The position numbers and the translations under genes were made by a program. A stretch of DNA of 64,000 nt, from NCBI RefSeq assembly GCF_035918155.1, contig NZ_CP109327.1, forward strand, positions 4,216,001 through 4,280,000, given 5' to 3'. The notes beneath the pieces are model-generated. The model did not search any database, was not told the DNA's origin, and saw nothing but the letters and a program-made list of their open reading frames with translations. Below, piece after piece: positions 1-64,000 of this stretch (position 1 is the stretch's first letter; the number at the start of each line of letters is the position of its first letter). Origin of the DNA: Streptomyces sp. NBC_01591. Lineage in GTDB: Bacteria > Actinomycetota > Actinomycetes > Streptomycetales > Streptomycetaceae.

Positions 1-2
1 GG

Positions 3-527
3 CTCGTGCAGTACTACTTCGGGACCAAGGAGAAGCTGCTGCTCTACGGGCTCCAGCACCTGACCGACCGGTTCACCGCACGAGTAGGCGCCCGCCTCCG
101 GGCCGTTGGCGCGGACCCCGGGCCGCGCGCGACCGCCGAGGCGCTGCTGCTGACCTCTCTCCCCACCGACGAGGAGAGCCGGACCTTCCACCTCCTCTAC
201 ACCTCGTACGCGATCCTGTCCGTGACCGACGAGGCGCTGGCCGCCCAGCCCTTCATCGACAACCCCGACGCCGCCGAGGACGCCCTGACCGGCCTGCTGC
301 GTCAGGCCCAGGAGGCCGGCCTGGCCGATCCCGGCGTGGACGCACGCACGGAGGCCATCGGCCTGCTCGCCATGGCGGCGGCCATGGGCACCAGCATCCT
401 GGTGGGCCAGCGGCAGCCGGAGTCGGCCACCGAGGTACTGCGCCACCACCTGGACCGCATCTTCACGTCCTCGGGTGGCTGCCCGCCCCGGTCCAGCAGG
501 ACGCCACCCAGCCATACGCCGCGCTGA
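3..527 (+). CDS. TetR-family transcriptional regulator, 5' end outside window
   Basis: Only the C-terminal part is present. The first visible residues (QYYFGTKEKLLLYGL) match the end of the TetR helix-turn-helix, where the recognition helix runs into the conserved Y-x-F-x-x-K-E-x-L stretch. The rest is the variable helical ligand-binding domain, about 150 residues. The reading frame is open to the window edge, so the start lies upstream. The last 15-20 residues (from about SSGGCPPR) are Pro/Arg/Ser-rich and overlap an Lrp/AsnC coding frame. They look like out-of-frame read-through past the natural end, so the native C-terminus may have been altered by the adjacent deletion. The ligand cannot be deduced. 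Confidence 0.8.
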   Translation, partial: LVQYYFGTKEKLLLYGLQHLTDRFTARVGARLRAVGADPGPRATAEALLLTSLPTDEESRTFHLLYTSYAILSVTDEALAAQPFIDNPDAAEDALTGLLRQAQEAGLADPGVDARTEAIGLLAMAAAMGTSILVGQRQPESATEVLRHHLDRIFTSSGGCPPRSSRTPPSHTPR

Positions 528-790
528 GCAAGACCGTCGGGCTCTCGGCCGGCGCCACTCACGAACGCGTCCGGAAGCTGCGGGAGCGCGGCGTGATCCG
601 GCGTACCGCGGTCGAGGTCGATCCGGCGGCGGTGGGATACGGGGTACTGGCCTACGTGACGGTCGACTCCACGTCCTGGATGGGTGATTCGGCCGAGCAC
701 TTCGCCGCGCTCCCCGAGATCCTTGAGGCACATGTCATCGCCGGCAGCGCATCGGTGCTCGTGAAGGTCAGGACCGCGACCGCATCATCC
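479..790 (+). pseudogene. Lrp/AsnC-family regulator remnant, truncated at both ends
   Basis: Frame 2 codes for a recognisable AsnC-type wing and effector-domain start: QDATQPYAALSKTVGLS, then ATHERVRKLRERGVI (recognition helix), then VDPAAVGYGVLAYVTVD and LEAHVIAGSASVLVKVRTA. The first helix of the HTH, normally L-D-x-x-D-x-x-I-L, is missing and there is no start codon. After about position 780 the similarity stops; the frame then runs into low-complexity residues to 937. Intact family members are about 150 residues and end in the RAM effector domain, most of which is lost. The left edge overlaps the 3' end of the TetR gene, consistent with a deletion joining the two. Confidence 0.6.
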
Positions 791-1168
791 AACGGCGCAC
801 TGCGGTCCTCCCTGTTCCTTCCTGGTGCGTGCAGGTTGAAACTATGGCATCGCATCCACTATTCAAGACCGACCGTCTCGGATAGTGGTCGAGCTTGGAA
901 TGGTCGGAGCCGCGTGCTCGTCCCCTGCGTGGGCTGATCGTCCTCCGCTTGCCTCCGCCCGCCCCGTCCACCCCCGCTGATGACGTTCCGCATGCCCCTC
1001 ATCGGTGTTGTCAGTGGGTGCTGTTAGCTTCCTTCCCGCGTCGCCGAGGAGAGATTGCAGCCGCCCCCCTGGGTCCGGTCCGACCGGTACCTGCCATGCG
1101 GTGACGTGTGTGCAGCCCCGTTCCGGTCCACCGGGACGGGCAACGTTCTCCCAGGAGGAAGAAGCTTG
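791..1168. other. non-coding gap with one inverted repeat
   Basis: No convincing gene is seen. The stretch contains the inverted repeat CCACTAT (856-862) and ATAGTGG (882-888) with a 19-nt spacer, which could be an operator or the base of a weak hairpin. A strong ribosome-binding site lies at 1153-1158 (AGGAGG), 10 nt before the next start. Confidence 0.4.
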
Positions 1169-2092
1169 ATGAAGAGCAGCATGACCGGGCGCAGGGCGGC
1201 CCGTGCGGCGGCCGTTCTCACGGCGGCGATGGCCTTGGCAGTGGCGGCGGCTCCACTGTCCGGCACCGCGCAGGCCCACGAGGCGGTCTCCGGGTCGCTG
1301 GCGTTCAGCGGCGAGGCGGGTGAGTTCGTCTCCGACGGTCAGTCCCAGGAGTTCACGGCCGGGTCGGTCGAGATGTTCGACGTCTCGGGACCCACCGCCC
1401 AGAGCGCCGTGGGGGTCACGATCGTCACCCCCGAAGGCAAGCGCTGGTCCCTCCACCTCCAGGCCCCCGAGGGCCAGAAGCTGACCGAAGGCGCCACCTA
1501 CACCGGGGCATCGCGCTGGCCCTACGCCCAACCGGAGGACCCGCAGCTGGAGTTCGGCGCGGACGACCGCTGGTGCAACACCAGCACCGGCTCCTTCACC
1601 GTCTCCCACATCTCCTACGGCCCCTACGGCTACATCCGCGAGCTCGACGCCACCTTCGAGCAGTACTGCAACGGTTCCACGCTGCCCCTGCGCGGCGAGG
1701 TCCACGCCCGCACCGCCGAGCCCCCGGCCGAGCTGGCCATCGGGCTCGGCCTGAACCCCGAGGGCAAGGTCGACAGCAAGACCGGAGAGGTCACCGTCGG
1801 CGGCACGGCCACCTGCAACAAGCCGGCCCGCATATCGCTCTCGGGCCTGGTCGCCCAGACTCAGAAGAGCGGCGAGGCGGTCGGCAGGTACGAGGGCGAG
1901 ACGGTCGACTGCACCCCGGGCGCCCCCGTTCCGTGGAACGTCACCATTCCCGTCACCGCGATGGAGCCCGGGCTGTCCTTCCGCCCCGGTACCGCCATGT
2001 TCCGCGGCTTCGGCTCGGCGGACGACCGCGACTACCCGGTGACCGTCAACGCCGGTGACAACACCACCTCGATCACCCTGGTCAAGTCCTGA
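1169..2092 (+). CDS. secreted beta-rich protein of unknown function
   Basis: 307 residues. The ATG at 1169 is chosen because AGGAGG lies 10 nt upstream and because it gives a standard Sec signal peptide: a basic n-region (MKSSMTGRRAAR), a hydrophobic core (about residues 12-30) and an A-x-A cleavage site near GTAQAHE. The mature part has two halves. The first (about 35-185) has two cysteines (DRWCN, EQYCN). The second (about 195-305) begins VTVGGTATCNKPARISLSG and has two more cysteines, with an alternating pattern typical of an Ig-like or bacterial beta-sandwich domain. No catalytic motif is visible. It probably acts outside the cell; I do not recognise the family. A strong hairpin terminator follows at 2107. 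Confidence 0.8.
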   Translation: MKSSMTGRRAARAAAVLTAAMALAVAAAPLSGTAQAHEAVSGSLAFSGEAGEFVSDGQSQEFTAGSVEMFDVSGPTAQSAVGVTIVTPEGKRWSLHLQAPEGQKLTEGATYTGASRWPYAQPEDPQLEFGADDRWCNTSTGSFTVSHISYGPYGYIRELDATFEQYCNGSTLPLRGEVHARTAEPPAELAIGLGLNPEGKVDSKTGEVTVGGTATCNKPARISLSGLVAQTQKSGEAVGRYEGETVDCTPGAPVPWNVTIPVTAMEPGLSFRPGTAMFRGFGSADDRDYPVTVNAGDNTTSITLVKS

Positions 2093-2106
2093 CCCACTGA
2101 CACATG

Positions 2107-2148
2107 ACGCGTCGCATCGCGGGTGGGCCCGCCCGCGATGCGACGCGT
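2107..2148. terminator. bidirectional hairpin terminator
   Basis: A perfect 17-bp inverted repeat (arms 2107-2123 and 2132-2148) with an 8-nt spacer separates the + strand secreted-protein gene from the converging LysR gene. There is no T-tract, as is common for Streptomyces terminators. It can serve both genes. Confidence 0.75.
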
Positions 2149-2224
2149 CGGCCGGCGGAGCGACCGATCGCGGGCGGGGCGGGGGGCCGGCGCCGGCACA
2201 TCTCCGACGCGCGATCGAGTTCCT

Positions 2225-3115
2225 TCAGTCTGTCGCCGCCTGGGCGAGTGCACGTACCAGCGGGGTCGCGCGGTCCGTGCGCCAGATCAGGGCCCACTGG
2301 ACGGGCGGAGCGTCGTGGAGGGGGAGGTAGACGACGTCGGTCTGCGCGTTGTAGCGCCGTCCCTCGTCGGGGACGGGGCAGACCGCGTCGCCTGCCGCGA
2401 CGAGGGCAAGGATCTCGTAGAAGGTGGTGACGGCCGGGCCGCGGCGGACGGGGCGTCCGGCCGGAGTGCGGGCGGGCAGGACGGCGGCCTCCCAGTAGGC
2501 GGGTATGGGGCCATTCAGGCGCGGCACGATGTGATCGCCGAGCACCTCCATGCTCAACGACTCCTGTTGGGCGAGCGGGTGGCCCGCGGCCGTCATCAGA
2601 TGGAGGGGTTCCTCGCGCAGCAGCGCCCCGACGGTCAGGTCCGGCTCGCGAACCGGCAGCCACGTGGTCACCGCGTCGACCTCGCCGGCCCGCAAGGCTC
2701 CGAACGGATCGCTGAAGAACACTTCCCGGAAACGGAGTTCGACGGACGGGTGCCGGGACCGGAAGCGGGTCAGGACCGGGGCCATGTCGTGCATCTGTGC
2801 GCCCATGACCCCCAGCGTCAGCGTGCCGGCCGATTGGCGGGCGACGTTGATCACCTCCGCCAGGGCGTCCTGGATACCCTCATATGCCGGCTTCAGCCGC
2901 TGGAGCACCGCCTCTCCGACGGGGGTCAGCCGCACCTGGCGGCTTGTGCGCTCGAAGAGCTGGGCGCCAATGGCGCGTTCCTGCTTCTTGATCGCCTGAC
3001 TGACACGGGCCGGGGAGACATGCAGGCGCTCGGCGCGGCGGCCGAAGTGGAGCTCCTCCGCGAGCGTCAGGAAGATCTCTATGTCCCGCAGTTCCACCCT
3101 GTCCCCCGACTCCAT
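2225..3115 (-). CDS. LysR-family transcriptional regulator
   Basis: 297 residues from the ATG at 3115. The N-terminal winged HTH spans about residues 8-67 (ELRDIEIFLTLAEELHFGRRAERL, then SPARVSQAIKKQE and LFERTSRQVRLTP). The remainder is a periplasmic-binding-like effector domain (about 95-290). The gene is divergent from the Vat-like/vgb/YCII operon, with a 254-bp intergenic region that carries a perfect palindrome at 3129-3152 just upstream of its own start. LysR proteins normally autoregulate and control the divergent operon, so control of the streptogramin-type resistance genes is a reasonable inference. The effector is unknown. Confidence 0.85.
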   Translation of the reverse strand: MESGDRVELRDIEIFLTLAEELHFGRRAERLHVSPARVSQAIKKQERAIGAQLFERTSRQVRLTPVGEAVLQRLKPAYEGIQDALAEVINVARQSAGTLTLGVMGAQMHDMAPVLTRFRSRHPSVELRFREVFFSDPFGALRAGEVDAVTTWLPVREPDLTVGALLREEPLHLMTAAGHPLAQQESLSMEVLGDHIVPRLNGPIPAYWEAAVLPARTPAGRPVRRGPAVTTFYEILALVAAGDAVCPVPDEGRRYNAQTDVVYLPLHDAPPVQWALIWRTDRATPLVRALAQAATD

Positions 3116-3128
3116 TCCGGGCCCCGGA

Positions 3129-3152
3129 GTCGTTAACCTATGGGTTAACGAC
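3129..3152. promoter_or_regulatory. probable LysR operator
   Basis: A perfect 10-bp inverted repeat (GTCGTTAACC, 4-nt spacer, GGTTAACGAC) starts 14 nt upstream of the lysR start codon, between it and the divergent operon. Its AT-rich core stands out from the surrounding GC-rich DNA. LysR regulators bind T-N11-A type dyads in this position. Confidence 0.65.
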
Positions 3153-3369
3153 CATAACAAGACCGGCCGTTGTTCCCGGGCTGCCCCGGTGCGCATGCTG
3201 GGGACCAGGCCGGGAGGCTTCCCTCGGGTGACACGAGCCGGCGCGAGGCGGCAGGAGATGCCCGCTCAAGTCGGCCGATGGCCCGGAAGGCGCGCACCTC
3301 ATCGGGCGTGAGACCTCGCCGCCCTGTGCTCCGCCCGCCGAGTACGAACCCTCACGGAGAGATTCCCGC

Positions 3370-3717
3370 GTGACACCTGATCCGAGCACCGTCCACCCCC
3401 TGTCCGCCCACGAGCGTGTCGTCTTCCTCAAGCCACTGGTCGACGGGACGAAGGTCGTGGCGGGTGACTTCACCTACTACGGCGACCCCGACGGCGCGAC
3501 CGACTTCGCACAGCGCAACGTGCTGTACGCGTACGGTCCCGAACGGCTGATCACCGGCAAGTACTGTGGGATCACGACGGGCACCCGGTTCCTGATGACG
3601 GGCGCCGCCCACCCGTCGATGGGGGCGCTGGTGACCGAGCACGCCCGGACCATCATGGCGGGATCCCCCAAGGACATCGAGTGCATCGCCGCCACCGAAG
3701 ATCTGGAGCAGCAGTGA
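3370..3717 (+). CDS. Vat-type xenobiotic acetyltransferase with internal in-frame deletion (probably non-functional)
   Basis: 115 residues from a GTG start; the Vat/CatB family is usually about 205-215. Residues 1-66 follow the Vat N-terminus closely (VFLKPLV, GDFTYYGDP, RNVLYAYGPERL, GKYCGITTGTRFLMTGAAH), including the His of the N-G-A-N-H-like site that acts as catalytic base in VatD. Residues 67-115 (ALVTEHARTIMAGSPKDIE) match the extreme C-terminal helix of the family. The roughly 100 residues between, which form the left-handed beta-helix of hexapeptide repeats that binds acetyl-CoA and streptogramin A, are absent. The frame stays open across the junction near 3621. The gene overlaps the next start by GTGA. 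Acetylation activity is not expected. Confidence 0.8.
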   Translation: MTPDPSTVHPLSAHERVVFLKPLVDGTKVVAGDFTYYGDPDGATDFAQRNVLYAYGPERLITGKYCGITTGTRFLMTGAAHPSMGALVTEHARTIMAGSPKDIECIAATEDLEQQ

Positions 3718-4649
3718 CGCCCCGAACCGTCGAGGAGTTCGCGGTGTCCGACCGCGAGAGCGGCCCGTACGCGCTCACCACGGGCCCGGACGGCGCGCTG
3801 TGGTTCACCCTGGTGCACAGCGGCAGGATCGGCCGGCTGATCCCGGGACAGGAGCCGACCAGTCATCAGCTCGCCCCGGACAGCGGTCCGACGGTCATCT
3901 GTAACGGGCCGGACGGTGCGCTGTGGTTCACGCAGTACCGGGGGCACCGGATCGGGCGGATCACGCCCGCCGGCCAGGTGACGGAGTTCGCGCTGCCGAC
4001 CGCGGAGTGCGGGCCCTTCGGCATCGCGGCGGGGCCGGACGGCGCGCTGTGGTTCACCGAGACCGCCGCCGACCGCATCGGCCGCGTCACCACCGACGGC
4101 ACGGTCACCGAGTATCCACTGCCCCGCACCGAAGCGTTCCCCTCCGCCATCGCCGCGGCCGGGGACTCGATGTGGTTCACCATGAACCAGGCCAACGCCA
4201 TCGGCCGTATCGGCATGGACGGCCGCATCACGGTCCACGAGCTGCCCACCGAGGCGGCCGCACCGGTGGGGATCGCCGTGGGCCCGGACGGAAGTGTCTG
4301 GTTCACCGAGATCGCGGCCGGTCAGATCGGCCGGCTGACACCCGACGGCCGCATCACCGAGTACCCGCTGCCCGACCGCTCCGCCAGGCCGCACGCCGTC
4401 ACGACCGACGCAGACGGAACGGCCTGGTTCACCGAATGGGGTGGGAACCGAGTCGGCTCGCTCACCTCCGACGGCACGGTCACCGTCCATGACCTGCCGA
4501 CCCCGGGTTCCGAGCCGCACGGCATCACGGTGGGCCCGGACGGCGCCCTGTGGACGGCCCTGGAGACGGGCGCACTGGCCCGCATCGAACCGACCACCAC
4601 CGGAACCACCCTCACCACCAAGAACACCGAACAGAGGAACACCCCATGA
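3714..4649 (+). CDS. vgb: virginiamycin B lyase (streptogramin B lyase)
   Basis: 311 residues; the family is about 295-300. The protein is a string of repeats of about 42 residues with the signature GPDGALWFT-x(5-8)-RIGR-x-x-P/TDG, seven blades of a beta-propeller. Vgb enzymes linearise type B streptogramins by an elimination reaction at the ester bond. The last blade keeps the His of SEPHGI and the Glu of ALETG, matching the catalytic His and metal-associated Glu of the staphylococcal enzyme. The GTG start at 3714 overlaps the stop of the Vat-like gene, so the two are translationally coupled. Vat plus Vgb is the classic pair covering A- and B-type streptogramins; here only Vgb looks complete. 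Likely controlled by the divergent LysR. Confidence 0.88.
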   Translation: MTPRTVEEFAVSDRESGPYALTTGPDGALWFTLVHSGRIGRLIPGQEPTSHQLAPDSGPTVICNGPDGALWFTQYRGHRIGRITPAGQVTEFALPTAECGPFGIAAGPDGALWFTETAADRIGRVTTDGTVTEYPLPRTEAFPSAIAAAGDSMWFTMNQANAIGRIGMDGRITVHELPTEAAAPVGIAVGPDGSVWFTEIAAGQIGRLTPDGRITEYPLPDRSARPHAVTTDADGTAWFTEWGGNRVGSLTSDGTVTVHDLPTPGSEPHGITVGPDGALWTALETGALARIEPTTTGTTLTTKNTEQRNTP

Positions 4650-4993
4650 AATACGCCCTCGTGATCTTCGAGACGGATGCGTCACGCGCCCTGATCCAGG
4701 CCGACCGCGCCGCCTACCGAAAGGCGTACGAGACCTGGATCGGCGAGCTCGCGGCAGCGGGCAAGCTGGCGGGCGGCGACGCCCTCGACACCGAGCACCA
4801 AGGCCCTGTCACCGTGCGCAAGACGGCGGACGGGTCCGCGGCGGTGACCGAGGGGCCCGTGCACAGCGGCGAGGAAACCCTCGGCGGCTGGTTCGTGCTG
4901 GAGGTGGCCGACCACGCCGAGGCCATCGAGCTGGCCGGCGGCTTCCCCACCCCCGAGGCGCTCGAAATCCGCCCGATCCTCGAATCGGCCTGA
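4646..4993 (+). CDS. YCII-family (DGPF domain) protein
   Basis: 115 residues. The ATG overlaps the vgb stop (ATGA), so it is the third gene of the operon. Sequence features of YCII/DGPF proteins are present: MKYALVIFETD at the N-terminus, a central HQGPVTVRKT segment, then VTEGPVHSGEETLGGWFVLEV and AIELAGGFPTPEALEIRPI. These small ferredoxin-like-fold proteins form dimers, and many sit beside ECF sigma factors or oxidoreductases. Their biochemical role is mostly unknown, so no specific function is assigned. Its place behind vgb suggests co-expression only. Confidence 0.82.
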   Translation: MKYALVIFETDASRALIQADRAAYRKAYETWIGELAAAGKLAGGDALDTEHQGPVTVRKTADGSAAVTEGPVHSGEETLGGWFVLEVADHAEAIELAGGFPTPEALEIRPILESA

Positions 4994-5093
4994 GCGGCAT
5001 GCGGCCCTCGACGCCCACGGCACGGACACCCAACGTGCCCGACCAGCACGACATACCGGGCCCGGAGCGCTGTATCCCTTCACAGGAGTTGAT

Positions 5094-6044
5094 TTGAAAC
5101 TGACATCGGTGAGCTACCGGCCTCTGACCGGCCCCGAGGAGATCGATCTCTTCTGCCGGCTCTCCTACGTTCTCGACCACGAACTGACCGCGGACTTCGC
5201 CAACGGCTGCCGCCGCCCCGAGTGGGCATGGGTGGCCCTGGACGGCGACCGTCTCCTCGCCCGGCTCGCCTGGTGGACGACCCCGGGCGGTGACGTCCCG
5301 CTGCAGTTCGACTTCTTCGACATCGACGACACGCTGCCCCGGGCCGACCGCGACGAGATCGGCCTGCGGCTGTTCGAGACGGCGACGTCGACCGTCTTCC
5401 CGGCGGGCGCGAAGCTGCCGGAGTACGGCCGCTTCGTCCCGCCCGACTGGCATGAGGACCCCGCGGCCCGCGAGGTGGTCGAATCCCGCACGCGCGTGCT
5501 GGAGAGCACCGGAGCACGGCTGCTGGTCGAGCGCCTACGGCTGCAGTGGACCCCGTCGTCCCTGCTCCCGGAGTCCAGAGGGCGTCTCGTCTTCCGCCCG
5601 GTGGCCCACCGCGAGGACCTCATCGCCCTGATGACCCCGGTCATGGAGGGCACCCTCGACGCCCACGGCCAGGCGGACCTGGCATCCGGACTGAGCCCGC
5701 GCGAAGCGGCGGAACGGCACTACGACGGAGAGTTCGCCGGGTTCAAGAGCCCGCACGAGTGGTGGCGCATCGCCGAACTCCCCGATGGGGGAGGTCCGGT
5801 GGGCTTCGTGGTTCCGGCCCGCAACAGCTACCACCCGATTATCGCGTACATCGGTGTCCTGCCCGCACACCGCGGCAACGGCTACATCGACGACATCCTC
5901 GCCGAGGGCACCCGCATCCTGGCCGCCGAGGGCGTCGACCGGATCAGGGCCTCGACGGACCTCGGCAACGTCCCCATGGCGAAGTCCTTCGCCCGCGCCG
6001 GATACGTCAACTTCGAACGCTCCCTCAACCTGGTCTGGGACTGA
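5094..6044 (+). CDS. GNAT-family N-acetyltransferase
   Basis: 316 residues from a TTG start preceded by AGGAG. The C-terminal third is a GNAT fold: YIGVLPAHRGNGYIDDILAEGTRIL is the acetyl-CoA-binding motif A (Q/R-x-x-G-x-G/A), followed by IRASTDLGNVPMAKSFARAGYVNFERSLNLVW, the motif B region with the N-x-x-M and G-Y/F features. The N-terminal half (about 1-150) is a second, degenerate GNAT-like or substrate domain. The gene lies 100 bp after the YCII gene with its own ribosome-binding site and may be read from the same transcript. Substrate unknown; a role in drug or small-molecule acetylation is possible but not shown. Confidence 0.8.
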   Translation: MKLTSVSYRPLTGPEEIDLFCRLSYVLDHELTADFANGCRRPEWAWVALDGDRLLARLAWWTTPGGDVPLQFDFFDIDDTLPRADRDEIGLRLFETATSTVFPAGAKLPEYGRFVPPDWHEDPAAREVVESRTRVLESTGARLLVERLRLQWTPSSLLPESRGRLVFRPVAHREDLIALMTPVMEGTLDAHGQADLASGLSPREAAERHYDGEFAGFKSPHEWWRIAELPDGGGPVGFVVPARNSYHPIIAYIGVLPAHRGNGYIDDILAEGTRILAAEGVDRIRASTDLGNVPMAKSFARAGYVNFERSLNLVWD

Positions 6045-6055
6045 CCCTGCCACGG

Positions 6056-6080
6056 GCCTGACCCGCGATGCGGATCAGGC
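6056..6080 (+). terminator. hairpin terminator after GNAT gene
   Basis: GCCTGA-C-CCGC and GCGG-A-TCAGGC pair with one mismatch around a 3-nt loop, starting 12 nt after the GNAT stop codon. Confidence 0.55.
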
Positions 6081-6093
6081 GACGTCGATGCGC

Positions 6094-6113
6094 ATCGCCA
6101 CGATCGTGGCGAT
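6094..6113. repeat. 20-bp perfect palindrome
   Basis: ATCGCCACGATCGTGGCGAT is its own reverse complement. It lies just after the terminator-like hairpin at 6056-6080 and about 320 bp before cvnA. It may be a second terminator stem or an operator; the sequence alone does not decide. Confidence 0.5.
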
Positions 6114-6204
6114 CGCACCGCGATCCACCCGCCTGCTCTCCGGGCCGCCTCGGGCACCCCGGATGTGAACATTTCGCGTCAGGAGTGCAACTGGCGTGTC
6201 GGTC

Positions 6205-6243
6205 TTGACAATTGCCTGCCTGACCGATGTTAAGATCATCTTA
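6205..6243 (+). promoter_or_regulatory. candidate conservon promoter with dyad
   Basis: A consensus -35 box TTGACA (6205-6210) is followed by TGTTAA at 17 nt or TAAGAT (6231-6236) at 20 nt. TAAGAT-C-ATCTTA (6231-6243) is a perfect 6-bp dyad that could bind a repressor. This is the only strong vegetative-type promoter seen upstream of cvnA. Confidence 0.5.
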
Positions 6244-6417
6244 CTTCCAGTGGGCTGATGGCGTATGGGGGCATTCCGGGAGGGATGAACTCCTCGGCCC
6301 CACATCCGGAGGGGCCTTCCCTGGGTGGCGCAAGCCGTGGCTCGACCAGCCCGGTGCCTGTGGCACATGAGGGAGTGTCAAGCCGTATCCATAGCCATGG
6401 CACTTGAAGTGAGTCTC

Positions 6418-7647
6418 ATGACATTTGCACAGGGCCCTCTTCTGTGGGCGCTGGTTGTCGTTGCGCTGGTCGCCGTGGGTGCCGTTATGCGGGCTCGCAA
6501 GACCAACATCGGGCTGCGCAGACAGAACGCCGAACTCCATCAGCAACGCGACATGTTGCAACGGCAACGGGACGAACTACACGTCGCCCACACAGGTCTG
6601 ACGCACCAGTACTCCGCCGAGCTGGCCGACGTCCGCAAGGACGCCGAGGAGGAGACCAAGGCGGTCCTCAAGGCCGCCGTGCGTACCCTCCAGGGTCTTG
6701 CGGACGAGCAGCAGGTGGTCATCGAGAACGCCCAGAAGAAGTACGGCGACGACCCCGGCATGCTGGCCGACCTGATGGCCATCGACCACGCCAACAGCCA
6801 GTTCGGGCGCAGGGCGCAGGGCATCGCGGTGCTGTGCGGCGGCTGGCTCGGGCGCCGGGAGACCGTCGCCTCCGTCTTCGACGTGGCCCGCAGCGCCCAG
6901 GGCCGTATCCGGCAGTTCGACCGGGTGCGGGTCAACGGGCAGGTGAACTTCTCGGTCGTCAGCAAGGCCGTGGAACCCGTCGCGGTCGTCCTCGCCGAGC
7001 TGCTGGCCAACGCCACCAACTACTCCGCCCCCGGCACCCCGGTGGAGATCAACATCCAGGCCGTCCCGACGGGCGTCTGCCTCATCGTCGACGACGCCGG
7101 TCTCGGCATGGGCCAGGAGGAGAAGGACCGCGCGGCAGCTCTCCTCGCGCCGCAGGCCGCGATCAGCGTCTCCAGCCTGGGCATTCCCCCGCAGTTCGGG
7201 TTCGCCGTCTCCGGCGTGCTCGCCGCCCGCTACGGGTTCAGGGTCTCGGTGGACTCCGTATCGCCCTATGGAGGTGTACGCGCGGTGGTTCTTCTGCCCG
7301 ACGAGCTGCTCACCGGCGATGTGCCCTCGCCGCCCCCGGTCGCCGTCGGCCACTACGACGCGGACGTGGCGGCACTCCCCCGGCGTCAGGCGCCCGCGCC
7401 GTCTCCGACACCGCTGTTCCCGCCGGCCGCGCAGCCGGCCCCCGCTCCGCAGCCCATCGGGCCCGCCGCCACCACCGCCGGTGGCCTGCCCAAGCGCCGT
7501 CGCAAGAGCCCGGTGTCCGTGGTGCCGTCGGCCGAGCCCGGGCCGGTGCGCAGCAACGAGGAGACCGCTTCCCGTCTGGGCGCGTTCCAGCGCGGAACAC
7601 GGTCCGGGCGTGACATGACGACGACGGAAGGACCCGAGTTCCAGTGA
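6418..7647 (+). CDS. cvnA: conservon protein CvnA: membrane sensor histidine-kinase-like ATPase
   Basis: 409 residues. The ATG at 6418 is chosen because it places one transmembrane helix at residues 5-23 directly at the N-terminus. Residues 28-65 form a Gln/Arg-rich coiled coil. The HATPase_c domain is at about 185-300, with the N-box ELLANATNYSAP (194-205) and the G-box DDAGLGMG (225-232). A weak phospho-acceptor region AIDHANSQFGRR (121-132) stands where nitrate-type kinases have D-H-x(5)-R-R. The tail (300-409) is Pro/Ala-rich and disordered. In conservons the A-B-C-D proteins form a membrane-associated complex resembling a G-protein-coupled sensor. The stop overlaps the cvnB start. Confidence 0.9.
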   Translation: MTFAQGPLLWALVVVALVAVGAVMRARKTNIGLRRQNAELHQQRDMLQRQRDELHVAHTGLTHQYSAELADVRKDAEEETKAVLKAAVRTLQGLADEQQVVIENAQKKYGDDPGMLADLMAIDHANSQFGRRAQGIAVLCGGWLGRRETVASVFDVARSAQGRIRQFDRVRVNGQVNFSVVSKAVEPVAVVLAELLANATNYSAPGTPVEINIQAVPTGVCLIVDDAGLGMGQEEKDRAAALLAPQAAISVSSLGIPPQFGFAVSGVLAARYGFRVSVDSVSPYGGVRAVVLLPDELLTGDVPSPPPVAVGHYDADVAALPRRQAPAPSPTPLFPPAAQPAPAPQPIGPAATTAGGLPKRRRKSPVSVVPSAEPGPVRSNEETASRLGAFQRGTRSGRDMTTTEGPEFQ

Positions 7648-8048
7648 ACCCCGATCTGTCCTGGGTGCTCAACGATGTTCTCCAGGTGCCCGGCGCACGG
7701 CATGCGATCCTCGTCTCCGCCGACGGTCTGCTGCTGGCCAACTCCAGTGAGATCGGCCGGGACGACGCGGAGACCGTGGCGGCCGCGATGAGTTCCATGC
7801 AGTCGCTGAGCCGGGCCGTCGCGCCCTTCATCGGGGCCCAGGCCCCGGGCCGCTGGCGTCAGACGCTGCTGGAGTACGACCACGGCTGGATCTTCCTGAT
7901 CGCGGCGGGTACCGGCGCCTACCTCGCGGCGGCCGCCGCGGCCGATGTGGACATGGAGGCCATGTCCTTCCGCATGCAGCAACAGGTCACCGCGCTGGGG
8001 AAGGCGATGACCACACCTCCCCGCCAGGACGCGGGGATCGACGCATGA
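7644..8048 (+). CDS. cvnB: conservon protein CvnB: roadblock/LC7 domain
   Basis: 134 residues from a GTG that overlaps the cvnA stop (GTGA). A roadblock/LC7 fold covers almost the whole protein: a helix (WVLNDVLQVPGARHAILVSADGL), a strand-rich core and a C-terminal helix. Roadblock proteins act as regulators of small Ras-like GTPases, and CvnB is thought to modulate the CvnD GTPase encoded two genes downstream. No membrane segment is seen; the protein is cytoplasmic. Confidence 0.92.
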   Translation: MNPDLSWVLNDVLQVPGARHAILVSADGLLLANSSEIGRDDAETVAAAMSSMQSLSRAVAPFIGAQAPGRWRQTLLEYDHGWIFLIAAGTGAYLAAAAAADVDMEAMSFRMQQQVTALGKAMTTPPRQDAGIDA

Positions 8049-8419
8049 CGATGCCGGGCGAGGAGCAGGCGGTCAGCAGCGGATTCGTACGGTCCTACGT
8101 CATCACCGGCGGGCGCGGCCTGCCCGATGCGGAGGGGCTCTCCCTCGTCACCCTGGTCACCATCGCACCCGACCGGCAGCCGCCCCCGAACCCCAGCCCC
8201 GAGGTCCGGGCCATCTGGGAGCTGTGCTCCGGCGGCTATCTGTCGGTGGCCGAGGTGGCGGGCCACCTCGGGCAGCCGGTGGGTGTGGCGCGGCTGCTGC
8301 TGAACGACTTAGCGGAACAGGGTCATCTGATGCGCCGCAAGGCGCCACCGCCGGCTCAGCTCGTTGACAGGAAGATCCTCGAAGAGGTGTTGCATGGACT
8401 CCACGTCCGGTTCGGCTGA
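8045..8419 (+). CDS. cvnC: conservon protein CvnC: DUF742 protein
   Basis: 124 residues from an ATG overlapping the cvnB stop. It has the DUF742 hallmarks: FVRSYVITGGRGLP near the N-terminus, then an HTH-like C-terminal half (VRAIWELCSGGYLSVAEVAGHLGQPVGVARLLLNDLAEQGHLM). It is a winged-helix-like component of conservons and is found nearly always between the roadblock and GTPase genes. Its exact job is unknown. The 3' end overlaps cvnD by 26 nt, so translation is probably coupled. Confidence 0.92.
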   Translation: MTMPGEEQAVSSGFVRSYVITGGRGLPDAEGLSLVTLVTIAPDRQPPPNPSPEVRAIWELCSGGYLSVAEVAGHLGQPVGVARLLLNDLAEQGHLMRRKAPPPAQLVDRKILEEVLHGLHVRFG

Positions 8420-8984
8420 CAGCATCTATGTGCCGGACGCGGTGCGGCGTGCGGCGAAGATCCTCGTCGTCGGGCACTTCGCCGTGGGCAAGACGACGCT
8501 CATCGGCACCCTCTCCGAGATCACTCCGCTGCGCACCGAGGAGCGGATGACGCAGGCCGGCGCGCACATCGACGATCTGCGGGGCGCACCCGACAAGGTG
8601 ACCACGACGGTCGCGCTGGACTTCGGCCGTCTGACGCTCAGCGACGAGCTGGTGCTGTACCTGTTCGGCACGCCGGGCCAGCAGCGCTTCGTGGAGCTGT
8701 GGGAGGACATGGCGCGCGGCTCGCTCGGCGCGCTGCTCCTCGTCGATCCGGCCCGTCTCGCCGACACCTTCCCGGTGATCGACCTGGTCGAGACGTACGG
8801 GCTGGAGTACGCGGTCGCGGTCAACAGCTTCGATCCGTACTCCCGGCATGCCGAGGAGGAGTTGCGCGAGGCTCTCGATCTGCTGCCGGACACCCCGGTC
8901 GTGTACTGCGACGCCCGGGACGAGAAGTCGTCCGCGCGGGCCCTGATCACTCTGGTCCAGCACCTTCTGGCACACGTGGCCTGA
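8394..8984 (+). CDS. cvnD: conservon protein CvnD: Ras/Rab-like GTP-binding protein
   Basis: 196 residues. The ATG at 8394 lies inside the end of cvnC and is preceded by GAAGAGGTG. Nucleotide-binding motifs are VVGHFAVGKTTL (P-loop, G1), LYLFGTPGQQRF (G3, D-x-x-G replaced by G-T-P-G) and YCDARD (G5-like). The G4 NKxD motif is replaced by VNSFDPYS, as is usual for the MglA/CvnD group. It is the molecular switch of the conservon and interacts with the CvnA/CvnB module at the membrane. Confidence 0.92.
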   Translation: MDSTSGSADSIYVPDAVRRAAKILVVGHFAVGKTTLIGTLSEITPLRTEERMTQAGAHIDDLRGAPDKVTTTVALDFGRLTLSDELVLYLFGTPGQQRFVELWEDMARGSLGALLLVDPARLADTFPVIDLVETYGLEYAVAVNSFDPYSRHAEEELREALDLLPDTPVVYCDARDEKSSARALITLVQHLLAHVA

Positions 8985-9100
8985 GAAGCTGTCGTCCGAC
9001 TGCCATTCGAATGGCATGAGTCGGGCCATGGTTTCCGGGCCCCGTTCTCCGTCCGCCGTCCGGGCCCTCCGGGGCCCGCGATCACATCGAGGAATCACAC

Positions 9101-10492
9101 ATGGACTCGTCGCCGGGATCCACCCCGTACAGCGCCCCCACCGGGTGCCCGATGCGCGGTGAGCGCCAGACGTCGCTCTACGGGCCGGAGTTCGCGTCCG
9201 ATCCGCAGCGCGTGTACGACGAATTCCGGGCGCACGGACTCGCCGCTCCGATCGAGCTGGCTCCCGGCGTGGAGGCCACCCTGGTCGTGCAGCACGAGGC
9301 CGCGCTCCGGGTGCTGCAGAACCCGTCCTACTTCGCCCGGGACTCGCGGCGGTGGGCGGCGCTGCGGGAGGGCCGCGTACCGCTGGACAGCCCGGTGGTG
9401 CCGATGATGGCGTACCGGCCCAACTGCCTGTTCACGGACGGCACCGAGCACCTTCGGCTGCGCAAGGCGGTCACCGAGAGCCTCGGCCGGCTCAACACCA
9501 CCCGGCTCAGCCGGGATGTGGAGCGGATCGCCGACTACCTCATCGACCAGTTCATCGAGCGCGGCAGCGCGGACCTGCTCGGCGACTACGCCAAGCTGCT
9601 GCCGCTGCTGCTGTTCAATCAGCTCTTCGGCTGCCCCGGCGACATCGGCGACCGGCTGACCCGCAGCATGTCCGCGATCTTCGACGGCGAGGACGTGCTC
9701 CGGGCCAACGCCGAGCTGACCGAGTGCCTGATGGAGCTCGTCGCGCTCAAGCGGCGGCAGCCCGGCGAGGACATCACCTCCTGGCTCATCCAGCACCCGG
9801 CAGGGCTGCGGGACGAGGAGCTCAAGGACCAGCTCGTCATGCTGATGGGTGCGGGGGTCGAGCCCGAGCGCAATCTGATCGCCAACGCGCTGCTGCTCAT
9901 GCTGTCCAGCGACACCGGGGCCGCGCAGCGGCGGGGTACCGGGATGCTGGTCGAGGACGCCCTCGACGACGTGCTGTGGAACAACCCGCCGATAGCCAAC
10001 TACGCGACGCACTACCCGGTCCAGGACATCGACCTGGGCGGTGTGACGCTGAAGGCGGACACCCCGGTACTGATCAGTTTCGCCGCCGCGAACAGCGACC
10101 CCGCGCTCACCGACGCCCGCCAGACCCTGAGCAAGGGCGCCCATCTGGCCTGGGGCGCGGGCCCGCACGTATGCCCGGCGAAGTCTCCCGCCCAGCTCAT
10201 CGCCCTCACCGCGATCGAGAAGATCCTCAACACCGTGCCCGACCTCACCCTCGCCGTGCCGCCCTCCGCGGTCGAATGGCGCCCGGGGCCCTTCCACCGG
10301 GCCCTGGTGTCGCTGCCGGTCCACTTCAGCGCCGCCCCGGCGCGCCGGACCACGACTTCGGCGGCGCAGTCGCCCGTTCCGTCCCGGAACGCCGCCCCGG
10401 ACGAGACGCCGGCCGCGCACTACGACCACGCGGAGCCGCAGAAGAAGACCAAGGGCTGGTGGAGTTCCTTCCTGGACGTGTTCCGGGTGTGA
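9101..10492 (+). CDS. conservon-associated CYP157-type cytochrome P450 lacking ExxR
   Basis: 463 residues, the fifth conservon gene (CvnE position). The haem-binding loop is WGAGPHVC with Cys358 as thiolate ligand. Two normally conserved sites are changed. The K-helix ExxR is absent: the aligned segment reads D289-D-V-L-W293, the counterpart of the EQSLW-type motif known for the CYP157 family. The I-helix A-G-x-x-T-T reads GAGVEPERN. The C-terminal tail after residue 410 is extra and disordered, ending in KKTKGWWSSFLDVFRV. CYP157 members occur almost only in conservons beside CYP154 genes, exactly as here. Oxygenase activity is doubtful; a structural or electron-relay role within the conservon complex is possible. 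Confidence 0.88.
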   Translation: MDSSPGSTPYSAPTGCPMRGERQTSLYGPEFASDPQRVYDEFRAHGLAAPIELAPGVEATLVVQHEAALRVLQNPSYFARDSRRWAALREGRVPLDSPVVPMMAYRPNCLFTDGTEHLRLRKAVTESLGRLNTTRLSRDVERIADYLIDQFIERGSADLLGDYAKLLPLLLFNQLFGCPGDIGDRLTRSMSAIFDGEDVLRANAELTECLMELVALKRRQPGEDITSWLIQHPAGLRDEELKDQLVMLMGAGVEPERNLIANALLLMLSSDTGAAQRRGTGMLVEDALDDVLWNNPPIANYATHYPVQDIDLGGVTLKADTPVLISFAAANSDPALTDARQTLSKGAHLAWGAGPHVCPAKSPAQLIALTAIEKILNTVPDLTLAVPPSAVEWRPGPFHRALVSLPVHFSAAPARRTTTSAAQSPVPSRNAAPDETPAAHYDHAEPQKKTKGWWSSFLDVFRV

Positions 10493-10796
10493 TGGACAGT
10501 CACGGACGGTGATGGGCGTCCTCCTCCGGAGCCCTCGGGCGCCCTCCGGGCGTGGCGGACGCCTTCCGGATGTGACGGACGCCTTCCGGGGCGTGACGGA
10601 GGACTTGTACGCATAACCCGGTCTTTGACACGTACAACTGGAGTGACCGAAGAGGGAGTTGAGGCGCACGCGGCAAATGGCAAGGGATCGAGGCAGGGTT
10701 TCTCTGTGATACGGGCAACAATGATCCACGCATGGCTGACATATGCGGAGGGGTAGGTTCTGCCGGTAACCATGAGCCCAGGTCAAGGAACTCTGC
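10493..10796 (+). other. intergenic region between the two P450 genes
   Basis: No gene seen. It holds a 20-bp tandem repeat (10541-10600) and a TTGACA box at 10625-10630 that could serve as a -35 element for the downstream P450/crotonase pair. No matching -10 box is clear. Confidence 0.4.
10541..10600 (+). repeat. three tandem 20-bp repeats
   Basis: Three adjacent 20-bp units share the core GCC(C/T)TCCGG followed by GTG(A/G)CGGA. The third unit carries a 1-nt shift. They start about 50 bp after the CYP157 stop. They are direct repeats, so they are not a simple hairpin terminator. Confidence 0.55.
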
Positions 10797-12053
10797 GTGA
10801 GCGCAATATGTGGCACAGACAGTCCCCCCGTCGACCGCCGTGCCCTCATCTCCCTCCTGAGACGTCTCAAATCACCGGAGGGGCAGGCTGATCCCTACCC
10901 TTTGCTGGCCGATCTGAGGTCCATGGGCGATGTCGTACGCGCTCCCTGGGACGCGTACTTCGTCACGGGCTTCGACGCGTGCAGCGAGGTGCTGCGCGGG
11001 CGCAACTGGCTGGCGCCCGACTTCGCCTGGCAGGAACGCCAGGCGGACACCGAGCGCTGGGAGGCCGTCGCCACGCAGGAGATGACCAAGACCCTCTCGC
11101 GGCTCAACGCACCCGAGCACACCTGTCAGCGCCGCAGTCTCGGCAACCTCTTCGACCGGTCGACCATCGCGCGGCTGACCCCGCAGGTGGAGGAGCACGT
11201 CACCCGGCTCCTCGACGAGCTGGCCGACAAACTGCGCTGGGGCGAGGCCGACTTCGTCAGTACGGTCAGCGAGCAGCTCCCGATCAGCACCATCGGCTCC
11301 TGGCTGGGGATACCGCCGGAGGACTACGCCCACATCCTGGAGATCACCCACAACCAGGTGCACGCCCAGGAGCTGCTGCCCACCAAGAGCCAGCTCGCCG
11401 TGTCCGCCGAGGCGACCGTCCATCTGCGCAGCTACTTCACCGATATGGTGAAACAGCGCCGGGCCAACCCCGGCAACGATGTCCTGACCGGCTGGATCCA
11501 CTTCTGGGACGCCCGGGAACCCGACCGCGAGGCGGCGGACGAGATCCTCTACCGGCTCACCATGTTCGTCACGATCGCCTCGCTGGAGACCACCGCCACA
11601 CTGCTGTCGGCCATGGTGGATCTGCTCCTGAAGGAACCCGGCAGGTGGGAGTGGCTCGGGGAGAACCCCGGATACATCGACGCCGCCGTCGACGAGGTCC
11701 TGCGGTACGACCCGCCGATCCACATCAATACCCGGATCGCGGCGGACGACACCGTGCTGGCGGGCGTCCCGATCGCCAAGGACAGCATGGTCCACGTCAT
11801 GTACGGAGCCGCCAACCACGACCCCCGGCGCAACGATGACCCGGACGCCTTCGACGTCCGGCGCACCGGGACGCACCTGACCTTCGGGGGCGGGGTGCAC
11901 TACTGCCTGGGCGCGGCCCTCGCCCGCCTGGAGGCGCGCACGCTCCTGACGCAGCTGCTGAAACGCTTCCCCACCCTGCGCACCGCCGCGCCGGCCGACT
12001 ACGCGTCCCGGCTGGTCTTCCGGCGGGTCACCTCGCTGAGCGTGGCGATATGA
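10797..12053 (+). CDS. cytochrome P450, CYP154-like
   Basis: 418 residues from GTG with AAGGA upstream. All normal P450 landmarks are present: I-helix TIASLETTAT, K-helix E300-V-L-R303 (ExxR) followed by YDPPIHINTR, and the haem loop FGGGVHYCLG with Cys370. A soluble class I enzyme needing ferredoxin partners is expected. The pairing of a CYP157 with a CYP154-family P450 next to a conservon is a known Streptomyces arrangement, which is the basis for the family suggestion. The stop overlaps the start of the crotonase gene, so the two are one operon. The substrate is unknown. Confidence 0.85.
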   Translation: MSAICGTDSPPVDRRALISLLRRLKSPEGQADPYPLLADLRSMGDVVRAPWDAYFVTGFDACSEVLRGRNWLAPDFAWQERQADTERWEAVATQEMTKTLSRLNAPEHTCQRRSLGNLFDRSTIARLTPQVEEHVTRLLDELADKLRWGEADFVSTVSEQLPISTIGSWLGIPPEDYAHILEITHNQVHAQELLPTKSQLAVSAEATVHLRSYFTDMVKQRRANPGNDVLTGWIHFWDAREPDREAADEILYRLTMFVTIASLETTATLLSAMVDLLLKEPGRWEWLGENPGYIDAAVDEVLRYDPPIHINTRIAADDTVLAGVPIAKDSMVHVMYGAANHDPRRNDDPDAFDVRRTGTHLTFGGGVHYCLGAALARLEARTLLTQLLKRFPTLRTAAPADYASRLVFRRVTSLSVAI

Positions 12054-12829
12054 AGCTCTCGCTGTCGCAGTACCTGTCCCCGAACCGGCGGCCTAGCACG
12101 GTGCGCACCGAGCGCGAGGGCGCCGTCCTCCGCGTGGAGCTGGACTCCCCCGCCACCGGCAACGCGGTCACCGAGGCGATGCTGGACGATCTGCTGAGGG
12201 TCCTGGCCGTACCGGACCCGGACGTCCGGGTGCTGGTGCTCAGCGGGGCCGGCGACGACTTCTGTCTGGGCGGCGACCGGAACGAGTTCGCCGACTGGCT
12301 CGACGAGGACCCCACCGGTCGGGGCATCCGGATCGCCGGTGACAAGGCCCGCCGGGTCTGCGAGGCGATCTCCACCAACCCGGCCGTCACCATCGCCCGG
12401 ATCCAGGGCAAGGCCATCGGCGCGGGTCTCGCGCTGGCCCTCGCCTGCGATCTGCGCGTGGGTGCCGACACCGCCGGTTTCCGGCTGCCGGAGCTGGCGC
12501 TCGGGCTGCCCACCGCCTGGGGCGGCGTACTGCCCCGGCTCATCCACGAGGTCGGCGCCGCCCGCGCCCGCGAACTCATCCTCACCGGACGCGCCTTCGA
12601 CGCCGCCGAGGCGCACGAGCTGTCGGTCCTGCAGCGCATCGTGCCCGAGAGCGATCTCGACGCGGCGGTCACCGCGTGGTCCAAGCCGATCGTGCGCCGC
12701 CCCGAGGCCGCCCTGCGCGTCACCAAGGCGCTGCTCAACTCGTACGCCGCCCCGACCCGGCTGGCCGATCCGTCGGTACTGGACGCGGAGCTCATGGCCA
12801 CCGTCGCCGCGGCGACCCGGCGACGGTAG
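12050..12829 (+). CDS. enoyl-CoA hydratase/isomerase (crotonase) family protein
   Basis: 259 residues. The ATG overlaps the P450 stop (ATGA). Crotonase landmarks: VLVLSGAGDDFCLGGD (first oxyanion-hole loop), then IQGKAIGAGLALALACDLRVGADTAGFRLPELALGLPTAWGG. The Glu of the F-R-L-P-E segment is kept, equivalent to Glu164 of rat enoyl-CoA hydratase. The other catalytic Glu (Glu144, in G-G-G-x-E-L) is replaced by Ala in GAGLALALACD. One-Glu crotonases are typically isomerases or other variants, so hydratase activity is not assumed. Coupling to the P450 suggests both act on one substrate. Confidence 0.85.
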   Translation: MKLSLSQYLSPNRRPSTVRTEREGAVLRVELDSPATGNAVTEAMLDDLLRVLAVPDPDVRVLVLSGAGDDFCLGGDRNEFADWLDEDPTGRGIRIAGDKARRVCEAISTNPAVTIARIQGKAIGAGLALALACDLRVGADTAGFRLPELALGLPTAWGGVLPRLIHEVGAARARELILTGRAFDAAEAHELSVLQRIVPESDLDAAVTAWSKPIVRRPEAALRVTKALLNSYAAPTRLADPSVLDAELMATVAAATRRR

Positions 12830-13300
12830 GGGCAGGGTGCCCATCGGCCTCCCGGCCGAGGCCGGCCGACGTCTCCGCGGTCCCGGTGCCCCCGTCACAC
12901 CAGTGACATCGGCCACAGGGGTTACCGGGGCTCGGGTCGCCGGATAGTAGATGGCCCCTCGGCGACACGGCGAATATTGTCCGCCTTGGCGGTGATATAT
13001 CCGTGCATGCTTTGATGGCATTCGGTCCACCCGGCGCGCTCGCCCGTTCCTCGACGGAGCAAAGGCTCCTGACGGGGCAGCAGCGCCTCCACCGGGTCCC
13101 GGCGGCCCGCACAGCACGCCTGTGCGCCCGTTTCAAGCGCTGTCCGGGTCTACGGTCCGGGATAGTACTTCCGCTTGTTGCCCCGCTTCGAGGCCCTTCC
13201 AACAATGACGACCGCAAGGCGCCTTCGAAGCCGGGCGCGGGAGCTGCGCGGAGCCGGACCACACAGGGCTGCTCCGCGAACATCGAGCGAGGTCACATAC
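12830..13300 (+). other. non-coding gap before the CAP-domain gene
   Basis: No gene is supported. A small hairpin (GGCCTC 12846-12851 with GAGGCC 12858-12863) follows the crotonase stop. Short ORFs here lack coding bias. I saw no c-di-AMP riboswitch consensus, although such elements precede some Streptomyces cell-wall hydrolase genes. Confidence 0.35.
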
Positions 13301-13918
13301 ATGAGGAAGCACCGCAGGAAGACGTCCTACCGGAAGACAATCATCGCTGTCGTCGCAGCGGGCGCCGTGGGCATCCCCACCGCCGCCATGGCCTGCTACG
13401 CCCCGCAGGAGCGGCCCGCCGCCCAGGCGTCGCAGCAGTGGACCCACACCGAGCACCGGGGCGCGCCGCAGGCCGCAGCACCCGTGAGCGCACCGAAGGC
13501 GTCCGCCCCGGCGGCTTCCACCCCGGCCGCCCCGGCCACCGATGCCGCCGCGCGCGTGCTGAAGCTCGTCAACAGCGAGCGCGACAAGGCGGGTTGCTCG
13601 CCGCTGACCCTGAACGCCGAGCTGACGAAGGCCGCCCAGGCCCACAGCGCGGACATGGCCTCCCACGAGAACATGTCCCACACGGGCTCCGACGGTTCGG
13701 CCCCGGACGACCGGATAACGCGCGCCGGTTACGACTGGAGCTCGTACGGCGAGAACGTCGCCTACGGCTACTCCACCCCCGAGAGCGTCATGGCGGGCTG
13801 GATGGACAGCCCCGGCCACAGGGCCAACATACTCGACTGCTCGTTCAAGGAGATCGGCGTGGGCCTCGCCCAGCCCGGTGACTACTGGACGCAGGACTTC
13901 GGGACGGCCTCGGGCTGA
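13301..13918 (+). CDS. secreted CAP-domain (SCP/PR-1-like) protein
   Basis: 205 residues. The ATG at 13301 gives an n-region MRKHRRKTSYRK and a hydrophobic stretch (IIAVVAAGAVGIPTAAM) ending near ACYA, a signal peptide or N-terminal anchor. A low-complexity Ala/Pro linker follows (about 35-80). The CAP domain spans about 84-205: LVNSERDKAGCSPL, LTKAAQAHSADMASHENMSHT, YGENVAYGYSTPESVMAGWMDSPGHRANIL, and a final DYWTQDFG. The conserved His of H-S-A-D-M and H-R-A-N-I and the Glu of G-E-N-V form the usual putative metal site. Such bacterial CAP proteins are exported and of uncertain function. A clear terminator follows. Confidence 0.88.
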   Translation: MRKHRRKTSYRKTIIAVVAAGAVGIPTAAMACYAPQERPAAQASQQWTHTEHRGAPQAAAPVSAPKASAPAASTPAAPATDAAARVLKLVNSERDKAGCSPLTLNAELTKAAQAHSADMASHENMSHTGSDGSAPDDRITRAGYDWSSYGENVAYGYSTPESVMAGWMDSPGHRANILDCSFKEIGVGLAQPGDYWTQDFGTASG

Positions 13919-13935
13919 GTCCCGGCAGCGTGACC

Positions 13936-13979
13936 AAAGCCCCGCCACATTCCCGACTCCGGGAGCGCGGCGGGGCTTT
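13936..13979 (+). terminator. intrinsic terminator
   Basis: AAAGCCCCGCC (13936-13946) pairs perfectly with GGCGGGGCTTT (13969-13979) over 11 bp, 17 nt after the CAP gene stop. The arms give A- and T-flanks on both strands, so it can also stop the converging DUF397/HTH transcript. Confidence 0.8.
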
Positions 13980-13997
13980 CGTCGTTGCGGCGGTTGG

Positions 13998-14207
13998 TCA
14001 GACGGTGCCGAACTCTCCGTCTTTGACGCCCGCCACGAAGGAGGCGAACGAGGCGGCGGAGGCGTTCAGCACCGGGCCGCTCGGGTTCTTGGAGTCGCGG
14101 ACGGGGACCACGCCGAGCGAGCCGACGAGGTTGGCGGCGACCTCGATGCAGGCGCCGCCGTTGTCGCTGTACGAAGACTTGAACCAGCGGGGGGATTCGG
14201 TCGTCAC
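13998..14207 (-). CDS. DUF397 protein, partner of Scr1-type regulator
   Basis: 69 residues: W-F-K-S-S-Y-S-D-N-G-G-A-C-I-E-V near the N-terminus, V-P-V-R-D-S-K-N-P in the middle and F-x-x-F-V-A-G-V-K at the end. These are the DUF397 hallmarks. The GTG start overlaps the stop of the upstream HTH gene, so the two are co-translated. In Streptomyces DUF397 proteins pair with Scr1/WhiJ-type regulators and modulate their DNA binding, with roles in development and antibiotic production. That role is inferred here from the pairing. Confidence 0.92.
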   Translation of the reverse strand: MTTESPRWFKSSYSDNGGACIEVAANLVGSLGVVPVRDSKNPSGPVLNASAASFASFVAGVKDGEFGTV

Positions 14208-15043
14208 GGGGAGCCCTTTCGTAACTGGCTGATCATGGCCACGGACGCCGCCTGGGACAGCGATTCGGCCTGTAGTTGATGGTAGGCCGTCAACATGGGC
14301 AGTGCCGAAGTGCTTTCCCGGTCCAGATGGCCTTGGTGGGCGGACTCCGCGTACGACATGAGCTGACGGTCCGGCAGCGTCAGTATGTACAGCGGCAAAT
14401 TGAAGGGTCGGCGCTCCGCCATGTCGAACGGGGCGATCTGGAGCACGGTGTTCGGCAGCTCGGCGAACTCGACCAATCGCGCCAGTTGCGCGTCCATGAC
14501 GGCAGGGCCGCCGACGGGCCGACGGATGCAGCTTTCGTCCAGCACCGCCAGGACCAGCGGCGGACGCGTGCGGACGAGCGCGGCTTGCCGCTCGGCGACC
14601 ACCGAGACCCGCTCCATCGCCTGGTCGCTCGTGATCGCACCCCGCTTGACGGCACTCTCCGCGAGTACTGCCGCGTACTCAGGCGTCTGGAGCAAGCCGG
14701 GCATGACGCCCACTTCGTACAGCCGGATCTCCGCGGCCCGGCCCTCATAGCCGACGTACTCGGGGAAGCCTTCCAGCAGGCTGCCGTTCCGGATTTCCCC
14801 CCATGCACGTTCGAAGGCGTCTGCCGTCCCGACGAGCCCGAGGGCGGAATCCAGGCTGCGCGAAAATCGCAGGGTTGGCGGTTTGCGGGCAGTTTCCACA
14901 GCGGAAATATGCTGGCTGGAATATCCCGCGTGCCCGGCCAGCTCTTCCTGGCTCCAGCCGCGAGCCTCACGCGAACTGCGCAGGCGTGCCCCGTAGGCCG
15001 CCTGCGGGCTCCGTCCAGGACTTAACTCCTTGCGGTTGACCAT
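14204..15043 (-). CDS. Scr1-family XRE regulator (HTH + DUF5753)
   Basis: 279 residues from the ATG at 15043. The N-terminal Cro/C1 HTH (about 15-70) reads YGARLRSSREARGWSQEELAGHAGYSSQHISAVET. The C-terminal DUF5753 domain (about 95-275) has YEGRAAEIRLYEVGVMPGLLQTPEYA, ERQAALV and LVEFAELPNTVLQIAPF. This is the Scr1/WhiJ architecture, normally linked to a DUF397 gene as here. It sits divergent from a small gene at 15148; a GTAGTGG-AA-CCACTAC palindrome lies in the shared upstream region. Confidence 0.9.
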   Translation of the reverse strand: MVNRKELSPGRSPQAAYGARLRSSREARGWSQEELAGHAGYSSQHISAVETARKPPTLRFSRSLDSALGLVGTADAFERAWGEIRNGSLLEGFPEYVGYEGRAAEIRLYEVGVMPGLLQTPEYAAVLAESAVKRGAITSDQAMERVSVVAERQAALVRTRPPLVLAVLDESCIRRPVGGPAVMDAQLARLVEFAELPNTVLQIAPFDMAERRPFNLPLYILTLPDRQLMSYAESAHQGHLDRESTSALPMLTAYHQLQAESLSQAASVAMISQLRKGSP

Positions 15044-15116
15044 GTATTACTCGCCCCTTCCTTCCCCTCTGGCTAGTTGAAGGGACCCCGACTGTAGGCC
15101 ACGCTGGGTGCCCCTG

Positions 15117-15132
15117 GTAGTGGAACCACTAC
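15117..15132. promoter_or_regulatory. palindromic candidate operator
   Basis: GTAGTGG-AA-CCACTAC is a perfect 7-bp inverted repeat in the 104-bp gap between the Scr1-type gene (starting at 15043 on the minus strand) and the gene starting at 15148. Its position suggests binding by the Scr1-type protein, but this is inference. Confidence 0.5.
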
Positions 15133-15147
15133 GGAGAGGAGCGGTCC

Positions 15148-15408
15148 GTGTCCGCAGAGAGCGGCTCACCGAACGGTCAGGAACCCCCCGACGTTCCAAC
15201 CCCCGGAACCCTCATGGCAGATGGAAAGAATGGCGGCCGACTCGGAGAGTTCCGCGGGCTCTCCGGCCCCTACTGGTCTCTTCGGCCGGTCGGTGGCGGG
15301 GCCGAGTGGGAAGCCGACCCCGAGTGGGTCCGCGCACTCACCCCCGCCGAGCGCCTGACCACCGAAAACGCGCTGCGGAACCTCAGAAGCAGCCGGGGCG
15401 GACTGTGA
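15148..15408 (+). CDS. small hypothetical protein
   Basis: 86 residues from GTG; GGAGAGGAGCGG lies just upstream as ribosome-binding site. The protein is hydrophilic with no signal or membrane segment. Its C-terminal part (WEADPEWVRALTPAERLTTENALRNLRS) has a helical, charged character. I recognise no domain. It is divergent from the Scr1/DUF397 pair and its 3' end overlaps the next (frameshifted) gene by 4 nt, suggesting a small operon controlled by that regulator. Confidence 0.6.
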   Translation: MSAESGSPNGQEPPDVPTPGTLMADGKNGGRLGEFRGLSGPYWSLRPVGGGAEWEADPEWVRALTPAERLTTENALRNLRSSRGGL

Positions 15409-15771
15409 GCACGAATCCCGACGTGCCGGCACAGTTCCTGGCCCGAGCACGCTGCACAACTCTGGCCGGCCGAGACACCTGCCACGCGGGACCTGTGGCT
15501 GTTCTGGACCGGTGACACCACGCACCGCGCGTACCGCCTTGCCGAACTGCCCCCGTGCGGCGCCGTCATCCGCCGACTGCCCGTCCGGCACACAAGGGTG
15601 TGCACGCTGTTCGGTCAGCATCCCGCCGCACACTCATGGGACGTGACGGACCCGCTCGCGGCACTGATGACCGAACTGGCAAGGCAAGAAGTACGACGGC
15701 TCCACGGGGCGAATCCCGCCTGCCGGATGCCCGGAAGTCCCGCCGCATCGTCCGCCGGATACGGTGGGCGC
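15405..15771 (+). pseudogene. hypothetical gene with 1-bp frameshift
   Basis: A GTG at 15405 starts VSTNPDVPAQFLA. In frame the sequence then stops at 15515 after 36 residues. One base into a CCC run (15442-15444) the other frame continues with coherent coding sense (EHAAQLWPAETPATRDLWLFWTG, then HRAYRLAELPPCGAVIRRL). Removing one C restores a single open frame from 15405. The continuing frame stays open into the following gene. The GTG overlaps the stop of the small gene upstream. Either a true pseudogene or a sequencing error in a homopolymer; family and function unknown. Confidence 0.55.
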
Positions 15772-16140
15772 ATGTCCATGGTTCCCCCTGAGGTGGCGTC
15801 CTTCGTCGCCGTGGCAGCCCGGCTGCCCGAACGGACGCTGGACGCGATCCGGCAGGCCACCGCCGTGGCGGTGGCATCGGGCGCGTACGACCATTCCGCC
15901 GTGCCGAAGCTCTCCGCCGCACATTTCAGCGCACTGAACAAGCAGGTCCGCGACGCTTTCGCCCCGCGTCGCGAAGAGCTCCGCGCCGGACGTCCGGGCG
16001 GGCTGCGGTCGGCCATCTCCTGTACGACGCAGACCGCACAGGTGATCTGGAAGCGCGACCGGCTGACCGCCGACCGGTACGCGTCCCTCACCGAGGCATT
16101 CACGACCCACGGAGTCCCGCTGCCGCACCACGCCCCCTAG
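15772..16140 (+). CDS. hypothetical protein
   Basis: 122 residues from the ATG at 15772, chosen because sequence upstream in the same frame (RMPGSPAASSAGYGGR) looks like read-through. The protein is mostly helical: VASFVAVAARLPERTLDAIRQAT, FSALNKQVRDAF, then an Arg-rich loop and AQVIWKRDRLTADRYASLTEAF. No known domain is recognised and no transport signal is present. It lies downstream of the frameshifted gene and converges on the HTH gene at 16160. A later start within the frame is possible. Confidence 0.5.
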   Translation: MSMVPPEVASFVAVAARLPERTLDAIRQATAVAVASGAYDHSAVPKLSAAHFSALNKQVRDAFAPRREELRAGRPGGLRSAISCTTQTAQVIWKRDRLTADRYASLTEAFTTHGVPLPHHAP

Positions 16141-16159
16141 GCAGGGCCTTCGTCTCCGG

Positions 16160-17146
16160 TCAGGCCTCAGCCGGTAGAGCTGCCGGTGTGCCGTTGATTC
16201 TGGCGATGCGTTCGCGCCAGGGGATGGGTTCGGGCTCGGCTGCGGCGGCGGCGCTTCGGCAGGAGGGGCATTCGGATTCGCCGAACAGGGGGCGGAAGAC
16301 GTGTGGGTCTCCGGGGCCTGTGCATTCGACGAGTTCGGGGAGGGGCGGGCGTTCTTGGGGCTGGTGCTGGACCGGGGGCTCGGGGAGTTTCTGGACGAGG
16401 CGGTAGCGCAGGAAGCCGACGGCTGAGCGGACGCCGTCCTGCGGGCGTTCGGCGAGCAGGGCGTGGCGGAGGTCGGATTCGCTCAGGCCGCGTTCGAGCC
16501 ACTTGACGGCCTCTGCGGCGAGGTCGCGGGCCTCGCGTACGCCCAGGTGCAGTTCACGGCGGGTGTGGCGCAGGGAGAGCAGGACCCGTTCCGCTCGGGC
16601 CAGTTGGATGGGGTCTGCTGTGGTGGCCTGCGGGGTCGGTTCGGGTGTGGAAACTGTCGTGGGCTCAGGTTCGGAGGGTGGGTGGGGAGTTGTCTTATCA
16701 CTGTGGTCTTCTACCGGGTTATAGCCACCGACCACCCGAGGGGCCGGTTCGCCGACCGTCGGAAACTGCGTACTCGGTGGCGGGGTTGCGGGAAGGGCGG
16801 TGGGCGAGGCGGTAGGCGGGGCTCCCCGTAAGTGTCCTGCCTGCTCACTCGTCAGGGGGTTGTTCGCGACGAGTTGCTCGGTCAGCCAGCGGCCTCCCTC
16901 GCCCTGGCTCCGCCACTCGTGGACGTAGCCGTGCTCGACGAGCTGTCCCTTCGCCTTCTGGTACGCGCGGCCCTTGATGCCCAGCTTGCGGGCGAGTTCG
17001 CCCAACGGCTTGCACTTGGCATCGCCGGGGAGGCCCTGGACGTACAGGAGAAGGATCTTCGCGTCACTGCTCAGACGCGGATGGCGGACGACATCGTGCG
17101 ATGCCTTCGTATAGCGCGCGGAGGGCGCGATAGCATGACGCAACAT
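16160..17146 (-). CDS. helix-turn-helix domain protein (putative DNA-binding)
   Basis: 328 residues from the ATG at 17146; a GTG at 17203 would add 19 residues. The N-terminal winged HTH (about 15-90) reads VVRHPRLSSDAKILLLYVQGLPGDAKCKPLGELARKLGIKGRAYQKAKGQLVEHGYV, resembling replication-initiator or MarR-like wings. The middle (about 100-190) is a Pro/Thr/Ser-rich linker, and a second helical domain follows (about 190-260). A C-terminal E-C-x(16)-C-P-S-C-R segment suggests a zinc-binding site. Such proteins are frequent in Streptomyces, often near integrated elements, but no integrase or partner is seen here. Role unknown. Confidence 0.65.
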   Translation of the reverse strand: MLRHAIAPSARYTKASHDVVRHPRLSSDAKILLLYVQGLPGDAKCKPLGELARKLGIKGRAYQKAKGQLVEHGYVHEWRSQGEGGRWLTEQLVANNPLTSEQAGHLRGAPPTASPTALPATPPPSTQFPTVGEPAPRVVGGYNPVEDHSDKTTPHPPSEPEPTTVSTPEPTPQATTADPIQLARAERVLLSLRHTRRELHLGVREARDLAAEAVKWLERGLSESDLRHALLAERPQDGVRSAVGFLRYRLVQKLPEPPVQHQPQERPPLPELVECTGPGDPHVFRPLFGESECPSCRSAAAAAEPEPIPWRERIARINGTPAALPAEA

Positions 17147-17348
17147 TTCCGGTGGGTCCGTTCTCCACTGGTTGTGTAGGCCCTCGGATTGGTGTTGTCG
17201 CACCGCCGGGGGCCGCCCTATGTGCGCGGTAGCACACAGAGCGTGATGATGTGGTCACCGTAGCGCACCTTCTCCATCTCCCGCCACGCGGACGGAACTT
17301 CGCGCGATGACACGTGCCCCTCGTCTGCGGCGGGGTTCGATCGGTACG

Positions 17349-17364
17349 ATTGAAACGTATCAAT
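17349..17364. promoter_or_regulatory. LacI-type candidate operator
   Basis: ATTGAAACGTATCAAT is a near-palindrome (5-bp perfect outer arms, central ACGT) 25 bp upstream of the FAD oxidoreductase start. It resembles the TGAAACGTTTCA half-sites bound by LacI/CcpA-type repressors of sugar genes. Confidence 0.5.
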
Positions 17365-17389
17365 CCCGCGACTGAGGCGTGAGACTTCC

Positions 17390-18697
17390 ATGCGAACGTA
17401 CGACATCGTTGTCATAGGCGGCGGACCCTCGGGGGTCCCGGCAGCCGTCCAGGCCGCCCGGCTCGGCGCGCGCACGCTGCTGGTGGAGAAGAACGCCGGG
17501 CTGGGCGGCACGACCACCAGCGCCAATGTCGCGTTCCCGGGGCTCTTCCACGCCTGGGGCGAGCAGGTCATCGCCGGGATCGGCTGGGAACTCGTGCGCA
17601 GGGCCGTCGAGTTGGGCGGCGACGAGCTGCCGGACTTCCGCGACGACGACCGCCCGCACTGGCAGCGCCAGGTGCGGGTGAACGCACCGCTGTACGGAGC
17701 GCTGCTCCTGGAGGAGGTCCACACCAGCGGCATCGATCTGCGGCTGCACACGATGCCCGCGTCGGCGCGCTGGACCGGTGACCGGTGGGAGCTCCAGCTG
17801 TGCGGCAAGGACGGGCTCGAATCGTTCGCCGCCCGGCGGCTCGTCGACTGCACCGGTGACGCGGACGTGATCGGCCTGGCGGGGCTGGGGCGTCGGCGCA
17901 ACCAGGACCGTCAGCCCGGCACCATCGACATCCGGCTGTCCGGCTACGACGTCGACGGCCTCGACCACGAAGAGCTCGACCGCAGGCACGCCGAGGCGGT
18001 CGAGTCGGGGGCGCTGCTCCCCTCGGACCTCGGCTCCCGGGGGCGTCCACTGCTGCCGTTCCTGGCGAAGCGGGGCGAGAACGCGATCCATCTCGTCGGG
18101 ATCGAGGGCGCGACCAGCGAGGGCCGTACCGCCGGGGAGCTCGCGGGCGGGGCGGCGGTCCTGCGCATCTACCGCTTCCTGCGCACCCTGCCGGGTCTTG
18201 AGGACCTCCGGCTCGACTTCCGCGCGTCGGAGGTCGGGGTCCGCGAGAGCGTCACGATCGCGGCCCGCACGACCGTGACCGGGGAGGACTACCTGGCGGG
18301 GCGCGTCTGGGCCGACTCGGTGTGCAACAGCTTCTATCCGATCGACATCCACCGCCCGGACGGCGACGGGATCGACAAGACCTACCTGCGCCACGGGGTG
18401 GTCCCGACCGTGCCCCGCGACGCGATGGTCCCGAACGACAACCCGTACGCCGTCGTCGCGGGGCGCTGCATCGGGTCCGACCAGGCGGCGAACTCCGCGC
18501 TGCGGGTGCAGGCCACGGCCATGGCGACGGGGCAGGCGGCCGGTGCGCTCGCGGCGATGTCCGCGGACCGGGGGACGGATGTCACCGCGGTGCCGATGCC
18601 GGACCTGCACCGGGTGCTCGTACGCTCCGGAGCGATCGTGCCCGCGCTGCCCGCCGACGCCGAGGTCGCGGAGGCCCCGTGGCCGGATGCCATGTGA
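17390..18697 (+). CDS. FAD-dependent oxidoreductase
   Basis: 435 residues. The dinucleotide-binding motif VVIGGGPSGVPAA is at residues 7-19, followed by the acidic strand end LLVEKN and the glycine-rich LGGTTTSANV, characteristic of the FAD-dependent oxidoreductase (PF12831-type) family. A second FAD contact is near the C-terminus (GRCIGSDQAANSALRVQATAMATGQAAGALAAM). The protein has no membrane or secretion signal. Proteins of this group often sit in sugar-catabolism regulons, which fits the LacI-like operator just upstream. Substrate unknown. Monocistronic here; the converging MFS gene ends 90 bp away. Confidence 0.82.
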   Translation: MRTYDIVVIGGGPSGVPAAVQAARLGARTLLVEKNAGLGGTTTSANVAFPGLFHAWGEQVIAGIGWELVRRAVELGGDELPDFRDDDRPHWQRQVRVNAPLYGALLLEEVHTSGIDLRLHTMPASARWTGDRWELQLCGKDGLESFAARRLVDCTGDADVIGLAGLGRRRNQDRQPGTIDIRLSGYDVDGLDHEELDRRHAEAVESGALLPSDLGSRGRPLLPFLAKRGENAIHLVGIEGATSEGRTAGELAGGAAVLRIYRFLRTLPGLEDLRLDFRASEVGVRESVTIAARTTVTGEDYLAGRVWADSVCNSFYPIDIHRPDGDGIDKTYLRHGVVPTVPRDAMVPNDNPYAVVAGRCIGSDQAANSALRVQATAMATGQAAGALAAMSADRGTDVTAVPMPDLHRVLVRSGAIVPALPADAEVAEAPWPDAM

Positions 18698-18786
18698 ACG
18701 CACTGTGCAGCTGTCAGGGACGTAGGGCACGGCGATGCGATGGACTACCGGAAACGGACGTTGGTCATCTGCAAGTGAACAACGGG

Positions 18787-19989
18787 TCAACGCCGACTCG
18801 TGGCTGGGATCTCGTCCAACTGGGGCCTTCGGCCGTACAGCGCCACGAGGTGGCGGGCCAGGGCGAGTACGGCGAGCAACGCCACAAGCGCACACACGCC
18901 CCGCCACCCGGCCTGGCCGTAGGCGCGTACTCCGAGCCAGGAACCCGCGCTGCCGCCCAGGTAAGCGCAGGTCATGTAGGCGGTGTTGAGCCTGCTGCGG
19001 GCGTCGGGACGCAGGGTGAAGACCCGGGCCTGGTTGGCGACCATGCCGGACTGCATCGCGACGTCGAGCAGCAGCGTGCCGAGAATCAGGGCGGTGAGAC
19101 CCAGTGCTCCGCCCTGGGCGCCCGCAGTGAGGACTGCAGCTGAGACGAGGATCCCGAGCATGCAGACGAGGTTCACAGGATCGGGCCCCCTGCGGTCCAC
19201 CATGCGTCCGGCGAACGGGGTCCACAGCATGGTCGCCGCGCCGACCAGGGCAAGCATCCCCACCGCCTGGGCGCCCAGGCCGTAGGCCGGGCCGGTAAGA
19301 AGGAGCGCCAGACAGGTCCAGACGGCCGAGAACCCGGCGAAGACCGTTGCCTGGTAGAGGCAGGAGCGGCGCAGATCCGGCTCGTTGCGGAGCAGGCGCA
19401 GGGACTCAGCCAGGAGTGCCGGGTACGGCTGGTGCGACGGCGGAGTCGTGGCCGGCAGCGTGTAGGCCAGGACGGTCGCGAGGAGCAGGACCAAGACTGC
19501 GGCCACCAAGTAGGGGGCGCGCCACCCCAGCCATTCGCCGAGCGTCCCGCTGAAGGTGCGGGCCAGCAGCATGCCGCCGATTGACCCGCTCAACAAGGTG
19601 CCCATCACCGCTCCGCGGCGGTCGGCGGCCACCAGCCCGGCCGCCAGCGGAGCGACGATTTGGGCGGCCACGGTGGTGACGCCGATGAGCGCGCTGGCGG
19701 CGACGAGAGGCGGCAGGGCTGGAGCGCAGCCTGCGGCGAGCAGGCCCGCGCCGGTAAGGGCGAGCAGGGTGACGAGGAACGGGCGGTAGGGGAGCCGGTC
19801 GCCGAGCGGCACCAGCAGAAAGATCCCGGCCGTGTAGCCGACCTGGGTGGCGGTCACCAGCAGGGCGGCGGAATCGGGCGACTCGCGCAGTCCGGCGGCG
19901 ACCAGCGGGCTGATCGCCTGCGGGAAGTAGATGTTGCCCACGCCGACGGCGCAGGTCACGGCCAGGATCAGGACCAACCGGCGGCTCAT
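18787..19989 (-). CDS. MFS transporter
   Basis: 400 residues, about 12 predicted transmembrane helices spread along the full length. The ATG at 19989 is 2 nt after the SDR stop, so the two genes are one transcript. MFS features include the loop between TM2 and TM3 (PLGDRLPYRP, a form of G-x-x-x-D-R-x-G-R/K). The overall pattern is that of drug/metabolite:H+ antiporters (DHA1 type). Substrate unknown; being encoded with an SDR dehydrogenase and a divergent ArsR-like regulator suggests export or uptake of one small molecule. Confidence 0.85.
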   Translation of the reverse strand: MSRRLVLILAVTCAVGVGNIYFPQAISPLVAAGLRESPDSAALLVTATQVGYTAGIFLLVPLGDRLPYRPFLVTLLALTGAGLLAAGCAPALPPLVAASALIGVTTVAAQIVAPLAAGLVAADRRGAVMGTLLSGSIGGMLLARTFSGTLGEWLGWRAPYLVAAVLVLLLATVLAYTLPATTPPSHQPYPALLAESLRLLRNEPDLRRSCLYQATVFAGFSAVWTCLALLLTGPAYGLGAQAVGMLALVGAATMLWTPFAGRMVDRRGPDPVNLVCMLGILVSAAVLTAGAQGGALGLTALILGTLLLDVAMQSGMVANQARVFTLRPDARSRLNTAYMTCAYLGGSAGSWLGVRAYGQAGWRGVCALVALLAVLALARHLVALYGRRPQLDEIPATSRR

Positions 19990-19991
19990 CT

Positions 19992-20762
19992 TCAGTCCAC
20001 CGGCCCGCCTGCGACGTAGATGACCTGGCCGGAGACGAACCCCGCCCCGGGACTCGTGAGGAAGGACGCGGCATGCGCGATGTCCTCCGGTTGGCCGACT
20101 CGGCCGACCGGGATGGACTGCGCGGCGAGGCGTTGGTGCTCTTCGAAGGCGCGGCCTCGTCGCCGGGCGGAGGTCCTGGTCATGTCGCTCACGATGAAGC
20201 CGGGAGCAATGGCGTTGGCGGTGACGCCTTGTCGTCCGAGTTGGAGGGCGAGCGTCTTGGTGAAGCCGATGAGACCGGCCTTTGCACTGGCGTAGTCGGC
20301 GCGACCGGAATCGCCGAGCGCGGAGATGCTCGACATGTTGATGATCCGGCCCCAGCCGGCCGCCATCATGTGCGGGCTCACGGCCCGTGTGAGGAAGAAC
20401 GCCCCCCGCAGGCTGACCCCCGTGACCGCGTCCCACTGCTGCGTGGTCATCTCCGCGACGCCGACGTCAGGGCCGCCAATGCCGGCGTTGTTGACCAGCA
20501 CGGTCGGTGACCCCAACTCGGCTGCGATCTGGGCGACGGCAGCGGTCACGGCCATCTCGTCAGCGACGTCGGCGGCGACCGCTGCCGCTGTCCCGCCGCT
20601 GCTCGTGATGGCTTTGACGGTAGCGGCGCACTCTGCCTCGTTCAGATCGACCACTCCGACTGCCAAGCCGTCTCGCGCAAGTCGCTTGGCCACAGCTGCG
20701 CCGATACCGCGTGCCGCTCCGGTGACGATCGCTACGCGCTGTGCGTGAGCTGTATGTGTCAT
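19992..20762 (-). CDS. short-chain dehydrogenase/reductase (FabG-like)
   Basis: 256 residues. Classical SDR motifs: T-G-A-A-R-G-I-G (TGxxxGxG cofactor site, about 15-22), LVNNAGIGG (NNAG), the catalytic Ser in INMSSIS, and Y-A-S-A-K (YxxxK). Asp at the end of the second strand (VVDLNEAE) favours NAD(H) over NADP(H). The C-terminus VSGQVIYVAGG is the usual SDR end. First gene of an SDR-MFS operon, divergent from an ArsR-like regulator 56 bp away. Substrate not evident. Confidence 0.88.
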   Translation of the reverse strand: MTHTAHAQRVAIVTGAARGIGAAVAKRLARDGLAVGVVDLNEAECAATVKAITSSGGTAAAVAADVADEMAVTAAVAQIAAELGSPTVLVNNAGIGGPDVGVAEMTTQQWDAVTGVSLRGAFFLTRAVSPHMMAAGWGRIINMSSISALGDSGRADYASAKAGLIGFTKTLALQLGRQGVTANAIAPGFIVSDMTRTSARRRGRAFEEHQRLAAQSIPVGRVGQPEDIAHAASFLTSPGAGFVSGQVIYVAGGPVD

Positions 20763-20818
20763 GCGTGGAAGTTCACGGCACCCGCACTCCGCTGCCCATC
20801 GATGTAGCTTCTGGCTTA

Positions 20819-21808
20819 ATGATCAGCTTTGAGCTTGGGGTCGAGGACCTCGCGGACACGCGGTTCGCCGTGTCGCCCCTGCATGAGACCGTGCTCAGCC
20901 TGCGGGTGCTGCGCGAGCCGGGACTGTCCGCGCTGCACCTCCCATGGCGCAGGTCCGTTCTCGGCAGACTCAGCGCGCTCGACACCGACCTGCTCATGTC
21001 CCTGGTAGCGACGAGGCGCACCCTTCCCGACTTCCTGACGCCGCGGCCTGCAAGATTCGCCCCAGCCTTCGAAGAAGAACTGGCCGTCGTCCGCCAGACC
21101 TCCCCCGATCTGGTCCGCCGCGATCTGCTGGCCACGCACGCGCCGGACCCGCTCCCCAGGGCTCTGCACGCTGCCACCGCTGCCGACGACGCGCCGGTCG
21201 TCAGACTCCGCGACGCCCTCTGCGAGCTCCTGCGGCAGTACTGGGAGGCCGCCATCAAGCCGATGTGGCCGCAAATGCAGCTGCTGCTGGAAGCCGACAT
21301 GACCTACCGTGCGCGGCGACTGGCCATGGGAGGCGCCCGCCTGCTGTTCGCCGACATGCACCCGAATCTGCGATGGCACAACGGCGTGCTGCACATCGAC
21401 AAGATGATCGGCAGACACCGCGTCGCGGCGTCCGGCCGAGGGCTGCTGCTCGTACCGTCTGTGTTCGCTCACAAGCCCGCGCCCCCCGTCAGCCCAGAGG
21501 AACCGCCGATGCTGGCGTACCCCAGTCGCGGAGTGGCGACGCTCTGGGTCCCAGCGCCCATCGCTGACGCGACTGCCCTCGTGTCCCTTCTGGGTGCGCC
21601 CCGATCGAGACTGCTCAGCCTCCTCGATGAGCCGCTGCCCACAGTCGAGATCGCCCGCCGCCTCAGGGTCACCCCGAGCGCCGTGTCCCAGCACCTACGC
21701 GTCCTGTACGCCACCGGCCTCGTCACCCGGGCTCGCGCCGGACGACAGGTCCTGTACCGCCGTAGCCCCCTCGGCGACCAACTGACCGGCCAGCGTCAGC
21801 CCCCCTGA
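20819..21808 (+). CDS. ArsR-like winged-helix regulator (DUF5937 type)
   Basis: 329 residues; the ATG at 20819 gives MISFELGVEDLADTRFAVSPLHETVLSL, the typical N-terminus of DUF5937-type regulators. The C-terminal wHTH (about 255-325) reads RSRLLSLLDEPLPTVEIARRLRVTPSAVSQHLRVLYATGLVTRARAGRQVLYRRS, a standard ArsR fold with recognition helix SAVSQHLRVL. The long middle domain probably binds a ligand; no metal-binding C-x-C motif is seen. It is divergent from the SDR-MFS operon with only 56 bp between, so it most likely represses it. Confidence 0.8.
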   Translation: MISFELGVEDLADTRFAVSPLHETVLSLRVLREPGLSALHLPWRRSVLGRLSALDTDLLMSLVATRRTLPDFLTPRPARFAPAFEEELAVVRQTSPDLVRRDLLATHAPDPLPRALHAATAADDAPVVRLRDALCELLRQYWEAAIKPMWPQMQLLLEADMTYRARRLAMGGARLLFADMHPNLRWHNGVLHIDKMIGRHRVAASGRGLLLVPSVFAHKPAPPVSPEEPPMLAYPSRGVATLWVPAPIADATALVSLLGAPRSRLLSLLDEPLPTVEIARRLRVTPSAVSQHLRVLYATGLVTRARAGRQVLYRRSPLGDQLTGQRQPP

Positions 21809-21909
21809 GCCCGATGAAGCGAGGACCGGCTGTTCGCTGATCCGTCAGCCCACCTCGGCGCGCGTGGCGCGCGCTCGGCGGTCGCCAGGAGCGGTTCTCG
21901 TCGCGGATC

Positions 21910-22329
21910 ATGCGACGCAGGCTGGTGCGGGTGGCTACGAGGTCGTTCTCCAACGATGCGATGCGAGAGGCCGAGGAACTCCTGGACGCGATCCGGACGG
22001 TGGCCTCGGGCGACACGCTCCTGTCGCCCACCGCCACCCGGGCCCTCATCACCCGCTACCTGGCCCGCCCGGAAGGCGGTGTCGCCGCGCCCGAGTCCCT
22101 GGACGTACTGACCGCCCGCGAGCGCGAGGTCATGGCGCAGGCCGCCGAGGGCCTGTCGAACGACGAGATCGCCGCCCGGATGCACGTCAGCCCGCTGACC
22201 GTACGCACGCACGTCGGGCGGGCGATGACGAAGCTGGGCGCCCGGCACCGGGCCCAGCTGGTCGCCATGGCCTACCAGTCGGGCCTGGTGCGGGTGGACC
22301 CGCCGCAGGGCCGGAGCACGCCTGGGTAG
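21910..22329 (+). pseudogene. NarL/LuxR-type response regulator, receiver domain lost
   Basis: 139 codons. From about residue 20 the sequence matches the end of a receiver linker (EELLDAIRTVASGDTLLSPTATRALITRYL) and the full LuxR HTH (LTAREREVMAQAAEGLSNDEIAARMHVSPLTVRTHVGRAMTKLGARHRAQLVAMAYQSGLV). The receiver domain of about 120 residues with its phosphorylatable Asp is missing. The first 20 codons are unrelated, Arg-rich read-through, and no ribosome-binding site is obvious. Without a receiver it would be unregulated even if made. No sensor kinase gene is nearby. Confidence 0.7.
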
Positions 22330-22421
22330 CCCTGGGGCCCGCGTTCCCAGCGCGCGGGGAAGCGGTCCGCTGGCTAGCGTGACAAATCGGACCACCCACC
22401 GAGCGCGAAGGAGTCAGGGTC

Positions 22422-23219
22422 ATGGCTGTACAACCGGAGGGCACACCGTGCTGGGCCGACGCGACGTTCGCCGACCTGGAGGGAGCGAAGAGCTTCTACG
22501 GTGATGTGCTGGGCTGGACGTTCGGCGAGTCCTCGTCCGAGTTCGGCAACTACACGCAGGCGTACGCCAACGGCAAGGCGGTCGCCGCGGTGGTGCCCCC
22601 GATGCCCGGCCAGGAGGGCCAGTCGGCCTGGTGTCTGTACCTGGCCTCACCGGACGCCGAGGCCACCGCCGCGAAGATCCGGGACAACGGCGGCGAGACG
22701 CTGATGGACCCCATGCAGGTCGGCGAGTTCGGCACGATGCTGCTGGCCCGCGACCCCAGCGGAGTCGCCTTCGGCGTGTGGCAGGCCGGTACCCACGAGG
22801 GCTTCGAGGCACAGGCCGTGCCCGGTGCGTTCTGCTGGGCGGAGGTCTTCACCCGGGAGCCCGAGAAGTCCGACGCTTTCTTCCCCGCCGTCTTCCCGTA
22901 CTCGATGGTGAAGATGGAGGACGAGCACGTCGACTTCCGGATGTTCAACCTGGGCGACAAGACCGTCATGGGGCGGATGAAGATGGGCGACGAGTTCCCG
23001 CCCGAGGTGCCTCCGTTCCTGAACGTGTACTTCACCGTCGCCGACTGCGACGCGGCGGTGGCGAAGGCCACCGAGCGCGGCGGGGTGCTGCGGTTCGGCC
23101 CGATGACCATGCCGTTCGGCCGGTTCGCGGCGCTGACGGACCCGCAGGGTGCGGCGTTCTCCGTCATCGACGTGAACACGACCGAGGGCGAGGTGCCCAA
23201 GACGTCACCGGTGTCCTGA
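22422..23219 (+). CDS. VOC/glyoxalase-superfamily protein, two domains
   Basis: 265 residues from ATG with GAAGGAG upstream. Two VOC modules of about 120 residues: the first has CWADATFADLEGAKSFYGDVLGWTFGE and LARDPSGVAFGVW; the second has FCWAEVFTREPEKSDAFFPAVFPYSM and LTDPQGAAFSVID. Each module ends in the beta-strand that usually supplies a metal-ligand Glu, but here these positions are not Glu, so metal catalysis is uncertain. Proteins of this kind in Streptomyces are often described as hydroxylases or antibiotic-binding proteins. Single gene; the converging HAD phosphatase ends 17 bp away. Confidence 0.85.
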   Translation: MAVQPEGTPCWADATFADLEGAKSFYGDVLGWTFGESSSEFGNYTQAYANGKAVAAVVPPMPGQEGQSAWCLYLASPDAEATAAKIRDNGGETLMDPMQVGEFGTMLLARDPSGVAFGVWQAGTHEGFEAQAVPGAFCWAEVFTREPEKSDAFFPAVFPYSMVKMEDEHVDFRMFNLGDKTVMGRMKMGDEFPPEVPPFLNVYFTVADCDAAVAKATERGGVLRFGPMTMPFGRFAALTDPQGAAFSVIDVNTTEGEVPKTSPVS

Positions 23220-23236
23220 GGCGGGTCACCCGGCCC

Positions 23237-24052
23237 TCACTCCCCCGGCCGCTCCAGCCGCTCCAGCAGTTCCGGAAGGTCGGCGAAGGAGTCGATCACG
23301 TGGTCCGGGGTGCCCTCGGCCGCCCGGTGCGTCTCGGGGAGGTACTTGCCGGTTCTGACGAGAACCCCGGTGAGCCCCGCGGCCTGGGCCGCCAGCACGT
23401 CGGACTCGATGTCGTCGCCCACCATCAGGGCCTCGGACGCGGTGACGCCGAGGTGGGCCAGGGCCGCGGCGAAGAACGATCCGGCCGGTTTGCCGGTGAT
23501 CTCCGCCTCGACGCGGGCCGCCCGCTCCAGCCCCAGGAGGAAGGCCCCGGTGTCGAGATCGAGCCCGGTGGCCGTGCGCCAGTACAGGTTCCGGTGCATG
23601 GCTACGAGCTCGGCGCCGCGCTGCAGGTGGCGGAAGGCGCGGTTCAGCTCCGCGTAGCCGAAGGCGTCCCCGGCCCCGCCGATGACGACGACGTCCGGCG
23701 CCTCGTCGTGGCCGGACGCCTCGTCCTCGTCGACCAGGGTCACGCCCGTCAGATCGTCCCGGATGTCCCCGGAGTTGATCAGCAGACAGCGGGCGCCGGG
23801 GTGGTGTTCGCGCAGGTGCGCCGCGGTGACGGCCGGGGCGGTGAGGATGTCCTCGGCCGCGACGGGAAAGCCCTGGCCCGCCAGTTCCGCGGCGATCGAG
23901 GCGCGGGTGCGGGAGGTGGTGTTGGTGACCAGGGCCAGCGGGACACCCGCCTCGCGCAGCCGCCGCATCGCCGCGACGGTTCCGGGCAGCGGTTTCCACG
24001 CCACCGTGAGCACCCCGTCGATATCGATCAGGACCGCTCCGTTTCGTCCCAT
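23237..24052 (-). CDS. HAD-superfamily class IIA phosphatase (NagD/HDHD2-like)
   Basis: 271 residues from the ATG at 24052. HAD motifs: I is L-I-D-I-D-G-V-L (nucleophile and acid Asp), II is LALVTNTTS, III is the Lys in E-I-T-G-K-P, and IV is MVGDDIESDVLAAQAAGLTGVLVRTGKY. A C2-type cap between motifs II and III (about 75-180) places it in the IIA group with NagD, pyridoxal-phosphate and p-nitrophenyl phosphatases. Cytoplasmic, Mg2+-dependent phosphoesterase; natural substrate not evident. Transcribed away from the phosphoribosyltransferase gene. Confidence 0.88.
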   Translation of the reverse strand: MGRNGAVLIDIDGVLTVAWKPLPGTVAAMRRLREAGVPLALVTNTTSRTRASIAAELAGQGFPVAAEDILTAPAVTAAHLREHHPGARCLLINSGDIRDDLTGVTLVDEDEASGHDEAPDVVVIGGAGDAFGYAELNRAFRHLQRGAELVAMHRNLYWRTATGLDLDTGAFLLGLERAARVEAEITGKPAGSFFAAALAHLGVTASEALMVGDDIESDVLAAQAAGLTGVLVRTGKYLPETHRAAEGTPDHVIDSFADLPELLERLERPGE

Positions 24053-24170
24053 ACAACAGACCTTGCCCGAGTTGCGGGGTCGCCGCACATGGGGTTGTTT
24101 CGAAGTAGGGAAGCCGGTGGGGCACGTACGTATGCGTTGCCCTGCCTCCCCTGGTTGGGGGTGAACCGCC

Positions 24171-24833
24171 GTGCTGTTCGCCGACCGCGTCGACGCGGGC
24201 CAGCAGCTGGCCGAGGCGCTCCGCCACCTTGAGCGGGAGCACCCCGTCGTGCTCGGACTGCCCCGGGGCGGAGTCCCGGTGGCCTTCCAGGTGGCGCAGA
24301 CACTCGGTGCCGAACTCGATGTGATCGTCGTCCGCAAGCTCGGCGTACCGCACCACGAGGAGGTGGCGTTCGGCGCCATCGGCGAGGGCGGGGTGCGGGT
24401 CGTCAACGACGACGTCGTCGGGCGACTGTGGGCCGGCAAGCAGGATCTCGCGGCGGTCGAACGGGTCGAGGAGGCGGAGCTCGTACGACGGGCGCAGGTG
24501 TACCGGGCCGGGCGGGCGCGGACCCCGCTCGAAGGCCGGACGGTGATCGTCGTGGACGACGGCATCGCGACCGGCGCCACGGCCGAGGCGGCCTGCCTGG
24601 TGGTACGGGCACAGCAGCCGGCGCGGGTGGTGGCGGCCGTGCCGGTGGCGCCGCCGGATGCGGTCGTGCGGCTGCGCCGGAGCGCGGACGAGGTGGTGTG
24701 CCTGTCGATGCCGCGCCTGTTCTACGCGGTCGGCGAGTGGTACCGGGACTTCTCGCAGACGTCCGACGAGGAGGTCGTCTCCCTGCTGGCACAGGCCAGG
24801 AACAGCGGACATGTGACGCCGGGCTGCGACTGA
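24171..24833 (+). CDS. phosphoribosyltransferase-domain protein
   Basis: 220 residues from GTG. The type I phosphoribosyltransferase signature (PRPP loop) is at 128-137: V-D-D-G-I-A-T-G-A-T. The N-terminal VVLGLPRGGVPVAFQVAQTLGAELDVIVVRKLGVP matches the stand-alone PRTase proteins common in actinobacteria and often found in dormancy or stress regulons. The final EWYRDFSQTSDEEV is typical of this group. Enzymatic substrate unknown. A 9-bp hairpin terminator follows directly. Confidence 0.85.
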   Translation: MLFADRVDAGQQLAEALRHLEREHPVVLGLPRGGVPVAFQVAQTLGAELDVIVVRKLGVPHHEEVAFGAIGEGGVRVVNDDVVGRLWAGKQDLAAVERVEEAELVRRAQVYRAGRARTPLEGRTVIVVDDGIATGATAEAACLVVRAQQPARVVAAVPVAPPDAVVRLRRSADEVVCLSMPRLFYAVGEWYRDFSQTSDEEVVSLLAQARNSGHVTPGCD

Positions 24834-24865
24834 GCGGGGCCGGCTCCGCCCGGTCGCGGCCCCGC
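24834..24865. terminator. hairpin terminator between converging genes
   Basis: GCGGGGCCG (24834-24842) pairs with CGGCCCCGC (24857-24865), beginning at the base after the phosphoribosyltransferase stop codon and lying 22 bp before the 3' end of the converging peptidase gene. Confidence 0.65.
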
Positions 24866-24886
24866 CGGGTCGCGGCCCCGTCGCGA

Positions 24887-26389
24887 TCAGTCCGCGCAGT
24901 ACGCGTCGCGCTCCGGCCGCGTCCCTGTGGTCAGGAACTCGGTGACCGCGCGGTCGCCGCAGGCGTTCCCGTTGCCCAGGTACATGCCGTGCCCACCGTG
25001 GTCGACGGCGACCATACGGGCCCGGTCCCCGAAGGCCGCGCGCATCTTCAGGGCGCCGGAGTACGGGGTCGCCGGGTCGCGCAGGCCCTGGATCATCAGG
25101 ACGTTGGACGGTCCCTGGTCCGTGATCCTGGTCGGCTCCTCGGCGGGGACGTCCTTCCAGAAGGCGCACGGGGTGACGTTCGCCGGCACCCCGGCGGTCA
25201 GCGGGTGCTGCACGCGGTCGGCGGCGACGGCGCGCCGGAACGAGGCGACCGTGCCCTGCCAACGCACGTCGTTGCAGACCACGCCGATCGAGACCGCCGC
25301 GTCCGCGTCCGGGAGCGGCCCGCTCAGCGCGGCGGGCAGGACCGGCGTCACCGAGGTGTCCCGGGCCGCCTGGACGAGCTCCGCCAGCTCGGCGAAGGCG
25401 TCGTCGTCGTACAGGGCCATCTGGAGCGCCTGGCGCAGCCGGTTGCCGGTCAGCGGGACGCCCGGCGTGGTGGACTCCCTCGGTTCACGGTCCAGCCGCG
25501 CCGCCAGATCCAGCACCAGCGGCCGTACGTCCTCGGCCCGCTGCGCGAGTCGCAGTCCCTCCTCGTCCCGGGCCGGGTCCGAGGCCCAGCGTGCGAAGTC
25601 GGGGAACCGGTCGTCCGCCCCCACCGCCATGTTGGCCAGCCAGCCCTGCCCGACGCGCGACGGGTCGGGGTCGCCGCTGCTGTCCAGCACCCAACGGTCC
25701 GTGTGCTGGGGGTACTTCTGCGCGTACACGGCTCCCACATAGGTGCCGTACGAGCTCCCCCAGGCCGACAGTTTCTCCTCGCCGAGCGCCTGCCGGAAGC
25801 GGTCGATGTCCCGTACCTCGTTGGCCGTGGTCAAGCTCCGCAGCACCGGGCCGCCGTTGCGGGCGCAGGCCTCGGCGGTGCGCCGGGAGCGCGTCACGTT
25901 CTCGGTGATCGAGCCGTCGGCGCCGGGCCAGGACCGCAGGTTCACCAGCTCCCGGTCCTCCGGGGCGAGCCCGCAGCTCGCCTTCGTGCTGCCGCCGACC
26001 CCGCGCGGGTCGAGGCTCACGATGTCGTACCGCCCGCCCGTCTCCCGCTGCAGCCGCTCCCCCTTCTCCGTCACCCGCTGCACCCCGGAGGAGCCCGGAC
26101 CGCCGGCGATCACCATCAGAGTCCCGCGCCGGGCGGCGGGCCGGTCGCTGCGTACCCGGGTCACCGCGAGGGAGAGCTGCGGGCCGTCCGGGTCCCGGTA
26201 GTCCTGCGGTACGGGCAGTTCGGCGCACTCCTGCGCGGCGGGACCGCCGGCCGTGGCACAGGGCCGCCAGGAGAGCGCGGGTGCGGCGCCCTCGGCGTGG
26301 GCAGGCGGGGTCACGGCCCCGGTGATGGCGGTGGCGACAGCGGTGACGGACAGGGCGAGGAACGCGGCGGATTTGCGGTAAGTCGTCAT
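24887..26389 (-). CDS. secreted tripeptidyl aminopeptidase-type alpha/beta hydrolase (S33)
   Basis: 500 residues from the ATG at 26389. Signal peptide about residues 1-32 (MTTYRKSAAFLALSVTAVATAITGAVTPPAHA, ending A-H-A). Alpha/beta-hydrolase landmarks: oxyanion segment VIAGGPGSSG, D-P-R-G-V-G-G-S, the nucleophile elbow G-S-S-Y-G-T-Y, acid Asp in QGLRDPATPY and the catalytic His in VDHGGHGMYLGN. A C-terminal TAP-like domain with C-x-D at the end matches the SlpD/SlpE/Tap group of Streptomyces mycelium-associated peptidases that release N-terminal tripeptides. Six or more cysteines could form disulfides outside the cell. Confidence 0.87.
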   Translation of the reverse strand: MTTYRKSAAFLALSVTAVATAITGAVTPPAHAEGAAPALSWRPCATAGGPAAQECAELPVPQDYRDPDGPQLSLAVTRVRSDRPAARRGTLMVIAGGPGSSGVQRVTEKGERLQRETGGRYDIVSLDPRGVGGSTKASCGLAPEDRELVNLRSWPGADGSITENVTRSRRTAEACARNGGPVLRSLTTANEVRDIDRFRQALGEEKLSAWGSSYGTYVGAVYAQKYPQHTDRWVLDSSGDPDPSRVGQGWLANMAVGADDRFPDFARWASDPARDEEGLRLAQRAEDVRPLVLDLAARLDREPRESTTPGVPLTGNRLRQALQMALYDDDAFAELAELVQAARDTSVTPVLPAALSGPLPDADAAVSIGVVCNDVRWQGTVASFRRAVAADRVQHPLTAGVPANVTPCAFWKDVPAEEPTRITDQGPSNVLMIQGLRDPATPYSGALKMRAAFGDRARMVAVDHGGHGMYLGNGNACGDRAVTEFLTTGTRPERDAYCAD

Positions 26390-26578
26390 GCAGCAAGCCT
26401 TGTTGAGCCGGGCTCCCCGGCCCATCCGGGAGGCATGCCGGTGCGCGGTGGGGATAGCCCCCGGTCGACGGGGCGATGGCGGAAACGGCCCGCTTGTCAC
26501 ACTTCCGCTTCGCCGTCCGTCAGTGCAGTGAGGGCGCGGCGAGAACGCGGCCGCGACGGATATCGAAGGAGAGACGTC

Positions 26579-27034
26579 ATGCAGGCACGTATCCAGAACC
26601 CGGCCGAGGTCCTTCCCGAGGCCCTGCCACCCGTGCTGGGCCTGGTCAAGGCCATCCAGAAGGGCGGACTGCCGGAGACCACGCTCGAACTGGTCGGTCT
26701 GCGGGTGAGCCAGATCAACGGCTGCACCTTCTGCGTCGACGGGCACGTACGCAACGCCAGGAAGGCCGGTGAGAGCGACGAGCGGCTCTTCGCCGTGTCG
26801 GCCTGGCACGACGCGCCGTACTTCACCGACGCCGAGCGGGCCGCGCTGGCGCTCGCGGAGCACTCGACCCGGCTCAGCGACCGCTCCGACCCGGTGCCCG
26901 ACGCCATCTGGGACGAGGCCGCCCGCCACTTCAGCGAGAAGGAGCTCGCCGCCCTGGTCCTCGCGATCGGTCTGACGAACCTCTTCAACCGCATCAACGT
27001 CACCACCAAGCAGCCCCCGGGCAAGACCTGGTAG
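26579..27034 (+). CDS. carboxymuconolactone decarboxylase/AhpD-like protein
   Basis: 151 residues; ATG at 26579 preceded by GAAGGAGAG. The AhpD-like redox motif is present: N-G-C-T-F-C-V-D-G-H (CxxC plus downstream His), followed by ARKAGESDERLFAVSAW and a helical C-terminus (ALVLAIGLTNLFNRINV). Family members are alkylhydroperoxidase-type disulfide reductases, and many actinobacterial copies are partnered by ECF sigma factors. None is adjacent here. Likely cytoplasmic peroxide or thiol stress protein. Confidence 0.88.
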   Translation: MQARIQNPAEVLPEALPPVLGLVKAIQKGGLPETTLELVGLRVSQINGCTFCVDGHVRNARKAGESDERLFAVSAWHDAPYFTDAERAALALAEHSTRLSDRSDPVPDAIWDEAARHFSEKELAALVLAIGLTNLFNRINVTTKQPPGKTW

Positions 27035-27139
27035 GCCACACACCGACGAAGAGGCCGGCGGGCCCGCCGACGGTGCGGTGGGCCCGCCGAGGGCGGCGGC
27101 GATAGCCTGGTGCGTGCAGCAGGCAGGAGACATGTGCCC

Positions 27140-27550
27140 ATGGGAGCCCGGAATCCCCAAGGTTCCGTCGTCGCGGTGGTCGCGCTCGGCGGCGCGATCG
27201 GGGCATCCGCCCGCTACGGGGCCGCGCTGTTCTGGCCCACCGCCCCGGGCGGCTTCCCGTGGACGACGCTGGTCGTGAACGCCGTCGGATGCGCGGTGAT
27301 CGGCGTGTTCACGGTGGTGATCAGCGAGGCGTGGACGGCACACCGGCTGGTGCGGCCGTTCTTCGGTACGGGGGTGCTCGGCGGGTTCACCACGTTCTCG
27401 ACGTATGCGGTCGACATCCAGCGCCTGCTCGACGGCGGCCGGGCCCGTGCCGGTCTGGTGTACCTGGGACTGACGCTGTTCGCGGCTCTCGCGGCGGTGT
27501 GGACTGCGGTGTGGGCGACCCGCCGCGTGCTGGCCTGGAGGCAGCCATGA
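27140..27550 (+). CDS. crcB: fluoride ion exporter FluC/CrcB, subunit 1
   Basis: 136 residues; ATG at 27140 lies 9 nt after AGGAGA (an in-frame GTG at 27134 is too close). Four transmembrane helices. CrcB hallmarks: [14 protein letters not shown] at the start, [11 protein letters not shown] (N of TM2), [15 protein letters not shown] (Phe box and Na+ site region with G-x-T-T-F-S-T). FluC proteins form dual-topology dimeric F- channels. Here a second crcB lies two genes on, so the pair probably forms an antiparallel heterodimer. The stop overlaps the DUF190 start. Confidence 0.9.
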
Positions 27551-27909
27551 CGACGCCGGAGACGGAACGGGGCCTGCGCCTGACGGTTCTCGTCGGCGAG
27601 TCCGACGGGTGGCACCACAGACCGGTCTTCACGGAGATCGTGCACCGGGCGCACCTGGCCGGACTGTCGGGCGCCAGCGTGTTCCGCGGCATCGAGGGCT
27701 TCGGCACCTCGTCGATGATCCACACCCAGCGGCTGCTCTCGCTGAGCGAGGACCTGCCGGTGGCGGTCGTGATCGTGGACACCGAGGCACGGATCAGGGC
27801 GTTCCTGCCGCTCATCGGGGAACTGGTCGCGGACGGCGGAGTGGCCTTCCTGGACGAGTGCGAGATCGTGCGCTTCGGCGGCGAACGGGAGCGGGAGCGG
27901 GGCCGGTGA
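27547..27909 (+). CDS. DUF190 protein (fluoride-operon associated)
   Basis: 120 residues; ATGA overlap with the upstream crcB and GTGA overlap with the downstream one. DUF190 features: [12 protein letters not shown], then [27 protein letters not shown], and [15 protein letters not shown]. The fold is ferredoxin-like (PII-related), suggesting a trimeric regulatory protein. It is often encoded with crcB genes, so a regulatory role for the fluoride channel is inferred. Confidence 0.9.
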
Positions 27910-28280
27910 ACTGGCTGCTGGTGATCGTCGGGGCGGCGGTCGGGGCGCCGCTGCGGTATCTGACCGACCGGGCGGTGCAGTCCCGGCACGACAGCGTCTT
28001 CCCGTGGGGGACCTTCGCGGTCAATGTGTCGGGTTCGCTGATCCTGGGCCTGCTGACCGGCGCGGTGGCGGCCGGCGCCGCCTCCTCGCACCTGCAACTG
28101 CTGCTCGGCACGGGACTGTGCGGGGCGCTCACCACGTACTCGACGTTCAGTTACGAGACGCTGCGGCTGGCCGAGGACGGTGCGAAGTCCTACGCGGTGG
28201 CCAATGTCGTGGCGAGCGTGGTGGCGGGGCTGGGCGCGGCGTTCGCCGGGGTCGCGCTGGCGCGGGCCCTCTGGTCGTAG
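27906..28280 (+). CDS. crcB: fluoride ion exporter FluC/CrcB, subunit 2
   Basis: 124 residues from a GTG overlapping the DUF190 stop. Four transmembrane helices. Hallmarks: [28 protein letters not shown] and [15 protein letters not shown]. The N-terminus has little positive charge before TM1, unlike the first copy, consistent with opposite membrane orientation of the pair. A hairpin terminator follows. Confidence 0.9.
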
Positions 28281-28291
28281 GTGCCGCGGTC

Positions 28292-28336
28292 GGCGTCCCC
28301 TGCCGCCGCAATGCGAGGCGGAGGCAGGGGAACGCC
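28292..28336 (+). terminator. hairpin terminator after fluoride operon
   Basis: GGCGT-CCCCTGCC pairs with GGCAGGGG-AACGCC, with a further GCC/GGC pairing inside the loop, 12 nt after the second crcB stop. The rest of the interval to 28569 shows no gene. Confidence 0.65.
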
Positions 28337-28569
28337 GTTGAGGAGGAGCCGTCACCGAGCGCCGGGCGATTCAACCCGTTCCGCGCCGACAGCGGTCCGT
28401 CAGGCGCCGACGCTAGGCAACCGCCCGCGCCGCACGCCCGGCACCACGCCGGTGCCCGGCCCGGCACCACCCCAACAGCAGGCGCCGGGGTACGCCGGCC
28501 GGGACGGTCCTGCGGGTCGCGGGCGGCCGGTAGCCGCACCGCGGACCGGCCTGATCCGTACGGAAGGCC

Positions 28570-30081
28570 CTACCCGCCGCGGTTGGTGCGGCGCTGCTTC
28601 GCGGCGGCGCGGGCCTCCGCGGTGGGCAGGTCGGAGCGGCGTGAGCGGCCCGCCTTCGTGGGGCGGGTGCCCAGGCCCCGGAAGGCCGCGCCGCCGCTCC
28701 CGGCGCGCTCCGACACCGGTGCGGCGCCGTCGACCGGCACCCCCGAGGGCTTGCGCGCGCCGGTGATCCGGCTCAGTTCGGCCTCGCCGGAGCGGACCTG
28801 GGCGATCTGCGGGGTGATCCCGGCGTCGGCCATCAGCCGGGTCATCTCGCGGCGCTGCCCCGGCAGCACCAGCGTGACGACGCTGCCGGACTCACCGGCA
28901 CGGGCGGTACGGCCGCCGCGGTGCAGGTAGTCCTTGTGGTCGCTCGGCGGATCGACGTTGACGACCAGGTCCAGGTTGTCGATGTGGATGCCGCGCGCCG
29001 CGACGTTCGTCGCGACCAGCACCGTGACCTGCCCGGTCCTGAACCGCTCCAGGGTGCGGGTGCGCTGCGGCTGGGACTTCCCGCCGTGCAGCGCGGCGGC
29101 CCGCACCCCGCTGCCGAGCAGATGGCCGGTGAGCTTGTCGACGGCGTGCTTGGTGTCCAGGAACATGATCACCCGGCCGTCGCGGGCCGCGATCTCGGTC
29201 GTGGTGGCGTACTTGTCCGCGCCCTGCACGTAGAGCACGTGGTGCTCCATCGTCGTCACCGCGGCTGCGGCCGGGTCGACCGAGTGGACCACCGGGTCGT
29301 GCAGATAGCGGCGGACCAGCAGGTCGACGTTACGGTCCAGGGTCGCCGAGAACAGCATCCGCTGGCCCTGCGGCCGCACCAGGTCGAGCAGCTCGGTGAC
29401 CTGCGGCATGAACCCCATGTCGGCCATCTGGTCGGCCTCGTCGAGGACGGTGACGGCGACCCGGTCCAGATGGCAGTCGCGGCGCTCGACGAGGTCCTTG
29501 AGACGGCCCGGCGTGGCGACGACGACCTCGGCGCCGCCGCGCAGCGCGGAGGCCTGCCGGCCGATCGACATGCCGCCGACGACGGTGGCCATGCGCAGCC
29601 TGAGCGCGCGGGCGTACGGGGTGAGCGCGTCGGTGACCTGCTGGGCCAGCTCCCGGGTGGGGACGAGGACCAGGGCCAGCGGCCGGCGGGCGTCGGCCCG
29701 GTTGCCCGCGATACGGGCCAGCACGGCCAGGCCGAAGGCGAGCGTCTTGCCGGAGCCGGTCCGGCCGCGGCCCAGCACGTCGCGCCCCGCGAGGGAGTTC
29801 GGCAGGGTGGCCGCCTGGATCGGGAACGGCGTGGTGACACCCTCGGCGGTGAGCGCCGACAGCAACGGCTCGGGCAGGTCCAGTTCCGTGAAGGCATTCA
29901 CGGCGGGCAGCGCCGGAGTGATGGTGTTCGGCAGCGCGAACTCACCCTGCACGGCGGCGGGCCTGCGGCCGGAACCACCGGAACGCCGGGCGGGCGTGCC
30001 GGAACGGCCCCCGGGGCCTCGGGAAAACCGGTCGTTCGAACGTGCTGTGCGGTCGCGGTTACGGTCGCGGTCGCGGTCCAT
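28570..30081 (-). CDS. DEAD-box ATP-dependent RNA helicase
   Basis: 503 residues from the ATG at 30081. The first 45 residues are Arg/Asp/Gly-rich (MDRDRDRNRDRTARS) and probably bind RNA. Motifs in order: Q motif (F-T-E-L-D-L-P with P-F-P-I-Q), I G-R-T-G-S-G-K-T, Ia PTREL, Ib T-P-G-R, II D-E-A-D, III S-A-T, IV V-I-M-F-L-D-T-K, V A-T-N-V-A-A-R-G-I-H-I, VI H-R-G-G-R-T-A-R. Arg replaces the usual Gln of A-Q-T-G-S-G-K-T. The C-terminus (about 430-503) is basic. With the cold-shock gene encoded just upstream on the same strand, it probably helps unwind structured RNA at low temperature. Confidence 0.92.
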   Translation of the reverse strand: MDRDRDRNRDRTARSNDRFSRGPGGRSGTPARRSGGSGRRPAAVQGEFALPNTITPALPAVNAFTELDLPEPLLSALTAEGVTTPFPIQAATLPNSLAGRDVLGRGRTGSGKTLAFGLAVLARIAGNRADARRPLALVLVPTRELAQQVTDALTPYARALRLRMATVVGGMSIGRQASALRGGAEVVVATPGRLKDLVERRDCHLDRVAVTVLDEADQMADMGFMPQVTELLDLVRPQGQRMLFSATLDRNVDLLVRRYLHDPVVHSVDPAAAAVTTMEHHVLYVQGADKYATTTEIAARDGRVIMFLDTKHAVDKLTGHLLGSGVRAAALHGGKSQPQRTRTLERFRTGQVTVLVATNVAARGIHIDNLDLVVNVDPPSDHKDYLHRGGRTARAGESGSVVTLVLPGQRREMTRLMADAGITPQIAQVRSGEAELSRITGARKPSGVPVDGAAPVSERAGSGGAAFRGLGTRPTKAGRSRRSDLPTAEARAAAKQRRTNRGG

Positions 30082-30236
30082 ACGGAACCCTTCCTCGATA
30101 TGGCGCGTATCGAGGAATTCGCTGCGGCGGCGGATCGCGCAGGAATCGCAAGAACGGGCCGTTGACAAGCCTGGACGAAGCCCGGCTGCGAAAAAACTCG
30201 GGGCGGCTCGGGCGGACCGGCGGACAACAGCGAACC

Positions 30237-30264
30237 GGGGCCCGCACCCGGAGGTGCGGGCCCC
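30237..30264 (-). terminator. terminator of cold-shock gene
   Basis: A 12-bp perfect stem (GGGGCCCGCACC / GGTGCGGGCCCC) with a 4-nt loop lies 45 bp downstream of the csp stop on the minus strand. No T-tract. Confidence 0.6.
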
Positions 30265-30308
30265 GATCGTGCAAGTCGCCGCAACGCGTCGGCGCCGGAG
30301 CAGCGGGA

Positions 30309-30512
30309 TCAGGCCGGGGTGATGTTCTCCGCCTGCGGGCCCTTCTGGCCCTGCGTGACATCGAAGTTCACCCGCTGGCCCTCCTGGAGCTCACGGAAAC
30401 CGCTGGCAGCGATGTTCGAGTAGTGGGCGAAGACATCAGGGCCGCCGCCGTCCTGCTCGATAAAACCGAAGCCCTTTTCCGCGTTGAACCACTTGACGGT
30501 GCCAGTAGCCAT
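30309..30512 (-). CDS. cold-shock protein (CspA family)
   Basis: 67 residues, the family's usual length. RNA-binding motifs RNP1 K-G-F-G-F-I (13-18) and RNP2 V-F-A-H-Y-S (27-32); the usual V-F-V-H-F/Y-S has Ala. The start ATG at 30512 has AAGGAG on the minus strand 6-11 nt upstream. A single OB-fold chaperone that keeps mRNA single-stranded. The 5' region is long and less GC-rich, as expected for cold-shock mRNA leaders. The DEAD-box gene lies 228 bp downstream on the same strand. Confidence 0.93.
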
Positions 30513-30944
30513 ATTTATCTCCTTCATGGGGGGCAGTTCCCGGGGATTCGCACCGTGCGGATCCCACGTCGCCGCAATGATTACCCCATCCGGAAAGCAC
30601 CGGAAAACAGTCTTCGGGAACCACAACTGCAACTGCTTCCAGAATAGCACAGCGAAAGCAACCGGGCGCGGCAAGTAATTTCGCCCCACGGACGCGCAAT
30701 TAATTCCCGCCGGACACCCCAGTCGGGCATTGCTTCGGGCATTCTGTCGGGCATTGTGTGAAATCTGGTTCCACCCGCGCGTGACATTCGGTTCCGCCGC
30801 AATGAATACCCGCTCGCGCGCCCGCGGCCCCGCCGGCCGCACCCCTCACCGGCCCGCCCTCGGCGCGCCCCGCGACCCGGCTCCCGCGCCCACCGAAACC
30901 GGAGGCCGGTTGATGACGGCCTGACCAGCAGTCATAATGCACGG

Positions 30945-31098
30945 GTAGCCCTTCACGCATCCCCCGTCGTGAAGGGCTACACCCATGCCCGCACAGCATG
31001 CATGTGCGTCATGCACCTTTTGTCCGTGGTGAATTCGCGCGAACCGCGTCGATTTCACAGGCAGGGGACTCCCCTCGTGGTCCCCTGCCCGTGTTTTT
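30945..31098 (+). ncRNA. candidate small RNA or attenuated leader
   Basis: Begins with a perfect 13-bp hairpin (GTAGCCCTTCACG, 10-nt loop, CGTGAAGGGCTAC) and ends with an intrinsic terminator (GGCAGGGGAC, 10-nt loop, GTCCCCTGCC, then GTGTTTTTTC). No coding gene precedes the terminator, so it must end a short transcript or control the downstream operon (start 31256). Short ORFs inside (for example ATG at 31010, MHLLSVVNSREP) run through the terminator and are not convincing. Confidence 0.4.
31060..31098 (+). terminator. T-tailed intrinsic terminator
   Basis: 10-bp perfect stem at 31060-31069 and 31080-31089, followed by a run of six T within GTGTTTTTTC. True U-tailed terminators are rare in this window, which makes its position in a gene-free stretch notable. 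Confidence 0.75.
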
Positions 31099-31115
31099 TC
31101 GAGTTAACAGTGACG

Positions 31116-31131
31116 TTGCGTGTTTACGCAA
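31116..31131. promoter_or_regulatory. palindromic candidate operator
   Basis: TTGCGT-GTTT-ACGCAA, perfect 6-bp arms, 125 bp upstream of the HTH gene start. A likely binding site for the HTH protein or another regulator of the operon. Confidence 0.4.
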
Positions 31132-31255
31132 GCCCGTTCCTGTTCCACCTACCGGACTGAGGACGCCACGTCAGGGTTCGTTACAGTACGAGCCCGTTGA
31201 CCGAATCGACGACCGTGTACGCCGATCGGACGGAAGCGGATACGTGGGGGGCCGG

Positions 31256-31714
31256 ATGGACAGCGTCGGGGAACGCACGCCGGAGCTGCGGACATTGCAG
31301 CAGAAGGTCGAGTACATGGTGGAGAAGACGTTCCCCGGCCAGAAGATCTCGGGGCGCTTCTTCGCCGATCTGGTCAAGGAACGCGGCGGATCGCTCTCGC
31401 ACAGCTACTTCTCCAACATCCTTGCCGGAAAGGTCACTCAGCCGTCCGAGGACATCCTCAAGGCACTCGGTCTGGGCTTCGGCGTGGACTGGCGGTTCTT
31501 CAAGGAGGAGTCCGAGGTCGTCGACGATGTCGTCGCCGGTCTGCAGTTCCTCGCGAAGCAGCGTACGGGGGAGATCAGCGGAGTGGCCGGGCGCGGCCTC
31601 GACGAGGACGGTCTCCCGCCGGAGCTGCTGCAGTTCGCGCTCTCCCTGCTGGAGGACGCCATGGGCCGGCAGGGTGCGGCCGGCGGCGCCGCCCATGGCG
31701 AGCCGGAGAAGTAG
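31256..31714 (+). CDS. helix-turn-helix regulator of ImmA operon
   Basis: 152 residues from ATG 31256 (an in-frame GTG lies 12 nt upstream). N-terminal XRE/EspR-like HTH (about 10-75): LQQKVEYMVEKTF, ISGRFFADLVKERGGSLSHSYFSNILAGKVTQPSEDILKALGLGFGVDWRFF, where SHSYFSNILAG is the recognition helix region. The C-terminus (about 80-152) is acidic and helical and could mediate dimerisation. The stop is 6 nt before the ImmA-type gene. The pair HTH + ImmA recalls repressor/antirepressor systems in which the protease cleaves the repressor. Confidence 0.8.
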   Translation: MDSVGERTPELRTLQQKVEYMVEKTFPGQKISGRFFADLVKERGGSLSHSYFSNILAGKVTQPSEDILKALGLGFGVDWRFFKEESEVVDDVVAGLQFLAKQRTGEISGVAGRGLDEDGLPPELLQFALSLLEDAMGRQGAAGGAAHGEPEK

Positions 31715-31720
31715 ACCGCC

Positions 31721-32335
31721 ATGTCCCTGCGCGAACTGCGGAAGGAGTGCGAGGCCGGGCTGGCCGACCTTCCCATCCCCGCCCCGTTCTCCATCGACGC
31801 ACTGGTGGCAAACATGGAAGCGGCCCGCGGCCGCACCATCGTGCTGCACGAGATGCCCGACCGGCTGGCCCGCGTCAACGCCGCCTGCGGGCTGCGTCTG
31901 AAGACCGGCGGGACCAGCTTCGTGCTCTACCGCCGCCGGCCGACCGCGTACCAGACCCAGCACGTCATCCTGCACGAGCTGTGCCACGAGTGGTTCGACC
32001 ACGGCACCTCCCTCGACCCGGAGCAACTCCGGCGTCTGCTGCCGGTCTTCGACACCTCGCTGATCACCCGGGTCCTCGGGACCGAACCCCCGCCGCCGCC
32101 CCCGCCCCCGACGCCTGGCGTGGCCGAGATCGCCGACGCGCTCCGGTCGGGGGACGGCACCGTGCAGGCCCGCGCGCAGTACGACACCCACGACGAGCGC
32201 ATGGCCGAGTTCGGCGCCTCGCTCATCCCCCGCATGGCCATGGACGTGACGAGCGACGACATGGTGGGGCGGCTGGCCAACTCCCTCTCCCGCCCGGTCG
32301 CCAACCGCCGTCGCGGCCTGTTCCGCCGCACCTGA
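31721..32335 (+). CDS. ImmA/IrrE-type metallopeptidase-like protein
   Basis: 204 residues. Zinc-peptidase motif H85-E-L-C-H89 within HVILHELCHEWFDHG; the third ligand is probably the acidic residue downstream. N-terminal about 40 residues are helical, followed by a beta-rich segment (GRTIVLHEMP, TSFVLYRRRPTAYQ) usual for IrrE-like proteases. A run of eight prolines (about 126-134) links to a C-terminal helical tail. ImmA/IrrE proteases cleave phage or stress repressors; here the natural target would be the upstream HTH protein. Encoded in a four-gene operon with two membrane proteins. Confidence 0.82.
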   Translation: MSLRELRKECEAGLADLPIPAPFSIDALVANMEAARGRTIVLHEMPDRLARVNAACGLRLKTGGTSFVLYRRRPTAYQTQHVILHELCHEWFDHGTSLDPEQLRRLLPVFDTSLITRVLGTEPPPPPPPPTPGVAEIADALRSGDGTVQARAQYDTHDERMAEFGASLIPRMAMDVTSDDMVGRLANSLSRPVANRRRGLFRRT

Positions 32336-32380
32336 CACCGCACGTCCCCCATCTCCCCCCACCACCCCAAGGACCCCGCC

Positions 32381-33688
32381 GTGACCCCCCTCGACCTCGC
32401 CGGCTACTTCATAGCCGTCCTGATGACGGCCGTCGCCCTGTGGCGTATGCCGGCAGCCCTGTGGGGCGATGAAGAAGACAAGCGCCGCCGGGCCCTCTGG
32501 GGCTGCTACGCGGGCTTCGCCGCCGCCCTGTGGACCAAGACCCGGGCCGTGCGCATCGCGCTCAACGACAGCGCCGTCACCGACCTCGCCGTCCTGATCA
32601 AGCACTACACGGCGACGATCGCGATCCTGGCGATCCTCAGCTACATCGTCGCGATCTACGGCCAGTACCCCGACGCCGGAACCGTCCCGCGCCACGTACG
32701 GTTCGCCCGCGCCATCCAGCGGGTGGCGGCCAAGGCGTCGATCGCCACGCTGATCCTGCTGACGGTGCTGTTCTTCACCGTCGTCGACCGTTCCGTCCCC
32801 TCGGACCGCTTCGTCGCCGACCACGCGGGACAGTGGGGGGCCACACTGTACATGAGCGTGTTCTACCTCTACCTGGGTACCGCGTCCGCCGTCTGCGCGT
32901 ACCAGTGGGCGCTGGCCACCGCCAATGCCGGGCTCCGCCATCTGCGGGTGGGCCTCGGGATGATGACGTTCGCCATGTTCATCGGGGTCGGCTACACCGT
33001 CAGCCGGACCCTGTTCCTGTGGGTCAGCGTCGTCGACACCCCGAGCGAGTCCTTCGCGCTCGGCTTCGACGAGACCACCGAGGCCGCGCAGGTGGTGCTG
33101 TTCGCCTTCTTCGCCGTGGGCGCCTCCATCCCCGCCCTCAGCAAGGGGCAGCGGCGCGCGAAGCTGTGGCGGGCCCAGGTCAAACTGCACGGCCTCTGGC
33201 GCGAGTTGATGACCGCGTTCCCCGAGCAGCCCTTCGACCCCCCGGCCTCGCTGGCCCGCGAACTCACCCGCTTCGACACCCCCGCGGACCTGCGGATCGA
33301 CCGCTGGGCCGCCGATATCGCTGACGCGGTGGAGAAGCTGCGCCACTACGTGCCCGACACCCTGCTCCCGGCCGCGAAGGACGCCGCCGCGGCGGACGGC
33401 ACCACCGACCCGGACAGGGCGGGCCCGCTCGCCGAGGCGTACTGGATCAAGGCGGCGCTCACCGCCAAGAACAGCGGTGCGCCCGCCTCGACCGCCGCGG
33501 CGGTGGAAACCCAGCACGCCACCGACCAGGACGGCGAGGTGGCCTGGCTGGTCCGGGTGGCCACCGCGTACCGGACGGTCCCCCAGGACCGGGCGGCACG
33601 GGTGCTGGCGGCCGCCATGCCCGCCGCACCCGGCCCGTCCACCGCGACCGCAGCGCCCCGCACGGCCTCCACCGAGGAGACAGCATGA
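32381..33688 (+). CDS. multi-TM protein, MAB_1171c-type putative transporter with DUF6545-like tail
   Basis: 435 residues from GTG. Seven or eight transmembrane helices in the first about 245 residues (for example LAGYFIAVLMTAVALW, ATIAILAILSYIVAIYG, ASIATLILLTVLFFTVV, GMMTFAMFIGVGYTV, VVLFAFFAVGASIPA), then a cytoplasmic domain (about 250-410) with W-R-A-Q-V-K-L-H-G-L-W-R-E-L and a helical core. This matches the MAB_1171c family, which in actinobacteria repeatedly follows an HTH/ImmA pair. Function is not known; transport is only a database label. ATGA overlap with the next gene. Confidence 0.72.
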   Translation: MTPLDLAGYFIAVLMTAVALWRMPAALWGDEEDKRRRALWGCYAGFAAALWTKTRAVRIALNDSAVTDLAVLIKHYTATIAILAILSYIVAIYGQYPDAGTVPRHVRFARAIQRVAAKASIATLILLTVLFFTVVDRSVPSDRFVADHAGQWGATLYMSVFYLYLGTASAVCAYQWALATANAGLRHLRVGLGMMTFAMFIGVGYTVSRTLFLWVSVVDTPSESFALGFDETTEAAQVVLFAFFAVGASIPALSKGQRRAKLWRAQVKLHGLWRELMTAFPEQPFDPPASLARELTRFDTPADLRIDRWAADIADAVEKLRHYVPDTLLPAAKDAAAADGTTDPDRAGPLAEAYWIKAALTAKNSGAPASTAAAVETQHATDQDGEVAWLVRVATAYRTVPQDRAARVLAAAMPAAPGPSTATAAPRTASTEETA

Positions 33689-34281
33689 CCTCCACCGACA
33701 CCCTCGCAGCGCCGGACAACGCCACCGCCCGCACCGTCACCGACGTCTTCCAGCCCCGCAACGTCCTGCTGATCGGCATGCTCGGCATCGGCCTGGCCGC
33801 CGCCGGTCACTGGACCGGCCTGCTCTGGGGATTCCTCGGCGCCCTGTGCGCGGGCCTCATACCCGCCGGGTACATCGAATGGGAGCGCGGGCGCGGCACC
33901 TGGGGCGACCGCCATGTCGTCGACCGGACCAAGCGGGCGCCGATCTTCTTCGTCATCCTCGGCTCCATCGGCACCGGTTCGGTGGTGATGGTGCTGGGCC
34001 ACGCCCCCACCGGCATCCTCGTGGCGATGCTCGCCCTCTGGGCGATGACCGTGGTCCTGCTGGCCGTCAACACGGTCTGGAAGATCTCGGTGGACGCCGC
34101 GGTCGCCTCGGCCGTCGTCGCCCTGCTCGCCGCGGTCCACTCGCCGTGGTGGCTGCTCGCCTACGCGATGACGGTCGCCGTGTGCTGGTCGCGGGTCGCG
34201 CTCGGGTACCACTCGGTGGCCCAGACGGTCGCCGGGGCGTCGCTGGGGGCCGCGACGGCGGGCGCCTTCCTGCTCGTCTGA
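33685..34281 (+). CDS. PAP2-superfamily-like integral membrane protein
   Basis: 198 residues; ATG overlaps the previous stop. Five or six transmembrane helices. The C-terminal S-R-V-A-L-G-Y-H-S-V-A-Q-T-V-A-G matches the third PAP2 phosphatase motif (SRx5Hx3D-like), except that the last Asp is Gln or Thr. The second motif (P-S-G-H) is replaced by AAVHSPWW, and the first is not clear. It may therefore be a catalytically weak or inactive PAP2-like protein acting on membrane lipid phosphates. Last gene of the HTH-ImmA operon; an IS607 element is inserted just after it. Confidence 0.72.
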   Translation: MTSTDTLAAPDNATARTVTDVFQPRNVLLIGMLGIGLAAAGHWTGLLWGFLGALCAGLIPAGYIEWERGRGTWGDRHVVDRTKRAPIFFVILGSIGTGSVVMVLGHAPTGILVAMLALWAMTVVLLAVNTVWKISVDAAVASAVVALLAAVHSPWWLLAYAMTVAVCWSRVALGYHSVAQTVAGASLGAATAGAFLLV

Positions 34282-34356
34282 TCCGCCGTTGAAGCGGCTG
34301 CCCGAGGGGTCTCCACCTGCTGGTCCTCGAAGACGGGTAAGTGAGCGTAACCATGT

Positions 34357-34956
34357 ATGAGTGAGTGTCGTTGTCAGAGCGTGAATCTGACGGAATGGGC
34401 GAAGACGCAGGGCGTGCATCCGCAGACCGCGTATCGCTGGTTCCGTGAGGGGACATTGCCGGTACCGGCTCAGCGGGTCGGGCCGCGCACGATCCTGGTG
34501 AACATCGATGCGAACACCACGCCCGAGGCCATCGGCGGTCTGGGCCTGTATGCCCGCGTGTCCTCGCATGATCGGAAGAGCGATCTGGAACGCCAGGTCG
34601 CTCGGCTGTCGGCGTGGGCAGCGAAGGCTGGTCACCGAGTCGTTCGCGTTGAGGCGGAGATCGCTTCCGGGACGAACGGCTGCCGTTCCAAGGCCCGGCG
34701 TCTGCTGGCCGACCCGCACGTGACCTGCGTGGTGGTGGAGCACAAGGACCGGCTCGGCCGGATGAACGTCGAGCTTGTCGAGGCCGCCTTGTCCGCGACG
34801 GACCGTCGCCTGCTGGTGCTGGACGACGGCGAGGCCGAAGACGACCTGGTGCGGGACACAGTGGAGGTGCTGACCTCGTTCTGCGCCCGCCGGTACGGGC
34901 GCAGATCGGCGAAGAACCGCGCCCGCAAGGCACTGGAAGCCGCCGAACATGGCTGA
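34357..34956 (+). CDS. tnpA: IS607-family TnpA serine recombinase
   Basis: 199 residues. N-terminal MerR-like HTH (NLTEWAKTQGVHPQTAYRWFREGTLPVPAQRVGPRTILV, about 9-47) followed by a serine-resolvase catalytic domain: GLYARVSSHDRKSDLERQVARL supplies the catalytic Ser of Y-A-R-V-S-S and the Arg/Asp motif, and VVVEHKDRLGRM the conserved E-x-x-D-R-L-x-R. The arrangement HTH first, catalytic domain second, is specific to IS607. Length is normal, so it may be active. It overlaps tnpB by 8 nt. Confidence 0.92.
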   Translation: MSECRCQSVNLTEWAKTQGVHPQTAYRWFREGTLPVPAQRVGPRTILVNIDANTTPEAIGGLGLYARVSSHDRKSDLERQVARLSAWAAKAGHRVVRVEAEIASGTNGCRSKARRLLADPHVTCVVVEHKDRLGRMNVELVEAALSATDRRLLVLDDGEAEDDLVRDTVEVLTSFCARRYGRRSAKNRARKALEAAEHG

Positions 34957-35770
34957 CCTCCGCCCGATCGCCACGAGGCGCGGGCGCTGGTACGCGGACG
35001 CCTCCTGGCAGATCCCACCCACCAGGACCATCCCGCTGGAAGCCGCCCTCGCCGATGGCGTGATCGGCGTGGACACCAATGCCGACCACCTCGCCGCATG
35101 GCGCCTGGACACTCACGGCAACCCGATCGGCCGGCCGCGCCGGTTCTTCTATGACCTGTCCGGCAATGCCCAGCACCGCGATGCCCGGGTACGGCACGCC
35201 CTCACGCGGCTGCTGAACTGGGCCAAGAGCTGCGGTGTCAAGGCCATCGTGGTCGAAGACCTCGACTTCCAGGCCGAGAAAACCAGAGAGAAGCACGGGC
35301 GCAAGCGTCGATTCCGGCAGCTGATCTCCGGCATGCCGACCGGCAAGCTCCGCGCTCGGCTGGCCTCCATGGCCGAGGCCACAGGTATCGCGATCATCGC
35401 CGTGGACCCGGCCTGCACCAGCAAGTGGGGCGCCCAGCACTGGCAGAAGCCGATGGCCGGTCCCACCCGTAAGACCACCCGGCACGATGCGGCGAGCATC
35501 GCGATCGGACGACGCGCCCAGGGGCACCCGATCCGGCGACGGACGACACCGCCCCGTGCACACCAGAGCGATGCGCACGGGCATCGGACCGTCCAGGCCG
35601 ACCGGCGTGCCCCTGAGCGTGAGGGACCCCGCCCCCGCATCCCCGGACCACGGACACGATCCGTGCCGCCGGACGCGGCGAGTACGCGGGCAACCAGGAC
35701 ATCCAAAACCGTTCGGGGTGTCCGCAGTGACCAGGTATGGGTCCAAGACTCACTCCTGCTCACTGACTAG
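34949..35770 (+). CDS. tnpB: TnpB-related protein, N-terminally truncated
   Basis: 273 residues; related Streptomyces TnpB-like proteins are about 500-550. The RuvC nuclease core is kept: G-V-D-T-N-A-D-H-L-A (RuvC-I Asp), I-V-V-E-D-L-D-F (RuvC-II Glu) and T-R-H-D-A-A-S-I-A-I-G-R-R (RuvC-III Asp). The first about 250 residues (DNA/RNA-binding wedge and REC-like parts) are absent and the remaining part is joined directly behind tnpA, so a deletion inside the element is likely. The usual C-x-x-C zinc site is replaced by ACTSKWG. The Arg/Pro-rich C-terminus overlaps the place where the omega/reRNA would be encoded. RNA-guided cleavage is unlikely. Confidence 0.75.
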   Translation: MADLRPIATRRGRWYADASWQIPPTRTIPLEAALADGVIGVDTNADHLAAWRLDTHGNPIGRPRRFFYDLSGNAQHRDARVRHALTRLLNWAKSCGVKAIVVEDLDFQAEKTREKHGRKRRFRQLISGMPTGKLRARLASMAEATGIAIIAVDPACTSKWGAQHWQKPMAGPTRKTTRHDAASIAIGRRAQGHPIRRRTTPPRAHQSDAHGHRTVQADRRAPEREGPRPRIPGPRTRSVPPDAASTRATRTSKTVRGVRSDQVWVQDSLLLTD

Positions 35771-35788
35771 GAACGGTACAGGTGCCCC

Positions 35789-36637
35789 GTGCCGAACTTC
35801 GAGATCACCACCGCAAGCGCCGACGACCTCACGATGCTCGCCGAATGGGCCCACGAGGAGAGCTGGAATCCCGGGCTGACCGACCGCCATGCCTTCTTCG
35901 CCGCCGATCCGCGCGGCTTCCTGATCGGCCGGCTGGAGGGCGAACCGGTCTCCTGCGTCTCCGTGGTCCGATACGGCTCCGGCTTCGGGTTCCTCGGCTT
36001 CTACCTCACCCGCCCGCACCTGCGCGGCCAGGGATACGGCATCCAGCTCTGGCGGGCCGGCATGGCACGGCTGGACGGGCGCAACGTCGGCCTCGACGGG
36101 GTGGTGGCCCAGCGGCCCAACTACCGTAAGTCCGGCTTCCGTTCGGTGTGGACGAACATGCGTTACGAGGGCCTGGCGCCGGCCGGCCTGCCCGTCCCGG
36201 CCGGTACGGAACTCGTCGACGGCCGCTCCGTACCGTTCGACCGGCTCGCCGCCTACGACCGCCGCTTCTTCCCGGCCGACCGCGACAGCTTCCTCGCGCC
36301 GTGGATCGCCCATCCCACGCGCACCTCGCTCGCCGCCGTCCGCGACGGGGAGCTGCGCGGTCTGGCCGTGGTGCGGCCCTGCCGTACGTCGTCCCGCATC
36401 GGCCCCGTGTACGCGGAATCGCCCGAGGTGGCCGGCGCCCTGGTCAGCGCGCTGGCGGCGGCCGATCCCGGCGCCCCGGTCGCGATCGACGTGCCCGACG
36501 TCAACCCGGCGGCCGTGCGTCTCGCCGAACAGCTGGGCCTCACCCCGTCGTTCGAGACCGCCCGGATGTACACGGGACCGGCACCGGACGTCGACCACGG
36601 CGGACTGTTCGGCATCACCAGCCTGGAGCTGGGCTGA
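35789..36637 (+). CDS. GNAT-family N-acetyltransferase, two-domain
   Basis: 282 residues from GTG, 18 nt after the IS607 right end. The N-terminal GNAT domain (about 1-135) has FLGFYLTRPHLRGQGYGIQLW (acetyl-CoA motif A, R-G-Q-G-Y-G) and a C-terminal half (about 150-280, with AAVRDGELRGLAVVRPC and VPDVNPAAVRLAEQLG) of the DUF1248-like or second GNAT type. Substrate unknown. The IS607 insertion may have displaced its native promoter. Confidence 0.82.
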   Translation: MPNFEITTASADDLTMLAEWAHEESWNPGLTDRHAFFAADPRGFLIGRLEGEPVSCVSVVRYGSGFGFLGFYLTRPHLRGQGYGIQLWRAGMARLDGRNVGLDGVVAQRPNYRKSGFRSVWTNMRYEGLAPAGLPVPAGTELVDGRSVPFDRLAAYDRRFFPADRDSFLAPWIAHPTRTSLAAVRDGELRGLAVVRPCRTSSRIGPVYAESPEVAGALVSALAAADPGAPVAIDVPDVNPAAVRLAEQLGLTPSFETARMYTGPAPDVDHGGLFGITSLELG

Positions 36638-36652
36638 CCGGCCCGGACGGGG

Positions 36653-38368
36653 TCAGGCGGTGCCGGGCGTGTCCGCCGCCGGGGGCCGGGTGCGGGAGGC
36701 CAGCACCGCGATGTCGTCCTCGGCACCCGGACCGAACCGTTCGAGGACCTCGTCCAGCAGGTCGTCGAGGCTGCCGCCGACCGGAATGGTCAGCTCCTTG
36801 AGCCGGCCGACCGAGGCGTCGATGTCCTCGCCACGCCGCTCGACCAGACCGTCGGTGTACAAGAACAGCACCGTGCCCGGCTCGAACTCCACCGGCGTCG
36901 TCCGGTACCCGCCGAACCCGGTGCCGAGCGGCGGCCCCACCATCACCTCCTCGCACACCCTGGCTCCGCCCCGCGGATCGATCAGCACCGGCGGCAGATG
37001 CCCGGCGCTCGCCACCTCGCACGCCCCGCCGAGCCGGTCGACGACGGCCAGCAGACAGGTCGCCGCCCGGTCCGGTCCGGACCGTTCGACCATCCGGTCC
37101 AGCTGTTCCAGGATGCGGTGCGGCGGCAGCTCGTCGTCGGCGAGCATCCGCAGCAGGGAGCGGTAGTGGCTCATGGCGACCGCCGCCTCCACCCCGTGCC
37201 CCATCACATCGCCCATCGCCTTGAGATGCCGTCCGTCCCGCAGCGGAATCACGTCGAACCAGTCGCCGCCGACCATCACGCTCCGGTCGGCCGGCAGATA
37301 GCGGGTGGCGATCTCGATGTGCGGGTGCGGCGGGCGCGGCTCGGACAGCAGGGAGCGCTGGAGCTCCAGGGCGATGGTGTGCTCGTGGGCGTACCGGCGG
37401 GCGTGGTCGAGGTCGACGGCGGCCCGGCCGGCGAGTTCCCGGGCGATCACCACGTCCTCGTCCGTGAAGACCGGTGAGTCGCCCGCCCGGATCAGGCCGA
37501 GGATGCCGAGCGGGCCGCTGCGCACGGCGACGGGCACGATGACCGCCGAGTGCATCCCGAGGGCCCGGTAGGCGGCGAGCCGTTCGGGGCCGGGGGCGGA
37601 GCGCAGCAGCTGTTCGTCGGTGGTGAGGTTCTCCACCACCGGCTGGTTGGCCGCCAGACAGCGCTGTACGGCCGCGCCCTCCTGGTAGTCGATGTACTCG
37701 CCGGTCAGCCCGAACCCGTCCAGCTCGTCGCTCAGTCCGGGCACGGCCCGCAGCGCCGCCCGTCGCAGCAGCAGCACACCGGGCGGCGCGGGCCGGACCG
37801 GTGGGGCGACATCGGGCGGGAACACCTCCACCGTCGCGATGTCCGCCAGCCCCGGCACGACGAGGTCGACCAGTTCGGCACAGGTGGTGTCCATGTCGAG
37901 GGTGGTGCCGATCCGGGCGGCCGCGGTGTCGAGCAGAGTCAGATGCCGCCGGGCCTGCTCCAGCTCGCGCTGCCCCCGGTCCGAGGCCATGACCTCCAGC
38001 ACGATCCCGGCCAGCCCCACGATCCGCCCGCCGACCTCCAGCCGGTGGTACGCCCCGTGCCAGTACCGCCGGACCGTGGCGGCCGCGGCGGTGAAACCGC
38101 TGGAGGTGATCTCGCGGGGCTTCCCGTCGGCGAGCACCGCCCACATCATGTCCTCGCGCGCGTCGACCCCGGGGAGGATCTCGGAGACGGTGCGTCCGAG
38201 GTGTTCCGCGGCCGGGATGCCGTTGAGCCGTTCGAGGGCGGGGTTGACGTACAGATAGCGCAGCCCGGTGTCGAGCACGCCCACCCCGGCCATGGTGCCG
38301 TCGACCAGGGCCGCCAGGGCACGGGGGTCGAACGGCACAGGGCTGTCGGCGTACGCATCGGCCTGCAC
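36653..38368 (-). CDS. PAS-GAF-SpoIIE PP2C serine phosphatase
   Basis: 571 residues from GTG at 38368. Domains: PAS (about 15-135; GVLDTGLRYLYVNPALERLNG), GAF (about 155-330), SpoIIE-type PP2C (about 350-560). Metal-binding Asp residues are in V-G-G-D-W-F-D, M-G-D-V-M-G-H-G, Y-T-D-G-L-V-E and E-D-D-I-A-V-L. Such proteins dephosphorylate anti-sigma-factor antagonists and so control stress sigma factors in Streptomyces. No anti-sigma or antagonist gene is adjacent, so its target is elsewhere. The sensory ligand is unknown. It converges on the GNAT gene with only 15 bp between stops. Confidence 0.9.
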   Translation of the reverse strand: MQADAYADSPVPFDPRALAALVDGTMAGVGVLDTGLRYLYVNPALERLNGIPAAEHLGRTVSEILPGVDAREDMMWAVLADGKPREITSSGFTAAAATVRRYWHGAYHRLEVGGRIVGLAGIVLEVMASDRGQRELEQARRHLTLLDTAAARIGTTLDMDTTCAELVDLVVPGLADIATVEVFPPDVAPPVRPAPPGVLLLRRAALRAVPGLSDELDGFGLTGEYIDYQEGAAVQRCLAANQPVVENLTTDEQLLRSAPGPERLAAYRALGMHSAVIVPVAVRSGPLGILGLIRAGDSPVFTDEDVVIARELAGRAAVDLDHARRYAHEHTIALELQRSLLSEPRPPHPHIEIATRYLPADRSVMVGGDWFDVIPLRDGRHLKAMGDVMGHGVEAAVAMSHYRSLLRMLADDELPPHRILEQLDRMVERSGPDRAATCLLAVVDRLGGACEVASAGHLPPVLIDPRGGARVCEEVMVGPPLGTGFGGYRTTPVEFEPGTVLFLYTDGLVERRGEDIDASVGRLKELTIPVGGSLDDLLDEVLERFGPGAEDDIAVLASRTRPPAADTPGTA

Positions 38369-38477
38369 GTCAACCTCCTGGGCGGGCGCGGACCACCCGC
38401 TGCCCGGCCCTCAATCGTCGGCCGCCCGCCCCCGCCGCGCATCCGCTGTCCGGGGGCGTCGGTCCGGCGGTCGCCGT

Positions 38478-38517
38478 GCGGGCCGGGCCCCGGGACACGT
38501 GCGGGCCCCGGCCCCCG
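38478..38517 (-). terminator. hairpin terminator after DUF1876 gene
   Basis: An imperfect but long GC-only stem (around GGGCCGGGCCCCG and CGGGCCCCGGCCC) directly 3' of the DUF1876 stop. No T-tract. Confidence 0.45.
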
Positions 38518-38519
38518 CG

Positions 38520-38792
38520 TCAGGTCAGCGCGTGCGAGGTCCGGCCGGACGCCTCGTCGATCTCGTCGTGTGCCTTCGTCAGCATCTTCATCGCCAGTTC
38601 GTTGAGCGCTCTGGCTCCCGCGATCTCCTCGCCCACTCTCGGCTGATTCTTGTCGGAAGGGTGGCGGCTCGCGTATCCGTGGGCCCGCACCTCGGTCCCG
38701 TCCGGAAGCCGCACCATGGCGGCCGCGCGGGTGCGGTGGGTGTCCTCGTCGAATTCCAGCTCGATATGCCACCCGACAGTTGTCATCACCAT
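38520..38792 (-). CDS. DUF1876 (dsRBD-like) protein
   Basis: 90 residues. The ATG at 38792 is chosen since GGGAGG lies 8-13 nt upstream; the earlier GTG in the frame is inside that ribosome-binding site. Sequence: WHIELEFDEDTHRTRAAAMVRLPDGTEVRAHGYASRHPSDKNQPRVGEEIAGARALNELAMKML. This is the DUF1876 family with a fold similar to dsRNA-binding domains, common in actinobacterial stress regulons. Function unknown. Isolated between the phosphatase and hydrolase genes. Confidence 0.85.
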   Translation of the reverse strand: MVMTTVGWHIELEFDEDTHRTRAAAMVRLPDGTEVRAHGYASRHPSDKNQPRVGEEIAGARALNELAMKMLTKAHDEIDEASGRTSHALT

Positions 38793-38859
38793 GACGATCA
38801 CCTCCCTACCAGGGTGCGCCCGTTCCCGCGCCCCTGCACCACGGCACCGCCCCGGTACA

Positions 38860-39570
38860 TCAGGCTTCCAGCAGGTCCAGGTCGAGGGTGCCGTCGACCG
38901 CCGGAGCGTCCGGCTGGAGCCCGAGCGCGGTCACGACCGGCCCGGGGAGCGGGCCCAGGTCCAGCAGCCCGGCGACGATCCGGGCCGTCAGCGCGTGCCA
39001 CTCCCCGGCGCGCCGGACCATCGCATGGTCGCTGCCCCGGATCGCGACCAGACAGGAGCGGGCACCGGCCGGCCGGGCACGGGCCGTGAGGCGCTGGGAC
39101 GCGCGGGGGCTGGTGATCCGGTCGCGGGTGCTGTGCAGCAGGACGACATCGCGGCCCGCCAACTGGTCGACCGGGTCGTCGGCCGGACACCACGGAGCGA
39201 GGCCGACCACCCCGCGCACCAGCGGGTGGCCGGCGGCGCGGAGGGCGGCGCGGGCGCCCATCGAGTGGCCGACCAGGACGACCGGGATCTCCCCGGCCTC
39301 ACGACCGAGGGCGTCCAGGGCGCGCACGGCGTCGTGCAGCGGGTCCTCGCGGGGGCCGTTCCAGCCGCGGTGGGCGTAGCGGGCGGTGCGTACGAGAACG
39401 TCTCCACCGCCGCCGCCCGTCGCCCCGGCGATGGACCGGGCGAACGGACGCATCCGCACGGCGGGCAGGTTCAGCGGGCCGGGCAGCGGCGCGGCCAGGC
39501 CCGTCTCCGCGCCACCGTGCAGCAGGAGCACGGCCGCGGACGGGCGGACGGCGGACGGCTGTTGTGCCAT
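38860..39570 (-). CDS. alpha/beta hydrolase
   Basis: 236 residues from the ATG at 39570 with AGGAGG on the minus strand upstream. Features: VLLLHGGAE (oxyanion loop H-G-G), V-G-H-S-M-G-A-R-A-A-L (nucleophile elbow G-x-S-x-G), S-T-R-D-R-I-T-S-P (acid Asp) and R-G-S-D-H-A-M (catalytic His). No signal peptide. Substrate unclear. Divergent from the peroxiredoxin gene, 98 bp apart. Confidence 0.85.
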   Translation of the reverse strand: MAQQPSAVRPSAAVLLLHGGAETGLAAPLPGPLNLPAVRMRPFARSIAGATGGGGGDVLVRTARYAHRGWNGPREDPLHDAVRALDALGREAGEIPVVLVGHSMGARAALRAAGHPLVRGVVGLAPWCPADDPVDQLAGRDVVLLHSTRDRITSPRASQRLTARARPAGARSCLVAIRGSDHAMVRRAGEWHALTARIVAGLLDLGPLPGPVVTALGLQPDAPAVDGTLDLDLLEA

Positions 39571-39668
39571 ACGTACCTCCTGGTGCGGGGAGCCGGACCC
39601 GTAGAGAGCATGCTGTACGGAACACGCACGGAAGAAACCCGGCAGCACCGGACCACGGAGGAAACGAC

Positions 39669-40154
39669 ATGGGATCGTCACCACAACTCGGCGCGATCGC
39701 ACCGGACTTCACACTGCCGGGCGGTCTGCTCGCCGACGGGAACTTCGAACGCCGCGACTACACCCTCGCCGCAGCGCGCGGCCGTGCCGTGGTCCTCGCG
39801 TTCTACCCGGGCGACAACACGGCGGTGTGCACCAAGCAGCTGTGCTCGTACTCCTCGGGCATGGAGGCCTTCGGCGAGCTCGACGCGGAGGTCTGGGGAA
39901 TCAGTCCACAGGGTGTGGACAGTCATGAGTCGTTCGCCCGCGCCCACGGCCTGCGGATGCCGCTGCTCGCGGACACCGGACGGGAGACCGCCCAGGCGTA
40001 CGGCGTCGCGGCGCCCGGGATCGGGGTGCGCCGCGCGGTCTTCCTCATCGGCCCCGACGGGGTGCTGCGCTGGAAGCATGTCGCGCTGCTCGGTGCCACG
40101 TACCAGTCGCTCGACAAACTGACGGAACAGCTCTCCGGCATCAAGAGCGCGTAA
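39669..40154 (+). CDS. peroxiredoxin (BCP/AhpC-TSA type)
   Basis: 161 residues. Peroxidatic Cys54 and a nearby resolving Cys59 in Y-P-G-D-N-T-A-V-C-T-K-Q-L-C-S, where the usual TPGCT is changed to N-T-A-V-C-T. Thioredoxin-fold strands VVLAFYPGD and VFLIGPDGVLRWKHV surround it. Reduces hydroperoxides with thioredoxin as donor. A hairpin terminator follows. Confidence 0.9.
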   Translation: MGSSPQLGAIAPDFTLPGGLLADGNFERRDYTLAAARGRAVVLAFYPGDNTAVCTKQLCSYSSGMEAFGELDAEVWGISPQGVDSHESFARAHGLRMPLLADTGRETAQAYGVAAPGIGVRRAVFLIGPDGVLRWKHVALLGATYQSLDKLTEQLSGIKSA

Positions 40155-40166
40155 AAGACTGCCGGA

Positions 40167-40190
40167 ACCCGGCAGTACCTGCTGCCGGGT
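40167..40190 (+). terminator. hairpin terminator after peroxiredoxin gene
   Basis: ACCCGGCAG and CTGCCGGGT pair perfectly over 9 bp with a 6-nt loop, 13 nt after the stop codon. Confidence 0.7.
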
Positions 40191-40260
40191 GTATATGGGA
40201 TCATCCAGCCAGTTCGACGGAAAAATTCGGGGGATTTCGGAGATCGGGGAGGGTGATCAC

Positions 40261-40770
40261 ATGACCTTGTTTCTCGGTCTCGGCATTGCGGGAATCGTTC
40301 TGCTCGTACTGTCCCTGATCTTCGACGGAGTCCTCGAAGGTCTCTTCGGAGGTGTGCTGGACGGCCTCTTCGACGGCCTCCTGTCCCTCCCGGTCATCGC
40401 CGGATTCCTCTCGATGCTCGGCTTCGGCGGGGCGATCGTGCTCGGCACCACCGGCGCCGGTACGGTCGCCGCGACCGCCGCCGGAGTGCTGGCCGGGCTC
40501 GTCGCGGCCTGGCTGACCTGGAAGTTCAGCCGGGCCCTGATGCGGGACCAGACCAGCGCCACACCGCGCAGCGACGATCTCGTCGGCACGTCCGGCTCGG
40601 TCGTCACGGCCATCCCGGCCGACGGCTACGGCGAGGTCCTGCTGCAACTCGCGGGCCAGCACCTGAAGCTGGCGGCGAAGAGCGCGGTGCCGGTCGAGCG
40701 CGGCACCGAGATCTGGGTGGAGGCCGCGTTGTCGGCCACCTCGGTCGCGGTCCGCCCCGTCGAACGCTGA
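40261..40770 (+). CDS. NfeD-like membrane protein
   Basis: 169 residues from ATG; GGGGAGGGTGATC lies upstream. Three transmembrane segments in the first about 95 residues (LFLGLGIAGIVLLVLSLIFDGV; LPVIAGFLSMLGFGGAIVLG; VAATAAGVLAGLVAAWLTW). The C-terminal soluble part (about 110-165: LVGTSGSVVTAIPADGYGEVLLQLAGQHLKLAAKS) has an OB-fold NfeD pattern. NfeD proteins pair with flotillin-like SPFH proteins in membrane microdomains; the flotillin gene is 142 bp downstream. Confidence 0.85.
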   Translation: MTLFLGLGIAGIVLLVLSLIFDGVLEGLFGGVLDGLFDGLLSLPVIAGFLSMLGFGGAIVLGTTGAGTVAATAAGVLAGLVAAWLTWKFSRALMRDQTSATPRSDDLVGTSGSVVTAIPADGYGEVLLQLAGQHLKLAAKSAVPVERGTEIWVEAALSATSVAVRPVER

Positions 40771-40912
40771 GTCCGACCGCCGAGCGCCGAGTCCGACCCG
40801 TCGAGCGCTGATCACCGCCCGAGCCGATCCGCCGCGCCGCACCATACCGCGGCGCGGCGCCCCGCCCGAAACCGAGCTGCCGTCCCCGCAGGGAGGCAGG
40901 GGGGACACCCTT

Positions 40913-42361
40913 ATGAGCCCAGTCGTGACCGCAGTCGCCGGAGTCGTCGTACTCCTGGTGCTGCTCGCCCTCGTCGTCATCACCCGCTACAAGGTCGCCG
41001 GGCCCAGCGAGGCGTTCATCATCACCGGCCGCCGCGGCAAGAAGTCGACCGACCCGGTGACCGGCCGCACCAGCATCGACAACAGCGGCCAGAAGGTCGT
41101 CGTCGGCGGCGGCGTCTTCGTCGTCCCGTTCGTCCAGCAGAAGTTCACCCTGGACCTCTCCAGCCGGCACATCCCGATCGCCGTGCGCGGCGCCGTCACG
41201 CTGCGCGGCGTGAAGTCCAACCTCGAAGGCGTCGCGATCGTCAAGGTCGGCGGCAGCGAGGAAGCGATCCGGGCCGCGGCCCAGCGGTTCCTCCAGCAGC
41301 AGGACGGCATCGTCGGCTTCACCCAGGAAGTGCTCTCCGGTGCGCTGCGCGCCATCGTCGGCCGGATGTCGGTCGAGGACATCATCCGGGACCGGGCCGC
41401 GTTCGCCGGCCAGGTCGCGGAGGAGGCCGAGGCCAGCCTCTCCGGCCAGGGCCTGATCCTGGACGCCTTCCAGATCCAGGACATCACCACCGAGGGCTCC
41501 TACCTGGAGGACCTGGGCCGCCCCGAGGCCGCCCGCGCCAAGCAGGAGGCGGACATCGCCGAGGCGATCGCCAAGCGGGCCTCCGAGCAGGCCCGGCTGA
41601 AGGCCGCCGAGGAGATCGCCATCGCCGAGCGGACCTTCTACCTCAAGCAGGCCGAGATCAAGGCCGAGACGGAAGCCGCAGCGGCCAAGGCCAACGCGGC
41701 GGGCCCGCTCGCCGAGGCGGCCCGTCAGCAGGAAGTCCTCGCCGAGCAGGAGAAGGTCGCCCAGCGCCAGGCCGCACTCACCGACCGCGAGCTCGACACC
41801 AAGGTCCGCAAGCCCGCCGACGCCGCCCGTTACCAGGCCGAGCAGGAGGCCGAGGCCCGCCGGATCGCCCAGGTCAAGGAGGCCGAGGCGGACGCCGAGC
41901 GCTCCCGCCTGACCGGTCAGGGCGAGAAGCTGCACCGCTCGGCCCTCGCCGACGCCGTACGCATCGAGGGCGAGGCGGAGGCCGCGGCCATCGCGGCGAA
42001 GGGTGCGGCCGAGGCCGAGGCCATGCAGAAGAAGGCGGACGCCTTCGACCGGTACGGCGACGCGGCCGTGCTCCAGATGCTCGTCGAGGTGCTGCCGCAG
42101 GTCGTCGCCAAGGCGTCCGAGCCGCTCAGCGCCGTCGACAAGATGACCGTGATCTCGACGGACGGCGCGAGCCAGCTGTCGCGTACGGTCACGGACAACG
42201 TCGCCCAGGGCATGGAACTCCTCAGCTCCACCACGGGAGTCGACATCGCGGCCCTGCTGAAGAACCTCAAGGGCTCGCGTTCCAGGGCGGAGGTCCCGGC
42301 CCAGCCGGAGCCCACCGCCCCGAACGGCGACCAGAACGGCAAGATCGAGATCACCGACTGA
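40913..42361 (+). CDS. flotillin-like SPFH-domain protein
   Basis: 482 residues. N-terminal membrane helix (about 4-25), SPFH/Band-7 domain (about 28-190: SEAFIITGRRGKKSTDPV, FVVPFVQQKFTLDLSSRHI, VEDIIRDRAAFAGQVAEEAEASLSGQGLILDAFQIQDIT), then a long Ala/Glu/Lys-rich coiled coil (about 195-370) with many E-A-E repeats, and a C-terminal oligomerisation part (ADAFDRYGDAAVLQMLVEVLPQVV). Matches FloA/FloT-type scaffolds of lipid-ordered membrane domains. Likely operon with the NfeD-like gene. A second flotillin locus near 52.5 kb is broken. Confidence 0.92.
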   Translation: MSPVVTAVAGVVVLLVLLALVVITRYKVAGPSEAFIITGRRGKKSTDPVTGRTSIDNSGQKVVVGGGVFVVPFVQQKFTLDLSSRHIPIAVRGAVTLRGVKSNLEGVAIVKVGGSEEAIRAAAQRFLQQQDGIVGFTQEVLSGALRAIVGRMSVEDIIRDRAAFAGQVAEEAEASLSGQGLILDAFQIQDITTEGSYLEDLGRPEAARAKQEADIAEAIAKRASEQARLKAAEEIAIAERTFYLKQAEIKAETEAAAAKANAAGPLAEAARQQEVLAEQEKVAQRQAALTDRELDTKVRKPADAARYQAEQEAEARRIAQVKEAEADAERSRLTGQGEKLHRSALADAVRIEGEAEAAAIAAKGAAEAEAMQKKADAFDRYGDAAVLQMLVEVLPQVVAKASEPLSAVDKMTVISTDGASQLSRTVTDNVAQGMELLSSTTGVDIAALLKNLKGSRSRAEVPAQPEPTAPNGDQNGKIEITD

Positions 42362-42382
42362 TCCGGCACGCCGAAGCCCGTA

Positions 42383-42415
42383 CGTGCCCGGGTGGTTGCA
42401 CGCCACCCGGGCACG
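42383..42415. terminator. bidirectional hairpin terminator
   Basis: A 13-bp perfect stem (CGTGCCCGGGTGG / CCACCCGGGCACG) between the flotillin stop and the 3' end of the converging oxidoreductase gene. Confidence 0.8.
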
Positions 42416-42428
42416 CGCATGCCCGGGC

Positions 42429-42824
42429 TCAATCCGCCAGGTCGACCCGCACCGTCAGCAGCTCCGAACCCACCGCCCGTACCACCGCGCTGTTGTAACG
42501 CGGCAGCGTCCTGAGCCGGGTGCGGGCGTCGTCCTGGGGCAGCGGATGCGCGATCCCGTCGTACCAGCGCCCCGCGACGCGGACCCTGACCCGGGGATCG
42601 GCCCGGATGTTGCGGATGTACTGCGACTTCTCGCCGAACTCCGAGACCAGCCAGAACTCCTGCCCCACTCGCCGCCCACCGACCGGGGTGCGGCGCGGCA
42701 GCCCGGACGTACGACCGGTCGTCTCCAACAGGGTCTGCGACCTCGACCGTCTGGCGAGCGGGTTCACGACATGCCGCTGGAGCGACGTGACCGCCCTGAA
42801 CCTCAAATCCCGAAAGCCCGCCAT
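42429..42824 (-). CDS. F420-dependent nitroreductase-family (Ddn/FDOR) protein
   Basis: 131 residues from the ATG at 42824. Split-beta-barrel FDOR features: LLETTGRTSGLPRRTPVGGRRVGQEFWLVSEFGEKSQYIRNIRADPRVRVRVAGRWYDGIAHPL. The pattern T-G-R-x-S-G-x-x-R-x-T-P, then E-x-x-Y-x-x-N-I and a final R-V-R-V-A-G-R, is the nitroreductase/deazaflavin-dependent family. Uses F420H2 to reduce quinone- or nitro-like substrates; substrate unknown. Confidence 0.85.
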   Translation of the reverse strand: MAGFRDLRFRAVTSLQRHVVNPLARRSRSQTLLETTGRTSGLPRRTPVGGRRVGQEFWLVSEFGEKSQYIRNIRADPRVRVRVAGRWYDGIAHPLPQDDARTRLRTLPRYNSAVVRAVGSELLTVRVDLAD

Positions 42825-42980
42825 CGCGTGTCCCCTTCCGCCGGTGACCGCGAGCTTACGACTCTGTCGCCGGTCCCCTGCGGATTCGTCCGCGATCGGT
42901 AACAGAGGGATCCCGTACGGGCATTCGCATGTCTTCATGAGCGCACGGCATCGGCGGAGACAGCAAAGGGGCGGGCGGAC

Positions 42981-43766
42981 ATGGCAAAGCACAAGGGAAG
43001 GGGATGGCACAGCCGGCTTCTCGGGGCAGCGCTCGGGGTGACGGCGGTGGCCGCTGCCACCTCGGTATGGACCGCGCAGGCCGACACCGCCGGAGGGCAG
43101 CAGCCGCAAGCGCGTGTCTCAGTGCCGGACGCCCGGCCTCATCAGGACCGGACCGTGACCAAGGTGGCGGCGGACATCGCGCACGCCTCGGACCGCGGCG
43201 CCCGGGGCGTCAACATCACCATCGACGACGGACCGGACCCGGTCTGGACGCCCCAGGTGCTGCAACTACTGAAGGACAACGGCGTGAAGGCCACGTTCTG
43301 CATGGTGGGCACGCAGGCCCAGGCACACCCGGACCTGGTCAAAGAGGTCGTGGCGGCCGGGCACCGGCTGTGCAACCACACGGTCTCGCACGACACCGCC
43401 ATGGACTCCAAGTCCGAGGCATACCAGTCCCAGCAGATCCTGGACGCCGAACGCATGATCACCAAGGCGTCCGGAGGCGTCCGGCCGCAGTACTACCGGG
43501 CCCCGGGCGGCGCTTTCACCCCGTACAGCCGACAACTCGCCGCGTCCCGGGGGATGCGTCCGCTGGGCTGGAACGTCGACTCCAAGGACTTCGAGCGTCC
43601 CGGTGCGGACACCATGGTCGCCACCGTCAAGAGCGAGATCACCAACGGGCCGACCGTCCTCTTCCACGACGCGGGAGGGGATCGCTCCCAGACCTTGGCC
43701 GCTCTGCGCGAGATCCTGCCCTGGCTGAAGCAGCAGGGGTACTCCTTCGGCTTCCCCGTGCGGTGA
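42981..43766 (+). CDS. secreted polysaccharide deacetylase (NodB domain)
   Basis: 261 residues. N-terminal signal or anchor (MAKHKGRGWHSRLLGAALGVTAVAAATSVWTAQA). The NodB domain (about 75-260) has motif 1 T-I-D-D-G-P-D (catalytic base and metal Asp83), motif 2 N-H-T-V-S-H (metal His133 and His137), motif 3 Y-R-A-P-G-G-A-F, motif 4 W-N-V-D-S-K-D, and motif 5 V-L-F-H-D-A-G-G. A complete set, so an active chitin-, xylan- or peptidoglycan-deacetylase outside the membrane is expected. Divergent from the FDOR gene. Confidence 0.9.
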   Translation: MAKHKGRGWHSRLLGAALGVTAVAAATSVWTAQADTAGGQQPQARVSVPDARPHQDRTVTKVAADIAHASDRGARGVNITIDDGPDPVWTPQVLQLLKDNGVKATFCMVGTQAQAHPDLVKEVVAAGHRLCNHTVSHDTAMDSKSEAYQSQQILDAERMITKASGGVRPQYYRAPGGAFTPYSRQLAASRGMRPLGWNVDSKDFERPGADTMVATVKSEITNGPTVLFHDAGGDRSQTLAALREILPWLKQQGYSFGFPVR

Positions 43767-43887
43767 GCGAGGCCCACCCGCGCTGACATCAGGACCCGCC
43801 CCCAGGGGACTGCTGGACCCGCGCTCTGCGCCTGCCGCTAAAGTGCGATGCTTGTTCGATTCGCCGCGGGGCGGAGGGGGAGGGGTT

Positions 43888-44358
43888 GTGAGCGCACAAC
43901 TGAGGGACACCGCCGGGGAGTTGGCGAAGCTACTGTGGCGGGAACACACCGTGTACCGGGAGCGGTCCGGCGGTGTGGTCATCCGGGGTGAGCATGTAGG
44001 GCGGTGGATCAGCCTCGCTCCGACGGGCGGCCGGGACGAGACCCTCGTACGCGTCGGGCGCATCCTGGACGGCGGCACCACCGCTCCGGCGCGCCTGGAG
44101 GCCGTGGTGCCCCTCTCCGCCGGTACAGGCGTGCTCGCCGCGACCTGCCGTCGCCTGCTCGCCGAGGCGGCGGCCGATGTGGCGCCGGTCACGCCGGAAC
44201 GGGCAGCACCCGGGGGCTCCAAGCGGTCCAAGCGGTCCGGGAAGGCCGCGCGACCCAAAGGCACTGGGAAACACACCAGTTTCAGTTCATGGGTGATCCT
44301 CACCTGCGTTGCCGGTGTGATCGCCCTGTACGTCTACAGCACCGCGATGCACGGCTGA
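43888..44358 (+). CDS. hypothetical protein with C-terminal membrane anchor
   Basis: 156 residues from the GTG at 43888, preceded by GGAGGGGGAGGGG. Residues 1-100 are a soluble alpha/beta segment (LAKLLWREHTVYRERSGGVVIRGEHVGRWISLAPTGGRDETLVRVGRILDGG). Residues 105-130 form a basic linker (SKRSKRSGKAARPKGTGK) and 133-152 one transmembrane helix (WVILTCVAGVIALYVYS). Tail-anchored topology. No family recognised. Confidence 0.65.
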   Translation: MSAQLRDTAGELAKLLWREHTVYRERSGGVVIRGEHVGRWISLAPTGGRDETLVRVGRILDGGTTAPARLEAVVPLSAGTGVLAATCRRLLAEAAADVAPVTPERAAPGGSKRSKRSGKAARPKGTGKHTSFSSWVILTCVAGVIALYVYSTAMHG

Positions 44359-44374
44359 CCAGTACGAACAGGAC

Positions 44375-44412
44375 AAAAAAACACGCCCGTCCCGCACCGG
44401 TCGGTACGGGAC
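44375..44412 (-). terminator. intrinsic terminator for the 44429 gene
   Basis: GTCCCG (44389-44394) pairs with CGGGAC (44407-44412), extended inward by ACCG/CGGT. On the minus strand the stem is followed by seven T residues (A-run 44375-44381). It stops the leftward transcript; on the plus strand the adjacent gene ends at 44358. Confidence 0.75.
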
Positions 44413-44428
44413 TGACGCTTCGAGTGGT

Positions 44429-44890
44429 TCAGCAGCCGACCCATGACATGTCGGGGCGCCAGGTCTTGTTCTCCGAGGCTGAGCCCTTCTTCCAGCTGAA
44501 CGTCGCCACCACTTTGTAGCTGTCATGCGGGTACTTGCAGGCGTCGATGGCGCTGGTGGCGGCCGAGTCCCCGGTGCTGTGCCAACCGTCGTAGTCCTTC
44601 GTGGTGCGCATGGTCACCCGCTTGCCCGCCGGGTAGCGCTCCAGCTTCACGTTGGTGACCTTGACCTGGTAGTTGCCGCCGCCCGCGACGTCGGTGATCT
44701 TCGCCTTGGCCCGGAAGGTCTTGCTCGCATTGTCCCAGGAGACGGTTGCGCAACGCTTGACCTGCTTGCCGTAGCACTGCCAGCTGTCGGCTGCGGAGGC
44801 CGACGACGGGGTGATGACGATCGATGTGGCGAGCGCCGCTGCGACCAGTCCACCAGTGGCGCCCATCCGGCCGACACGCTTGAGCCTCAT
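44429..44890 (-). CDS. small secreted protein of unknown function
   Basis: 153 residues from the ATG at 44890. Signal peptide (MRLKRVGRMGATGGLVAAALATSIVITPSSASAA, A-S-A cleavage). The mature protein is beta-rich with four cysteines (W-Q-C-Y-G, K-R-C-A-T, D-A-C-K-Y and the last residue) likely forming two disulfides. Repeated K and W residues suggest a carbohydrate- or wall-associated role, but this is only an impression. A terminator follows. Confidence 0.75.
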   Translation of the reverse strand: MRLKRVGRMGATGGLVAAALATSIVITPSSASAADSWQCYGKQVKRCATVSWDNASKTFRAKAKITDVAGGGNYQVKVTNVKLERYPAGKRVTMRTTKDYDGWHSTGDSAATSAIDACKYPHDSYKVVATFSWKKGSASENKTWRPDMSWVGC

Positions 44891-45159
44891 GAAAATCCCT
44901 TCTGAACTCCCGGTAATCACGGGCTCAAGCTATCCAGCGAGGGGCTGCAACCGTCATGAAGTGTCAGGCGGTTGCACTGCCGTGACAATGTCGGCGCCCC
45001 GTCCCGGGAATGGCTCGCACCGTCACACAGAGCGCTCCGCCCGGCCGGTCCGACAGCCCGCACCCCGGAGGCGGCGGGACCCTCCGGATAAGGTAATGCG
45101 CAGATAAAGAGATCACCAAGTGCGTCAAGAGCCGCCGCCGCACCTCTCGGGAGGAAGCC

Positions 45160-45630
45160 ATGGGAACCCACCGCACCACGCTGCCCGGAGTCGGTGTGCA
45201 GTACGACTACACGACCGAGTCGGGCCAGCACATCTCCGTCGTCGTCCACCACGACGGACGGCGGTTCATCGGCTTCTACGACCAGGACGACCCCGATTCC
45301 TGCCGGCTCTCGGTACCCCTGACACCGCAGGAGGCCACCGGCCTCGCGCACCTCATCGACGCGGCGCCCATCGACGCCGTACGCACCGAGGGCATCGACC
45401 TGGTCACCGAGCACATCCCGCTCGGGACCCGCTCCCCGTACGGCGGACGGCTGCTCGGGGACACGAAGGCGCGGACCCGGACCGGGGCCTCGATCGTGGC
45501 GGTGCTGCGGACGCACAGTGCGCATCCGTCCCCGGGGCCGGACTTCCGGCTGGCCATTGGCGACACCCTGGTCGCCGTCGGAACGCGTGAGGGCGTCGAC
45601 ACGCTCTCCGAGATCATTGCGGAGGGCTGA
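45160..45630 (+). CDS. K+/H+ antiporter regulatory subunit (KhtT-like, TrkA-C domain)
   Basis: 156 residues. The N-terminal half (TTLPGVGVQYDYTTESGQHISVVVHHDGRRFIGFYD) is the KhtT N-domain; the C-terminal half (about 85-155: LVTEHIPLGTRSPYGGRLLGDTKARTRTGASIVAVLRTHSAHPSPGPDFRLAIGDTLVAVGTREGVDTLSEII) is a TrkA-C/RCK-C domain that binds a nucleotide signal. Two nt separate it from the antiporter gene, as in the Bacillus khtT-khtU pair. Confidence 0.87.
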   Translation: MGTHRTTLPGVGVQYDYTTESGQHISVVVHHDGRRFIGFYDQDDPDSCRLSVPLTPQEATGLAHLIDAAPIDAVRTEGIDLVTEHIPLGTRSPYGGRLLGDTKARTRTGASIVAVLRTHSAHPSPGPDFRLAIGDTLVAVGTREGVDTLSEIIAEG

Positions 45631-45632
45631 CC

Positions 45633-46880
45633 GTGCACGACACGACCGCACTGCTGGTGGAGCTCGGCTCCGTCATTCTGGGGCTCGGACTCATCGGACG
45701 GTTCGCCGGCCGCATAGGGCTCTCGCCGATCCCGCTGTATCTGCTGGCCGGGCTCGCGTTCGGCGAGGGCGGGCTGCTGCCGCTCGGGGCCAGTGAGGAA
45801 TTCACCGCCGTCGGCGCCGAGATCGGCGTCATCCTGCTGCTGCTCCTGCTCGGCCTGGAGTACAGCGCCTCGGAGCTGGTCACCAGCCTCAAGACCCAAT
45901 ATCCGTCCGGGGCCGTGGACTTCGTACTCAACGCGACCCCGGGAGCCGTCGCCGCACTGCTGCTCGGCTGGGGGCCCGTGGGGGCGGTCGCACTGGGCGG
46001 GGTCACCTGGATCTCTTCGTCCGGGGTCATCGCGAAGGTGCTCACCGACCTCGGACGGCTGGGCAACCGGGAGACACCCGTCATCCTCGGCGTCCTCGTC
46101 ATCGAGGACCTGTCGATGGCCGTGTACCTGCCGCTGCTCACCGCGATGCTCGCGGGAGCGGGCCTCGCCGGGGGCAGCATCGCGCTGCTCATCGCGCTCG
46201 GCACCGTCGGGTTCGTGCTCTACCTCGCGCTGCGGCACGGCCGGTTGATCAGCCGGGCCGTGTCCTCCGACAACCCGGAGATGCTGCTCCTGGTCGTCCT
46301 CGGACTGACCGTCCTGGTGGCCGGTGTGGCACAGGAGTTGCAGGTCTCCGCCGCCGTCGGCGCGTTCCTGGTCGGGATCGCGCTCTCGGGCGAGGTCGCC
46401 GAGGGCGCGCGCAAGCTGCTGACGCCGCTGCGGGACCTGTTCGCCGCCGTCTTCTTCGTGTTCTTCGGGCTCTCCACCAACCCGGCCGAGATCCCGCCGG
46501 TGCTGCTCCCCGCTGCGCTGCTGGCGATCGTCACCGTCTTCACCAAGATCGCCACCGGCTGGTACGCGGCCCGGCGGGCCGGAATCGGTTCGCGCGGGCG
46601 GTGGCGGGCCGGTGGGACGCTCGTCGCACGCGGTGAGTTCTCCATCGTCATCGCCGGACTGGCCGTGGCGACCGAGCCCCGGATCGGGCCGATCGCCACC
46701 GCGTACGTCCTCATCCTCGTCATCGTCGGACCGCTCACCGCCCGCTGGACCCAGCCCGTCGTCGCCAAGATCCAGGCATGGCGCGGCCGGGACGGCAACG
46801 GCGGCAAGGGGAGCGACGCGGTCCCTGCGGCGCGTCCGGCGCCCGCAGTCCAGGAGGAGTTCGCCTCCTCCGCCGACTGA
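45633..46880 (+). CDS. CPA2-type cation:proton antiporter (KhtU-like)
   Basis: 415 residues from GTG. About 12 transmembrane helices covering residues 5-385. Features: GLIGRFAGRIGLSPIPLYLLAGLAFGEGGLLPL and GGVTWISSSGVIAKVLTDLGRLGNRETPVILGVLVIEDLSMAVYLPLL, with the Asp of V-I-E-D-L typical of KefB/KhtU exchangers. A hydrophilic tail follows. With the KhtT-like subunit it exports K+ or other monovalent cations in exchange for protons. Confidence 0.9.
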   Translation: MHDTTALLVELGSVILGLGLIGRFAGRIGLSPIPLYLLAGLAFGEGGLLPLGASEEFTAVGAEIGVILLLLLLGLEYSASELVTSLKTQYPSGAVDFVLNATPGAVAALLLGWGPVGAVALGGVTWISSSGVIAKVLTDLGRLGNRETPVILGVLVIEDLSMAVYLPLLTAMLAGAGLAGGSIALLIALGTVGFVLYLALRHGRLISRAVSSDNPEMLLLVVLGLTVLVAGVAQELQVSAAVGAFLVGIALSGEVAEGARKLLTPLRDLFAAVFFVFFGLSTNPAEIPPVLLPAALLAIVTVFTKIATGWYAARRAGIGSRGRWRAGGTLVARGEFSIVIAGLAVATEPRIGPIATAYVLILVIVGPLTARWTQPVVAKIQAWRGRDGNGGKGSDAVPAARPAPAVQEEFASSAD

Positions 46881-46890
46881 GAGCCTGTCG

Positions 46891-47442
46891 TCAGTCGGCG
46901 TGGCGGGCGGGACGGTCGGACGTCCAGCCCAGCGGGTACCCGTCCGAGCCGTCCCCCGGTACGGACGGCTCGCCGCCCGCCGCGGTGAACGCGGTCAGCG
47001 CGTCGACCAGGGCGGCGCGTTGCTCCGGGGCGAGGCGCTCGACGATTCCGGCGATCTCCCGGCGACGGCCCGCCGTGACGTCCTCGACCAGCCGGCGGCC
47101 CCCGGGGGTGACCCGCAGCACCGTCTCTCGGCGGTTGACGGGGTTCACCTGGCGCTCGGCCAGGCCCGCGGCGATCAGCCGGTCCAGCATGCGCATCGCG
47201 GTCGACGGGTTCACCCCGAGCCGTTCGGCGAGCGTCACGAGTTTGGCCTCGTCGTGCGTGGACAGCACTACGAGGAGCCGGAACTGGGGCAGTGTCACCC
47301 GGTCCTCCACCGCGGCCAGCGAGCGGGCGGAGACGGCGACGAGCAGTCTGGAGGCCGTCAGTACGGCACGGGTCACCTCGTCGACGTCGTCCCTGCCCCG
47401 GTCCGGGGATCTGTCATCGGGTGCCTGTTCATGCGCGGCCAT
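46891..47442 (-). CDS. MarR-family regulator
   Basis: 183 residues from the ATG at 47442. Winged HTH (about 45-125): TLPQFRLLVVLSTHDEAKLVTLAERLGVNPSTAMRMLDRLIAAGLAERQVNPVNRRETVLRVTPGG, with recognition helix NPSTAMRMLDRLIAAG and the wing R-x(3)-N-R-R. Long helices on either side form the dimer interface. It is divergent from an FDOR-like gene, with a TGCAA-CGT-TTGCA dyad upstream of that gene, suggesting it represses it. Confidence 0.9.
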   Translation of the reverse strand: MAAHEQAPDDRSPDRGRDDVDEVTRAVLTASRLLVAVSARSLAAVEDRVTLPQFRLLVVLSTHDEAKLVTLAERLGVNPSTAMRMLDRLIAAGLAERQVNPVNRRETVLRVTPGGRRLVEDVTAGRRREIAGIVERLAPEQRAALVDALTAFTAAGGEPSVPGDGSDGYPLGWTSDRPARHAD

Positions 47443-47525
47443 GCCTCTTTGTACCGTGCCCGTCCGCGGTACTCGAATCGGTATCCGGGACAAGGCACCG
47501 GGCGGTGGCACAAACCTTTGGACTG

Positions 47526-47538
47526 TGCAACGTTTGCA
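47526..47538. promoter_or_regulatory. candidate MarR operator
   Basis: TGCAA-CGT-TTGCA, 5-bp perfect arms, ending at the first base of the FDOR gene start codon. MarR sites in actinobacteria are often TTGCAA-like dyads near the start of the divergent gene. Confidence 0.5.
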
Positions 47539-48080
47539 TGGTGACGCCTCAGCACCCCGACCCTGCCGAACCGCATCGCCCACCCCCGCCGACCGGCTGG
47601 CGGCGCACGGCCGCACGGCTCCCGACGCATCTCTTCCGGATGGGGCTCGGGCCGCTGTTCCGGGGGCGGCTGCTGCTCGTCCACACCGGCCGGGTCTCCG
47701 GTCTCGCCCGGCGCACCACGATCGAGGTCGTCGAGTCGACGGTGACGGACGGGCGGCGCTGCTGGACCGTCGCGTCCGGGTTCGGGCCCGGTGCCGACTG
47801 GTACCGGAATCTCGTCCGTACCCCGCAGGCCACCGTGCAGGCCGGCCGCCGGTTCCACGTGGTGACCGCGGAGTTCGTGGCGGCCGAGGAGGGCGGGGAG
47901 CTGATGGCGCGGTACGCGGCCCGGCACCCCAAGCTCGCGCACCGGCTCTGCGCGTACATGGGGTACGACCTCGACGGGAGCGCGGACGGCTACCGGCGGG
48001 CCGGTGAGTCGATCCCCTTCGTACAGCTCATAGCGGGGTCGCCGCGCGCAGAATCCCCACCAGCGTCACGGCCGCGTTGA
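47538..48080 (+). CDS. F420-dependent nitroreductase-family (FDOR) protein
   Basis: 180 residues from ATG 47538 (or GTG one codon later). FDOR pattern: RMGLGPLFRGRLLLVHTGRVSGLARRTTIEVVE, then W-Y-R-N-L-V-R-T-P-Q-A-T-V-Q-A-G-R-R-F. The N-terminus (about 1-25) is Pro-rich. Likely F420- or flavin-linked reductase of a xenobiotic, controlled by the divergent MarR. Its 3' end overlaps the converging M56 gene by 53 bp. Confidence 0.82.
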   Translation: MVTPQHPDPAEPHRPPPPTGWRRTAARLPTHLFRMGLGPLFRGRLLLVHTGRVSGLARRTTIEVVESTVTDGRRCWTVASGFGPGADWYRNLVRTPQATVQAGRRFHVVTAEFVAAEEGGELMARYAARHPKLAHRLCAYMGYDLDGSADGYRRAGESIPFVQLIAGSPRAESPPASRPR

Positions 48081-48975
48081 GCGACGACAGCGCCGAGGCC
48101 GCCGTGCCCACCGTCGCGACCAGCGCCGCGAGGGCGACATGGGCGGACGACGGCGGCCACAGCCGGACCGGCGGAACCGGGGCGAGCAGCGCCGCGACCC
48201 GGCGCGGCACGGGGCCCGCCGGGGCCGCGAAGGCCGCGAGACCGGCCGAGACGTCCGGAGCGCGGTGCGAGTACAGCGCCGCCTTGCCGACCGCGACCGC
48301 CACCACCCTCCGGTCGCCGACCGCGCACGCGGCCTCCTCGTCCGCCCACCGCTCGGTGCTGAACGCCACCGCGGTACGCAGCGGCAGCAGGAACGGGTTG
48401 GCGCGCGCCGCGAGTTGGACGGCCAGCAGATAGCGGTGGTGCCGGGCGGCCAGATGGGCCCGCTCATGGGCGATCAGGGCCCGCCGCTCACGGACGTCCA
48501 GGCACTCGGTCATCGCGGTCGAGACGACGACCCGGCCCGGACTCCCGGGCAGCGCGTAGGCGTACGGCTCCGGGTCCGGGAGCACCGCGACATCGCCCGA
48601 GACGACGGAGGGCGCGGCGGCCAGCGCACGGCCCGCGCGGACGCGCACCCGCACGTGGCGGTACACCGTCCACCCGCACGCCCCGAGCACCGCCGCCAGC
48701 GCCCCGATCGCGACGATGCCCGCCTTCACCTCGTACGGCACCGCGTCCCGCACCTCCGGGTCCGACCAGCTGTCCGGCAGCGGATTGCCCGGGAGCTGGG
48801 CGGTACCCACCACCATCAGCAGGCCGAGGCAGAGCGTGCTGCACAGGGCGAGCAGCGCGCCGACGACGGCGAGCAGCCGGGTCGCGCTGCGGGGGTGCAG
48901 ATGCTGTTCGGCCAGGCGCGCGATCGGCAGCGCGGTCAGCGGCAGCACGAGCGGCAGACAGACGAAAACACCCAT
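48028..48975 (-). CDS. M56 (BlaR1-type) membrane metallopeptidase
   Basis: 315 residues from the ATG at 48975. Three or four transmembrane helices (about 4-20, 32-56, 90-108 and near the C-terminus). Zinc motif H-E-R-A-H in RRALIAHERAHLAARHHRYLL, with the third ligand Glu in WADEEAAC. It has no penicillin-binding C-terminal sensor domain, so it is the short, BlaR1/MecR1-like M56 type of actinobacteria. Paired with BlaI immediately upstream (7 bp), it probably cleaves BlaI after an envelope signal. Confidence 0.88.
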   Translation of the reverse strand: MGVFVCLPLVLPLTALPIARLAEQHLHPRSATRLLAVVGALLALCSTLCLGLLMVVGTAQLPGNPLPDSWSDPEVRDAVPYEVKAGIVAIGALAAVLGACGWTVYRHVRVRVRAGRALAAAPSVVSGDVAVLPDPEPYAYALPGSPGRVVVSTAMTECLDVRERRALIAHERAHLAARHHRYLLAVQLAARANPFLLPLRTAVAFSTERWADEEAACAVGDRRVVAVAVGKAALYSHRAPDVSAGLAAFAAPAGPVPRRVAALLAPVPPVRLWPPSSAHVALAALVATVGTAASALSSLNAAVTLVGILRAATPL

Positions 48976-48982
48976 CGGTGGG

Positions 48983-49501
48983 CTACAGGCCTTCCGTGTC
49001 ACGGGGGTTGTCCGGATCGTCCGGGGCGGCCGCCCGTGCCAGAAGTGCGCGCAGGCGTTCCTCGTCACCGGGGGAGAGGGCCGAGATGAAGCGGGCGAGC
49101 ACGGCGTCCCGGTCCCGTTCGCCGTCCAGCACGCGGCGCATCCGCAGGGCGGCGAGACCGGCCTCGTCGGAGGCGGACGTCCAGGTGTAGGAGCGGCCCT
49201 CGCGGGACCGGGTCACGGCCTTCTTCGCGTAGAGGCGGGAGAGGATCGTGATGACGGTGGTGTACGCGAGGTCGCCTTCGAGGTGTTCCTGGACCCAGCC
49301 GGCCGTCACGGGGCCGTTCGCCGAGTGCAGTACGGCGAGGACCTGGGCCTCCAGTTCGCCCTGCCCGCGCCTGCGCAGCCGCCGGCTCACGGGGTGTACG
49401 GCATCGGGGCGCACCGCGCCGGGGAGCGGTTCCGCGGGGGCGGGCACTCCGTCGCGTGGTGGTTCGTTGTCCGGGTGGTGGCCGGGCCTGGCCGAGTCCA
49501 T
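48983..49501 (-). CDS. BlaI/MecI-family repressor
   Basis: 172 residues from the ATG at 49501. N-terminal about 45 residues are Pro/Arg-rich; the BlaI winged HTH (about 45-120) is LEAQVLAVLHSANGPVTAGWVQEHLEGDLAYTTVITILSRLYAKKAVTRSREGRSYTWTSA, with the recognition helix A-Y-T-T-V-I-T-I-L-S-R-L. The typical M56 cleavage region lies in the following C-terminal dimerisation helices. A TACA-N4-TGTA dyad, the BlaI/MecI consensus, lies 100 bp upstream at 49601, also upstream of terB. Confidence 0.9.
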   Translation of the reverse strand: MDSARPGHHPDNEPPRDGVPAPAEPLPGAVRPDAVHPVSRRLRRRGQGELEAQVLAVLHSANGPVTAGWVQEHLEGDLAYTTVITILSRLYAKKAVTRSREGRSYTWTSASDEAGLAALRMRRVLDGERDRDAVLARFISALSPGDEERLRALLARAAAPDDPDNPRDTEGL

Positions 49502-49600
49502 CGGGGGTCCGCCCTTCTGCGATGCCGCGTCGGCCGCGGCGTCGCAGCATCCTACTGACTGCCGTTTCCGGGACACAGCGGGCGCCCCTGCTGCTAACTT

Positions 49601-49614
49601 CTACACGTCTGTAG
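49601..49614. promoter_or_regulatory. BlaI/MecI-type operator
   Basis: CTACA-CGTC-TGTAG, matching the TACA-N4-TGTA consensus and extended by flanking TT/AG bases. It lies between blaI (minus strand) and terB (plus strand), so both may be repressed by BlaI. Confidence 0.7.
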
Positions 49615-49664
49615 AGTTGGACTTCAATCCGGCAACGCACCGCAACGCAACGTATGGAGACGTC

Positions 49665-50120
49665 ATGGCACTGTGGGATCGGATCAAGGAATCCGCCTCG
49701 TCGATGCAGTCGCAGCTGGAAGCCAAGAAGAACGACCTGAAGAGCGGGGCGTTCCGCGACGCGAGCATGGCCATGTGCGCCCTTGTCGCCGCTGCCGACG
49801 GTTCCATCGATCCGTCCGAGCGCCAGCGCGTCGCCTCGCTGATCGCCTCCAACGCCGTTCTGCAGAACTTCCCGGCGGACGATCTGCAGCGCCGCTTCAA
49901 CGACTACGTGAACAAGCTCACCGCCGACTTCGCCTTCGGCAAGGTCAGCGTGCTCCAGGAGATCGGCAAGGCCAAGAAGAAGCCGGCCGAGGCGCGTGCC
50001 GTCATCCAGATCGGCATCGTCATCGGCGGCGCCGACGGCGACTTCGACAAGTCGGAGCAGGCTGTCGTCCGGGAGGCGTGCTTCGCACTCGACCTCCCGC
50101 CGCACGAGTTCGACCTGTAG
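49665..50120 (+). CDS. TerB-domain (tellurite-resistance family) protein
   Basis: 151 residues; ATG at 49665 preceded by GGAGA. TerB features: MALWDRIKESASSMQSQLEAKKNDLKSGAFRDASMAMCALVAAADGSIDPSERQRVASLI, then IQIGIVIGGADGDFDKSEQAVVREACFALDLPPHEF, with two Asp-rich D-G-S/D-F-D loops that probably bind metal ions. TerB proteins are cytoplasmic and usually occur with TerC/TerD/TerY; none is nearby. A BlaI-type operator upstream suggests an envelope-stress link instead. Confidence 0.88.
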   Translation: MALWDRIKESASSMQSQLEAKKNDLKSGAFRDASMAMCALVAAADGSIDPSERQRVASLIASNAVLQNFPADDLQRRFNDYVNKLTADFAFGKVSVLQEIGKAKKKPAEARAVIQIGIVIGGADGDFDKSEQAVVREACFALDLPPHEFDL

Positions 50121-50344
50121 GGCCTTTCGTCTCCGACCTGTAGGGCCTTTCGCTCGGATCACGCCGGACCGGCTGCCCGGTCGGGCCCCGAAACCGCCGG
50201 AAGAAGCGCGGCCGACTGACCACCGGCCGCGCCCGGCAGGCCGGGGGCGCGCGACTCCCCCTTGCGCGTCCCCGGCCACTCTCCTCCGGACCCCGCGTCC
50301 ACGGCACTCGCCGACGGACGCGGGGTCTTGTGGTACCCGCCCCG

Positions 50345-51415
50345 TCACAGCTCCTTGGCCGGCCAGTCCAGCAGCCGGGCGCCGATGACCGCCGTCTGCA
50401 GGGTGTAGCGGTGCATCGGGTCGGACGGATCGGAGCCGGTCAGCTGATTGATCCGCTCCAGCCGGTAGGTCAGCGCCCGCACGCTCAGCGACAGCCGGCG
50501 GGCCGTCTCGGCGGCCACACAGCCCGCGTCGAAGTAGACGGTGAGCGTCTTCAGGAGGGGTTCGGCACCGCCGCGGGCCTGCTTGAGCGGGCCCAGCTGG
50601 CTGCGCACCAGATCGGCCATCGCCTGCCGGTCGCGGGTCAGCACCGGGTAGACCAGCAGATCGGCGGCGTACAGCACCGGATCGTCCAGATCCATCCGCT
50701 CCGCGAGATCCAGCGCGTCCAGCGCCTCGTCGTAGGAGTGGACCACGCCGCCGGGCCCGTGGTGCGGGCGGCCGACCGCGACCCGGCCGCCTTCCGTCGC
50801 CGCGTGCGACTGCTTGGCGAAGTACCGCAGGACGTCGGGCTGGCTGCCGGGGGAGATACAGACCAGCCGCCCGTCCTTCGTCGTGATCAGGATCTTCCGG
50901 CCGCTGAAGCGGGCGAGCAGCGCCGCCTCGACCGTGCGCGGCACGGAGTCGGTCTCCGTGTACGCCTCCGGGCCCGTCGCCACCGCGACCGCGTGGGCGC
51001 GCGAGAGCCGCAGCCCGAACCGGGTGGCCCGCTCGGCGAGCCGGCCCAGATCGCTGCGCCCGTACAGCAGGTCGTCGATGAACTCGCGGCGCGCCGCCTC
51101 CTCGCGTCGCACCGTCATCCGCTGGGCCCGCTCGAAGCCCTCCGCGAAGGCGTCGACGGCCTGCTCGACCGCGGCCAGCACCGAATCCGTGGCCGCACCG
51201 TCGACGGAGGAGTTGAGCGGCCAGGCGGCGCGGGTCGCCGCGAGATGGCGGCCGACCAGGGCGCGCAGCTGGAATCCGGCCTCGGCGGCCTCCCGGCCCA
51301 GCAGGCGGCGATCCTCCAGCTCGTCCCGGGTGAGGCGACGGCCGGTGGCGGCCACATCGGCAAGGATGTGGGCATAGCCCCCCAGAACCTCATCGGGGAT
51401 CTCCGGTTCCGGCAC
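50345..51415 (-). CDS. PucR/CdaR-type helix-turn-helix regulator
   Basis: 356 residues. N-terminal helical region (about 1-120), a GGDEF-like degenerate domain (about 130-270; ATRFGLRLSRAHAVAVATGPEA, VAVGRPHHGPGGVVHSYDEALDAL), and the C-terminal HTH_30 (about 290-345: LLKTLTVYFDAGCVAAETARRLSLSVRALTYRLERINQLTG), the PucR/CdaR signature with the Y-R-L-x-R-I motif. A sensing regulator for catabolic or nucleotide-related pathways; the ligand is unknown and no adjacent enzyme suggests one. Confidence 0.88.
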   Translation of the reverse strand: MPEPEIPDEVLGGYAHILADVAATGRRLTRDELEDRRLLGREAAEAGFQLRALVGRHLAATRAAWPLNSSVDGAATDSVLAAVEQAVDAFAEGFERAQRMTVRREEAARREFIDDLLYGRSDLGRLAERATRFGLRLSRAHAVAVATGPEAYTETDSVPRTVEAALLARFSGRKILITTKDGRLVCISPGSQPDVLRYFAKQSHAATEGGRVAVGRPHHGPGGVVHSYDEALDALDLAERMDLDDPVLYAADLLVYPVLTRDRQAMADLVRSQLGPLKQARGGAEPLLKTLTVYFDAGCVAAETARRLSLSVRALTYRLERINQLTGSDPSDPMHRYTLQTAVIGARLLDWPAKEL

Positions 51416-51677
51416 GCGTTCTCCTCCAGTCCTTGACGCGGCTTTGACACTCGCTCAACGCATACCGGCCGGTGCCGGTGCCCGGCATCAAGGAAGGGCA
51501 AAGATTGCCGGATTCCGGCAGTGCGATGTCATGCCTCCGAATGACACGATCCGGTCAGCACCAACCGGGGGAACACGGGGGACACGGGGGACGACCCGGC
51601 TGCTGCGGCACCGTTTCAGGCGGTGCCGCAGCACCTGGGTCATCACCGGGCGCCCGGCAGGACAAGGGGGTGGACGG

Positions 51678-52355
51678 ATGCAGGAGTTCCTGAGCGCAGC
51701 GACCGCCTTTCCCGCCGTTCTGTTCGGCGCCGCACTGGCCGTCGTCGTCTTCTTCTGGCTCCTCGTGCTGGCCGGTGCGGCCGATCACCACTCCTTCGAC
51801 GGCGACCTCGACGCCGACCTGGCCGGGATCGGCGGGGTGCCGGTCACCGTCTCGGTGTCCGTGATGGTCGTCGTCGGCTGGTTCACGAGCCTCACCGGTA
51901 CGGTCCTGATGCACCGCAGCGGTGTCACCGGCCTCACCCGGGCCGCGTTCGCCTGTGCCCTGCTCGCCGGGGCACTGCTGATCGGCCGGGCCGTGCTGCG
52001 GGTGCTGGTGCGCTGCTTCCGCCGGAGCTTCCCGGACGAGCCTCCTCCATCGCGGCAGGACTTCCTGGGCCGGGTCTGCACGATCCGTACCGGTTCGGTC
52101 AGCTCCGACTTCGGCCAGGCCGAGGTCCGGGCGGACGACGGCTCCACCGCGATCGTCCAGGTCAGGCTGCTCGCTCCGGCGGACGGCACGGTCCTCGCCG
52201 CGGGCAGCGCGGGACTTCTGTACGCGTACGACGACGAGGGCGAGTTCTTCTGGGTCTCGCCCTACGACAAGGCGCTGGACCCGGGACCGCCGACGCCCCG
52301 GCCACGCACGGCGCCGCGTACGACCGCGCGCCGCGCCCCGCGCCGCGCCGGCTGA
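51678..52355 (+). CDS. OB-fold membrane protein (YqiJ/NfeD-like)
   Basis: 225 residues from ATG 51678. Three transmembrane helices (about 13-33, 54-80, 85-108), then a soluble OB-like domain (DFLGRVCTIRTGSVSSDFGQAEVRADDGSTAIVQVRLLAPADGTVLAAGSAGLLYAYDDEGEFFWVSPYD) and a basic disordered tail. In Enterobacteria YqiJ precedes the flotillin YqiK. Here the next gene start encodes the first residues of a flotillin, so the pair is conserved, but that flotillin is destroyed. Confidence 0.8.
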   Translation: MQEFLSAATAFPAVLFGAALAVVVFFWLLVLAGAADHHSFDGDLDADLAGIGGVPVTVSVSVMVVVGWFTSLTGTVLMHRSGVTGLTRAAFACALLAGALLIGRAVLRVLVRCFRRSFPDEPPPSRQDFLGRVCTIRTGSVSSDFGQAEVRADDGSTAIVQVRLLAPADGTVLAAGSAGLLYAYDDEGEFFWVSPYDKALDPGPPTPRPRTAPRTTARRAPRRAG

Positions 52356-52491
52356 CCGCCCGGACCGCCCGTCCGCCCGGACCGCCCGGACGACCACAAC
52401 CGGTCGGCCGGCCGCACCGTCCGGCCGCTGCCGGACCGCCGCGCGCGCCCCCTTCCTTTCACCACCTTCCTCACCAGCCGCAAGGACCGTC

Positions 52492-52552
52492 ATGGATGCC
52501 ATCACCCTGGGCTTCGGTGTGCTCGTAGCCGTCGTCCTGCTCATCGAAGCGC
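52492..52552 (+). pseudogene. flotillin gene fragment (start only)
   Basis: An ATG at 52492 with AAGGA upstream codes for MDAITLGFGVLVAVVLLI, a membrane-anchor N-terminus as in YqiK-type flotillins. After about 18 residues the frame turns into Arg/Pro-rich nonsense (DPVRLRHPRGLPPR), while a different frame begins to code for the AAA ATPase. The remaining about 650 residues of flotillin (SPFH and coiled coil) are gone. Confidence 0.65.
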
Positions 52553-55500
52553 TGGCGGACCCCGTACGTCTCCGACACCCACGCGGCCTCCCGCCCCGCC
52601 GGGACGGGTCCGCTCGCCCGGGTCGGCAACGCCGATCTGGTGCGCGGGATCTCCGACTGCCTGGCGCTTGCCCACAGCGCCGCCGAGACGACACCGACCG
52701 CCGCCGTGTACGCGCAGCTGGTCACGGACTGCACCCGCGCGACCGACCGCTACCACTGGCTCACCGACACCGAACTCGGCGCACTGGCAGAGCCGTTGGC
52801 GGAGCTGAAGGCCACCGCCCAGCAGGTCCTGACCGAGTTCGAGATGGTACGGGAGCTGACCCGGCAGGCCGCCGAAGCGCTCGACGAGACGGCCGACCGG
52901 CTCACCGCGCTCGTCCGCCGCATCCGCGGCGAGGCCCCGCGCTCGGCCGCCGCCTGGGTGACCCAGCTCACCGAACTGCGCCGCGCCCACGGCCACTTGG
53001 CGACGCTCTCCGAGATGCGGTACGCGGACACCGAGCGCATCGCCGAACTCTCCGCCACAACGGCCGCCGACCTCGAATCGGCCGGTCGGCGCGCCGTCGC
53101 CTTCCTCGGCCGGGACGACGCCTTCACCGGCTACCACGAGGACATCGCCGGTCTCACCGCCGAGGCGTCCGCGCTGGCCACCGTCCCTGACGCGGCGGCG
53201 CTCGGCGACCGGCTGAGCGGGATGACGGACGGCCTGAGCACCGTCACGGACGTCGTCGCCGGTCTCGACATCGGGGACACGACGGTGCGCACGTCGATCC
53301 TGGAGCGGATCGCGGAGGTCCTCGGCGGGGTCAACCGGGCCCGCGCCACGCTCGACGCACGCCGCCGCGAACTCCTCGACCACGAGGGCCGCGCCGAGTT
53401 CGCCGCCGAGCTCGCCCTGCTCGGGCAGGCCGTCACCGCGGCGATCGCCGCCGCGGACACCCCGGACGCCTGCGACGAGCAACTGGCCAGGCTGCTGCTC
53501 CGGTTGGAGAACCTGGAGTCGCGGTTCGCGGAGTTCGACGACTTCCTCGCCGAGCTGGCCGAGCGCCGTACGGAGGTGCACGAGGCGTTCTCGGCCCGCA
53601 AGCAGACCCTGCAGGACGCCCGCGCCCGGCGCGCCGAGCGGCTGGCGAATTCGGCGGCCCGGGTCCTGGAAACGGTCTCCCGACGGTTGTCCGCCCTGCC
53701 CGACCTGGACGCCGTTCACACCTGCTTCGCCTCCGACCCGATGGTCGCCAAGGTCCGCCGCACCGCCGAGGAGCTGCGCGGACTCGGCGATCCGGTGCGC
53801 GCCGAGGAGCTCGACGGGCAGCTGCTGGCCGCCCGCCAGGAGGCCGGGCGGGCGCTGCGCGACCGCAGTGAGCTGTACGCGGACGGCGGCGCCACGATCC
53901 GGCTGGGCCGGCACCGGTTCGCGGTGAACACCCAGCCCTTCGACCTGACGCTCGTCCCGCACGGGGACCGGCTCGCGTTCGCGCTCACCGGTACGGACTA
54001 CCGGGCACCGGTCACCGACCCGGAGTTCGAGGCGACCCGCCCGTACTGGGAGCAGACCCTCCCCTCCGAGTCCCCGCACGTCTACCGTGGCGAACACCTG
54101 GCCGCACGGCTTCTCGACGAGCGGGGCGCGGACAGCCTCGCCGCCCTGGACCCGGCCGAACTCGCCTCTCTCGTACGGCAGTCGGCCGCCGCCGCTTACG
54201 ACGAGGGCCATCAGCGCGGCGTCCACGACGAGGACGCCACCGCGATCCTCGCCGCCCTGCTGCGGCTGCACTCCGGGGCCGGCCTGCTGCGCTTCCCGTC
54301 CGCCGTCCGGGCGGCGGCACAGCTCTTCTGGGCGTACGGCACGGACGAGGACCGGCGCACCTCGTGGACCCGGCGGGCCCTCTCGCTGGCCCGCGCCCGT
54401 GAGACCTTCGGCCTCGCCCCGGCCGTCGACGCCCTCCAGGAGGAGTGGGCGGCCGCCATCCCGGGCGACGAGCCGTCCGCCGTCGCCGCGTACCTCTTCG
54501 AGGAGCTGACGAGCGGCCCGGCCGGGTTCGTCACGAGCGCAGCCACCCGCACGTTCCTGGACAAGTTCCGCCGGACGACCGGGACTTCGGCGTACGACGA
54601 GGATCTCGCCGCACTCCGCGACGACCTGCCGGCCCGCCGCCAGCTCGTCGAGGGCTGGCTCGCCTCGTACGCCGCCGCGAGCGGCACCGCGATCGACGCG
54701 GGAGATCTCGCGGAGGCCGTCGCCGTGGAGCTCTGCCCGGAGCCGGTGCTCGACCGGTACGACTGCGAGGCCCCGCTGACCGCACGGGTGGACGGCCTGC
54801 TCGGCACCCATCCGCGCATCGACCGGGGTGCGCTGACCGTCCGGCTCGACGAACTCCTCGCCCGCACCGCCGAGTTCCGCACCATGGCCGTCCCCGGCTT
54901 CCGCGCCTACCAGCGCCGGCGCACCGCGCTCGTGAACGCCGAGCGGGCCCGGCTGCGGCTGGACGACCACCGGCCGCGCGTCATGTCGGCGTTCGTCCGC
55001 AACCGGCTGCTGGACGAGGTGTATCTGCCGCTGATCGGCGACAGCCTCGCCAAGCAGATCGGCACCGCCGACGCCGACCGGCGCACCGACTCGCAGGGCC
55101 TGATGCTGCTCGTGTCGCCGCCCGGCTACGGCAAGACGACGCTCATGGAGTACATCGCCGACCGGCTCGGCCTGGTCCTCGTCAAGGTCAGCGGACCGAA
55201 CCTCGGCCACGACGTGACCTCGCTCGACCCGGCCCAGGCCCGCACCGCGACCGCCCGCCAGGAGATCGAGAAGATCAACTTCGCCCTGGAGTCCGGCAAC
55301 AACACCCTCCTCTACCTCGACGACATCCAGCACACCTCGCCCGAACTGCTCCAGAAGTTCATCCCGCTCTGCGACGCCACCCGCCGGATCGAGGGCGTGC
55401 GGGACGGCGAGCCGCGCAGCCACGACCTGCGGGGCAAGCGGTTCGCGGTGTGCATGGCGGGCAATCCGTACACGGAGTCGGGCGAGCGGTTCCGTATCCC

Positions 55501-56266
55501 CGACATGCTCGCCAACCGGGCCGACGTCTGGAATCTGGGCGAGGTGCTGAGCGGCCGCGAGGACGTCTTCGCGCTGAGCTTCATCGAGAACGCGCTGACC
55601 GCCAACCCGGTGCTGGCCCCGCTCGCCGGGCGCTCCCGCGACGACCTCGTCCGCTTCGTACGCCTCGCCTCCACCGCCGCCCCGGCGCCCGGCGCGGACC
55701 GGCTGGACCACCCGTACACACCCGCCGAGGTGGACCGGATCGTCTCGGTCCTGCGCCATCTGCTCACCGCCCGGGACACGGTCCTGGCCGTGAACGCCGC
55801 GTACATCGCGTCGGCGGCACAGACGGACGCGACGCGCACCGAGCCGCCGTTCCGGCTGCAGGGCTCGTACCGCAACATGAACAAGATCGCCGAGCGGATC
55901 GTGCCGGTGATGAACGACGCGGAGCTGTCCGCCGTCGTCGACGACCACTACGCGGGCGAGGCCCGGACGCTGACGTCCGGCGCGGAGTCGAACCTGCTGA
56001 AGCTTGCCGCACTGCGCGGCCGGCTCACCCCCGAACAGTCCGCACGCTGGTCCGCGATCACCGCCTCCTACGTACGCACGCAGGCGCTGGGCGGCCCGGA
56101 CGGCGACCCCATGACCCGGGCCGTCGCCGCACTGGGGCTGCTCGCGGACCGGATCGCGGCGGTCGAGTCGGCGATCGTCCGGGCCGCGGACCCGCGCCAT
56201 CTGCTCACCAACCCGCAGGCCCGGCACGCGGCGCCCCCGCCCGCCGGACCGGTGGAAGATCACTGA
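52553..56266 (+). pseudogene. DUF3686-type AAA ATPase ('DNA repair ATPase'), N-terminus deleted
   Basis: About 1,238 codons in one open frame that begins without a start codon at about 52553 (TPYVSDTHAASRP, then ARVGNADLVRGISDCLALA). The first usable start is a GTG at 52640 without a clear ribosome-binding site. Walker A S-P-P-G-Y-G-K-T-T is at about residue 855 of the open frame, Walker B L-L-Y-L-D-D-I-Q-H about 60 residues later, with a sensor-like M-A-G-N-P. The preceding part (about 100-420) is long coiled coil, and a long middle domain is typical of DUF3686. Intact relatives, as I recall, are about 1,600 or more residues, so roughly 450 are lost. Located between an OB/flotillin pair and an RCK protein, its normal role is probably in a membrane-associated complex. 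Confidence 0.7.
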
Positions 56267-56296
56267 CCGCACACTCGCAGAGAAGAGGAACAAGGC

Positions 56297-58291
56297 ATGC
56301 TGGGTCACGTGCCCCCACTTCCCCAGCAGCCCCAACGTTCCCCGTTCAGCGGACACATGGTCGTCTGCGGCGACGACGCGCTGGCGCGGCGGCTCGCCGT
56401 CGAACTGCGCTATGTGTACGGGGAGCGGGTAACCCTCGTACTCCCACCCGGACGTGACGCACGCCGACCCGAACTACCGCTGACGGGGCGCGGGTTGGCG
56501 TCGGCGCTGTTCGGCCGCATGTCGTCGGCGATGACCCGCAACGGCGGCAACGGCGGAGGCGGAGCCGACGCGCTGGGCGACGACACCAACGCCGGGGTCG
56601 AGGCGGTCCGCATCCTGGAGGCGCCGGAGCCGTCCGACGAGGCGTTCGAGGAGGCGGGCGTCGAATCGGCCGCCGCGCTGGCGCTGGTCTACGACGACGA
56701 CGAGCGCAACATCCGCGCCGCACTGACCGCCCGCCGCATCAACCCCCGGCTCCGGCTGGTCATCCGGCTCTACAACCGCAAGCTGGGCCAGCACCTGGAG
56801 ACCCTGCTCGACCAGGCCGCCGCCGTCGCCGCACCCGGCCTGGACCGGGCCGCGCTGGACGCCTCCACCACCGTCCTCTCCGACGCCGACACCGCCGCCC
56901 CCGCCCTCGCGGCAACCGTCCTCAAGGGCTCCAGCAAGGTCATCCAGGCGGAGGGCCTGCTGCTGCGCGCCGCCGAACGCACCCCGCCCGGGGGCGGCCA
57001 GATCGCCGACCCGGGCCTGTGCACCCTCGCGCTGCTCTCCTCCACCACCCATGACCCGGCGGGCACCGAGGGCTCCGACAGCAGCGGCGACGAGGGGCCC
57101 CGACTCCTCCCGGACGAACGGCAGGTGGCGGCGGCGACGGGGCGCGGCACGATCGTCCTGGAAGCGGTCAGCCAGGCCGGTCCGCCCGGTCCGCCGCCCC
57201 GGATGGGCGGCCGGGGCGCACCGCTCGGCCAGGTCTTCTCCCGGCGGCTGCGCTGGTCGGCGCTGGGCGTCGGCCTGGCCGTCCTGGGCCTCGCCATCGC
57301 CTCCACGCTCACCACGGGCGACGATCCGCTGCACGCCACCTACCTCACCCTGCTCGACCTGTTCGCGATGGGCGACCCGGCGACCGGCGACAAGACAGCC
57401 CGCCAGATCATCCAACTACTTTCCGGCGTAGCCGGGTTGATGCTGCTGCCCCTCCTCGTCGCGGGCGTCCTCGAAGCCTTCGGCTCGCTCCGCACCGCCT
57501 CCTCCCTGCGCCGCCCGCCGCGCGGACTGTCCGGCCATGTGGTGCTGCTCGGCCTCGGCAAGATCGGTACGCGGGTCCTCGTCCGACTGCGCGAACTCGG
57601 CATTCCCGTGGTCTGCGTGGAGGACGACCCGGACGCGCGCGGCATCCCCGTCGCCCGGCGGCTGCACGTGCCGGTGGTCCTCGGCGACGTCACGCAGGAG
57701 GGCGTGCTGGAGGCGGCGAAGATCCAGCGCTCCCGCGCCCTCCTCGCGCTGACCAGCGCCGACACCACCAACCTGGAGGCGGCCCTCTACGCCCGCTCGG
57801 TCAAGCCCGACCTGCGGGTGGCGCTGCGCCTGTACGACGACGAGTTCGCCACCGCCGTCTACCGCACCCTGCGCACCGCCCACCCCCAGGCCGTGACCCG
57901 CTCCCGCTCCGTCTCCCATCTGGCCGCCCCGGCCTTCGCGGTCGCCATGATGGGCCGGCAGATCCTGGGCGCGATCCCGGTCGAGCGGAAGGTGATGCTC
58001 TTCGCGGCGGTCGATGTGGCGCGCCATCCTCAGCTGGAGGGCCGCACGGTGGAGCAGGCGTTCCGGGCGGGCGCCTGGCGAGTCCTCGCCCTGGACGCCA
58101 CCCCGCCCGAGGACCGCCGTCCGGACCTGACGACGCCCACCCCGCCCGCCCCGGACCGCCCGTCCGGCCTGGTCTGGGACCTGCACCCCGGGTACGTACT
58201 GCGCCCCGAGGACCGCGTGGTGCTCGCCGCGACCCGCCGGGGCCTGGCCGAACTGCTCCGCAGGCGCCGGCCGGTGGCCCCGAGGCCGTAG
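56297..58291 (+). CDS. CASTOR/POLLUX-type RCK ion-channel-like protein
   Basis: 664 residues. First NAD-binding RCK domain (about 19-235: HMVVCGDDALARRLAVELRYVYG, LALVYDDDERNIRAALTARRINPRLRLVIRLYNRKLG), two transmembrane helices (about 318-336 and 372-394), and a second RCK domain (about 412-570: GHVVLLGLGKIGTRVLVRLRELGIPVVCVEDDPDA, VLGDVTQEGVLEAAKIQRSRALLALTSADTTNLEAALYARS). The order RCK - 2 TM - RCK, with G-x-G-x-x-G nucleotide motifs, suggests a ligand-gated cation channel or its regulator. It starts 30 bp after the ATPase gene, forming one transcript with the broken flotillin/ATPase locus. Confidence 0.82.
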   Translation: MLGHVPPLPQQPQRSPFSGHMVVCGDDALARRLAVELRYVYGERVTLVLPPGRDARRPELPLTGRGLASALFGRMSSAMTRNGGNGGGGADALGDDTNAGVEAVRILEAPEPSDEAFEEAGVESAAALALVYDDDERNIRAALTARRINPRLRLVIRLYNRKLGQHLETLLDQAAAVAAPGLDRAALDASTTVLSDADTAAPALAATVLKGSSKVIQAEGLLLRAAERTPPGGGQIADPGLCTLALLSSTTHDPAGTEGSDSSGDEGPRLLPDERQVAAATGRGTIVLEAVSQAGPPGPPPRMGGRGAPLGQVFSRRLRWSALGVGLAVLGLAIASTLTTGDDPLHATYLTLLDLFAMGDPATGDKTARQIIQLLSGVAGLMLLPLLVAGVLEAFGSLRTASSLRRPPRGLSGHVVLLGLGKIGTRVLVRLRELGIPVVCVEDDPDARGIPVARRLHVPVVLGDVTQEGVLEAAKIQRSRALLALTSADTTNLEAALYARSVKPDLRVALRLYDDEFATAVYRTLRTAHPQAVTRSRSVSHLAAPAFAVAMMGRQILGAIPVERKVMLFAAVDVARHPQLEGRTVEQAFRAGAWRVLALDATPPEDRRPDLTTPTPPAPDRPSGLVWDLHPGYVLRPEDRVVLAATRRGLAELLRRRRPVAPRP

Positions 58292-58354
58292 CGGGGGCCG
58301 GTGGACGCCGAAATCCGGATGCCCGGCACGCGCCCCGACCCCTACCCTGCCCCC

Positions 58355-58984
58355 ATGGACACGGCCCCCGAACTCCTGAACGTGATCGACATCGAGGCGA
58401 CGTGTTGGGACGGGCAGCCGCCCCCGGGCGCGGTGAGCGAGATCATCGAGATCGGGCTGACCGTCGTCGACCTGCGCGCGGCCGATGGGGTCTCCCCTGC
58501 TCGAACGGAGTTGAGAGCTTGGGGAAGGCTCGCCCGCCACCGGATCCTGGTCCGGCCCGCCCGGTCCACGGTCAGCGCCTTCTGCACCGAGCTGACCGGC
58601 CTCACCCAGGCCGAGGTGGACACGGGCGTGTCCTTCGCCGAGGCCTGCCAGCTGCTGGCGTCGGAGCACCGGGCGGGCATACGCCCCTGGGCCAGCTGGG
58701 GCGACTACGACCGCAACCAGTTCACCCGCCAGTGCCGGGCTACCGGAACCCGGTACCCGTTCGGCCACCGCCACACCAACGCCAAGCTCCCCTTCACCGC
58801 CGCCCACGGCCTGCGCAAGCGCCCCGGCATGGCCCAGGCCCTGGAGATCGCCGGCCTCCCCCTGGAGGGCCGCCACCACAGCGGCGCCGACGACGCCTGG
58901 AACATCGCGGCCCTGATCCTGGAGGTGGCGGCCCGGGGCGCCTGGCCGGAGCCCGCCACCCCTACGGGCCAGATGCATTACTGA
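58355..58984 (+). CDS. 3'-5' exonuclease (KapD-like) with REP-like insertion
   Basis: 209 residues from the ATG at 58355. DEDDh exonuclease motifs: I VIDIEATCWD (D-x-E), II W-A-S-W-G-D-Y-D-R-N-Q (D), III H-H-S-G-A-D-D-A-W-N (H and D). The region between Exo I and II contains 14 extra residues (GVSPARTELRAWGR) from a 42-nt palindromic repeat at 58487-58528, which keeps the frame. All catalytic residues remain, so activity may survive, but the loop is unusual. Its stop overlaps trpS by 7 bp in converging orientation. Confidence 0.85.
   Translation: MDTAPELLNVIDIEATCWDGQPPPGAVSEIIEIGLTVVDLRAADGVSPARTELRAWGRLARHRILVRPARSTVSAFCTELTGLTQAEVDTGVSFAEACQLLASEHRAGIRPWASWGDYDRNQFTRQCRATGTRYPFGHRHTNAKLPFTAAHGLRKRPGMAQALEIAGLPLEGRHHSGADDAWNIAALILEVAARGAWPEPATPTGQMHY
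58487..58528. repeat. REP-like palindromic repeat inside exonuclease gene
   Basis: A 42-bp sequence starting GGGGTCTCCCCTGCTCGAAC and ending AGAGCTTGGGGAAGG, with imperfect inverted arms (CCCC-T-GCTC and GAGC-TT-GGGG). Very similar short palindromes are common between genes in Streptomyces genomes. Here it lies within coding sequence and adds exactly 14 codons. Confidence 0.65.
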
Positions 58985-60030
58985 AGCCCGCCCCCCATCA
59001 CCCCCCGCACCTCGTCCAGGGTCGCCGCCGCGATCTCGTTGGCGCGCTCGTTCCCGGCCCGGAGCACCGACCGTACGTACCCCATGTCCTGCGCGTACTC
59101 CGCCCGCCGGGCCCGGATGGGCGCCATCCGGCTGTTGACGGCATCGGTCACGGTCCGCTTCAGCGCGGCCGCACCGCCCCCACCGATCTCCTCGGCCACG
59201 GCGTGCGGGTCCCGGTCCAGACAGAGCGCCGCCAGCAACACGAGCGAGGCCACCCCGGGCCGGTTCTCGGGGTCGTACGTGATGTACCGCTCGGCATCCG
59301 TCTTCGCACCCTTGATCAGCCGGGCGGTCTCATCCGCGTCGGCGCCCAGCGCGATGGAGTTGCCCCGGCTCTTGCTCATCTTGGTTCCCTCGGTGCCGAG
59401 GAGGAGCGGCGCGTCGGAGAGCAGCGCGTCCGGCTCCGGGAAGACCACCCCGTACCGCTCGTTGAAGCGCCGGGCAACGGTTCGCGTGACTTCGAGGTGC
59501 GGCAGCTGGTCCTGCCCGACCGGCACCAGGTTCCCCTTGCAGAACAGGATGTCGGCGGCCTGGTGCACGGGGTACGTGAACATCAGCCCGCTGACGGCCG
59601 ACTGCCGGGAGTGCGCGATCTCGTCCTTGACGGTGGGGTTGCGGCTCAGTTCGGCGACGGAGACCAGGCTCAGGAACGGCAGCATCAGCTGATTGAGCGC
59701 GGGCACGGCGCTGTGGTTGAAGACCGTCGAGCGTGCCGGGTCGATCCCGATGGCCAGATAGTCCAGCAGCATCGCCTCCATGTACTCGCCGAGCCGGTCG
59801 GCGACGTCCCGGTCGGTGAGGACCTGGTAGTCGGCAATGATCACGAAGACGTCCACCCCGAGCTCCTGGAGCCGGACGCGGTTGTGGAGGGTGCCGAAGT
59901 AGTGCCCGAGGTGCAACGGCCCGGTGGGCCGGTCCCCGGTCATCACCCGGAAACGGTCGGGCGCCTGCCGGATCCGCGCTTCCAGCTCGGCGGTGCGCTG
60001 CTCGGACGGTGCGGTGGTGACGGTGCTCAT
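58978..60030 (-). CDS. trpS: tryptophanyl-tRNA synthetase, auxiliary (indolmycin-resistant-like) type
   Basis: 350 residues from the ATG at 60030 with GAGGAGAG upstream. Class I signatures: T-G-P-L-H-L-G-H (HIGH at 40-43), then V-D-V-F-V-I-I-A-D-Y-Q-V-L-T, and K-M-S-K-S. The residue equivalent to His43 of Bacillus stearothermophilus TrpRS (D-Q-H-A-I-T) is Gln69 here (D-Y-Q-V-L-T), and Gln9 is Arg (G-D-R-P-T-G). These positions contact tryptophan and indolmycin, so this is likely the drug-resistant second TrpRS of Streptomyces. Expression is controlled by a Trp-codon attenuator immediately upstream. Confidence 0.9.
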   Translation of the reverse strand: MSTVTTAPSEQRTAELEARIRQAPDRFRVMTGDRPTGPLHLGHYFGTLHNRVRLQELGVDVFVIIADYQVLTDRDVADRLGEYMEAMLLDYLAIGIDPARSTVFNHSAVPALNQLMLPFLSLVSVAELSRNPTVKDEIAHSRQSAVSGLMFTYPVHQAADILFCKGNLVPVGQDQLPHLEVTRTVARRFNERYGVVFPEPDALLSDAPLLLGTEGTKMSKSRGNSIALGADADETARLIKGAKTDAERYITYDPENRPGVASLVLLAALCLDRDPHAVAEEIGGGGAAALKRTVTDAVNSRMAPIRARRAEYAQDMGYVRSVLRAGNERANEIAAATLDEVRGVMGGGLQ

Positions 60031-60111
60031 GGGGTTTCTCTCCTCGCGATGCTGGTTGCGTGGAGGACGGCCCGCCGTGATCACCGGCATTCGCACCCGT
60101 ACGAGGGCACA

Positions 60112-60140
60112 GAAAAGGGCCGTCCATATCGAACGGCCCT
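60112..60140 (-). terminator. attenuator terminator hairpin of trpS
   Basis: On the minus strand AGGGCCGT, 9-nt loop, ACGGCCCT, then TTTTCT. A true U-tailed intrinsic terminator between the leader peptide and trpS, 81 bp upstream of the trpS start. Its left arm can instead pair with AGCGGCC of the preceding hairpin (antiterminator). Confidence 0.85.
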
Positions 60141-60142
60141 GA

Positions 60143-60211
60143 TTCCGTGCAGAGGGGAGGTGGCCGCTCCTAGAAGGAGCGCCACCAGTTTCGGCACGGT
60201 ACGGAGGTCAT
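60143..60211 (-). promoter_or_regulatory. trpS attenuator: leader region with pause hairpin
   Basis: Covers the leader peptide and the first stem: GGTGGC and GCTCCT pair with AGGAGC and GCCACC around TCT. When ribosomes stall at the two Trp codons, this stem cannot form, its right arm (AGCGGCC) is free to pair with GGCCGTT of the terminator, and transcription continues. When Trp-tRNA is charged, the ribosome finishes and the terminator forms. Confidence 0.8.
60170..60211 (-). CDS. trpS leader peptide with tandem Trp codons
   Basis: 13 residues, MTSVPCRNWWRSF, start ATG at 60211 and stop TAG ending at 60170. Two adjacent Trp codons (TGG TGG) at positions 9-10 are the regulatory stall site. 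Trp is a rare residue, so a tandem pair just before a stem and a U-tailed terminator is strong evidence. Its start ATG overlaps the stop of an upstream gene fragment (ATGA). Confidence 0.85.
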   Translation of the reverse strand: MTSVPCRNWWRSF

Positions 60212-60426
60212 GGAGCGAGCTTAACGGAACCGAACTCCGCCCACACGACCTTTCCCGGCCCGCGGTGCGCCCCGCCCAGGTGCCGCGCCAGATCCAGCAG
60301 CTTCCACTCGGGGCAGGTCGGCACCTGCGCGTCGAGGCCGGTCGCGGAGGCGACCGCGGCACGGAACGCGACCGACCGTTCGTCTACCAGCCGCAGCAGA
60401 ACAGGGAACTCCAGAGTCTTTGCCAC
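60208..60426 (-). pseudogene. maleylpyruvate-isomerase-family (DinB-like) N-terminal fragment
   Basis: 72 codons: MAKTLEFPVLLRLVDERSVAFRAAVASATGLDAQVPTCPEWKLLDLARHLGGAHR, the N-terminus of mycothiol-dependent maleylpyruvate isomerase-type proteins (with the V-P-T-C-P-E-W-x-L-x-D-L motif). The following GPGKVVWAEFGSVKLAP is unlike the family and ends at 60208. Intact proteins are about 200-250 residues, so two thirds are lost. Its stop codon overlaps the leader peptide start, so its translation could feed the trpS leader. Whether it is expressed is unknown. Confidence 0.6.
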
Positions 60427-60552
60427 GCCGACTGTCTATCACCGTGTTCCGGCGACCGGACAGCGTTTTTCCCGGCCCGAGATCACGGGCGACGGCTGAC
60501 CGGCCGTCGTAGGCTGAATCCCGCACGCGATGGGATGGACGGGAGGGCCGAG

Positions 60553-61239
60553 GTGGCCGGAACGACTCCGACCGGGACGCCGGTGGGCGAGGTCATGGCC
60601 GAGCTGGCCGGGCTTCAGGACCCCAGGACACTCGCGGTGAACAAGAAGCACGGCGACGATCACGGGGTGAACCTCGGCAAGCTGCGCGCGCTCGCGAAGC
60701 GGCTGAAGACACAGCAGGAACTCGCGTGCGGGCTCTGGGAGACGGATGACACCGCGGCGAGGCTGCTGGCAGTCCTGATCTGCCGCCCGAAGGCGTTCAC
60801 GCGTGACGGGTTGGACGTCATGGTGCGCGAGGCGCGCACCCCCAAGGTGCACGACTGGCTCGTGAACTACGTGGTGAAGAAGAACCCGCACTCCGAAGAG
60901 CTGCGCCTGGCCTGGTCCGCCGATCCGGATCCTGTGGTCGCAAGTGCCGGCTGGGCGCTGACCACTGAACGCGTGGCGAAGAAGCCCGAGGGCCTCGACC
61001 TCGCAGGACTGCTCGATGTCATCGAGGCGGAGATGAAAGACGCCCCGGATCGCCTGCAGTGGGCGATGAACCACTGCCTGGCTCAGATCGGGATCGAGCA
61101 CGCCGAGCACCGCACCCGTGCGATCGGCATCGGTGTGCGTCTGAGTGTGCTCAAGGACTACCCGACTTCACCGGGCTGCACATCTCCGTACGCACCGGTC
61201 TGGATCAATGAGATGGTGCGCCGGAAGCACGACAAGTAG
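60553..61239 (+). CDS. DNA-alkylation-repair-like HEAT-repeat protein
   Basis: 228 residues. GTG 60553 is preferred: GGGAGGG lies about 7 nt upstream; ATG 60535 is an alternative. The protein is all helical in repeating pairs (TPVGEVMAELAGLQDPRTLAVNKKHGDDHGVNLGKLRALAKRLKTQQELACGLWETDDTAARLLAVLIC and similar), characteristic of AlkD-type HEAT-like DNA alkylation repair proteins. Conserved W and D near A-L-W-E-T-D-D and the central N-Y-V-V-K-K are in the right places for the family, but the AlkD catalytic Asp is not certain. Cytoplasmic. Confidence 0.78.
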   Translation: MAGTTPTGTPVGEVMAELAGLQDPRTLAVNKKHGDDHGVNLGKLRALAKRLKTQQELACGLWETDDTAARLLAVLICRPKAFTRDGLDVMVREARTPKVHDWLVNYVVKKNPHSEELRLAWSADPDPVVASAGWALTTERVAKKPEGLDLAGLLDVIEAEMKDAPDRLQWAMNHCLAQIGIEHAEHRTRAIGIGVRLSVLKDYPTSPGCTSPYAPVWINEMVRRKHDK

Positions 61240-61265
61240 CGGTCCGATACACCGAGGCGGAAAGA

Positions 61266-61865
61266 ATGGCAGTGGGCGGAAACCCCCATACCGCGGCGCT
61301 CGCGCAGGTCGTACCGACGCGGCACGGCGTGGACGAGCGGATCGACTGGAGTACGGTCGAGGAGATCTGGGGGACCCGGTTCCCGGCCGACTACGTCGCC
61401 TTCATGGAGACGTACGGGGCGGGACAGCTCAGCGGGGAAGTCGGAATTCTGCTGCCGGTTCCGCGGACCGATACCTACTCGGACGGGTCCGGGCTGCGGG
61501 ACGAGACCGAGAACGCCCGCGGCACCTGGGAGATGCTCGGCGGCAGAGCCGCCCTCGACGTGGACCCCGGCTCCATCCTGGCCTGGGGTGTCACCACCGG
61601 TGCGGACATCTACTGCTGGCTGACCACGGGCGACGACCCCGACCGCTGGCCCGTGCTGGTGTGCGGACGGCACACCAGCCCCGCCTTCCAGGTCCACTCC
61701 TTCGGAATGGCGGAGTTCCTCCACAGACTGCTCACCGACGAAGAGTTCCAGGAGGACACGATCAGCGTCGTCCTCCCGGGAGAGCCTTCCTTCATCAACT
61801 GGCGTGAGCAGAAACGACGGTGGGACGCTGGCCTGAACCCGTCCACGGGCGAGCCCTGGGACTAG
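61266..61865 (+). CDS. SMI1/KNR4-family protein
   Basis: 199 residues. SMI1/KNR4 (SUKH) landmarks: V-E-E-I-W-G-T-R-F-P-A-D-Y-V-A-F-M-E-T-Y-G-A-G near the N-terminus, then G-S-I-L-A-W-G-V-T-T-G-A-D-I-Y-C-W and D-P-D-R-W-P-V-L-V. In bacteria such proteins are often immunity proteins for polymorphic toxins, but no toxin gene is adjacent, so this is not claimed. It follows the HEAT gene by 26 bp and may be co-transcribed. Confidence 0.85.
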   Translation: MAVGGNPHTAALAQVVPTRHGVDERIDWSTVEEIWGTRFPADYVAFMETYGAGQLSGEVGILLPVPRTDTYSDGSGLRDETENARGTWEMLGGRAALDVDPGSILAWGVTTGADIYCWLTTGDDPDRWPVLVCGRHTSPAFQVHSFGMAEFLHRLLTDEEFQEDTISVVLPGEPSFINWREQKRRWDAGLNPSTGEPWD

Positions 61866-61886
61866 CGGCTACGCGGCACCGCGCGT

Positions 61887-62174
61887 TCATGTGGCATACG
61901 GGTTGCTGATGGTGTGATGCCGACGCGCGGTGGCCAGCACCCGCTCCGGAAAGCGCGGTCCGGCGACGTAGTGGCGGCCTTTCGTCCGGCCCACGGCCGT
62001 CAGCAACTGCGCCTTGGTGAGTGCCTGCAGATCCCGCGTGGCCTGCTGCGTGTTGATCGCTTCGGCCTTCTCGTAGCGGCTGCGCCGCACCCGGCCGACC
62101 ATGGCCACCCCGTGCAGCGCGGTGATCTGCCGCTCCGTGACTCCGTGTGTGCCGGTCTCCTCCATCAGTTGCAT
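61887..62174 (-). pseudogene. Fic-type/winged-helix protein C-terminal fragment
   Basis: About 95 codons from an internal ATG: MQLMEETGTHGVTERQITALHGVAMVGRVRRSRYEKAEAINTQQATRDLQALTKAQLLTAVGRTKGRHYVAGPRFP. The pattern N-T-Q-Q-A-T-R-D-L-Q-A-L and G-R-T-K-G-R-H-Y matches the C-terminal winged helix found after the Fic domain in many bacterial Fic proteins. The Fic core with HPFx(D/E)GN is missing. The upstream coding frame belongs to a glyoxalase gene, so the two were joined by a deletion. Confidence 0.55.
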
Positions 62175-62416
62175 CCAGCAGTCGTTGGAGCGGTGGGGTG
62201 GGGGTCGGTGGGGTGGTCGCCGCCATGGACGAGTTCGAGGTGCCAGGACGCGTCCGGGTGGCCCACCATGAGCAGGTCGTGCGTGCCGGGCTCCCGGTCC
62301 GCGTCGGCGCGGTACAGGACGTCCAGCCCGAGGCCGTCCGCCCAGAACCGCTCGGCCGCGGCGAGGTCCCGGGACGGTCGGGCGATGCGGACATGGGTCT
62401 GACCGGTGAACGGCAT
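62165..62416 (-). pseudogene. glyoxalase/VOC gene, 3' half deleted
   Basis: 83 codons from the ATG at 62416: FTGQTHVRIARPSRDLAAAERFWADGLGLDVLYRADADREPGTHDLLMVGHPDASWHLELVHGGDH, a VOC N-terminal module. It stops after PTDPHPTAPTTAGCN. Intact single-domain family members are about 125-140 residues; the second half of the VOC fold is missing and the following DNA codes for the Fic-type fragment in another frame. Confidence 0.65.
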
Positions 62417-62538
62417 GGCGGCACCCTCTCTGGCGTCGGCACGCTCGGTCGCGCACCGGGGCCCGCAGCGTAGGCGGCCGGCCCGGTCGTCCGCATCGGC
62501 GGATGGTCCTGGCCCCCAGGACCCGGCCCCCGCTCACT

Positions 62539-62679
62539 TCACTTCTTGGCGTGCTCGCCCACGTAGAACAGGATCCAGATGAAACCCGCGAAGAGATGCG
62601 TGGCGAAGACGTAGACGAAGACGCGCAGAGCTACGCCGCGCTCCTTCCAACGCTCGCTCTCGCCGCCACTCCCGCTCAC
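62539..62679 (-). CDS. small membrane protein, DUF6126-like
   Basis: 46 residues from GTG at 62679; GGAGGC is 6-11 nt upstream on the minus strand. Sequence: VSGSGGESERWKERGVALRV then a single transmembrane helix (VFVYVFATHLFAGFIWILFYVG) and EHAKK. Short proteins with E-R-W-K-E-R-G-V-A-L-R-V, one helix and a final H-A-K-K are conserved across Streptomyces. Function unknown; it is likely a membrane micro-protein. Confidence 0.75.
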   Translation of the reverse strand: MSGSGGESERWKERGVALRVFVYVFATHLFAGFIWILFYVGEHAKK

Positions 62680-62803
62680 AGACCTGCCTCCGTCCGGTGC
62701 GGTCCGTGGCCGGCCCGCACATCCCGTTCAGGGTACGCACCACCCCGGATCTTCCCCGTGGAATAGGTCAGGGGGGTGCTCCGTTGTAGGGTGTGTTCAC
62801 ATA

Positions 62804-62817
62804 GTTCAACGTTCAAC
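62804..62817 (+). promoter_or_regulatory. tandem GTTCAAC operator candidate
   Basis: GTTCAAC occurs twice without a gap (62804-62810, 62811-62817), 28 bp upstream of the flavin monooxygenase start. A TAGGGT box at 62787-62792 could be its -10. The repeat is AT-richer than the surroundings and may bind a MarR- or TetR-type repressor. Confidence 0.4.
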
Positions 62818-62844
62818 CAAAACGGATTTCTGGAGGCGGGCGCC

Positions 62845-63933
62845 ATGCAGTTCGGGATCTTCACCGTCGGGGACGTCACCACCGACCCGACGACCGGCAG
62901 GACGCCGAGCGAGCACGAGCGGATCAAGGCCACCCTCGCCATCGCGCAGAAGGCGGAGGAGGTCGGGCTCGACGTCTTCGCGACCGGCGAGCACCACAAC
63001 CCGCCGTTCGTCCCGTCCTCGCCGACGACCACGCTCGGCTACATCGCCGCCCGCACCGAGAACCTGATCCTGTCCACGTCCACGACGCTGATCACCACCA
63101 ACGACCCGGTGAAGATCGCCGAGGACTACGCGACGCTCCAGCACCTCGCGGACGGCCGCATCGACCTGATGATGGGCCGCGGGAACACCGGGCCGGTCTA
63201 CCCCTGGTTCGGCAAGGACATCCGTCAGGGCATCCCGCTCGCCATCGAGAACTACGCCCTGCTGCACAAGCTGTGGCGCGAGGACGTCGTCGACTGGGAG
63301 GGCAAGTTCCGTACGCCGCTGCAGTCCTTCACCGCGACCCCGCGCCCGCTGGACGGCGTCCCGCCGTTCGTCTGGCACGGCTCGATCCGCTCGCCGGAGA
63401 TCGCCGAGCAGGCCGCGTACTACGGCGACGGCTTCTTCCACAACAACATCTTCTGGCCCATCGAGCACACACAGAAGATGGTGAACCTGTACCGCCAGCG
63501 GTACGCGCACTACGGGCACGGCACCGCCGAGCAGGCCATCGTCGGCCTCGGCGGCCAGGTGTTCATGCGGAAGAACTCGCAGGACGCGGTACGGGAGTTC
63601 CGCCCGTACTTCGACAACGCGCCGGTCTACGGACACGGGCCCTCGATGGAGGACTTCACCCGGCAGACCCCGCTGACCGTCGGCTCCCCGCAGGAGGTCA
63701 TCGAGCGGACCCTGTCCTTCCGGGACGCCGTCGGTGACTACCAGCGCCAGCTGTTCCTGATGGACCACGCGGGACTGCCGCTGAAGACGGTCCTGGAGCA
63801 GCTCGACATCCTCGGCGAGGAGGTCGTCCCGGTGCTGCGCAAGGAGTTCGCCGCCCTGCGCCCGGCCGGGGTCCCGGACTCCGCGCCCGTCCACCCGGCC
63901 GTCGCCGCCCGCACCGCCACGAAGGAGGCCTGA
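62845..63933 (+). CDS. LLM-class flavin-dependent monooxygenase
   Basis: 362 residues; ATG at 62845 with GGAGGCGGG upstream. Luciferase-like (beta/alpha)8 fold: MQFGIFTVGDVTTDPTTG, EEVGLDVFATGEHHNPPF, ENLILSTSTTLITTNDPVKIAEDYATLQHLADGRIDLMMGRGNTG, VWHGSIRSPEIAEQAAYYGDGFFHNN. The typical A-T-G-E-H-H and D-G-R-x-D-L-M-M-G-R-G-N-T-G motifs are clear. It is followed by an NADPH-dependent FMN reductase gene, giving a two-component system (CE1758/CE1759 type) in which reduced FMN is passed to the oxygenase. Confidence 0.9.
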   Translation: MQFGIFTVGDVTTDPTTGRTPSEHERIKATLAIAQKAEEVGLDVFATGEHHNPPFVPSSPTTTLGYIAARTENLILSTSTTLITTNDPVKIAEDYATLQHLADGRIDLMMGRGNTGPVYPWFGKDIRQGIPLAIENYALLHKLWREDVVDWEGKFRTPLQSFTATPRPLDGVPPFVWHGSIRSPEIAEQAAYYGDGFFHNNIFWPIEHTQKMVNLYRQRYAHYGHGTAEQAIVGLGGQVFMRKNSQDAVREFRPYFDNAPVYGHGPSMEDFTRQTPLTVGSPQEVIERTLSFRDAVGDYQRQLFLMDHAGLPLKTVLEQLDILGEEVVPVLRKEFAALRPAGVPDSAPVHPAVAARTATKEA

Positions 63934-63938
63934 CCACC

Positions 63939-64000
63939 GTGTCCACCACGTCCGGCGTGTTCGCCACCGAACCCCTGCGCATCGTCGCCGTGTCGGCCGG
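63939..64000 (+). CDS. NADPH-dependent FMN reductase, 3' end outside window
   Basis: Starts with GTG at 63939, 5 nt after the LLM stop, with GAAGGAGG within the end of the upstream gene as ribosome-binding site. Only 20 residues are visible (VSTTSGVFATEPLRIVAVSA, then a partial Gly codon); L-R-I-V-A-V-S-A-G is the start of the flavodoxin-like fold of SsuE/CE1759-type FMN reductases. Partner of the monooxygenase upstream. Assignment rests mostly on context. Confidence 0.6.
   Translation, partial: MSTTSGVFATEPLRIVAVSA

Follow-up and report, generated by a model that had tools for sequence, protein, structure and literature searches.

A predicted ribosome-mediated attenuator with tandem Trp codons upstream of an auxiliary trpS gene in Streptomyces

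The window, by which we mean the whole 64,000-nt stretch of Streptomyces sp. NBC_01591 analysed here (contig NZ_CP109327.1, positions 4,216,001 to 4,280,000), carries a trpS gene on its minus strand, preceded by a short leader open reading frame (ORF) and several RNA strands that can pair in more than one way (Table 1). Elsewhere in the same genome there is a housekeeping-type trpS (locus L002), whose product is 35% identical to the tryptophanyl-tRNA synthetase (TrpRS) of the window, and a third, weak trpS match (E 2.3e-4). Among solved structures, the window TrpRS comes nearest to 1yi8 and to 2a4m, which bears the name TrpRS II; both are from Deinococcus radiodurans. A search of 5.8 billion proteins gave 7991 relatives, and the named ones among the 120 listed are Streptomyces tryptophan--tRNA ligases. 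Judged by its sequence, the window trpS is a TrpRS-II-like auxiliary synthetase gene, i.e., a second copy beside the housekeeping trpS.

Table 1. Features of the trpS leader region, in window coordinates
Feature	Position	Strand	Basis
Predicted -10 element TAAGCT, 6 nt 5′ of the leader ATG	60218..60223	-	Sequence; TANNNT kept in orthologues
Leader ORF MTSVPCRNWWRSF, 13 codons, ATG at 60211, TAG stop at 60172-60170	60170..60211	-	Sequence; kept in orthologues
Tandem Trp control codons TGGTGG, codons 9 and 10	60182..60187	-	Sequence, orthologues
P0 helix, 5′ strand CCGTGC, codons 5-6	60194..60199	-	Minimum free energy (MFE) fold; covariation
P0 helix, 3′ strand GCACGG, within the linker	60145..60150	-	MFE fold; covariation
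Strand 1 of the 1:2 stem, overlapping the Trp codons	60176..60186	-	MFE fold; covariation
Strand 2, pairing with strand 1 (one bulged G) or, via 60169-60162, with strand 3	60159..60170	-	Folds; covariation
Strand 3, antiterminator partner GGCCGTTC	60131..60138	-	Strand 2-3 fold; covariation
Terminator hairpin, 5′ arm, 10-bp helix	60131..60140	-	MFE fold; covariation
Terminator hairpin, 3′ arm (strand 4)	60116..60125	-	MFE fold; covariation
Terminator U-tract TTTT	60113..60116	-	Sequence
Shine-Dalgarno-like GAGGAG of trpS	60040..60045	-	Sequence
trpS, second (TrpRS-II-like) tryptophanyl-tRNA synthetase, 350 aa	58978..60030	-	TIGR00233, 230.9 bits; nearest structures 1yi8, 2a4m

In the D-x-H motif, Gln replaces His in all 181 aligned loci of the window lineage (duplicates included), and the His is present in the housekeeping enzyme and in one enzyme of the S. 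lividans type discussed below (L196). This His presumably matters for indolmycin binding. The Gln-for-His change suggests that TrpRS of the window lineage may be indolmycin-resistant, and we consider the spare TrpRS likely to be inhibitor-resistant.

The sequence-only reading of this stretch had described a 13-codon leader ORF with two adjacent Trp codons, a stem (GGTGGC/GCCACC and GCTCCT/AGGAGC), a U-tailed terminator (AGGGCCGT../..ACGGCCCT) and an alternative AGCGGCC/GGCCGTT pairing, all of which are found. The leader stop lies 140 nt upstream of trpS. Both the stem and the terminator are present in the MFE fold of 60211-60108, which reaches -52.3 kcal/mol (dinucleotide shuffles -31.7 ± 3.04, z -6.8, with 0/200 as low). 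When the segment spanning strands 2 and 3 is folded alone, the alternative pairing appears as GAGCGGCC/GGCCGUUC, which has one more pair than had been claimed and is not striking by itself (z -1.5, 16/200 shuffles equally good). The MFE fold also holds a helix that we call P0, which joins codons 5-6 of the leader to the linker. The locus had been credited with the full logic of attenuation, and this was right for the leader, stems, terminator and antiterminator, but the P0 helix and the predicted leaderless promoter had been missed. No Rfam family (T-box or other) matches in the window at the gathering threshold.

A TANNNT hexamer precedes the leader start in 138/138 orthologous upstream regions with a TGGTGG leader, at 6 nt (123 regions) or 7 nt (15), and other offsets up to 59 nt hold only a single such hexamer. 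The spacing count is somewhat biased, as the in-frame start codon that best suited the hexamer was used (ATG in 131, GTG in 7). Because TANNNT lies 6-7 nt before the start, the leader transcript is predicted to be leaderless, i.e., to start at the leader AUG. The prediction also draws on analogy with S. lividans, for which the RNA-seq results cited from PMC8079986 describe a trpS leader that is leaderless and followed by two hairpins. That a transcription factor (e.g., WblC/WhiB7) exerts the main control, with attenuation only fine-tuning, is unlikely in our judgement. SCO3334 is listed as WblC-activated in the cited part of PMC7157823, but we take that gene to be of another trpS lineage (see below), and upstream conservation in the 138 regions consists of the -10 region and the CG just before it, with no common -35 or operator in the 40 nt 5′ of the -10 region.

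Orthologues of the window lineage (E ≤ 1e-80) occur in 55/295 sampled Streptomyces genomes and, in a partly overlapping sample of the order, in 62/293; the named loci from the genome collection are the best 80 of 335. Altogether 184 loci have the gene, and dropping three without an N-terminus and merging 24 duplicates leaves 157 distinct upstream regions. The TGGTGG leader is kept in 138 of these. The other 19 were first counted as without a leader, an effect of a filter that required TGGTGG: 12 have a single-Trp leader, with the Trp where the second Trp normally sits, one is degenerate (L144) and six lack the attenuator (L042, L044, L046, L048, L050 and L053). An attenuator with one or two Trp codons is thus found in 150/157 regions, and the constant Trp codon is the one adjoining the Arg or Pro codon. 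Nine single-Trp leaders end in SWRPS before the stop (L098-L105 and L174; the in-frame start of L102 was taken by hand, from the second GTG). The leaders of L117, L011 and L124 read Arg-Trp instead of Trp-Trp, their first Trp codon having become CGG (a one-base difference) with one Trp codon left, and control by this one codon is predicted to survive. Named members span at least five NCBI orders (Kitasatosporales, Streptosporangiales, Pseudonocardiales, Micromonosporales and Propionibacteriales).

Covariation was assessed in 41 diverse sequences from 48 representatives under 80% identity, after manual removal of seven: five whose leaders are long or shifted, plus the deviant L154 and L164. In these, 95.4% of cells are paired in the closed structure (34-62% in slid controls) and 98.2% in the antiterminator (at most 61% in slid controls). 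Six pairs of the closed structure change on both sides: three (of 5) in P0, two in the 1:2 stem and one in the terminator. In the antiterminator, an A-U pair becomes G-C in 10/41 sequences. The number of further pair types is unremarkable for both the closed structure (22 vs 19.8 in shuffles, reached by 40/500) and the antiterminator (4 vs 5.0, reached by 500/500). Two Embleya loci, L153 in the alignment and L154 by eye, have GACC in strand 2 and GGTC in strand 3, where GGCC stands in both elsewhere; the antiterminator is still paired, the terminator is left with a G-U and one 1:2 pair is broken. Some members have weak U-tracts (e.g., L097, L036 and L147). The leader ORF and the alternative pairing are therefore both kept in orthologues, contrary to the lack of conservation that had been named as a ground for refuting attenuation, and conservation on this scale (138/157 TGGTGG leaders plus 12 with a single Trp, and 98.2% pairing vs at most 61%) excludes chance as the source of the antiterminator.

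P0 can also be assessed without an alignment. The best helix that the 5′ part of a leader forms with its own linker scores 15.7 on average (43 sequences; five of the 48 were unparsed), compared with 11.9 ± 0.37 (maximum 12.9) for shuffled linkers and 13.6 ± 0.40 (maximum 14.65) for swapped ones, with 300 rounds each. Some sequences have no convincing P0 at the same place, e.g., L149, L093, L096, L084 and L143. Forbidding P0 costs 12 kcal/mol (from -52.3 to -40.2), so in ribosome-free RNA the helix would add to the stability of the closed state.

P0 also bears on the leader's amino acids. The pattern C-x-x-W-W-R-S-S is common beyond its Trp codons, so one could suppose an arrest peptide, i.e., a nascent chain that stalls the ribosome itself, and so account for the WWRS ending and the Cys conservation. 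However, the Cys codon lies inside P0, which offers another explanation for its conservation, and L086, L183 and L160 have Cys replaced yet keep a 5-7 bp P0 helix at about the same place. The codons after the Trp pair also vary together with strand 2 (RSS, RLT, PS). Both observations point to constraint at the RNA level. Cys and P0 are not fully separable, as L143 and L096 lack the Cys and also a convincing P0, but we find an arrest peptide highly improbable and place any peptide-level role for the conserved Cys behind P0.

To model the placement of the ribosome, its leading edge was set at 15 nt from the first base of the P site. In this model, a ribosome waiting at codon 9/10 covers the RNA to position 37/40, leaving strand 2 (43-50) free, and one at the stop codon covers it to position 52. 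The switch that we propose would run as follows. Transcription would start at the leader AUG, and a ribosome would load once the 5′ end emerges. With ample Trp-tRNA, translation would run to the stop codon, where the ribosome would mask strand 2; strands 3 and 4 would then form the terminator and trpS would be off. With scarce Trp-tRNA, stalling at codons 9-10 would leave the predicted leading edge of the ribosome just short of strand 2, and the freed strand 2 would pair with strand 3, preventing the terminator. When there is no ribosome, P0 and the 1:2 stem would bury strand 2, making termination the default. Termination, stalling, the start site and induction are the steps of this model that we infer.

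Folding of the two states supports this model. In the stalled state, with the transcript ending after strand 3, the antiterminator forms in 136/136 leaders, an outcome that truncation favours by construction, and with the ribosome at the stop the terminator forms in 136/136 (two of the 138 were unparsed). On the full transcript of the window, however, even the modelled stalled state favours the terminator (-18.7 kcal/mol) over the antiterminator (-13.5), so the switch must be kinetic. This preference is what one would expect of a constitutive terminator, or of the end of an upstream transcript, with the leader ORF and the alternative pairing incidental, and the unremarkable z-score of the antiterminator alone points the same way. 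But the Trp codons, their frame, the -10 spacing and the covariation of the antiterminator have been conserved jointly in five or more orders, and a plain terminator would need none of these, so we regard it as improbable in the extreme.

Attenuation, in turn, is strongly supported by the leader, the mutually exclusive folds and the covariation kept in orthologues. What one looks for in a trp-type attenuator is found here: a leader with cognate codons, an intrinsic terminator by sequence, a covarying antiterminator and, in the model, suitably placed control codons. It is very probable, on sequence and modelling, that this is a ribosome-mediated transcription attenuator of the classical type which senses Trp-tRNA charging and turns on the spare trpS.

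A covariance model of the element (R1) matches 51/295 Streptomyces genomes at E ≤ 0.001, and 49 of the 51 matches lie just upstream of a window-lineage trpS (positions compared by eye). A weak match in G161 (E 2.8e-4) sits among longer overlapping frames with no recognised trpS and was judged by eye to be chance. In G186, the match (L205) is at a contig end and the trpS (L048) is on another contig without an attenuator; an insertion between the two is possible. G933 has a match of 28.9 bits. In the window's own genome there is no other match below E 0.05, and the housekeeping trpS locus is without one. In a sample of the phylum, 5/396 genomes match, including the window's own and G056.

Related designs also occur elsewhere. 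In two of these five genomes, G805 and G847, leaders of 13 and 12 codons with a Trp-Trp pair (MHTPSTRSWWPAS at L248 and MTASTCSWWPAS at L249), followed by an attenuator-like fold, lie 5′ of a long gene related to anthranilate synthase. Both genomes belong to a different bacterial family of the class, and by these sequences the general attenuator design would serve biosynthesis too. Equal weak model scores occur at four places in G000 (C1:149-202, C1:8806102-8806155, C2:149-202 and C2:1272529-1272582), i.e., close to each end of an 8.8-Mb contig and twice on a second contig of at least 1.27 Mb, which suggests terminal sequences shared by a chromosome and a linear plasmid.

The locus had also been likened to the auxiliary trpRS1 of S. 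coelicolor, whose attenuator is said to have been shown by experiment by Vecchione and Sello in 2010. The parallel stands for the mechanism but apparently not for the identity of the gene. The S. lividans trpS (SLIV_21110), whose attenuator we take as the counterpart of that of S. coelicolor trpRS1/SCO3334, has the leader MMTRTCTQLWRAA with one Trp, according to the cited part of PMC8079986. Allowing up to two mismatches, this pattern is found in 24/392 Streptomyces genomes, and at 10/10 loci the gene behind such a leader encodes a protein 33-35% identical to the window TrpRS and 48-49% to the housekeeping one. By sequence, the attenuated trpS of the S. lividans type thus appears to be a separate lineage, not orthologous to the window TrpRS, and we infer from the leader match that SCO3334/trpRS1 belongs to it. 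With a threshold of E ≤ 1e-115, the S. lividans-type lineage is present in 196/295 genomes, the window lineage in 55 and both in 7, compared with 36.5 expected (hypergeometric p 4e-20, uncorrected for kinship).

The two attenuators are alike in serving an auxiliary trpS from a 13-codon leader, leaderless in S. lividans and predicted to be so in the window, with Cys at codon 6 and Trp at codon 10. They differ in leader sequence and in the number of Trp codons, and the cited part of PMC8079986 reports the S. lividans attenuator without a U-rich tract. In the S. lividans-type lineage, a Trp leader follows TANNNT by 6-7 nt in 40/40 regions picked from the 196, and its members show P0, a 1:2 stem, an antiterminator-like strand and a terminator. 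P0 is stronger there: 20.8 vs 11.0 ± 0.39 for shuffled and 18.3 ± 0.45 for swapped linkers (38 distinct sequences of the 40). Homology of the two attenuator classes was considered and set aside. The window-class model scores S. lividans-type leaders at 18-25 bits, at the right place in 10/10 loci, but terminator matches on the reverse strand reach 24 bits and the anthranilate-synthase-like leaders 32 and 41 bits, so common descent is not established. The shared leader length, Cys 6 and Trp 10 could reflect either descent or convergence.

We tentatively propose that two unrelated spare TrpRS lineages, which hardly ever co-occur, share one attenuator design: a leaderless 13-codon Trp leader with P0 bending its first codons back onto the linker. 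In this reading, whose chance we put slightly below even, P0 would act as a lock and keep strand 2 buried as long as the 5′-terminal AUG carries no ribosome. If true, the switch would read that a ribosome is present and waiting for Trp-tRNA, not merely that strand 1 is free, and the lock would keep expression of a drug-inducible synthetase tight in untranslated RNA.

Loss of the attenuator can be followed within Streptomyces. Five species (L042, L044, L046, L050 and L053) form one clade (SH-aLRT 95) that keeps the gene without the attenuator, and the S. lividans-type lineage is present in each of these genomes as well. A causal link between the two looks attractive, as 5/7 genomes with both lineages are without the attenuator vs 1/48 with the window lineage alone (G186; Fisher p 3.5e-5). 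We set it aside, however, because five genomes of one clade may represent one event. Upstream of the gene, repeated CTGG words (like TATATCTGGAACATCTGGTCTGCCTCTGG) are present instead in at least L046, L050 and L053. Horizontal transfer of the gene with its attenuator was likewise not adopted: the protein tree has 10 changes of order vs a minimum of 4, but the starred branches do not force transfer. G168 has, on contig C40, two trpS copies with attenuators (L055 and L056), about 7.8 kb apart and protein-identical over the part compared, and G126 has a second, partial trpS match with its own attenuator.

The observation at this locus is real, well conserved and correctly read as attenuation, one more case of an established kind. 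In E. coli trpL, tandem Trp codons and competing hairpins control biosynthesis. The window element shares tandem Trp codons, competing hairpins and (as predicted) transcription termination with this and other trp operon/trpE attenuators, e.g., that of S. lividans trpE, but the genes under their control serve biosynthesis and do not encode a synthetase. For S. lividans trpE, the cited part of PMC8079986 gives the leader MFAHSTRNWWWTAHPAAH, which is leaderless. Seliverstov et al. 2005 (PMC1262725) predicted attenuators before trp operons and before the S. avermitilis trpS2; the trpS2 case is likewise a classical attenuator before a Streptomyces trpS, but the cited part of that paper describes no leaderless promoter or P0-type helix and does not give the trpS lineage. 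Vecchione and Sello 2010 is cited for an auxiliary, antibiotic-resistant trpS in a passage of PMC4787780, and Korolev et al. 2015 for Trp attenuators in Actinobacteria in one of PMC4833913; the latter may already list some of those described here. SGR_3809 of S. griseus, also a second trpS of a Streptomyces, is reported to encode an indolmycin-resistant TrpRS (Vecchione and Sello 2009, as cited in part of PMC6804068), and it is likely to be of the window lineage, since S. griseus BIG105 carries a window-type trpS (L119). A passage of PMC12087186 relates how a potentially resistant trpRS gene led to the chuangxinmycin cluster. Our literature search turned up no paper describing P0 or an attenuator for this lineage of TrpRS, which is weak evidence because it did not cover key papers.

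Three points from this locus are worth keeping: the two lineages are separate, the geometry is predicted to be leaderless, and there is a P0 helix. Trp attenuation is extended from trpS of the S. lividans/S. coelicolor type to a second, non-orthologous lineage in several actinobacterial orders, with over a hundred natural variants for comparing leader, antiterminator and P0, and with a simple test case for attenuation on leaderless mRNA. It also suggests that soil bacteria could silence a spare, possibly drug-resistant target enzyme until it is needed.

The neighbourhood holds a few further features. A 67-codon open frame 5′ of the leader (60224-60424, minus strand) matches no Pfam or NCBIfam family and is possibly a gene remnant. 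A SMI1/KNR4 (SUKH) domain protein is encoded at 61266-61862 (plus strand), with trpS on one side and a CE1758-family luciferase-like monooxygenase (62845-63933) on the other.
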